Of a stretch of DNA of 26,937 nt, positions 1 to 26,937 are shown piece after piece. Location of the stretch: the IMG/VR virus record IMGVR_UViG_3300006754_000130, positions 1 to 26,937 of that record. One strand, given 5' to 3'. The translations under genes and the position numbers were made by a program. The notes below the pieces were generated by a model. It did not search any database. It was not told the DNA's origin and worked only from the letters and a program-made list of their open reading frames with translations. Within the stretch, counting starts at the first letter, position 1; every line of letters begins with the position of its first letter. Source of the DNA: a virus.

Positions 1-86
1 AGCTGCCGTCAGAAATCGAGAACTTAATGGCAGAAAAGTCACGGCATACTTATAGGAAGAATGCCAAGTATCTAACGACAGCTTAA
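1..86 (+). CDS. C-terminal fragment of an unknown protein (5' end outside window)
   Basis: The frame beginning at base 3 is open from the window edge to a TAA at 84-86 and encodes 27 residues ending LTTA. The fragment is basic (Arg, Lys, His rich). It is the only one of the three forward frames open over this stretch, and it ends just before an AT-rich intergenic tract that separates it from the convergent late operon. No family can be assigned from so little sequence. It could be the end of an early or replication gene on the far side of the genome; that is a guess from orientation only. Confidence 0.5.
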   Translation, partial: LPSEIENLMAEKSRHTYRKNAKYLTTA

Positions 87-94
87 TCATAAAC

Positions 95-139
95 ATTTTG
101 TTTATATTTTGTTTATATTTTATACATATTTTGTTTATA
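95..139. repeat. Three copies of ATTTTGTTTATA between convergent genes
   Basis: The 12-mer ATTTTGTTTATA occurs at 95-106, 106-117 and 128-139. The first two copies are tandem with an 11-base step. The tract lies between the stop of the plus-strand gene (86) and the last stop of the minus-strand late operon (145). A further exact copy is at 13651-13662, immediately downstream of the major capsid gene. ATAAAC at 89-94 can pair with GTTTAT at 100-105 around a 5-base loop, but the stem is all A/T except one pair. A transcription-end or processing role is possible; no GC-rich terminator is seen. Confidence 0.55.
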
Positions 140-144
140 CACAT

Positions 145-2325
145 TTAACTTACCTCCTGGGCTTCAAAATTAAGAACTCCAGGACTACGTTGGATTGTCG
201 TAATCATAAAATATCTGTTAGCCCAGTTCGTTCCAAATGGTTTTAGGTGCATATTATCATTATCAAACAAAAGAATATCACCCGTTTCTAATCCGTAGTA
301 TCTCTTATTAACTATCTCACCACTCACTTCTAATTTAATATCACCGAATAGTTGGTCGTAATATCTAATGAAATTATCATTTGGATTCCCCGCAGATGCA
401 TCCACACTACCACTCGTTATAGAGGCTGCCCCATCTACTAACATTTCTAACTTTATTTCTTTAATACCTTCTTTGGCCTTTATATTCCAAGTATCTCGTG
501 TAGAGGCGTTCGTAGCCGTTACATTACCTAAATATGACCGTCTAGCAGGATGTTTTCTAAATCTAACAACTCTTTTAGTAAGTAGATCGCCGAACTTACT
601 ATTATTCAACTTAAACTTTGATATATCATTTTTAGTCAATGTAGCATCAGCATCAGATGCACTATAACTATCTTTTACTGTTATATATCTAGCCCCATTA
701 GGCCTTAACTTAAAGATAAATCCACCTTCATATTGTAGTTTATCTAATGTTTTCTTTAATGGCTTCGGTTCTAATGCAAAGTATCTAGCTTTCCAATTCC
801 TTCTTGCACTATTACTACCACTCCAATCTAATATTTGATTATCAGCCTTATCATATCCAGCAAATCTATTTAACATATCTCTATGTATCTCCGTTACTCT
901 GGATGCTGATATTGCACTTGAGCCTGAATAAGATTGTAACATACCGTCAGCTCCACTATATAATAACTTTAAGTCATTTATTCTTTTATTATGTGAATCA
1001 GGCTCACTAGCATTTGGTTTAACTGTAGCATATACATATAATTCATTTATTGCAATTTGACCACTTGCATCTCCAGTTTGTTCACTTGATACTTCCACCT
1101 CACCAATTAACTCTATTGGGTCAATACCACCAGCCGAACCAGTCCAGTTTATTTCTAATGTTCCAATAGAAGATGTAACAGCTGTTATCTCCACATATGA
1201 TAAACCAAACTTATCTGTAATTCTGGCAGCAACACTTTCATAGTTATTCGCTTCGGTTACTTGTAATTTATATCTTATATGAGCTTTAACTTTGGAAACA
1301 AACCCGTCAGGTTGTTTCATATTAACCATAAATCTTTTATTTACCTGTTGTTCGTCAGGGTCACCAGGATCACCAGATGCATCTACATTCATCAATCCTG
1401 TGCTTGAACTATAATGTGAAAAATCTGTATCTATGTAATTAGAATACAATGGAGTATTAAACTCATTTGTATCGTGTTCTTCTAAATCGTTCCATCTAAA
1501 TCCTCGTTCTAATGATGAAGATACATTTATAGCCTGTCCACTCTCATATGGGGTTGTGGTTTCATTAACGGGATATAAAGGAACAAATACATCAATATTC
1601 TTCTCGTAAAAGTGTAAGTTGGCTTCAATAGGGTTAGTATCGTCTCTTTGATTACTAGCTGTACTAAATCCCGTTCCATAATGTAATAACCCTTTAATAT
1701 TATCCCCAACTATCTCACTAACGGGGACAGGAAATACACTTGCAGAATTACAGAATTGAGGGCCTGAACCAGAGTCAATAGGTTCAGATACTTCCCTTGT
1801 AAATTCACCATATGTAACTGGGAAATATCTATTTGTTCCAATAGATTTATTCGTTGGAAAATCAATAAAGTCCCACGGCCGTTGTTGCACTAATAATAAA
1901 GTAACTTTATTTGCATCGTGTTTTACATCAATCAATCTATAATCATCTAAATGCAAGCAATCCTCTATATCAGAAGCATTAGATAGACAAGAATATATTT
2001 TAGCACTTTGATTTAAATAATAATTACCACTACCAAATAACTCGGATGAAAGTGAGAAATCACTTGAAGAAATAGGAAAGTTAGCAACGGATAATGATAA
2101 AGATGATTGTTTTGCTGAAGATTTTGCTAAATCAATAGATTCTCTAATCGTAGGAGTGTTTAATATAGCTCCGTGATAGAATTGACTACTTACTGTCTTA
2201 TCGTTAAATGCTAACCCAATAGAAACATCATCAGAACCAGATTTGTATAATTGTATTAAATAATCTTCTGTTATTGCTGATATTTTGGATGCTGATGCAT
2301 AATTGCCAGGTAGTGTAAGAGACAC
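145..2325 (-). CDS. Putative distal tail / tail-tip structural protein
   Basis: The 726-residue product begins at a GTG. A strong GAGGAGG lies 8 bases upstream inside the last codons of the tape-measure gene, whose stop is three bases away, so the two are probably translationally coupled. The protein is rich in Ser, Asn and Asp, has no signal peptide or transmembrane segment, and looks like a beta-rich virion protein. Its position directly after the tape measure is where siphoviruses encode the distal tail and tail-tip (baseplate hub) proteins; that placement is the main argument for the role. I see no lysozyme, peptidase or receptor-binding motif. It is the last gene of the late operon. Confidence 0.6.
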   Translation of the reverse strand: MSLTLPGNYASASKISAITEDYLIQLYKSGSDDVSIGLAFNDKTVSSQFYHGAILNTPTIRESIDLAKSSAKQSSLSLSVANFPISSSDFSLSSELFGSGNYYLNQSAKIYSCLSNASDIEDCLHLDDYRLIDVKHDANKVTLLLVQQRPWDFIDFPTNKSIGTNRYFPVTYGEFTREVSEPIDSGSGPQFCNSASVFPVPVSEIVGDNIKGLLHYGTGFSTASNQRDDTNPIEANLHFYEKNIDVFVPLYPVNETTTPYESGQAINVSSSLERGFRWNDLEEHDTNEFNTPLYSNYIDTDFSHYSSSTGLMNVDASGDPGDPDEQQVNKRFMVNMKQPDGFVSKVKAHIRYKLQVTEANNYESVAARITDKFGLSYVEITAVTSSIGTLEINWTGSAGGIDPIELIGEVEVSSEQTGDASGQIAINELYVYATVKPNASEPDSHNKRINDLKLLYSGADGMLQSYSGSSAISASRVTEIHRDMLNRFAGYDKADNQILDWSGSNSARRNWKARYFALEPKPLKKTLDKLQYEGGFIFKLRPNGARYITVKDSYSASDADATLTKNDISKFKLNNSKFGDLLTKRVVRFRKHPARRSYLGNVTATNASTRDTWNIKAKEGIKEIKLEMLVDGAASITSGSVDASAGNPNDNFIRYYDQLFGDIKLEVSGEIVNKRYYGLETGDILLFDNDNMHLKPFGTNWANRYFMITTIQRSPGVLNFEAQEVS

Positions 2326-2328
2326 AGG

Positions 2329-4287
2329 TTATGCCTCCTCATATCGGAATTTCCGAGTTCTGTGATTCTCCATTCTATCAAAGAACTCATCAAAGGAAAC
2401 TAAAAAGTTATTATTTACCGTCTGTGCTCCTTGTGGGGTGACTTGTCCTGTTTCATTAATTCTTCTGGCTGTTTCTACCCCAATAGAAGATACGGCGTGT
2501 CTATTTAAGACAAACTCTCCTGGTTCTAACATAGTTGGTTGTGTATCACCTAACATATTTCCTTCTACCACTCCCCCAAATTGTTTCCCTGGTAGTTTTT
2601 GTGAAGAAATCAATGCTACATTTGCTAAACCAGAGGCTAATGTTACTCCAGCCGCAACCAGATTAGCAGGATATGGTAAACTGGCTAATGCTTTAGTATA
2701 AGCCTGATAAGAGTTTATTAAACCTGATGCGATAGCCGCTGCTTTACCAATATTAAATAATACTCTTTTCTGTTTCCCCCCTATTTGAGCAACTTGCATA
2801 AATGTACTACCAAGTTCATTCAATGCTGATTTAGAATTTATCACAGAAGCACCTATAACTTCTCCAAGAGAAACAGATGCATTACTAACTTGATCAACTT
2901 TAGGAACAACTACCTCTGCTACCTCACCAAGTTCTTCCATCGGTGTACCTAATTTTGCTCTAATAATATCTGGTTCAGGTAAATCTACCGAGACCGCTTC
3001 GGCCAAAGATTGTACCCCGTCTCTTGTAGTAGTAATAACCACTCCAATACCTAACATCCTTGCTTCAAACTCAAGGAACGACTTTTCTGCCTTGTCTACT
3101 TCTTCTCGTAATCCACTTATCTCTCCAGATAATTTAACTGTATTATTTAACGCATCAACTGCAGTAATCCAGTTATCTTTACGCGTTTTCTCTAATAATG
3201 ATTCAGCTGAAGCTAATTCAATTTCTTTCTCAACTAACTCGGTAGTAATATCAGCAAACTCTAATCTTTTCTTTAATAATACATCTTCTGCCGCTGCCAA
3301 CTTTATTTTAATACTAAAAGCTTTGTTAGCTTCTTTAAGAGCATTTTCTATATCTTCAAATGTAGCCTTCTCAAGGTCTAAATTGGATAAATACTCACCA
3401 TATTTATTTTGTAATGTTGCAATAACGTTATTTCTTGTACTTTGTTCAGTATTTGTTTTCTGTAATACTTTCATCAACATAGTAAATTCGTGGCGTTCTT
3501 GTTTTATTTTCTTTACATCATCTATCTTTATGAACTCTCGTAATTTATCTGCCCATTCACCTATACCACTTACAACATTTTTCATCATAGGTAGTAATCT
3601 ATCACCAAGTGCTGCCGTCAATCTACTAACACTATCACCCATATTAGACAACTGCCCATCAAAGGTTTTAGCTAATAACGCAGTAGAACCAGCAATCTTT
3701 CCTGCTGGGTCTTCTATACTATCTATCATAGCCTTTCTAAACTCTGGTAATGATAGTTTTGTTAAATCATCTATACCAGTTTTCATTTGGATAAGAGATA
3801 ATACACCTCGTTCTCTTAACACATCGGCTGCACCTGCACCCGCTGCAAAAGCTCTACCAAAGGCTGCTGATGCTTCAACTATACCAATCCCCATAAAAGC
3901 AGCCAAATCAGCAATAGATTTAGTAGTTTTTGAGGCATCTGCTCCAAATGCTTCTAATGTTGCACCAGCCTCCACTACTGCCTTTAATGCAAATGGAGTT
4001 GTTGCTGCAATCTTATTCAATTCTTTAAATAACTTTGTTCCTTCTTTAACACTACCACGAATAGCAACCAACCGAGTTTTTAATGTCTCAAACTCTGCTG
4101 CTGTTTTTACTGCACTTTGAGCAACCTTAAATAGACCAACGGCTACAGCACCTAATGCTGCAGGCCCTGCTAATCGTTTAGCTGTTTGTGCAATACCGCC
4201 AAGTTTCTTATCAACTTTATCCGTATCACGGATAGTTTTATCAGTTCCCTTGGTCTTATATAATATCTCAAATACTTCTCTTGGCAT
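2329..4287 (-). CDS. Tail length tape measure protein
   Basis: The 652-residue protein has an N-terminal region with a hydrophobic Ala/Gly/Val segment (about residues 38-65). An Ala-rich helical stretch of tape-measure type follows (about 100-160: TTPFALKAVVEAGATLEAFG, then AAFGRAFAAGAG). Long charged coiled-coil helices occupy about 260-420, and a second hydrophobic Ala/Leu/Gly stretch lies near 540-580. This layout and its position after two tail-chaperone-like genes are typical of phage tape measures, which set tail length. At about 0.15 nm per residue, 652 residues imply a tail near 100 nm (inference). The start ATG has AGGAG 6 bases upstream, overlapping the preceding stop. Confidence 0.88.
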   Translation of the reverse strand: MPREVFEILYKTKGTDKTIRDTDKVDKKLGGIAQTAKRLAGPAALGAVAVGLFKVAQSAVKTAAEFETLKTRLVAIRGSVKEGTKLFKELNKIAATTPFALKAVVEAGATLEAFGADASKTTKSIADLAAFMGIGIVEASAAFGRAFAAGAGAADVLRERGVLSLIQMKTGIDDLTKLSLPEFRKAMIDSIEDPAGKIAGSTALLAKTFDGQLSNMGDSVSRLTAALGDRLLPMMKNVVSGIGEWADKLREFIKIDDVKKIKQERHEFTMLMKVLQKTNTEQSTRNNVIATLQNKYGEYLSNLDLEKATFEDIENALKEANKAFSIKIKLAAAEDVLLKKRLEFADITTELVEKEIELASAESLLEKTRKDNWITAVDALNNTVKLSGEISGLREEVDKAEKSFLEFEARMLGIGVVITTTRDGVQSLAEAVSVDLPEPDIIRAKLGTPMEELGEVAEVVVPKVDQVSNASVSLGEVIGASVINSKSALNELGSTFMQVAQIGGKQKRVLFNIGKAAAIASGLINSYQAYTKALASLPYPANLVAAGVTLASGLANVALISSQKLPGKQFGGVVEGNMLGDTQPTMLEPGEFVLNRHAVSSIGVETARRINETGQVTPQGAQTVNNNFLVSFDEFFDRMENHRTRKFRYEEA

Positions 4288-4289
4288 TA

Positions 4290-4703
4290 TTAGCTCCTAG
4301 CTATTGTGGCCTTCATACGAGCATTACTTATAGCTCTCTTATGAGAATATTGGTCACATGCGGACATTTCTCTATCTATATATTGTAAATATCTCAATTC
4401 TCTATCATCTCCATTAAAAGGTTTCCCATACTTGGTTACGGCCGACCATAAGTTGGCCCAATCATTATACGATTCACTCCATAATGCTTTAGGGTTAGCA
4501 AAGAAAGGAAGTTGCATATATAAAGCTTCACCAACAGTAGTTTTAGTACCTTGTGATTCATTTACAATGCGCACCACCTCATCTCTAATTTCTCGTTTAG
4601 TGTATTTAACCACCCTGTTTAAGGTAGGGGATTGAGCTTCATAGGTGTATAATACTTTCTCGGGATAAGGTGTCTTTGGAAATCCAAAATATAAACACCA
4701 CAC
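4290..4703 (-). CDS. Tail assembly chaperone, downstream part (possible -1 frameshift product)
   Basis: If initiated at GTG 4703 this encodes 137 residues with a hydrophobic start and a basic C-terminus. The GTG has no convincing SD, unlike almost every other late gene here. The same frame stays open upstream for about 20 codons, past the TAG (4712-4714) that ends the preceding gene, back to a TGA near 4770. The arrangement (short ORF, overlapping ORF in the -1 frame, then tape measure) matches the lambda G/GT logic, in which a fraction of ribosomes shift to make a longer chaperone. The role is inferred from gene order; the sequence itself matches no motif I recognise. Confidence 0.6.
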   Translation of the reverse strand: MWCLYFGFPKTPYPEKVLYTYEAQSPTLNRVVKYTKREIRDEVVRIVNESQGTKTTVGEALYMQLPFFANPKALWSESYNDWANLWSAVTKYGKPFNGDDRELRYLQYIDREMSACDQYSHKRAISNARMKATIARS

Positions 4704-4711
4704 CGCGAGAG

Positions 4712-5008
4712 CTAATCCCCAGGTGTAAAAGTTGGTATATCCAAATACTCTAATGTTATTTCATTTAGAATATCTAAGGCATCAACATCTTCAAACTCAT
4801 TAAACACTTTATCAGGATTATCAAATGCTACATCTGCAGCAAATCCCAACATCTGTCTAGTTTTCTCATTAGCTCTATTACCCTCTTTACCAATTTCTAA
4901 AATTAAATCTTCCCAGATTCCTTTTAGCCTTTGTTTATCAGAAAAGTTAATAGGCTTAACATAGAAATCACCATGTAGAGTTTTAACATCTATGGTTTTC
5001 TCAGCCAT
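4712..5008 (-). CDS. Tail assembly chaperone (G-like), upstream part
   Basis: The 98-residue acidic, helical protein ends TFTPGD. It starts at ATG with AGGAG 7 bases upstream, the SD overlapping the stop region of the tail-tube gene. Short acidic proteins between tail tube and tape measure are typically chaperones that coat the tape measure during tail assembly; in lambda this is gpG. I see no domain that proves the function, so the call rests on gene order, size and the overlapping -1 frame that follows. Confidence 0.62.
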   Translation of the reverse strand: MAEKTIDVKTLHGDFYVKPINFSDKQRLKGIWEDLILEIGKEGNRANEKTRQMLGFAADVAFDNPDKVFNEFEDVDALDILNEITLEYLDIPTFTPGD

Positions 5009-5018
5009 TATATATCTC

Positions 5019-6005
5019 CTAACTAACAGTTATGCTGTATAAGTTTTGTCCTGATCCGTCTGCCGTACCTTCAAATGGTATATCCACGAATACGCCTTCT
5101 TCATCAAAAGATTTTGCATATCCAGTATAGATTGCTTGAGGAATACTGATTGTTACATCTTGTCCCCCAAATGCTATAGCTTTACTAGTTCCATTAAAAA
5201 ATGAACTTAACACACCAGCGGTTGCTTCATCAGAATTATTATCATACTTAACGCTAACTGAACCACCACACGTGTATTCACCTGCTCTGGAATATACTTC
5301 CGCTCCACCATCAACACCATTAAATCCGTGTCTACTTCCTGGATAGCCTAAGCTTAATTCCATAGAACGAATAACTACATCATTTCCACCAACAGTTTTG
5401 GTAGGTTGTGCTGTAAATACTGGTTGAAATGAACTCGTAGTGGCAATTTCGCTAATTGTAAGTCCGTGAGCACCAATAGTAGGTTTATACCCACTATAAA
5501 ATGTTCCACCAACTCGTAATCTGCCACCATCACCAGCTATATCCCAAGTAAGATTTAAGTTTGTTAGCATGCAACTATGTAATGTTCTTGCATTAGCTGC
5601 TATGGGGTCTGCTACCACTACCGTAAATAGGTTAGCGTTTGCACTTGCACTTACATAAGTGGAAGGTGTAAAATCGCCTGCTGCAGTATAAGGGGAACTA
5701 GCATCTTCACTAATGCCTTGCATTAGATATTTTAATGCTGTTCCGTCATTAACCACCCATTCAAAGTCAGCAGTATAAAAAGACCCAGATTGTGTTGCAA
5801 AATGATCACTACCGCGTTTCATTTGCTGACCAATTCGTTTGGTTCTATCTTGAGTTATATTATCCCAACTAATATCTATGGGCTCATTCAAGTCCAAAAT
5901 AGCAGCTTGGCGTTCGCTTGTTTCAGCTTCACCCATACTGCCCGTTTGAGCCAATAAAATTACCTGATATTGATGAGGACTATTAACTTGTCCTGTTATA
6001 GCCAT
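5019..6005 (-). CDS. Putative major tail tube protein
   Basis: The 328-residue protein is rich in Gly, Ser, Thr and Val with alternating polar and hydrophobic stretches, consistent with a beta-sandwich virion protein. It has no signal peptide or membrane segment. It sits between the tail-terminator-like gene and the chaperone/tape-measure genes, the usual place of the tail tube gene in siphoviruses. The ATG is preceded by AAGGAG at 7 bases, one of the strongest SDs in the window, as expected for an abundant structural protein. At 328 residues it is longer than the roughly 170-250 usual for tube proteins, so an added surface domain is possible. Assignment is by context. Confidence 0.65.
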   Translation of the reverse strand: MAITGQVNSPHQYQVILLAQTGSMGEAETSERQAAILDLNEPIDISWDNITQDRTKRIGQQMKRGSDHFATQSGSFYTADFEWVVNDGTALKYLMQGISEDASSPYTAAGDFTPSTYVSASANANLFTVVVADPIAANARTLHSCMLTNLNLTWDIAGDGGRLRVGGTFYSGYKPTIGAHGLTISEIATTSSFQPVFTAQPTKTVGGNDVVIRSMELSLGYPGSRHGFNGVDGGAEVYSRAGEYTCGGSVSVKYDNNSDEATAGVLSSFFNGTSKAIAFGGQDVTISIPQAIYTGYAKSFDEEGVFVDIPFEGTADGSGQNLYSITVS

Positions 6006-6026
6006 ATTTATGCTCCTTGTTTATTA

Positions 6027-6296
6027 TTAATGTCCACGATCTTTACGATCATACATGAACTCAAGGTCAGATGATAAGATTTCTTCTCTCGTCATTTCAT
6101 CTGGCATTGGTTCTTTCTTCTTTTTCCGTTTTTTGGAAACTTTTTCTACACAATCACTTATGTTATCAGCAACATCTTTATCAATGTCCACCTCTTTTCC
6201 TGCAAGTAATGCGTAATACTTTTCTTTACCTAAACCCTGATATTTACTATCAGTGCCTAGCTTCTCAAACTTTTCCTTAAATGCTTTATATTTCAT
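6027..6296 (-). CDS. Small unknown protein in the neck-tail cluster
   Basis: The 89-residue product is lysine-rich, with a basic run near residues 52-62 (KVSKKRKKKKEP) and an acidic C-terminal third (MTREEILSSDLEFMY). The start ATG lies two bases after the stop of the preceding gene. An SD-like GGAG overlaps that stop but is rather far from the ATG. It separates the tail-terminator-like gene from the tail-tube gene. I do not recognise the family; a neck or tail assembly factor is possible from position only. Confidence 0.6.
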   Translation of the reverse strand: MKYKAFKEKFEKLGTDSKYQGLGKEKYYALLAGKEVDIDKDVADNISDCVEKVSKKRKKKKEPMPDEMTREEILSSDLEFMYDRKDRGH

Positions 6297-6298
6297 TC

Positions 6299-6745
6299 CT
6301 ATACATCTCCTATTATTTGTACCGACATAGTAGCAGTTACTAAATCTGTAACTTGTTGTTCTTCTTCAGGTAAAAGCTCACCAGTTAAATACTCTATATT
6401 TGTTACGAGTGCCTGAGTCCATGCCTGGTTGGCTGATGGATCAAATCCTCTATTAGTATTTATAGTTGCTTTAACCTGTTCTGCCTTTTCAGTAACGTCA
6501 TCTAATACTTGTTTTCCTGTACCACCACTATCTATCTTGTAATACTTAACCTCAAATGTCTGCTGTCGTGTTTCACCACTACCTATTCTGGCTTGCATAA
6601 ACTCATTATTCACAGGTCTAATATTAAAATATGGGAACTCTCGTTCTCTAAATAGCATATCATAATGTACTGGAACTGCTCCTCCAAATAATCCATTGAG
6701 GACAGAACCAAGTTTATCATATATCGTTTTTGTCTGATTCGCCAT
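6299..6745 (-). CDS. Putative tail terminator / tail completion protein
   Basis: The 148-residue protein begins with a helical segment (MANQTKTIYDKLGSVLNGLF). A central stretch carries FPYFNIRPVNNEF and, after it, a beta-type segment QQTFEVKYYKID; then comes an acidic helix. This pattern (N-terminal helix, then an E/F/P-rich strand region) and size resemble lambda gpU/HK97 gp10-type tail terminators, and the gene lies just before the tube gene where such proteins are usually encoded. AAGGA precedes the ATG by 7 bases. The call is by resemblance and order. Confidence 0.5.
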   Translation of the reverse strand: MANQTKTIYDKLGSVLNGLFGGAVPVHYDMLFREREFPYFNIRPVNNEFMQARIGSGETRQQTFEVKYYKIDSGGTGKQVLDDVTEKAEQVKATINTNRGFDPSANQAWTQALVTNIEYLTGELLPEEEQQVTDLVTATMSVQIIGDV

Positions 6746-6795
6746 CTATTATTCCTTACTAATAAATATCAATAAATAAATCATATTCACTTTTA

Positions 6796-7755
6796 TTATC
6801 TTGCGTGGAGTTCCATAACTCCTATTTCACCCATATCTACTTCCATAGATGAACCTTTTATTATATAATAATCTCCAGCGGTGTATATATCACTACTACC
6901 CGAACTATGTGAGAATAATGCACTTAATCCTTCACCGATACTTTCATAATTACTGCCAGGTATAATGCCGGTAGACACATCTACGTTAAACACACCATCG
7001 TCGTCACCAGTAGTAGTTTTAACCCTAATAGGACTATCACTACCAGTAGTATATGTTCCACCCGTACTACACTCTACTTTTAAGTATCCATAATTACCAG
7101 CAAAAGTTCCAATCAAATCTAATATCTTCCAATTAGAAGCATCTGCTAAATGTGATTCTGTAATGGTTCCTGTTTGAGTTCCTCTCTGTATCTGGCTGTA
7201 TAAAGATATATCACCTTTCTTAATACCAGTAATAATCTCTTGTGCTTTAACCGTTAGTGCATCTGCTCTTGCTTCATCTCTACCTCTAACCAATTCTGCA
7301 CACGCCAATAGTGAGTTAGCCTTTATTAACACATAATCATAGTTTCTACCTGTGGCTGAGTTCTCACGTTCAAATAGAGAGAAATTACCTAATGATGCAA
7401 CTACATATTCTGCCTGTTCTTTAACCACAGTTTCTTTTAATGTAGTCCAATCTTGTCCACCCTTTACAATAGATGCTGATGGGTGAGATGAAGCTGATAC
7501 TATTATATAATCTTCATCACTATTGTAATACCATTCATTTATAGTATCAACAGCATTTTCAGTTGTGGTGGCTGAACCTAAATCTTTACCATTTATGTAT
7601 AGAACTTCAGTATAGCCTGAATTATGAGCAACATATTTACTACCCGTTGATATCCAACGTGTAATCTCTGTCTTTCTATCATAATCATCTATATTATTTA
7701 CAATAGCTTTTAAGTCACTTGTAGTATTGCAAAAACTGCTATTAAATATGCTCAC
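6796..7755 (-). CDS. Putative neck / head-tail connector structural protein
   Basis: The 319-residue protein starts at GTG with a strong AAGGAG 7 bases upstream. The N-terminal half is helical (KEQAEYVVASLGN, then LIKANSLLACAELVRGRDEA), and the C-terminal half is Gly/Ser/Thr-rich and probably beta. The helical half is compatible with a head-tail adaptor with an added domain, and the position (after the capsid/fibre/lysis genes, before the tail terminator) fits a neck component. I cannot see a diagnostic motif; a minor tail protein is the main alternative. Confidence 0.45.
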   Translation of the reverse strand: MSIFNSSFCNTTSDLKAIVNNIDDYDRKTEITRWISTGSKYVAHNSGYTEVLYINGKDLGSATTTENAVDTINEWYYNSDEDYIIVSASSHPSASIVKGGQDWTTLKETVVKEQAEYVVASLGNFSLFERENSATGRNYDYVLIKANSLLACAELVRGRDEARADALTVKAQEIITGIKKGDISLYSQIQRGTQTGTITESHLADASNWKILDLIGTFAGNYGYLKVECSTGGTYTTGSDSPIRVKTTTGDDDGVFNVDVSTGIIPGSNYESIGEGLSALFSHSSGSSDIYTAGDYYIIKGSSMEVDMGEIGVMELHAR

Positions 7756-7770
7756 CTTAACTCTCCTTCA

Positions 7771-7923
7771 TTATTTCTTCATTACTTTTAAGCCAGTTAA
7801 TACTTTCTTAACTGATGCCCAAATAAGATCATCTGCTTTACTCGGCGATAAGGCAACTATCTTATCTATTACCATAATACCAATTAAAACATATTCCCAA
7901 TTTGATATAATATAATCTATCAT
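7771..7923 (-). CDS. 50-aa single-span membrane protein, holin-like
   Basis: The short reading frame (MIDYIISNWEYVLIGIMVID and on to KVMKK) has AGGGAG 8 bases upstream of its ATG. It fits exactly between its neighbours and was found by reading the gap between them. Residues about 11-25 are hydrophobic enough for one transmembrane helix, and the C-terminus is basic. One-span proteins of this size beside another small membrane protein are typical of phage holins or antiholins. No endolysin gene is adjacent or elsewhere in the window, so lysis function is inference. Confidence 0.6.
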   Translation of the reverse strand: MIDYIISNWEYVLIGIMVIDKIVALSPSKADDLIWASVKKVLTGLKVMKK

Positions 7924-7937
7924 TTGTATTCTCCCTG

Positions 7938-8162
7938 TTAAATAATTCCTACTATTTTATATGCTATTACCATCATTCCACTACCACCAATTCCAACATA
8001 AAATAGTTTCTGTATCCAATTTAATCTTTTTTCGTGTTCTGCTAACTTACCATTCTGTATTTCATTTTGTTTCACCAACCATTGTAAAGAATACCAAGTC
8101 TTTTCTCTATAAGTACTTAACTTAATCGGCATAGGTGGTGGTGAAAAATCAGTGCTATTCAT
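7938..8162 (-). CDS. Small membrane protein with C-terminal anchor, XhlA/holin-like
   Basis: The 74-residue protein has a Pro-rich N-terminus and a charged helix (about 20-50, with KLAEHEKRLNWIQK). It ends in one hydrophobic helix (about 52-74, FYVGIGGSGMMVIAYKIVGI). A coiled-coil-like helix followed by a terminal membrane anchor is the layout of XhlA-type haemolysin/holin proteins. The chosen ATG (8162) has AAAGGAG at 7 bases and overlaps the preceding stop by 8 bases; an upstream in-frame TTG is rejected because it would overlap that SD. With the neighbouring 50-aa membrane protein it may form a lysis pair. Confidence 0.6.
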   Translation of the reverse strand: MNSTDFSPPPMPIKLSTYREKTWYSLQWLVKQNEIQNGKLAEHEKRLNWIQKLFYVGIGGSGMMVIAYKIVGII

Positions 8163-8814
8163 TCTCAAACTCCTTTAATAATAACAATTCTTCATTAAAC
8201 TTTAATTTTGGAAACTCTTTTGGTAAATAACTCACATCAGTTTTCTCATACCACTCTATTACTTGTAATGGGTTCTTTAATTCTTTTAATACTAATTGTT
8301 TCATACCTTTTGGTAATGAGGCTATAATACCATAAGTGGCTCTCTGTAATGAACTCCCACAAGCAAAATCTAATGCAATCATTTCTTTAATCTTGTAAAT
8401 CCACATTTCCTTATCTAATCTATCGTGGTCTTCTTCTGTTAGTTCTCCAAGTTGGTCTTTCAAATAACATGCCTGTTGGTAAAAGTTACAAAACTCTTTC
8501 TTCTGTTCTTCTGTACCTCTTATTTTATCTTCTAATCCACTCTCTAATTTCCGTGTCTTTATCTCTGCCCGTTTCTTCTTAAAAATATTATTAGATGTTT
8601 CAGCAATATATTTCTGTTCTTCTATATCTACAAAGCATTCTTCCATACCAAACATACTACTCTTAATGCTCGTATATCTACCATGCAATTCTCTTAAAGA
8701 TTGTTTATATTGCCCATATAAAGTTCCACCTGACCTAACAGTAATAAAATTGTCCTGTTGGAACTTGGTATGATGTGAAGTATGGTCTTTGAATAATTCT
8801 TGTAATTTATTCAT
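8155..8814 (-). CDS. Unknown 219-aa protein downstream of the Kelch gene
   Basis: The 219-residue, highly charged, mostly helical product has no signal peptide or membrane segment. Its ATG overlaps the stop of the Kelch-like gene by one base (TAATG), so translation is probably coupled. A coiled-coil-prone section spans about residues 65-135, followed by a more hydrophobic segment (EMIALDFACGSSLQRATYGI). I do not recognise the family. Position between fibre-type genes and the small membrane proteins allows a fibre assembly factor or a virion component; neither is demonstrated. Confidence 0.65.
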   Translation of the reverse strand: MNKLQELFKDHTSHHTKFQQDNFITVRSGGTLYGQYKQSLRELHGRYTSIKSSMFGMEECFVDIEEQKYIAETSNNIFKKKRAEIKTRKLESGLEDKIRGTEEQKKEFCNFYQQACYLKDQLGELTEEDHDRLDKEMWIYKIKEMIALDFACGSSLQRATYGIIASLPKGMKQLVLKELKNPLQVIEWYEKTDVSYLPKEFPKLKFNEELLLLKEFENE

Positions 8815-9809
8815 TATGCAGATGCCCCAAGTGAATGTTGTGGTTCATAAGTCAAATCAGTTACATTAGTCCAAGTATTACCACTCACACTATATTTCTC
8901 AACCTTGGGGCCAGAATAATCGTTATTATCTCCAGCAATACTATATCCAGTATCTCCATCGGCGTCTAGCGATGCACCCCCAATATCTACTTTTTCATTA
9001 TTAGTATCTGTTTTAACACTCCAACTATCACCACTCACACTATATCCCCGAACTTGATTACTCATGCTGAGGGAATGTTCCGGAGCATCCCAACCATTAT
9101 GCATATATAAATTACCCCCGGCAGTAAATCCGGCACTCCTTCCATCACCACCCACCCAATATCGTAATGAATAAAGTGAAGTCATAACAGTTATAGTATT
9201 AGTTGCTAAAGTATATTTATCTGTTGCCCCATTATTTGCACCACCACCACCATCAACATTATCATTAACCATAAACCACTTAGCAGAGGTTGAATCTCTA
9301 TCTATTACTCCGGAGGGCATGGCCGCCATAAGATGTGAAGCATTTATGCCAGTATCACTCCAACTATCTCCTGAAACTGAATATTTATGAATATCATAAG
9401 TCTTGTGTGTTGACCTCGCACCATCGATGGCCCCATAGGCTTTTCCACCAGTCATATAATAATCACCATTCATTTTTCCGTGAGACCTCTTATAGTTTTC
9501 ATCTGCAAATTGTGTTAAATTTCCCCAAGAATCACTGCTTATAGTATATCCGGCATGATGCTTATGTCCGTCACTATCCCTACCACCTTGTGCATACACT
9601 ACTCCTGCAATACCTACTGCTGTGCCTAAATTACATGCAGTTATACTCGCAGCTGTTTTTGCTGTCCAAGTGTTTGCATCGGGATCATATTTGTCTATAT
9701 TTGCCACAAAACCTGGTGAAGCGGCATCTTCTAAAAATCCAAATAAACAAAATATATTCGCTTCAGCTCCACCTGCTGCCGCTCCTGGTATATAGTTCCA
9801 ATAACTCAT
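8814..9809 (-). CDS. Kelch-type beta-propeller protein, putative receptor-binding/tail fibre protein
   Basis: The 331-residue protein contains six copies of a unit centred on Y-x-x-x-x-[DN]-[ST]-[WI]. They start near residues 41 (YDPDANTW), 88 (YTISSDSW), 143 (YSVSGDSW), 199 (YTLATNTI), 256 (YSVSGDSW) and 306 (YSVSGNTW), spaced 47-57 residues apart. Gly-Gly pairs with flanking hydrophobics lie between units (AQGGR, MTGGKAYG, TAGGNLYMHNG). This is the pattern of Kelch repeats, which fold as a six-bladed propeller. It follows the giant fibre gene directly, so an adhesin or receptor-binding role on the virion is likely. No enzymatic residues are evident. Confidence 0.72.
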   Translation of the reverse strand: MSYWNYIPGAAAGGAEANIFCLFGFLEDAASPGFVANIDKYDPDANTWTAKTAASITACNLGTAVGIAGVVYAQGGRDSDGHKHHAGYTISSDSWGNLTQFADENYKRSHGKMNGDYYMTGGKAYGAIDGARSTHKTYDIHKYSVSGDSWSDTGINASHLMAAMPSGVIDRDSTSAKWFMVNDNVDGGGGANNGATDKYTLATNTITVMTSLYSLRYWVGGDGRSAGFTAGGNLYMHNGWDAPEHSLSMSNQVRGYSVSGDSWSVKTDTNNEKVDIGGASLDADGDTGYSIAGDNNDYSGPKVEKYSVSGNTWTNVTDLTYEPQHSLGASA

Positions 9810-9810
9810 A

Positions 9811-12800
9811 TTAGATTCTTTCCATCACTAATGTCCAATCCAAATCAGTAACCGATTCACTACCCGTTATATGTAGGGATAATGTCTCATCTGTAAAGGT
9901 GCTTGCACTTGCGTGAAATAAGTTTTCTACTAAGGGTCCTGTTTCAACACTAGCACTTATTATATGTAGACCACCACCCAAATTAACTTGAGAACCACTC
10001 GGGCCTATTGCAAAGGATGCCGTTACAGCTCCCGTGACTAAACTCATAGAAGATGATATAATCTTTCTTGCTATACTACCACTTCTAATCAAGGTATAGA
10101 AACTACCTGGATGAGTTATAGAAGGTGATTCTATCATACCACTTATAGTTTCTCTAAATCCCATTAAGGTATTATATGATGCTGAAGCTGCAGTGGATGC
10201 TGATATTGCTGTTGAAGATGATGGAATATTTGTTAAATTACTACCATCACCTTCATATGAACCACTAAACGAACCAGATAGTCCTTGAGCACTTGTATGT
10301 CCTGAATATGAACCACTAAACGAACCACTAACACCTGTAAATTCTGTTCCAGTTCTAACCACCGTTCCATCAACCGCTACAGTAGCACTTGCATTACCAT
10401 TATAGGTAAATGAACCTATACCTGTTCCATCACTTAAACTACCATTTAAACTATCAGCCACATCAGCTCTAATAGATTGAGATGAAGATACTGCGTTAGT
10501 TGCTGAACCATATAGATATGAACCACTACTAACATATATATCGTGCGTATGCAAGGATCCCGTCGTCTCAATTCTATCACCTGCACCATCACCAAAAATA
10601 GAATTACCTGTAATGGATAATCCATTAGCAACTAAATTATCTCCCGCCGTTATATTTCCGTCTGCCTGTATAGTGCCTGATGATGTTATGTTACCTGCAA
10701 CATCTAATACTTCTGAAGGACTGTAATGGTCATCACCAATTCCAACACCACCACCTCTAGCTACCAATTTTGCTGTTAAGCCATCTCCTGAACCACTATC
10801 TGCTAATTTAAGTGCGAAATACGATTTTACGCCTCCTGCACCAATATCTGATGTATCTGCTACAACTTCCAAAGTACCCATAGAGTTGTAATTACTACCA
10901 TTATACCCGTATGAGTTTAATTGCATAACACGAGTAAATGAATCAACAATAGTTGGTGTCTTTGCTGTTCCTTTAGAACGCCAGAACGACACATCCCCAC
11001 TATTATCTAGTTCATCGTGTATTCTAAACATAGCTGACGATGTTACAGAATTTTCAGTTTGATCTGGATGATTAACAACAGTAAATACTGCTGCCTGTGT
11101 TGTGCCACCAGTGAATGTTAAATGTCCCATATCATCGGCTGAACCGCTACCATTAAGAATTAACTGACCAGTAGCTGACTTAAAGAACATAGAACGGCTA
11201 ACTTCACCTGCCTTATGAACGAATAAATCACCACTACCACTTATATTGCCAGTAAAAGGTCTTGTTCCATCTGCTAAAATATATTGTGTATGGTCGTCAT
11301 CTGATAATCCACCTAATAAACTATGGTCTGATGCAGATGCTTCATTATTAGTTATTCTGGTTGATAATGAAGAACTATGAGCTATTATATCTACTCCATC
11401 TACCGTTCCCCCTACTGTAATATTAGTTCCTACATCTAACGATGCACTCATCTCTACCGAACCAGTAAATTCGTGTTTATCATCAGAAGTATCACCAAAC
11501 ATAGTTGAACCACTTGAGAAGCTTTGTGATAAATAAGTTACAGATGAACTAACGATATATTGCTGTGCAGTTAAATTACCTTCAACTGTTACATCACCTG
11601 CTGCTGTAATATTCCCATCAGTAGTTATATTACCTCCCGCATGTATGGTTCCAGATGTTGTTTGATTACCATCTACATCTAACACTTCATCAGGATAGTA
11701 ATTATTCTCACCTAAACCAATATTTCCATCTGATCTAACAATAAATCTTGTAGTTAGAGTATCTTCCGAACCACTTGCTGCTAATTTAAGTTGATATGCA
11801 CCTGCTACTCCACCTTCACCGATGTGATCAGCGGCAAACTCCGAGAATATTTCTTGTAAACCCATAGTATAATACTTACTACCATTATATCCATATGAGG
11901 TGAGACTCATTGCTCTATCAAATCCATCTACGGTAAGTGGAACTTTTGCTGTTCCTTTTGAACGAAAGAATGAAATATCTCCAGTACTATTCTCGTCATC
12001 GTGAATCCTAAACATCGCAGAAGATGTAAGTGAATTACCAGTATCGTCTGGGTGATTAACAACAGTAAATACTGCTGCCTGATTTGTCCCATTGGCCAAT
12101 GGTAAATGTCCCATATCGTCAGCTGAACCACTACCATTTAGGATTAGTTGGCCAGTTTCGGACTTAAAGTATAATGAGCGGCTAACTTCTCCAGCTTTAT
12201 GCACAAATAAATCTCCACTACCAGATATACCATTAGTATATAGGTCACCTGATTTAATTGTTACATCACCAGTTGTTTTATTAAATGTAAAATCACTTGA
12301 ACCTGATGTTGCCCCAGCATCTCTAAACTGAACCGCTGTAAGTGGGCCTCCAGGTGATGCTGATGCAGTTATACCTGTTAAATAAGTACCATCACCCGAA
12401 AATGAACCTGAGAACTTGGATGCTGATACTTGGCCTATATCACCTAAATTAATACTCGTATTCGGTAATATATCTGATCCTGAAATAGCACCTGATAATT
12501 TACCTGCCGCTACCAATCCTGTTATAGATAATGCTGTTCCTGATGCAGTATCATACTCTATACTATTCTGTAATTTAACCGAACCTGTGATTGTATGTAA
12601 ATCATTTATATCATTACCAAAATTAGTAGAGCCTGATTCACTTATTACCACCTTGTTAAATACTGAACTTGATATAGTTAAGTTTTCTATGTTTATATCA
12701 TCTTCTAATGCTACTGTTGCTGTTGAAGCACCTGTATATGTAAAATCTTGTATATTCTTACCATCAGTTAGTGCCTCACTTACTCCTACATTAGTTAAAC

Positions 12801-13362
12801 CACTACCATCTCCTACAAATGAACCGCTAATAGTAGAACCACTTATGATTGAACCACTAATAATATTACCATATATGGTTGTGGTTGCCATATCATAAGT
12901 TAAAGCACTACCATCTCCTACAAATGAACCGCTGATAACTGAACCACTAATGGTAGAACCACTAATAATACTAGCATGTATAGTGCCAGTAGTTAAGTTA
13001 CTACCTGATATATCACCCACTACATAGAACGATCCTGTAAATGCATGTATATCGTCAGCAGTATCACCGAACTTAGTTGAACCACTTTGATATATTACAC
13101 TAACATTAGTTAATTCGGTATTAAATTCTTGTGCAGTTATGGTTCCTGTTGCAGTTATATTACCATCTACATCTATAGCACCACTTATAGGAAAATCTCC
13201 TATCCAGTCACCACCAAAAGAACCACTAAGCCTCTTGTTTACCGTATCTATAACAACTACGGGGTTTTCATCTTTATCATAAAATATAATTAAATCTTCA
13301 AAGTCCTGTTTGGGCTTATAATACATTTTGTTTGATCTTAAATCAAGGCGTCTTAACTTCAT
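9811..13362 (-). CDS. Giant repetitive tail fibre / appendage protein
   Basis: The 1183-residue protein is extremely rich in Ser, Gly, Thr and Asp. Two motif families recur: ISGSFVGDGSxLT (near the N-terminus twice, then in variant forms to the C-terminal third) and SGSTxFGDxxDDxHxFTGS (four copies). Such repeats form trimeric beta-helical fibre shafts. Residues about 379-590 and 704-910 are an internal duplication. The C-terminus lacks an obvious endosialidase-type chaperone domain. The ATG has AAGGAG at 8 bases, located inside the preceding 41-codon frame, whose stop overlaps it (ATGA). It is probably the main host-recognition fibre or a head/neck appendage, given its place right after the capsid gene. 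Confidence 0.78.
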   Translation of the reverse strand: MKLRRLDLRSNKMYYKPKQDFEDLIIFYDKDENPVVVIDTVNKRLSGSFGGDWIGDFPISGAIDVDGNITATGTITAQEFNTELTNVSVIYQSGSTKFGDTADDIHAFTGSFYVVGDISGSNLTTGTIHASIISGSTISGSVISGSFVGDGSALTYDMATTTIYGNIISGSIISGSTISGSFVGDGSGLTNVGVSEALTDGKNIQDFTYTGASTATVALEDDINIENLTISSSVFNKVVISESGSTNFGNDINDLHTITGSVKLQNSIEYDTASGTALSITGLVAAGKLSGAISGSDILPNTSINLGDIGQVSASKFSGSFSGDGTYLTGITASASPGGPLTAVQFRDAGATSGSSDFTFNKTTGDVTIKSGDLYTNGISGSGDLFVHKAGEVSRSLYFKSETGQLILNGSGSADDMGHLPLANGTNQAAVFTVVNHPDDTGNSLTSSAMFRIHDDENSTGDISFFRSKGTAKVPLTVDGFDRAMSLTSYGYNGSKYYTMGLQEIFSEFAADHIGEGGVAGAYQLKLAASGSEDTLTTRFIVRSDGNIGLGENNYYPDEVLDVDGNQTTSGTIHAGGNITTDGNITAAGDVTVEGNLTAQQYIVSSSVTYLSQSFSSGSTMFGDTSDDKHEFTGSVEMSASLDVGTNITVGGTVDGVDIIAHSSSLSTRITNNEASASDHSLLGGLSDDDHTQYILADGTRPFTGNISGSGDLFVHKAGEVSRSMFFKSATGQLILNGSGSADDMGHLTFTGGTTQAAVFTVVNHPDQTENSVTSSAMFRIHDELDNSGDVSFWRSKGTAKTPTIVDSFTRVMQLNSYGYNGSNYNSMGTLEVVADTSDIGAGGVKSYFALKLADSGSGDGLTAKLVARGGGVGIGDDHYSPSEVLDVAGNITSSGTIQADGNITAGDNLVANGLSITGNSIFGDGAGDRIETTGSLHTHDIYVSSGSYLYGSATNAVSSSQSIRADVADSLNGSLSDGTGIGSFTYNGNASATVAVDGTVVRTGTEFTGVSGSFSGSYSGHTSAQGLSGSFSGSYEGDGSNLTNIPSSSTAISASTAASASYNTLMGFRETISGMIESPSITHPGSFYTLIRSGSIARKIISSSMSLVTGAVTASFAIGPSGSQVNLGGGLHIISASVETGPLVENLFHASASTFTDETLSLHITGSESVTDLDWTLVMERI
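10640..12235 (-). repeat. Internal duplication in the fibre gene (unit about 975 bp apart)
   Basis: Two segments of the fibre gene encode closely similar sequence. The first starts near 12225 (GISGSGDLFVHKAGEV) and the second near 11250 (NISGSGDLFVHKAGEV). Both run on through GQLILNGSGSADDMGHL, TSSAMFRIHD, RSKGTAK, SYGYNGS and EVLDV to DGNITA. Each copy covers about 200 residues, and the offset of about 325 residues includes a spacer with a SGSTMFGDTSDDKHEFTGSV unit. Divergence between copies is substantial, so the duplication is not recent, or it has been under diversifying selection. Confidence 0.8.
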
Positions 13363-13484
13363 AACTGAATCTCCTTATCACCTATTCTATCGTGCATAAA
13401 TATATAATAAGCATAACTATATTGTTTCAAACTATCTAAAGTTTGAGAAATCTTTTTATTTTCTAATAATGTTGTATTTAACAT
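13359..13484 (-). CDS. 41-aa ORF overlapping the fibre start
   Basis: An ATG at 13484, preceded by GGAG, opens a 41-codon frame (MLNTTLLENKKISQTLDSLK and on to DKEIQL). It ends in TGA overlapping the ATG of the fibre gene (ATGA). The fibre SD lies within this frame, so ribosomes finishing it could re-initiate on the fibre gene. The product is a short helical peptide with no recognised family. It may be a leader that couples fibre translation, or a small assembly factor. Short length keeps confidence moderate. Confidence 0.45.
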   Translation of the reverse strand: MLNTTLLENKKISQTLDSLKQYSYAYYIFMHDRIGDKEIQL

Positions 13485-13671
13485 ATCATAGTTCTCCAAT
13501 TTGAGTCAATGCCTAAGACATCGTCTACAATAATTAATAAAGCGTTTAGCTCAGCTAAATAATCTAATAAATATATTGTTATTAGTATTCAGGTTTTTCA
13601 CATCTATGCACTCTTACATATATGAGTAGGTTATTAGCTGAGCCTACACTATTTTGTTTATATTAGCTTAA
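13485..13671 (-). other. Structured intergenic region between capsid and fibre genes
   Basis: No gene is seen between the capsid stop and the 41-codon ORF. The plus strand holds a perfect 15-base palindrome around one base, TTTAGCTCAGCTAAA (13545-13559). It also holds a short hairpin with stem GTAGG/CCTAC (13626-13630 with 13643-13647) whose 12-base loop contains TTAGCTGAG. That loop is the exact complement of CTCAGCTAA in the palindrome, so the two elements could pair with each other at a distance. One ATTTTGTTTATA copy (13651-13662) follows the capsid stop. A role in transcript ending, processing or fibre expression is inferred. Confidence 0.5.
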
Positions 13672-14568
13672 TTAGCCAATACGTGAGATTACTCGCACGC
13701 CATAACTATCCGCCAAAACTCCAGCTGCACCAAAGTAAGATCCAACCCAAGAACTTTTCAGCTTTGAGCCTTCCCTTTCTTCTTCTACACGGATTAGGTC
13801 ATCCCCACTCCATGCAAATGCCAGACATTCCTTATTTCCAGCAATAGCATCAGCGTTAGGTGTTGAAGCACTAACACTACCAGTAATTTCTGGTGTGGTT
13901 AATACATCAAATCCAGCTAAACGACCAACATATCCATTACGGACAGCTTCGTCTTGTGCTGGGGCACCTGCAAAGTTAGAAGTATTTACAAAATCTTCTA
14001 ACAATCCATAGGTTTTATCCCAAACTTGTTCTGTTGATCCTACATAAAAATAAGGCCCTGGAGCATGATTATTCCGTAATGTTTTCATTGCGTCAAACAA
14101 TACATCGATTTTCATTTCCTCTGATCCTGATCCAACGGAGTTGGAAAAGGCATTTGCTTTTTGGGCTAATTGTGCATCCAAGTCAGCTGCTAATGCATTA
14201 CCTAAATGTTGTCCTAAACGAATCTCTGGACGGTCTACATTAGACCATTTGGCTTCGTCATGCAACGGAAGGTTTATCGCTCTCATAGCAAGTGTATAGG
14301 TTCTTTTTGTAGAATCTAACGCGGTTTCACTAACCGTGCCACCTGAGGAGTGCGATGCAACATCTGCACTTGTTACTTGGTTTGTACCATCATTCCAAAC
14401 TGGAACTGAAATCTTATCAGCTCTGGGTTCACTAAAAACGGATACTAATGAGGTATCAGGTCTCAATGGATTTACGAATACTCCAGCCGTTACGAAACGC
14501 TGGATTGCTTCAGCTTGTATAATATCAGCTAATGCACCGGCAAAATTGCCACTATCACCTGTTGCCAT
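13672..14568 (-). CDS. Major capsid protein (HK97-fold type)
   Basis: The 298-residue protein follows a scaffold-like gene. The N-terminus has a helical arm (GALADIIQAEAIQRFV), and residues 45-110 are beta-rich. The section with LDAQLAQKANAF and VLFDAMKTLRNNHAP matches the long helix and peripheral domain of HK97-fold coat proteins. The C-terminal part (GYVGRLAGFDVLTTPEITG and GSYFGAAGVLADSYGVRVI) is the usual A-domain end of such proteins. AAGGAG at 8 bases precedes the ATG, overlapping the previous stop. Gene order terminase, portal, MuF, scaffold, capsid supports the call. No N-terminal protease cleavage domain is seen. Confidence 0.85.
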   Translation of the reverse strand: MATGDSGNFAGALADIIQAEAIQRFVTAGVFVNPLRPDTSLVSVFSEPRADKISVPVWNDGTNQVTSADVASHSSGGTVSETALDSTKRTYTLAMRAINLPLHDEAKWSNVDRPEIRLGQHLGNALAADLDAQLAQKANAFSNSVGSGSEEMKIDVLFDAMKTLRNNHAPGPYFYVGSTEQVWDKTYGLLEDFVNTSNFAGAPAQDEAVRNGYVGRLAGFDVLTTPEITGSVSASTPNADAIAGNKECLAFAWSGDDLIRVEEEREGSKLKSSWVGSYFGAAGVLADSYGVRVISRIG

Positions 14569-14570
14569 AA

Positions 14571-14897
14571 TTAATTCTCCTTAATATGGTTAAAAACTCG
14601 GTCATATGCGTTATCCCATCTACGATTCCATCCTTGTTGAATGGCTCCTCGTCCAGGAACGGTTTCTTGCCCTGTGGACATTCTAAATCCGTCCTCAAAA
14701 GAGATTTCCTCTTTTCCATCATAGATCCATTTCTGTTCTCCTTCGTGAGTATATCCGATAGAAACTCTACCTTCTTTATCAGGAGTAAAACCCTTGATAT
14801 TAGTAGGTTCTTTTATCTCTTTAAACTCCGAAAGATTTAAAGACTTTTTACCAGCCTTTGATCCTTGATTTACTGAACTTGTCGATGATTTTTTCAT
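14571..14897 (-). CDS. Small unknown protein between scaffold and capsid genes
   Basis: The 108-residue protein has a Lys/Ser-rich N-terminus. Its middle reads PDKEGRVSIGYTHEGEQKWIYDG, a likely small beta fold, and its helical C-terminus has QQGWNRRWDNAYDRVFNHI. Its start overlaps the end of the scaffold-like gene by 50 bases in another frame, and no later Met gives a sensible product. Its position beside the capsid gene would suit a head decoration or capsid-assembly accessory protein, but I see no diagnostic motif. Confidence 0.6.
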   Translation of the reverse strand: MKKSSTSSVNQGSKAGKKSLNLSEFKEIKEPTNIKGFTPDKEGRVSIGYTHEGEQKWIYDGKEEISFEDGFRMSTGQETVPGRGAIQQGWNRRWDNAYDRVFNHIKEN

Positions 14898-15471
14898 AAT
14901 CGTTCTTCTTTAGCTCCCCACGACTAAAAGCATATGCTGCTTGTTGTGGTGTGGTAAATCCTTCGACAATAACAGAGTTACTGCCTGGTTTATCTGAGCT
15001 AACACTTGGGACAACTGTTTGCACCTCGTTTTTGTTTGTAAGTTGTTTCATATAAGTCCTACGGTCTGCGAACGGTAGAGATTGTAAAATAGTTTTACTA
15101 TCTTTATCTTCACCTAATTGTTCTAACCAGGTCGTAGTCCTTCTCTCTTGATAATCCGTGTATTCCTTAGCCAACGGCTCATACTTGGATAGTTTATCTT
15201 GCAACTCTTTAAGTTGTAAGTCTCTAACTTCCAAAGTTTTTCCTTCATCTTCAAGGCGTTTTAACTCTGCTTGTTTTTGAGATTCTACCTGATTATCATA
15301 GGCTGATCTCATCTCTTTTAAAGCATCATTAACTTCTTTAAACCTTGCATAAGGGATACTGTCTGGGACTGTTTTGACGCTGTCATTATCAGCGGGAGCA
15401 TTTTGTATAACACTTTGCTCTAAAGTGGTTTCACTATTTACGGGAGTGACCCCTGTTTCTATTTCACTCAT
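14848..15471 (-). CDS. Putative scaffold protein
   Basis: The 207-residue acidic protein has a disordered N-terminus (Ser, Thr, Glu rich). A long charged coiled coil follows (about residues 45-110, with DALKEMRSAYDNQVESQKQ and RDLQLKELQDKLSKYEPL), then a basic C-terminus (NDYEKIIDKFSKSRIKGW). This plan of coiled coil plus basic C-terminal helix is typical of phage scaffolds, whose tail contacts the coat protein. It lies just upstream of the capsid gene. GAGGA is 8 bases before the ATG. Confidence 0.72.
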   Translation of the reverse strand: MSEIETGVTPVNSETTLEQSVIQNAPADNDSVKTVPDSIPYARFKEVNDALKEMRSAYDNQVESQKQAELKRLEDEGKTLEVRDLQLKELQDKLSKYEPLAKEYTDYQERRTTTWLEQLGEDKDSKTILQSLPFADRRTYMKQLTNKNEVQTVVPSVSSDKPGSNSVIVEGFTTPQQAAYAFSRGELKKNDYEKIIDKFSKSRIKGW

Positions 15472-15539
15472 AGTTGATTTCCTCTTTTTAACGTCTTGTT
15501 TGACTTGTTAATAAATATCTTTTAATGTAAAAAATCATA

Positions 15540-16022
15540 CTACTTTCGTTTCCTAATTAGCGGCTTGGATAAATCTTCTCCTTTATACGAAATTGGCACC
15601 ATAACACATCTACAATTACCTCTACATATTGAAAATCCACTGCCTGGTAATCCTATTAGTTGGAAAGTTTCTAATGTTTCTATTCTATTATGTCGTATAA
15701 CACAATCAGGACATACTCTCGTATCTGATACTGTAACCCATCTAAACTCCTTTATTCCTGCCTTTCCATATAGATTTCGTTGTGCTGCACCTGAGGCTAA
15801 CACTATAGCACTCTTTATAGTATTCTTTATTCTATTTCTAAATGCACCGAATAACCTTCCTTGATTGATTAAATCTGTTTCTAATGTTGATATAATAGTA
15901 GCCTCGTCCATACCATATAACCTCATACTTGATACTAATTGTTCTATTTCTAATACTGTAATGGCCACGTCGGATTGTATTTTCTGTGATAGTATAGTTT
16001 CTATATTTTTAATATTTGGCAT
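15540..16022 (-). CDS. MuF-like minor head protein
   Basis: The 160-residue protein ends with a MuF/SPP1 gp7-type domain: W95 and D100 (RWVTVSDTR), C104-PD-C107, then C133 and C137-R-C139 in a GNCRC motif near the C-terminus. In the family, these W..D.R.C..C and NCRC elements form a compact zinc-binding-type fold next to the portal. At 160 residues it is shorter than most family members, so it is essentially the conserved domain plus a helical N-terminus. The ATG lies one base after the preceding stop and has no clear SD, so expression probably depends on coupling. Confidence 0.78.
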   Translation of the reverse strand: MPNIKNIETILSQKIQSDVAITVLEIEQLVSSMRLYGMDEATIISTLETDLINQGRLFGAFRNRIKNTIKSAIVLASGAAQRNLYGKAGIKEFRWVTVSDTRVCPDCVIRHNRIETLETFQLIGLPGSGFSICRGNCRCVMVPISYKGEDLSKPLIRKRK

Positions 16023-16023
16023 A

Positions 16024-16476
16024 CTATAAAGTTTTTAATAGTTTCTTAAATTGGATTCTAGCTATCTTCTCAATTTTCTTCTGGTGTTTCTTACTTATAC
16101 CGAACCACTCTCTTTTAGGTAAATGTCCTGCTCCTTCTTGGTGATATGATAATATATCTTCTCTATCTTTCGGTACAGCAATAGTAGCTTTATTCTTCCT
16201 TCTTTCTTTTACAAATGTTCCTTGGGTCATTCTACCTGTGCCATATAGTGGTGTGGATGGTTTAGATAATCCGTGTTTCCTTTTCTGTCTTATAGTTGCT
16301 GACTTTAATGGTGCTAACTTTCCACTAACTCCCTCTCCACGTGCTCCTCGTTTCCGTAAGTCTATTACTGTGGCATCAGCCACATCATTTAATATCACTT
16401 GAGTAATCTTTGGAAGTTTTTTCTTTAACCTTTTTAGTTTATTAGTCCTATTAATTACTATCTTTATTTCCGCCAT
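16024..16476 (-). CDS. Phage morphogenesis protein, gpG/HK97 gp10-like
   Basis: The 150-residue basic protein carries the hallmark of the virion-morphogenesis family: a KRGARGEGVSGKLAPLKSAT segment, TPLYGTGRM, and near the C-terminus YHQEGAGHLPKREWFGISKK. This family (Mu gpG / HK97 gp10-like) is needed for head-tail joining or tail completion. Its ATG overlaps the preceding stop (TAATG), implying coupled translation. It lies between portal and MuF-like genes, an order seen in several phages. Confidence 0.75.
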   Translation of the reverse strand: MAEIKIVINRTNKLKRLKKKLPKITQVILNDVADATVIDLRKRGARGEGVSGKLAPLKSATIRQKRKHGLSKPSTPLYGTGRMTQGTFVKERRKNKATIAVPKDREDILSYHQEGAGHLPKREWFGISKKHQKKIEKIARIQFKKLLKTL

Positions 16477-16709
16477 TATGATTTCTCTATAATCTTTTCG
16501 GTTGCCTTTTCCACTATGGTATAACTCTGTTGTATCTTATCCACGTGTCGTTGGGAGAACTCTACAGCAATCTGCCCTATAATCTGTCTTGGGTTCTTAA
16601 TAAGTGATTTAATATCAATACTATCAAGTATTACTTTATCAGCATCTTCTCCTACCTTCACTTTCAGGTCATCTAACTTATCTAAATACTTGTGTAATAT
16701 AGTAGCCAT
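16476..16709 (-). CDS. Small helical protein downstream of portal
   Basis: The 77-residue product is mostly helical and charged, and no family is recognised. I take the ATG at 16709 as the start because AAGGTG lies 6 bases upstream; the in-frame GTG at 16718 would sit inside that SD. Its stop overlaps the start of the gpG-like gene, so it is part of the coupled head-gene string. It could be a portal-associated or head-completion factor; this is only positional. Confidence 0.6.
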   Translation of the reverse strand: MATILHKYLDKLDDLKVKVGEDADKVILDSIDIKSLIKNPRQIIGQIAVEFSQRHVDKIQQSYTIVEKATEKIIEKS

Positions 16710-16719
16710 TATATACACC

Positions 16720-18102
16720 TTATATTAATGGAAGGATTGGAGTAGTTTGTTTAGATGCCTGTTCAGCATCTGCTTCAGCGATTATATCATCCAGTTCTTC
16801 TTCTGTTATATCTGGGTTCCGTTTCTCTAATAATCTTTTCCTTGATGTTAAACCTAACTCTAAATCGTGTTGTTCTTGTGCTCTCTCATCTTCACTGGTA
16901 ATAGTTAAGTCAGGTTCTACGAAATTAACACTATATTCATCTCCAACTGATATACCATGTGTTTCTAATATTATTCTATCTAAATTGTATCTAATATGTT
17001 CGTGTGGTCTCCAAATGTCCTGTATGCTAGATTCCCTCTGTTCTGTATTCTCTACTTCCATAAGTTGCAATGCACGACCTGATGGAATATCTCCACCTTC
17101 ACTTGCCCATTTAAGTTGTAAGTGATTGTTCTGTGCTGCCTGATTAACGAAGAACTTTAAGTTATTTATATGTTTAGCTGTATCTCCACCTTCTACTCTA
17201 CCAAATGTAAATCCTTCTGGTAATCTTATTACATCTTGTACGCCGTGTGGTAATCGTTCTCGTTTAGTTTGTTCGTTCCAAGGGCCACTAATATACTTAA
17301 TACCTAATGCATCTATCCTATTGGCTAATGCTAATTGAGTTAGTCCTAAATCTACCTGTTGATTACTCACCATTAAATCAGTTGCACCTTCAACCCACCA
17401 GGTTCTCGTTTGAGGTGACCTATGGGTAAATAATATAGGCAATATACCATACGGGTTAATATTGTCTTCATTTATACTAAAAACTTTTCCATTATTATCA
17501 AATAAGAAATGTTGTCCTCGTGTAAACTCACCTGAACTTGGGTCTATAGCGTCTGCCGACCAGAATATCCATTTCTGTTCGTTCATACGAGCATTACCTC
17601 TTAATGATACTGGATAACAGCATGCAAAAGGTTCTGTCTTGCCTGGTAAAAAGAATACCTTAAAATCGTGGATAGTTTCATATTTAATTTGTTTTGATAG
17701 TTCATCATAATAACTTAGCTGAGCCATACTACCTAATAGAAAGGTTAATTGTTCCATCCTTCTACGCATAGTATTTAGATTCTGTGTATCTATATTGTCT
17801 ATATACTTATCATCTGTAATCATTTCAGGTGATTTCTTATATACTAAACTCCTGGCTCTAACAAACCTACCTAATAGATTACTGGTGAATATAGGTACTT
17901 CTGTTGATATTCCAGCTCTAAAAAACCTTCTTATGTGTTCGTCTGTTCCACTATGCTCAAAATAATCCAATAACATATGTCTTGTATTCTCTCGTTCATT
18001 CTCAATGTAATCTAATTCATCTTTTAATGATTTGTGAATACTTTTAGTGGATAGATTTTCTATCACTATTCCATCAGCAATTCTTTCGTTGTTTACTCCC
18101 AT
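16720..18102 (-). CDS. Portal protein
   Basis: The 460-residue protein has portal-like features. The N-terminal half contains RRFFRAGISTEVPIFTSNLLGRF and a helix-rich segment. The central part has WWVEGATDLMVSNQQVDLGL and ends in a stem-type region. The segment GDIPSGRALQLMEVENTE (about residues 352-370) matches the SGxAL...E motif of SPP1-type portals. It forms the dodecameric DNA gate at one vertex of the capsid and docks the terminase. Length fits the family (about 450-500). GGAG is 9 bases before the ATG. Position after the large terminase supports it. Confidence 0.85.
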   Translation of the reverse strand: MGVNNERIADGIVIENLSTKSIHKSLKDELDYIENERENTRHMLLDYFEHSGTDEHIRRFFRAGISTEVPIFTSNLLGRFVRARSLVYKKSPEMITDDKYIDNIDTQNLNTMRRRMEQLTFLLGSMAQLSYYDELSKQIKYETIHDFKVFFLPGKTEPFACCYPVSLRGNARMNEQKWIFWSADAIDPSSGEFTRGQHFLFDNNGKVFSINEDNINPYGILPILFTHRSPQTRTWWVEGATDLMVSNQQVDLGLTQLALANRIDALGIKYISGPWNEQTKRERLPHGVQDVIRLPEGFTFGRVEGGDTAKHINNLKFFVNQAAQNNHLQLKWASEGGDIPSGRALQLMEVENTEQRESSIQDIWRPHEHIRYNLDRIILETHGISVGDEYSVNFVEPDLTITSEDERAQEQHDLELGLTSRKRLLEKRNPDITEEELDDIIAEADAEQASKQTTPILPLI

Positions 18103-18103
18103 T

Positions 18104-18349
18104 TTAACTTTCTCCTAAATGCTCAAAATATGCGTCTAATACAGGCATAATACTTGATATAATTTCGTATTTATTCATTAATGTGTCTAACTTTTCGTGT
18201 AAAGTATTTAATACTATTATTCGTGATTCATTTTGCACAAATATATCTGCTAACAAATCGTTATTATTCTTTTGCATTTCAAGTATACCATTTAACTTAT
18301 CTTGAGTTATGTAATCGTCTAATTGTTCTATTATTTTTTGTTTATCCAT
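18104..18349 (-). CDS. Small unknown protein between large terminase and portal
   Basis: The 81-residue acidic, helical product (MDKQKIIEQLDDYITQDKLN at the start) begins at an ATG that overlaps the TAA of the large terminase (TAATG), with GGAG 8 bases upstream. An in-frame upstream start is rejected because it would lie inside the terminase and displace the SD. It is probably a coiled-coil peptide. The family is unknown. Confidence 0.65.
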   Translation of the reverse strand: MDKQKIIEQLDDYITQDKLNGILEMQKNNNDLLADIFVQNESRIIVLNTLHEKLDTLMNKYEIISSIMPVLDAYFEHLGES

Positions 18350-19578
18350 TATAGGTTCTCCGACCACTCCATACTTGTAATACCTACTTGTCCTACTGGA
18401 TGTCGGTATTCTACAGGATACATTGCTGCCTGTAAGGCGTGGGTTCTACCAGCGTATTCTTGTGATTTATCTATTCTACCATCTGGCTTTCTTAATACTT
18501 GTTCGCAATCTGATATTAATTCTTTACATTTCGGGTCAATAGTCATATTAATCTTTCCTTCGGCATCTTTTAATTTCCTATTCCAAGTGTTAATAAGTGC
18601 GTTATGGCTAGGGTGATAATTCCTTGTAATTACATTAAATCCTAAATCTCTTAATATCATATGGTCGCTCTGTTTTGCTGAAGTGCTCCTACTTTTGCCC
18701 GTTGGGTCTGGATAGACCTCTACTAAATCTGGATGTTGTTCTTTTAATCTACTGGCTAACTCCATAGTATTACTATTATGTAATCTTATCTCATCATAAT
18801 AATGTATATCTCCATTACCATACTCACAAGCTATCTCAGCGCTCATATAATCCACATTAAAATCAATGCCTGCATATTTAATGTAAGTTAATTCATCTGT
18901 AGATTTTATATGTGTTTCACGTTCAAAGTTATATGCTGCTCTACTTCCACCTAACGTCTCAAAGGAGGCCTCAAACTCCTGCCTGTATAAACGACCATCC
19001 ATATTTCTTTTAGTCTTTTCTATCTCAAGAGGATTAACAAAGTTAGACTCTACTGTCTTAAATTGCCAAGACCGATATTCTAAATCTTCGGTCAGGCCTC
19101 TTAAATAAATATCGTAGAAGTGATTAAATCCGTCTGGAGTTCCAATAAACATACTCTCACCTAATGTAGATGCCAAAGTGGGTAAAATGATTTCTTCCCA
19201 TACATGCGGTTTCATAAATGCGTATTCATCTAATACTACTTTTGATAAGCCAACGCCCCTCAAACTATCCTCGTTATCTGCACCTTTCAATGCTATCTCA
19301 CTCTTACTATTGGTAAATGTTACTGATAGTTCTGATTCATTTACCTTTGCATATGGGTGAGTTCCTAATACTCTTTTTATTATCGGCCAAGCAATAGTTT
19401 TTGCCATTCTATATGATGGAGCTATATACCATCTTCTCTCATATGGTTCTTGTTTTCCTTGTGTGAGCCACGATAGTGCCGCGTGTGTCTTCCCCCATCT
19501 CCTACCAGCAACTATAACTTTATATCGCGACGGGTGTTGTATTATTTCCTTAATCTGTGGAGTTATCTGCAGTTTCAT
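18349..19578 (-). CDS. terL: Terminase large subunit (ATPase-nuclease)
   Basis: The 409-residue protein has the ATPase domain with Walker A GRRWGKT (about residues 25-31), Walker B VVLDEYA (114-120) and a coupling motif FIGTPDG (144-150). The nuclease domain has the RNase-H-like acidic residues in GIDFNVD (D239) and VYPDPTGK (D291), followed by a C-terminal segment with GRTHALQAAM. It translocates DNA into the capsid and cuts concatemers. Its start overlaps the end of the small terminase by about 29 bases; I chose the ATG over the TTG just upstream. The length, about 410, is near the low end for this family. Confidence 0.92.
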   Translation of the reverse strand: MKLQITPQIKEIIQHPSRYKVIVAGRRWGKTHAALSWLTQGKQEPYERRWYIAPSYRMAKTIAWPIIKRVLGTHPYAKVNESELSVTFTNSKSEIALKGADNEDSLRGVGLSKVVLDEYAFMKPHVWEEIILPTLASTLGESMFIGTPDGFNHFYDIYLRGLTEDLEYRSWQFKTVESNFVNPLEIEKTKRNMDGRLYRQEFEASFETLGGSRAAYNFERETHIKSTDELTYIKYAGIDFNVDYMSAEIACEYGNGDIHYYDEIRLHNSNTMELASRLKEQHPDLVEVYPDPTGKSRSTSAKQSDHMILRDLGFNVITRNYHPSHNALINTWNRKLKDAEGKINMTIDPKCKELISDCEQVLRKPDGRIDKSQEYAGRTHALQAAMYPVEYRHPVGQVGITSMEWSENL

Positions 19579-19945
19579 CAAAATCCCATAATACTATCGG
19601 TTCAGGTTTATCTACAACTAAATCTATTGCTCGTTTATCTATATATACTCCTGCCATCTTTAATACATCTAATGCTGCCTTTCTTTTCTCTGCATCATAC
19701 ATAGTGTTTCTCATTATATCTACTACGGTTGCTGCAGCTTCAGGTGCTTTATCTTTTAAGAATTGCATAGTATCATCTAATATTTCTGTTTGTCTGCTCT
19801 GTATTTCTTCCATTAGATTAGCCTTATATCTTAAATATGTACTATATCCCATACCCAACTCTTTAGCAAACTCTTTTCCTTGTTGTCCTGGGGATTTTTT
19901 TAAGTAGGCGTTAATAAACTTGATTTCTTTTGGTTTTAATTTCAT
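19550..19945 (-). CDS. terS: Terminase small subunit
   Basis: The 131-residue protein has an N-terminal helix-turn-helix-like region (about 10-45: FINAYLKKSPGQQGKEFAKE and then LGMGYSTYLRYKANLM), typical of small terminases that recognise packaging sites. A helical middle (AATVVDIMRNTM...DAEKRKAALDVLKM) and an acidic tail follow. It is the first gene of the late operon and overlaps terL by about 29 bases. GAG-rich sequence (GAGAGTTGAG) directly precedes the ATG. No canonical promoter is visible in the 100 bases upstream on this strand. Confidence 0.72.
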   Translation of the reverse strand: MKLKPKEIKFINAYLKKSPGQQGKEFAKELGMGYSTYLRYKANLMEEIQSRQTEILDDTMQFLKDKAPEAAATVVDIMRNTMYDAEKRKAALDVLKMAGVYIDKRAIDLVVDKPEPIVLWDFDETADNSTD

Positions 19946-20002
19946 CTCAACTCTCTATATCTATCGTTATATCTATAAATAGTAAAATAATTAAAATAAA
20001 GC
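19946..20002. promoter_or_regulatory. Divergent spacer between late operon and early region
   Basis: This AT-rich spacer separates the small terminase start (minus) from the first early promoter (plus). On the minus strand it holds a run of GATATA-like repeats, which may belong to a late promoter, but no matching TTGACA-type element lies at proper distance, so phage- or activator-dependent late transcription is possible. Plus-strand A-tracts immediately before the first TTGACT could act as an UP element. Confidence 0.35.
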
Positions 20003-20032
20003 TTGACTTATATTAGCTTTTTGTCGTATAAT
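20003..20032 (+). promoter_or_regulatory. Early promoter P1
   Basis: The elements are TTGACT (20003-20008), an 18-base spacer, and TATAAT (20027-20032). It is the only copy of the six with a perfect -10 box. The upstream AT-rich tract ends in AAAGC. The predicted start is near 20039. The next ORF is short (39 aa), so the transcript would be nearly leaderless or act as RNA before reaching P2. Confidence 0.8.
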
Positions 20033-20037
20033 AGGGT

Positions 20038-20157
20038 ATGGAAATGAAGAAATATACAGATATTAAGTGTGATATAGGTCACAAATCATTAAAAATAATG
20101 AAAATAAAGCTTGACTTATATAGTATTTTATTCGTATATTTAGGTATAAAGAGATGA
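20038..20157 (+). CDS. 39-aa ORF reading through promoter P2
   Basis: The frame runs from the ATG at 20038 (a second in-frame ATG is at 20044) to a TGA at 20155-20157, which overlaps the ATG of the next gene (ATGA). The peptide starts MEMKKYTDIKCDIGHKSLKI, and its second half is encoded by the P2 promoter repeat itself. There is no SD, and the predicted transcription start is almost at the ATG, so any translation would be leaderless. It may be a real micropeptide, or a by-product of a small promoter-spanning transcript. Confidence 0.25.
   Translation: MEMKKYTDIKCDIGHKSLKIMKIKLDLYSILFVYLGIKR
20111..20140 (+). promoter_or_regulatory. Early promoter P2
   Basis: TTGACT (20111-20116), an 18-base spacer and TATATT (20135-20140), with the same AAAGC-TTGACTTATAT core as the other copies. 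It lies 108 bases downstream of P1 and just before the 67-aa gene, whose ATG would be about 7 bases from the transcription start. Confidence 0.8.
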
Positions 20158-20357
20158 GAAAAAATAAAGAAATGAAAAAACTAACAGAAGAACAAAAGAG
20201 TGAATACATAGGATTACTTGAGTTTGTAATGAAAAAATACCCAAATGATAACAAACGAACTTGGTTTGAAATATCAAGTGAGTGGTTTATGGATAACGGA
20301 CACGATATAGATGATGAAGAAATCATAGGTGTGGTATTTGATGAGATTAAAAAATGA
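20154..20357 (+). CDS. Small acidic early protein, unknown
   Basis: The 67-residue protein has a basic N-terminus, a helical middle (LTEEQKSEYIGLLEFVMKKY) and an acidic end (DIDDEEIIGVVFDEIKK). The first ATG (20154) is only about 7 bases from the expected start of the P2 transcript and has no SD; ATG 20172 (preceded by AAAGAA) is an alternative. The last codons overlap the repeat block that precedes P3 (GAGATTAAAAAATGA). Family unknown; small acidic phage early proteins often bind host proteins, but no target can be inferred. Confidence 0.55.
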   Translation: MRKNKEMKKLTEEQKSEYIGLLEFVMKKYPNDNKRTWFEISSEWFMDNGHDIDDEEIIGVVFDEIKK

Positions 20358-20375
20358 AAATAATTAAAAAAAAGC

Positions 20376-20405
20376 TTGACTTATATAGCTTTTTAGTTGT
20401 ATATT
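20376..20405 (+). promoter_or_regulatory. Early promoter P3
   Basis: TTGACT (20376-20381), an 18-base spacer and TATATT (20400-20405), followed by AAGGTATAAGAAATG. The upstream tract is AAAATAATTAAAA and an A-run. It drives the 193-aa gene. Confidence 0.85.
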
Positions 20406-20462
20406 AAGGTATAAGAAATGATAGATAAATATCAAAGTTGTAAAGAAAAAAAGGAGTCAATA

Positions 20463-21044
20463 ATGACTAAAAATGAAAAGATAGAATATTCCAGTTGGGA
20501 CGTCCCACTTGACGATATTAGTTCTTTGAATGAACCTATGGTCAATCTAGCAAGTATATCTAATGGTACAACCTACGACCTGGGTGATAAATTTAAATTA
20601 ACAGTTGAGCAAGAATGTAAATATACAAAATACAAAACTGATTCAGCTTCGTATGATTTTAAAGCATTCATTAAGAAATATAATCTTGGTCTGACCAATC
20701 TTAGAAAAAGATTCAGTTTCTGGGAATATAGGTTTATGAATATTAAAATTGAGGACAGGTTGTATAATACGGCCGTATGTGAATTTAACTATTGGGTTCG
20801 TAAAAGAAGTTACAGCTTTAGTGATACGCTTGTGAATGGTTTTACCTTTATCCCAGATCATATATCTAATTCTTTATCTGTTGAAACCAGTTTAGATTTA
20901 GATGAGGAACTCGATGAAGAAAATAGTAGAATGTTTCTCCCTAAAGTGGTTAGCTTGTTTGTCCAAGGTGGAGAAATGGCAAAGGAAGAAAACGACCTTC
21001 GCGAGGAAAAGTTATACAAATTATTAGATGGTGTTAAAATTTAA
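20463..21044 (+). CDS. Unknown 193-aa early protein
   Basis: I choose the ATG at 20463 because GGAG lies 7 bases upstream in the local consensus GGAGTcAATAATG. A longer in-frame start at 20418, directly at the P3 transcript start, would add 15 residues (MIDKYQSCKEKKESI) and may be a leader. Residues about 75-120 are basic and aromatic (LRKRFSFWEYRFMN, FNYWVRKRSYSF), and the C-terminus is acidic (DLDEELDEENSRM). The start MTKNEKI resembles MTNNEKI inside the next gene. No family is recognised. The 3' end (LLDGVKI and following bases) recurs as non-coding sequence near 22560. Confidence 0.7.
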   Translation: MTKNEKIEYSSWDVPLDDISSLNEPMVNLASISNGTTYDLGDKFKLTVEQECKYTKYKTDSASYDFKAFIKKYNLGLTNLRKRFSFWEYRFMNIKIEDRLYNTAVCEFNYWVRKRSYSFSDTLVNGFTFIPDHISNSLSVETSLDLDEELDEENSRMFLPKVVSLFVQGGEMAKEENDLREEKLYKLLDGVKI

Positions 21045-21090
21045 TGAGATTAAAAGATGAAAATAATTAAAATAAAGCTTGACTTATATA
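21022..21090 (+). repeat. Long direct repeat, copy 1 (gene end plus promoter P4 upstream part)
   Basis: From 21022 the bases encoding the last codons of the 193-aa gene continue through ATGAGATTAAAA and AAAATAATTAAAA into the P4 -35 region. The same sequence, with only a few mismatches, is at 22559-22627 before P6. In copy 2 the gene-end part is downstream of a different stop and is not coding. A shorter version, beginning at ATGAGATTAAAA, precedes P3 (from 20341). Confidence 0.8.
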
Positions 21091-21108
21091 CTATTTGTGT
21101 TGTATATT
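21079..21108 (+). promoter_or_regulatory. Early promoter P4
   Basis: TTGACT (21079-21084), an 18-base spacer and TATATT (21103-21108), followed by AAGGTATAAGAAATG as in P3 and P5. Predicted transcription start is near 21115, a few bases before the leader ATG. Confidence 0.85.
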
Positions 21109-21120
21109 AAGGTATAAGAA

Positions 21121-21156
21121 ATGATAGATAAACTTAAAAATAAGGAAATAATATGA
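21121..21156 (+). CDS. 11-codon leader ORF before the 123-aa gene
   Basis: The frame MIDKLKNKEII ends in TGA overlapping the next ATG (ATGA). The downstream gene's SD (AAGGA) is within its codons, so translating this leader would open or occlude that site. A near-identical leader (MRNKLKNKEII) precedes the next gene at the equivalent place. Conservation may reflect only repeat ancestry. Confidence 0.35.
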   Translation: MIDKLKNKEII

Positions 21157-21524
21157 GTTTAAGACCAAGAAAGCCCCTAATGGGTAAAAAGAAAATGACT
21201 AATAATGAAAAGATAGCTCTAAAGTGGGCTTTGGAAAATGTAAAACCTAATAATGATAATGGGCCGATGGTGTCTGATAAGTTTTGGACAGGATTAAGTG
21301 ATTCGGATAAAATAAGAAAAAGTACAGCATCTCTTTTCCTGAAATACGATATTATCATATTTTGGTTTGGTAAAGATGGTGCTATTTTAATTCATAAAAA
21401 TAACCCTTACCTAAGTTATACAGAAAAATATAATGAAGAAGGTGAACTATGGGGATGGGGTGAGTATAAGAGTACTGATGGGGAAAGTATGATGATGTTG
21501 CATACCCACACTACACTAAACTAA
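21153..21524 (+). CDS. Unknown 123-aa early protein with shared N-terminal segment
   Basis: The ATG at 21153 has AAGGA about 7 bases upstream. The N-terminus, MSLRPRKPLMGKKKM, is basic and nearly identical to that of the following gene, after which the two diverge completely. An internal ATG (21195) followed by TNNEKI resembles the start of the 193-aa protein, so the MSLRP segment may be a graft onto an older start. The rest is a small alpha/beta protein with an aromatic patch (IIFWFGKDGAILIHKNNPYL). No known family. Confidence 0.68.
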   Translation: MSLRPRKPLMGKKKMTNNEKIALKWALENVKPNNDNGPMVSDKFWTGLSDSDKIRKSTASLFLKYDIIIFWFGKDGAILIHKNNPYLSYTEKYNEEGELWGWGEYKSTDGESMMMLHTHTTLN

Positions 21525-21549
21525 AAAATGAAAATAATTAAAATAAAGC

Positions 21550-21579
21550 TTGACTTATATAGCTATTGTGTTGTATATT
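21550..21579 (+). promoter_or_regulatory. Early promoter P5
   Basis: TTGACT (21550-21555), an 18-base spacer and TATATT (21574-21579), followed by AAGGTATAAGAAATG. It serves the 197-aa gene and probably the following 107-aa gene. Confidence 0.85.
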
Positions 21580-21591
21580 AAGGTATAAGAA

Positions 21592-21627
21592 ATGAGAAAT
21601 AAACTTAAAAATAAGGAAATAATATGA
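21592..21627 (+). CDS. 11-codon leader ORF before the 197-aa gene
   Basis: The frame MRNKLKNKEII ends in TGA overlapping the ATG of the next gene, exactly as in the copy 471 bases upstream. It contains the downstream SD. Whether it is translated cannot be judged from sequence alone. Confidence 0.35.
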   Translation: MRNKLKNKEII

Positions 21628-22217
21628 GTTTAAGACCAATGAAACCCCTAATGGGTAAAAAGAAAATGAATAATAAAGATTCGTTGATTACACATACTAC
21701 AGCGACTGAACCACCAAAAACGATAGGTGAAAACTTAAAAGACAAAAGAGCTATCAATTTATCGGTAAAACTGAATGGTAAAACTGAATTACGGGCATTT
21801 TCAACATATACAAATAAAGTGTGTAAAGAACTTGAAGAACATAATGAGAAAACTGGAACTGATAGTCAAAAGGCTGGAGATTTATTAATTGAAAAGTTAA
21901 TACCAGAAGCTTTAGCATTGAAACATGATAGATTGGATTGGGATAAATCAAAAATGAGTAAGACCGAAGTTAATGGCGAAATAGTAAGTAATCTTGCTAA
22001 TGGGTTGTGTTCCTTTGTATTGTCTTGTCCATATTGGGAGGTATGGGATAAAATGGAAGATGTGGTTTTGAAAATAAATGTAGTAGTAGATGGTAATTGG
22101 ATTGGAATAAATCAAATAAAAGGTAATGAAGGATCGCAAATGATGATTGTAAGAAAAGGTATTGATAGTATCTATGAAAATGTAAAAAACGAACTTGATT
22201 TCGTAATGACGGCATAG
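21624..22217 (+). CDS. Unknown 197-aa early protein with shared N-terminal segment
   Basis: It starts MSLRPMKPLMGKKKM, like the preceding gene, with AAGGA about 7 bases before the ATG. The body (after residue 16) has a Thr/Pro-rich linker. A strand-helix section follows (RAINLSVKLNGKTELRAF, then a helix KVCKELEEHNEK), and then a helical stretch with DLLIEKLIPEALALKHDRL and an aromatic segment (CPYWEVWDKMEDVVLKINVV). I recognise no catalytic motif. It may share its promoter with the next gene, which starts 23 bases after its stop. Confidence 0.7.
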   Translation: MSLRPMKPLMGKKKMNNKDSLITHTTATEPPKTIGENLKDKRAINLSVKLNGKTELRAFSTYTNKVCKELEEHNEKTGTDSQKAGDLLIEKLIPEALALKHDRLDWDKSKMSKTEVNGEIVSNLANGLCSFVLSCPYWEVWDKMEDVVLKINVVVDGNWIGINQIKGNEGSQMMIVRKGIDSIYENVKNELDFVMTA

Positions 22218-22240
22218 AGCATGAAAGATTGGAGTTAATA

Positions 22241-22564
22241 ATGACTAAAAAAGAGTTAGAGTTAGTTAAACGTGAATTTCGTGATCACCTATGGAATGAT
22301 ATTAGTGGAGAAATAGATGCTAATACTGAAAGTTTTTATGATGGATGGGAGTTTTTGCTAAAGAAGAACGATTGGAAACTAATTGAACCAAAAATAGATT
22401 GGAATATAATAAAAATGTATATGGATAAAATAATGGATGAAAATGAAGATGATTTTATCGTGGAATATTCTAATTGTTATGAGAATGTGATGAATTATTT
22501 AATAAACTTAATGATGAATATGAAAAGATTGAAGATAGTGGATGGAAAGTTAGAAAAGTATTAG
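22241..22564 (+). CDS. Unknown 107-aa early protein, paralogue of the 23660 gene
   Basis: The ATG at 22241 has GGAG 6 bases upstream (GGAGTTAATAATG); an in-frame TTG at 22229 is rejected. The protein begins MTKKELELVKREF and shares DWKLIEPKIDWNIIK and a (D/E)-(D/Y)-(F/Y)-IVE(Y/F) segment with the 102-aa gene at 23660, so the two are paralogues with diverged middles. It is acidic and helical, of unknown function. Its TAG lies inside a repeat that elsewhere is the coding 3' end of the 193-aa gene. Confidence 0.68.
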   Translation: MTKKELELVKREFRDHLWNDISGEIDANTESFYDGWEFLLKKNDWKLIEPKIDWNIIKMYMDKIMDENEDDFIVEYSNCYENVMNYLINLMMNMKRLKIVDGKLEKY

Positions 22565-22627
22565 ATGGTGTTAAAATTTAATGAGATTAAAAAATGAAAA
22601 TAATTAAAAAAAAGCTTGACTTATATA
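22559..22627 (+). repeat. Long direct repeat, copy 2 (fossil gene end plus promoter P6 upstream part)
   Basis: Matches 21022-21090 with few mismatches. Here the codons for LDGVKI and stop lie out of frame behind the TAG of the 107-aa gene, so they are not part of a gene. This looks like the residue of a gene similar to the 193-aa gene that was replaced, leaving its 3' end and the following promoter. Confidence 0.8.
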
Positions 22628-22645
22628 CACTTTTGGTTGTATATT
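22616..22645 (+). promoter_or_regulatory. Early promoter P6
   Basis: TTGACT (22616-22621), an 18-base spacer and TATATT (22640-22645). The downstream part is the most diverged (AGAGTAACGAATTG), with no ATG at the usual place. It would drive the four following genes (222, 87, 102 and 58 aa). Confidence 0.85.
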
Positions 22646-22700
22646 AGAGTAACGAATTGATAAATAAATATCAAATTAACAAATAGAAAATGGAAATAAA

Positions 22701-23369
22701 ATGAAGAAAAAGAATAAAAGAACTCCCGAACAACAAAGAAAACTACGGGAGAAAAGAAGAACCAATAGGTTAAACAAAAACAAGGTAAGAGATGAGTTCC
22801 TGAAAAAGGAAGCATTAAAAAAAGCTCGTATGGAACAAAAAAATAAGAAGAATGGTGGAGTATTTGTTGGTTTTGATAGTGGGGATGAAATGCAACAATA
22901 CTTTGAAGAATTGAGAGAACAAAATAAAAAAGAGGCTGTTGCTGTAGTCAATTCTATGAACCCATCAAATATAGATATGACTATCCTTGAAAAACCTGAC
23001 TATGAATCAAAACACCATAATGTAAATGGTAAAAAGTTCCAAATGAATATGTGGTGTGGTGAGGATAAAAAACCAGTAAAGGTATTATCTCAAAAACCTA
23101 TGGTAAGTGGAAAAACACGAAAATTGATGTCAGTTGTCCAATTGTGGAGTGGGTATAAATCAGTATTACTTTGTATGACTAAAAATGAAATGGAGGACGC
23201 TAGAAAAGATTGGAGGGGAGATAAAGTAATACCTAAAAACGACTTGATTTCACAGACATTATCCTATCTTGGTTTGAACTCACGAAGTAATACACAACTT
23301 TACTTTTGTAAGGAGGTCGCAAGTGAAGATTATGATGGGTTTAGTAATGTATGGAGTGTTTGGGATTAA
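22701..23369 (+). CDS. Unknown 222-aa early protein with very basic N-terminus
   Basis: The first 50 residues are mostly Lys and Arg (for example KKKNKRTPEQQRKLREKRRT), suggesting nucleic-acid binding. A helical acidic segment follows (DEMQQYFEELREQNKKE), and the rest looks globular (GKKFQMNMWCGEDKKPVKVL, LMSVVQLWSGYKSVLLCMT). The ATG has GGAA 4-5 bases upstream, a weaker SD than its neighbours. It is the first gene behind P6. No family is recognised. Confidence 0.68.
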   Translation: MKKKNKRTPEQQRKLREKRRTNRLNKNKVRDEFLKKEALKKARMEQKNKKNGGVFVGFDSGDEMQQYFEELREQNKKEAVAVVNSMNPSNIDMTILEKPDYESKHHNVNGKKFQMNMWCGEDKKPVKVLSQKPMVSGKTRKLMSVVQLWSGYKSVLLCMTKNEMEDARKDWRGDKVIPKNDLISQTLSYLGLNSRSNTQLYFCKEVASEDYDGFSNVWSVWD

Positions 23370-23403
23370 AATGAATAATAACAAACAAAAAAAGGAGTTA
23401 ATA

Positions 23404-23667
23404 ATGGCTAAAAAACTGAAAGACGGCGATATATGGGTAAGACACCATAAAGGAAAAAGAGAAGATTGGAAGAAATCTTCTCGTATAGATTTTAATGGTG
23501 TGATGATTGTTATAGACACCGATGATATAGAGATGAGGAAAATGTTTGGTGATTATTTACTTGATATGTTTTCTCAATTTCTATCTAAATCCTTGATAGA
23601 TGAATGGAACACTTATTTAGAAGAAGAAAAACAAATTAAAGAAATGGAGGAAATGGAAGATGACTAA
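23404..23667 (+). CDS. Unknown 87-aa early protein
   Basis: The ATG at 23404 has GGAG in the context GGAGTTAATAATGGCT, the same leader as at 22241, so upstream in-frame starts are rejected. The protein has a basic N-terminal half (MAKKLKDGDIWVRHHKGKRE), a short strand (GVMIVIDTDDI) and a Glu-rich helix at the end. The stop is overlapped by the ATG of the next gene. Unknown function. Confidence 0.65.
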   Translation: MAKKLKDGDIWVRHHKGKREDWKKSSRIDFNGVMIVIDTDDIEMRKMFGDYLLDMFSQFLSKSLIDEWNTYLEEEKQIKEMEEMEDD

Positions 23668-23968
23668 AAAAGAGTTAGAGTTAGTTAAACGTGAATTGAA
23701 TGATTTGGGATTTACAGGAACGTATGGAAAATTCTGGGGTGGTAAAGCTGTTAGAGGTTATTTTGGAGACGATTGGAAACTAATTGAACCTAAAATAGAT
23801 TGGAATATAATAAAACAACTCACAGATAAAGTAAGAAATTGGGATTTTGATGAATGGGGTAAAATCAAAAGAGAAGATGAAAAAGATTATATCGTAGAAT
23901 TTGATAAACGTTTTAATAATGTGATGGATTATTTACATAAACTTAAAGAAGAAGTTAATAATGACTAA
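23660..23968 (+). CDS. Unknown 102-aa early protein, paralogue of the 22241 gene
   Basis: It begins MTKKELELVKREL, as does the 107-aa protein at 22241, and shares GDDWKLIEPKIDWNIIK and a DYIVEF segment, so the pair arose by duplication. The coding DNA of the first 13 codons is almost identical in the two genes. It overlaps the previous gene by 8 bases and the next by 8 bases; GGAGGAAATGGAAG before the ATG supplies an SD. It is acidic and helical, with no known family. Confidence 0.68.
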   Translation: MTKKELELVKRELNDLGFTGTYGKFWGGKAVRGYFGDDWKLIEPKIDWNIIKQLTDKVRNWDFDEWGKIKREDEKDYIVEFDKRFNNVMDYLHKLKEEVNND

Positions 23969-24137
23969 AAATAAAACCTATTCAATTAGTTTTGATTTAC
24001 AATCCAACGATGATAATAAATATCTAGAGGAGTACCCGCACCTAAAAACCACTAATGGTATAAAGGGTGAAATAAAGGGTTGGTTGGAAGATTTAGGTTT
24101 TAATGTAATAGGTCTTAAAATTAAAGAAATTAAGTAA
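23961..24137 (+). CDS. Unknown 58-aa protein, last gene of the early operon
   Basis: The ATG at 23961 overlaps the stop of the 102-aa gene, and the frame runs 58 codons (start MTKNKTYSISFDLQSNDDNK). The pattern strand, helix (GEIKGWLEDLGF), strand (NVIGLKIKEIK) suggests a tiny folded alpha/beta protein. Its start (MTKNK) follows the same AAGTTAATAATGACTAAAAA leader used elsewhere in the region. Its TAA overlaps the stop of the convergent minus-strand gene by several bases. Confidence 0.6.
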   Translation: MTKNKTYSISFDLQSNDDNKYLEEYPHLKTTNGIKGEIKGWLEDLGFNVIGLKIKEIK

Positions 24138-24498
24138 GTTTCGTTACTTTTGGAAGAACTATTTTAGTATGATCTATCTCAGGTAGTTCTTCCTCTATAT
24201 CTTCTTCGTCTATTGATGAAGAAATCAATGTATCTATCTGGTCTTTGATTGATAGAACGATTCCCTTTGCAAACTCTCTATACTGATTAAAGGATATTTC
24301 TTCTTTCTTTCCCATCTTAATCAATTTAGTAATCTTTACTCCAACATTTAACCCACCCTCAAATGCAATAAGTACCATATCTGGTTGCTGAAACCCTAAC
24401 TCATATTTTTCACTAAAACTTGTGTATTCTGGTATATAATGAAATAAACTCTCTATATCCAACTCTTTCTTTTTAACACTAAAATATTTTACACTCAT
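24130..24498 (-). CDS. Unknown 122-aa acidic protein
   Basis: The 122-residue product is of mixed alpha/beta type with a very acidic patch (SSSIDEEDIEEELPEIDHTK) near the C-terminus. The start lies one base after the stop of the preceding 121-aa gene, so the two form a pair. Its stop region overlaps the end of the convergent early operon (24135-24137). No motif or family is recognised. Confidence 0.65.
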   Translation of the reverse strand: MSVKYFSVKKKELDIESLFHYIPEYTSFSEKYELGFQQPDMVLIAFEGGLNVGVKITKLIKMGKKEEISFNQYREFAKGIVLSIKDQIDTLISSSIDEEDIEEELPEIDHTKIVLPKVTKLT

Positions 24499-24499
24499 T

Positions 24500-24865
24500 T
24501 TATAGTTTCACTTGGCCTTTATTCTTCTTTTTTAATACATCTCTTACAGATTTTTCTTTCTTTTTTCCATTTTTATCGGCTGCCGAAATAGTTGCAGTAA
24601 TTGCACCTAATACGATAAAGACATTTTCGGCCTCAAAATAGGTAGTATTATTACCCGTCTTAAAGAAATCTGAATGAACTGATGTAAATGTTTTTTTCTT
24701 ACCTACCTTCATAGGTATTAGTAATACTCTATCTTTATCTGGAGTTTTTAAATGGCCATTATATTCTAACTCTATGATATCAGGTCTATATACTACTAAA
24801 TTTACTTTTAATTGTTTACCTAACTTTACTATCTGTGCCTTCATACTTTTCCAAGTTAGTCTCAT
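24500..24865 (-). CDS. Unknown 121-aa basic protein
   Basis: The 121-residue Lys-rich product starts at an ATG that overlaps the stop of the GIY-YIG gene (ATGA), with AAGGA 5 bases upstream. The middle has a beta-type core (RVLLIPMKVGKKKTFTSVHS, then ENVFIVLGAITATIS) and the tail is very basic (KKEKSVRDVLKKKNKGQVKL). It may bind nucleic acid, but no family is recognised. Confidence 0.65.
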   Translation of the reverse strand: MRLTWKSMKAQIVKLGKQLKVNLVVYRPDIIELEYNGHLKTPDKDRVLLIPMKVGKKKTFTSVHSDFFKTGNNTTYFEAENVFIVLGAITATISAADKNGKKKEKSVRDVLKKKNKGQVKL

Positions 24866-25434
24866 AATAATCCTTCTCGCTTTTTTCTATGATATTCCTG
24901 TTGTGATTTTCTCATCTTAGCTCTACTTTCCTCTGTATGTTTTCGTCCTGTCCAATAATTACCCTTTTCCGCCTTTGTCTTACTAATCTTTTCTCTGGAC
25001 TCTTTCGTATGGTGTTTGCCATACATAGGGTTATTTTCACCAGAAACGTCTGCATGGTATTTCTTTATATTCTTTCTATGCTCTTCCGACTTTGGTTTCC
25101 CTTTTGATGCAATGGAAAGTTTCTCTTTAACTAACTCTGATATAATATATTCACGATCACCACCTGTTTGCATATTATATCCATTATTAAAACTATCATA
25201 GTGATCTGTATAATAAGCTTCCATCTCTGAAAGCTCTTCTCTATCCTTGCAAGTATGTAATACTTCCCAAGTAAAACTACTCTCACCATACTTTCTTAAC
25301 GCGTTATGAAACAGTGCCTCTGATCCTGTTTTTACTGCATATTGATGTTTGATTCTACGATGATTTAGTGGTTGTTTCGTAGCACCGATATAACATTTGC
25401 CATTCTGTAAGTTAGTTGCTTTATATACTACCAT
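24862..25434 (-). CDS. GIY-YIG homing-type endonuclease with NUMOD3-like DNA-binding motifs
   Basis: The 190-residue protein starts with a GIY-YIG nuclease domain: VYK (3-5, in the GIY place), CYIGAT (14-19, YIG at 15-17), HRR (25-27), EMEAYYTDHY with E72 the likely metal-binding Glu, and NGYN (N87). After it lie three NUMOD3-like units, GKPKSEEHRKNI (about 112-123), YGKHHTKESREKI (138-150) and TGRKHTEESRAKM (162-174), DNA-contact modules of free-standing and intron-encoded homing nucleases. No intron is visible, so it seems free-standing (SegA-like in plan). It has no good SD. It would cut DNA site-specifically and spread by repair. Confidence 0.88.
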   Translation of the reverse strand: MVVYKATNLQNGKCYIGATKQPLNHRRIKHQYAVKTGSEALFHNALRKYGESSFTWEVLHTCKDREELSEMEAYYTDHYDSFNNGYNMQTGGDREYIISELVKEKLSIASKGKPKSEEHRKNIKKYHADVSGENNPMYGKHHTKESREKISKTKAEKGNYWTGRKHTEESRAKMRKSQQEYHRKKREGLL

Positions 25435-25454
25435 ATTGTATAAATATCATTTAA

Positions 25455-26354
25455 TTATGCGAAATTAAACTTTGTTTTTCTCTTCTTTTTATTTGCACAA
25501 TCTACACAAGAACAATTCCTCTTATTAGCAAGATTTCTTCTACTATTAGTTTTATATTTTATCTCTTTTTTACAATCAGGACAATTCCGTATATTGTTAG
25601 TACCCCGTTGCATAACTACTGGTTTACTTTTAGTTTTCTTTATCTCTATTTTACACTCCCCACAAGTAAATTTATGCTTTCTAGCATGTGCAAATGCATT
25701 CTTAAAGTTTCTAAAAGTTTTTTCTTTATTACATAGCTTACATTTAACAGTTGGGATTAAATATTTACCATCTCCCAATGTAGCTCTATTCTTATTAACA
25801 CAATCATCACATAAAGTATCGTAGATTACTGCTTGCCTCAATTCTTCATTAGTTAAATACATTAAAATATTGCATTGAGAACAAGAAAACTTATTATGAA
25901 CTGGTGAATCTTTTAGTTCATTTTTTATCTGTTTCCTAATAATTCTTTTTTGAGCACCACACTTTTTACAAAGTTGTTTTCTCCTGAGTGAAACTAGATA
26001 ACTATTTTGTGATGAGTATTTCCTTGACTCACCACACGAAGGACAACTATGAGTTAGTTGTAAATCTTTGTAATCAATATAATATTTTAATCGCTTAAAA
26101 TCTATATCTGATAGTTTTTGTAAATCTTTCATATCATTAGTTTTAATAGAGTTTAATTTCTCCAATATCTTTTCGTGGTCTTCTATAGCAAATGCTAACC
26201 AATCATCAATCCACCCCTGCACATCTTTACCAACGTTAAAGTTTATTCTATTAAAATATTTATGTAGCGATACACTAATTAATAATGGTATATTCCCATC
26301 TTGTCTAAAATATTCTATCACTCTTCTAAATATTTTTCTGTTTTCTGCAATCAT
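25455..26354 (-). CDS. Four-finger zinc-ribbon protein, unknown function
   Basis: The start at 26354 has GGAG 5 bases upstream (GGTGGGAGTTAAAATG); an in-frame GTG just before it would fall inside that SD. The 299-residue protein has a helical N-terminal 95 residues. Then come four tandem CxxC-(20-22)-CxxC units: C104/107 with C129/132, C158/161 with C182/185, C205/208 with C231/234, and C258/261 with C283/286. Linkers are Lys/Arg-rich. This is a zinc-ribbon or treble-clef array likely to bind nucleic acid. No nuclease residues are seen. It lies beside a GIY-YIG gene, so a mobile-element or target-recognition role is conceivable. Confidence 0.72.
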   Translation of the reverse strand: MIAENRKIFRRVIEYFRQDGNIPLLISVSLHKYFNRINFNVGKDVQGWIDDWLAFAIEDHEKILEKLNSIKTNDMKDLQKLSDIDFKRLKYYIDYKDLQLTHSCPSCGESRKYSSQNSYLVSLRRKQLCKKCGAQKRIIRKQIKNELKDSPVHNKFSCSQCNILMYLTNEELRQAVIYDTLCDDCVNKNRATLGDGKYLIPTVKCKLCNKEKTFRNFKNAFAHARKHKFTCGECKIEIKKTKSKPVVMQRGTNNIRNCPDCKKEIKYKTNSRRNLANKRNCSCVDCANKKKRKTKFNFA

Positions 26355-26382
26355 TTTAACTCCCACCTCTACCTCTCTCTTG

Positions 26383-26577
26383 TTAATATATATAAATATA
26401 TATGTATATACTCATAAATATCTGTTTAAGAAACTTACTCTTATTTCTTTTTGGTTTACAATTCTTTTCTATTAGATTTTCCACAACCTTATACATCTTC
26501 ATACCATTTTCTTTGCAATGTTCTTTTAACATATCCCTATATTCACTTCTTATTTTTATATCTGCCAACTTATCCAT
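26383..26577 (-). CDS. Small possible ribbon-helix-helix protein with TA-repeat tail
   Basis: The 64-residue protein starts MDKLADIKIRSEYRDMLKEH and continues with a helix (CKENGMKMYKVVENLIEKN). A short strand followed by two helices is the plan of ribbon-helix-helix DNA-binding proteins, but it is too short to prove. The end (SIYIYIYIY) is encoded by a TA-dinucleotide run near 26390-26405 and is probably not functional. Its ATG overlaps the end of the methyltransferase gene (TATGGATAA). GGAAGGA lies about 12 bases upstream. Confidence 0.5.
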   Translation of the reverse strand: MDKLADIKIRSEYRDMLKEHCKENGMKMYKVVENLIEKNCKPKRNKSKFLKQIFMSIYIYIYIY

Positions 26578-26937
26578 ACTGTATAACAATTCCTTCCCAA
26601 TCTACTAACTTTTTACCAACTCTACACTCTGAACCTTCTGGTTCTCCTATATATCTCAATATATTAAAGTGTTCGTTCTCTTCTAACATTTCATCAACGG
26701 CTCTCTTTACTCCACCCTGATAACTACCAGGTAATCCATAATCATCATATACAATAATCCCACCTTCTTCCATTAACTTACAAGCATTTTGTGTATCTTT
26801 AACTACAGCCTCATACTGGTGATCAGCATCTATTAAAACTGCCTCTACTTGTGGAAAATCCCAAGGTTCATTATATATTTCCAGTTTAGTAAATATAATA
26901 TTATCCCTGTCTTTATTTAGTTCTTTTGCATCTTCTA
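26570..26937 (-). CDS. SAM-dependent methyltransferase, C-terminal part (5' end outside window)
   Basis: The frame is open from the window edge and encodes at least 121 residues. It contains AVLIDADHQYEAVVKDTQNA, then CKLMEEGGIIVYDDYGLPGS and GVKRAVDEML. The acidic D-A-D-H motif, the Gly-Gly turn and the DD after the next strand are the signature of the Methyltransf_24-type class I family (core strands 4 and 5). The SAM-binding GxGxG loop should lie beyond the edge. The substrate is not known; in phages such enzymes modify sugars, polysaccharides or small molecules. It precedes the small RHH-like gene, overlapping it. Confidence 0.75.
   Translation of the reverse strand, partial: EDAKELNKDRDNIIFTKLEIYNEPWDFPQVEAVLIDADHQYEAVVKDTQNACKLMEEGGIIVYDDYGLPGSYQGGVKRAVDEMLEENEHFNILRYIGEPEGSECRVGKKLVDWEGIVIQYG

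Follow-up and report, generated by a model that had tools for sequence, protein, structure and literature searches.

In the 27-kb record of a marine tailed virus of bacteria (the window, that is, the whole stretch of 26,937 nucleotides that was analysed), one promoter is repeated before six short gene runs, and in our assessment these copies are quite probably early promoters for the host RNA polymerase that double as short homology patches for the exchange of gene modules. The argument builds on the uniform anatomy and conservation of the promoter cassettes, on gene turnover between conserved flanks, on two exchange junctions located in the same core and on one graft.

The promoter array

The window comprises minus-strand head and tail genes, the terminase genes, the array on the plus strand, which extends to 24137, and a second minus-strand block. 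The cassettes are the following (L127 is a near-identical sister contig discussed below).

19984-20046, plus strand: cassette 1; A-rich tract, core 19998-20013, TTGACT 20003-20008, TATAAT 20027-20032; start codon ATG at 20044, opening a 37-codon plus-strand ORF (20044-20157)
20092-20156, plus strand: cassette 2; core 20106-20121, TTGACT from 20111, TATATT ending at 20140, ATG at 20154
20357-20420, plus strand: cassette 3; core 20371-20386, TTGACT from 20376, TATATT ending at 20405, ATG at 20418
21060-21123, plus strand: cassette 4; core 21074-21089, TTGACT from 21079, TATATT ending at 21108
21531-21594, plus strand: cassette 5; core 21545-21560, TTGACT from 21550, TATATT ending at 21579; left parent at the L127 junction
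22597-22659, plus strand: cassette 6; core 22611-22626, TTGACT from 22616, TATATT ending at 22645; TTG at the usual start position (22657); right parent at the L127 junction

The six exact copies of the 16-mer core, AAAGCTTGACTTATAT, all lie on the plus strand between 19998 and 22626, and each is accompanied by the elements that the first-pass annotation had attributed to it, namely an A-rich tract upstream, TTGACT and, after a spacer of 18 nt in every copy, TATATT or (in copy 1) TATAAT. When up to three mismatches are allowed, the count in the window is still six, compared with a mean of 1.0 and a maximum of 4 cores in shuffled windows, six being reached in none of 100; the pattern read backwards has no match in the window, and the record holds no further copies. 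The repeated block exceeds the core, with a median homology of about 14 nt to the left and about 28 nt to the right among non-orthologous pairs of copies. The near-identity up to an ATG that had been claimed for four of the six copies holds for copies 3-5, is loose in copy 2 and does not extend to copies 1 and 6, which differ (AGGGTATGGAAATG, AGAGTAACGAATTG).

A start codon is found 10-13 nt past the -10 hexamer in 10 of 11 non-redundant copies from the clade, with 1.0 expected. The start in copies 4 and 5 belongs to a mini-ORF of 11 codons (MIDKLKNKEII, 21121-21156, and MRNKLKNKEII, 21592-21627), the TGA of which overlaps the ATG of the module gene at 21153 and 21624, respectively, and the ATG at 20418 in copy 3 shares its frame with the start at 20463, which has an AAAGGAG ribosome site. 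Should transcription start 6-8 nt past the -10, the leader would amount to a few bases, and the positions of the start codons suggest near-leaderless translation with coupling. No terminator-like site was detected on the plus strand from 19945 to 24130, and cassettes 3-6, upstream and across, fold no better than shuffles (z from -0.91 to 0.67); the leader of copy 3 folds with a z of -3.1, forming two weak hairpins (-8.6 kcal/mol together) without a T run.

Genes of the array and its borders

The units headed by the cassettes are short, with one to four small orphan genes each.

18349-19581, minus strand: terminase large subunit (TerL), about 41% identical to those of large T5/SSU5-type siphoviruses
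19550-19945, minus strand: terminase small subunit (TerS), conserved left border, transcribed away from the array
20154-20357, plus strand: module 2 gene, 67 aa; no match to any family above the cut-off
20463-21044, plus strand: module 3 gene, 193 aa; an orphan outside the clade
21153-21524, plus strand: module 4 gene, 123 aa; a 66% identical relative in contig L129, at another array position
21624-22217, plus strand: module 5 gene, 197 aa; no IMG/VR relatives found, absent from L127
22241-22564, plus strand: 107 aa, the second gene of module 5; 44% identical to its paralogue at 23660-23968
22701-23369, plus strand: module 6 gene, 222 aa; found elsewhere only in L127 and L011
23323-23667, 23660-23968 and 23961-24137, plus strand: three further small genes of module 6, reaching the right edge of the variable zone
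24130-24498, minus strand: convergent gene, conserved right border; protein identity 97% (L247/L129) and 93% (L133)

The first-pass description of the genes behind the promoters as unrecognised agrees with scans of the window's module genes against Pfam and PHROGs, in which no family exceeded the cut-off and no regulator was recognised among the array genes; nor was a recombinase recognised among the scanned proteins of the window, the contig being a 27-kb fragment. The array genes of relatives yielded one weak match to an HNH endonuclease, no relatives of two module genes (193 aa and 222 aa) were found in isolate phages, and structure models of module proteins, with mean pLDDT of 32 and 52, were too poor for a structure search. 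Judging from the promoters that precede them, the array genes may well belong to the early class.

Module turnover and mapped junctions

Relatives were collected via TerL; all are metagenome contigs, and four distinct arrays are known. Those with 98-100% TerL identity carry 3-7 cassette copies in the same place (five in L127, seven in L129, five in L132 and four in L133; the window has six). Their structural genes run in the same order as those of the window, with 92-99.8% DNA identity across as much as 12.5 kb; from TerS to the convergent gene at 24130, the relatives, with the exception of the sister contig L127, differ almost completely, and most of the small genes that follow the cassettes have no counterpart in other arrays. 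Within the stretches compared, gene turnover is concentrated in the 4-kb promoter array, which has a sharp right edge at about 24117-24130; no such array was found in the compared stretches of more distant TerL relatives (about 46-56% identity). Two contigs that end within the array, L118 and L128, match the window to that point. The blast boundaries of the segment shared by the window and L129 (21060-21624) coincide with cassettes, the shared left flank also ends at a cassette (20166-20204), and L129 has its counterpart of the 21153 gene between different cassettes. Conservation of the cassette in relatives, which had been named beforehand as a check, is borne out by the 3-7 copies present between conserved borders, and the copies mark the seams of exchange between gene modules.

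Two junctions could be mapped to base level. A single module sets L127 apart from the window: the two are identical through the upstream side of cassette 5 and identical again from cassette 6, and L127 lacks the 1066-nt module that lies between these cassettes in the window, which may reflect either a loss in L127 or a gain in the window. The homology available here is wider than the core, extending over about 39 nt with one mismatch. The second junction is seen in L132 and L133, which come from two metagenomes, are identical over at least 1000 nt and diverge right after the core of their cassette 4. Both junctions fall inside the same 17 nt, with identical flanks and unrelated sequence beyond, and the exact stretches shared at them measure 14-17 nt.

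21545-21561, plus strand: crossover interval AAAGCTTGACTTATATA, 17 nt; in L127, cassette 5 upstream of it and cassette 6 downstream
21051-21208, plus strand: graft block, 158 nt, 92% identical to 21522-21679

The graft carries a cassette, the leader and the opening codons, about 19, of two genes that otherwise differ, such that the 197-aa protein encoded from 21624 has the N-terminus of the neighbouring 123-aa protein. Exchange has left a further trace in the genes that precede cassettes 4 and 6, the ends of which are shared.

A phage promoter dialect

The core is by no means confined to this clade. The 16-mer is present in at least 118 IMG/VR stretches from many otherwise unrelated, mostly marine phages, and removal of near-duplicates leaves 80 non-redundant sites, most with an A-rich tract upstream. 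TATATT or TATAAT lies exactly 18 nt from TTGACT in 55 of these 80 sites and at 17 nt in three, and at 13-16 or 19-22 nt in none. The hexamers of the window cassettes, like those of the outside sites with a -10 at 17 or 18 nt, are 16-18 nt apart, the spacing of sigma-70-type promoters. The invariance of the 16 bases on which the first-pass annotation had remarked is a property of the window contig and does not hold in relatives, which have AAAGCTTGACTTGTAT, AAGGCTTGACTTATAT and AGTGCTTGACTTATAT, and promoters found by their leader sequence alone can carry other letters after TTGACTT.

The strict promoter pattern has two matches in 257 Gb of bacterial and archaeal genomes (one in a Pelagibacter MAG contig, the other before a tRNA-like sequence in a Flavobacteriales MAG), and a search for a looser form in about 490 proteobacterial genomes returned nothing beyond the seed. 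Since the pattern is nearly absent from bacterial genomes and common in phages, the core is best regarded as the -35 side of a phage promoter dialect. Isolate phages, including those of Vibrio, Rheinheimera, Pseudoalteromonas, Serratia and Erwinia, gave partial matches only, and neither the bacterial-genome nor the isolate-phage search by promoter sequence led to a host. Recognition by the host polymerase would follow from the match to the sigma-70 consensus, in a promoter type that is almost absent from bacterial genomes.

Alternative explanations

Could these observations be explained without any role for homology? If the copies were promoters only, duplicated and kept by promoter function, with turnover brought about by illegitimate recombination and selection, it would be easy to understand why the same extended promoter occurs singly, without an array, in many unrelated phages. 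This explanation nevertheless seems unlikely, given the perfect identity on either side of two base-level junctions that both lie inside the 17-nt core and the coincidence of the blast boundaries of shared segments (window/L129; left flank) with cassettes. A quite improbable variant would make the core an operator as well, bound by a phage repressor or activator that controls all modules jointly. That conservation reaches past the hexamers, that a single core is repeated before all modules and that a promoter of another phage (L255) has an inverted repeat across the -10 are compatible with such a function, whereas the longest dyad in the core is AAGCTT, relatives alter the core (TTGTAT, AGTG, AAGG) and the array genes include no recognised regulator. 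Moreover, unrelated phages, which are not expected to carry a common regulator, share the extension and the exact 18-nt spacing at their single promoters, so that the extra conservation requires no operator and is explained by promoter function and shared descent. The first-pass argument from this conservation to an operator or a dedicated recombination target is therefore not supported, and what remains of the recombination target is the sense of a homology patch.

We regard it as highly improbable that a phage recombinase targets the 16-17-nt core to shuffle modules in the manner of integron or invertase cassettes. The occurrence of the same short core at both mapped junctions would fit such a mechanism, but all copies have the same orientation, the core is a plain promoter in phages that have no array, the scanned proteins of the window include no recognised recombinase, and the homology of about 39 nt between the window and L127 suffices for homologous recombination. 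Barely credible is the notion that the module differences are mis-joins of the assembly at repeats, even though every sequence comes from a metagenome contig and the cassettes are repetitive: the stretches of 14-17 nt shared at the junctions are below the usual assembly k-mers, which makes an assembly jump unlikely, four contigs (L127, L118, L128 and the window) have the left part in common, and L129, L132 and L133 hold different arrays between the same conserved borders.

A possible mechanism of exchange

The reading that we prefer, promoters that double as homology patches, can be put as a simple chain of events. The six copies would act as strong sigma-70-type promoters (A-rich UP-like tract, GCTTGACTTATAT, 18-nt spacer, TATATT) that the host RNA polymerase reads at the start of infection, with the start codon 10-13 nt past the -10 being either that of the gene itself or that of a mini-ORF overlapping or running into the gene. 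The promoter-leader block varies little from module to module and could therefore serve as a patch of sequence identity, and ordinary homologous or single-strand-annealing recombination between promoter copies, within one genome or between co-infecting phages, would then delete, insert, move or replace whole modules. Every product would retain a complete promoter and leader before each gene, and since promoter, leader and gene stay together, such exchanges would be unlikely to harm expression. The array may have been selected for swapping, or swapping may be a by-product of the need for many strong promoters; if selection had purged junctions within genes, this too would favour those in intergenic promoters.

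A more speculative extension, which we consider rather unlikely, is that the dialect AAAGCTTGACTTRTAT-N13-TATATT is a common adaptor by which homology splices early genes into the arrays of other lineages, so that unrelated phages of the same host group would share a pool of early genes. In its support, contig pieces with no protein in common with the window hold cassettes (promoter and leader) that are 77-90% identical to its own, and some 20 promoters of the dialect, in most cases one for each small gene, lie on an 80.9-kb contig that lacks a related terminase; no movement of genes between unrelated lineages was seen.

Comparison with known systems

The promoter early stem-loops (PeSLs) were reportedly first set out, for T4-like phages, by Arbiol et al. 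in 2010 and Comeau et al. in 2014. As far as the part of PMC4503421 that describes them in T4-like myoviruses goes, the likeness is considerable: in both, an early-type promoter recurs among the small genes of a plastic region, and modules are shuffled with this element at their seams. In the window, too, an early-type promoter, judged by its sequence and not by timing, is found at all six copies, and the element borders exchanged modules. Unlike PeSLs, which are defined by a stem-loop and carried by T4-like myoviruses, the window copies tested showed no stem-loop or terminator, and the TerL is of the T5/SSU5 siphovirus type (about 41%); the promoter, TTGACT-18-TATATT, has GC ahead of the -35 and TATAT behind it and is not of the T4 early GTTTAC type, the core is used across unrelated phages, and the cassette includes the start codon 10-13 nt past the -10. 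The array works like a PeSL but is not classed as one, since the search for a stem-loop found none and the phage stands outside the T4-like group. The first-pass suggestion of an analogue of PeSLs therefore stands as regards a like function at exchange seams and an apparently different element, in a phage with a T5-type terminase.

In T4-like phages, early promoters also precede novel ORFs, and the excerpt of PMC1524935 on these describes, as here, an A-rich UP-like tract and a strong shared promoter before many orphan ORFs, whereas the sequence is another one and exchange junctions are not, in that excerpt, mapped to the promoter. The repeats of mycobacteriophages appear to be weaker parallels than PeSLs. 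In Cluster O, two module losses are explained by recombination between copies of a short, 17-bp dyad repeat (PMC4351075), which is palindromic, mostly off promoters and partly within genes, whereas in the window there is a promoter at every copy. For the SAS/ESAS of Cluster K, short sequences repeated just upstream of genes of different families, the authors suggest a possible use in homologous recombination; in the relevant part of PMC3203893, SAS are tied to the translation start (GGGATAGGAGCCC) and not to a promoter, and no junctions are shown. The morons of lambdoid phages, as described in part of PMC1524935, likewise bring their own promoter into a set of conserved genes. A moron joins promoter, gene and terminator in one unit, whereas the window array has no terminator-like sites on its plus strand, many modules stand in series, and the homology resides at the promoter.

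Implications

The two junctions provide base-level evidence, outside the T4-like phages, for the promoter as a seam of gene exchange: the switch that turns genes on would also be the place where gene modules are swapped. This is relevant to the way in which phages acquire orphan early genes that evolve fast, and the simple, searchable promoter signature may lead to early genes in uncultured marine phages, which are often of the host-takeover or counter-defence kind.

Promoters and downstream sequence in the clade and in other contigs

In nearly all cassettes of the clade, the distance from the -10 box to the start codon is constant at 10-13 nt (window 20044-22659), a position that would result in near-leaderless starts or in mini-ORFs (MIDKLKNKEII) overlapping the next start. 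After the cassette in three other contigs (L263, L267 and L270) lies the conserved stretch GAATTTAGCCCGACCCATTAGATTGGGATAAGATTGAAAAG, with no obvious gene start there, which is possibly a small RNA. Two further contigs, L002 and L016, have GGGGATGCCATGGTTTCGATTG downstream of a 16-mer site; this sequence resembles a tmRNA 5' end, but ARAGORN reports no tmRNA there.

L255 (G024:C1:56500-76400), an 80.9-kb contig without a related terminase, carries about 20 promoters of the window's dialect, spread over both strands and mostly one to each small gene. The additional stretch TTAAGTGCCGTATATTATAGTA is common to the reverse-strand set, and in one copy an inverted repeat, TGTCTGACTgCC...GGTAGTCAGACA, spans the -10 box.

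Genes and repeats of the window

24862-25434, homing endonuclease of the GIY-YIG type, located in the conserved right flank
9811-13362, 1183-aa protein

The similarity of L133, a relative with a related TerL, to the window ends just past the endonuclease gene (25434-26567). Within the gene for the 1183-aa protein, a segment of about 600 nt occurs twice (10649-11245 and 11624-12229), and the two copies are 71% identical. Two small paralogous genes, at 22241-22564 in module 5 and 23660-23968 in module 6, are 44% identical, with DNA identity reaching 93-98% in stretches.

In L129, another such relative, TTGTAT replaces TTATAT in four of the seven cassettes (1, 2, 3 and 5), and this shared variant hints that copies have been evened out inside a single genome.
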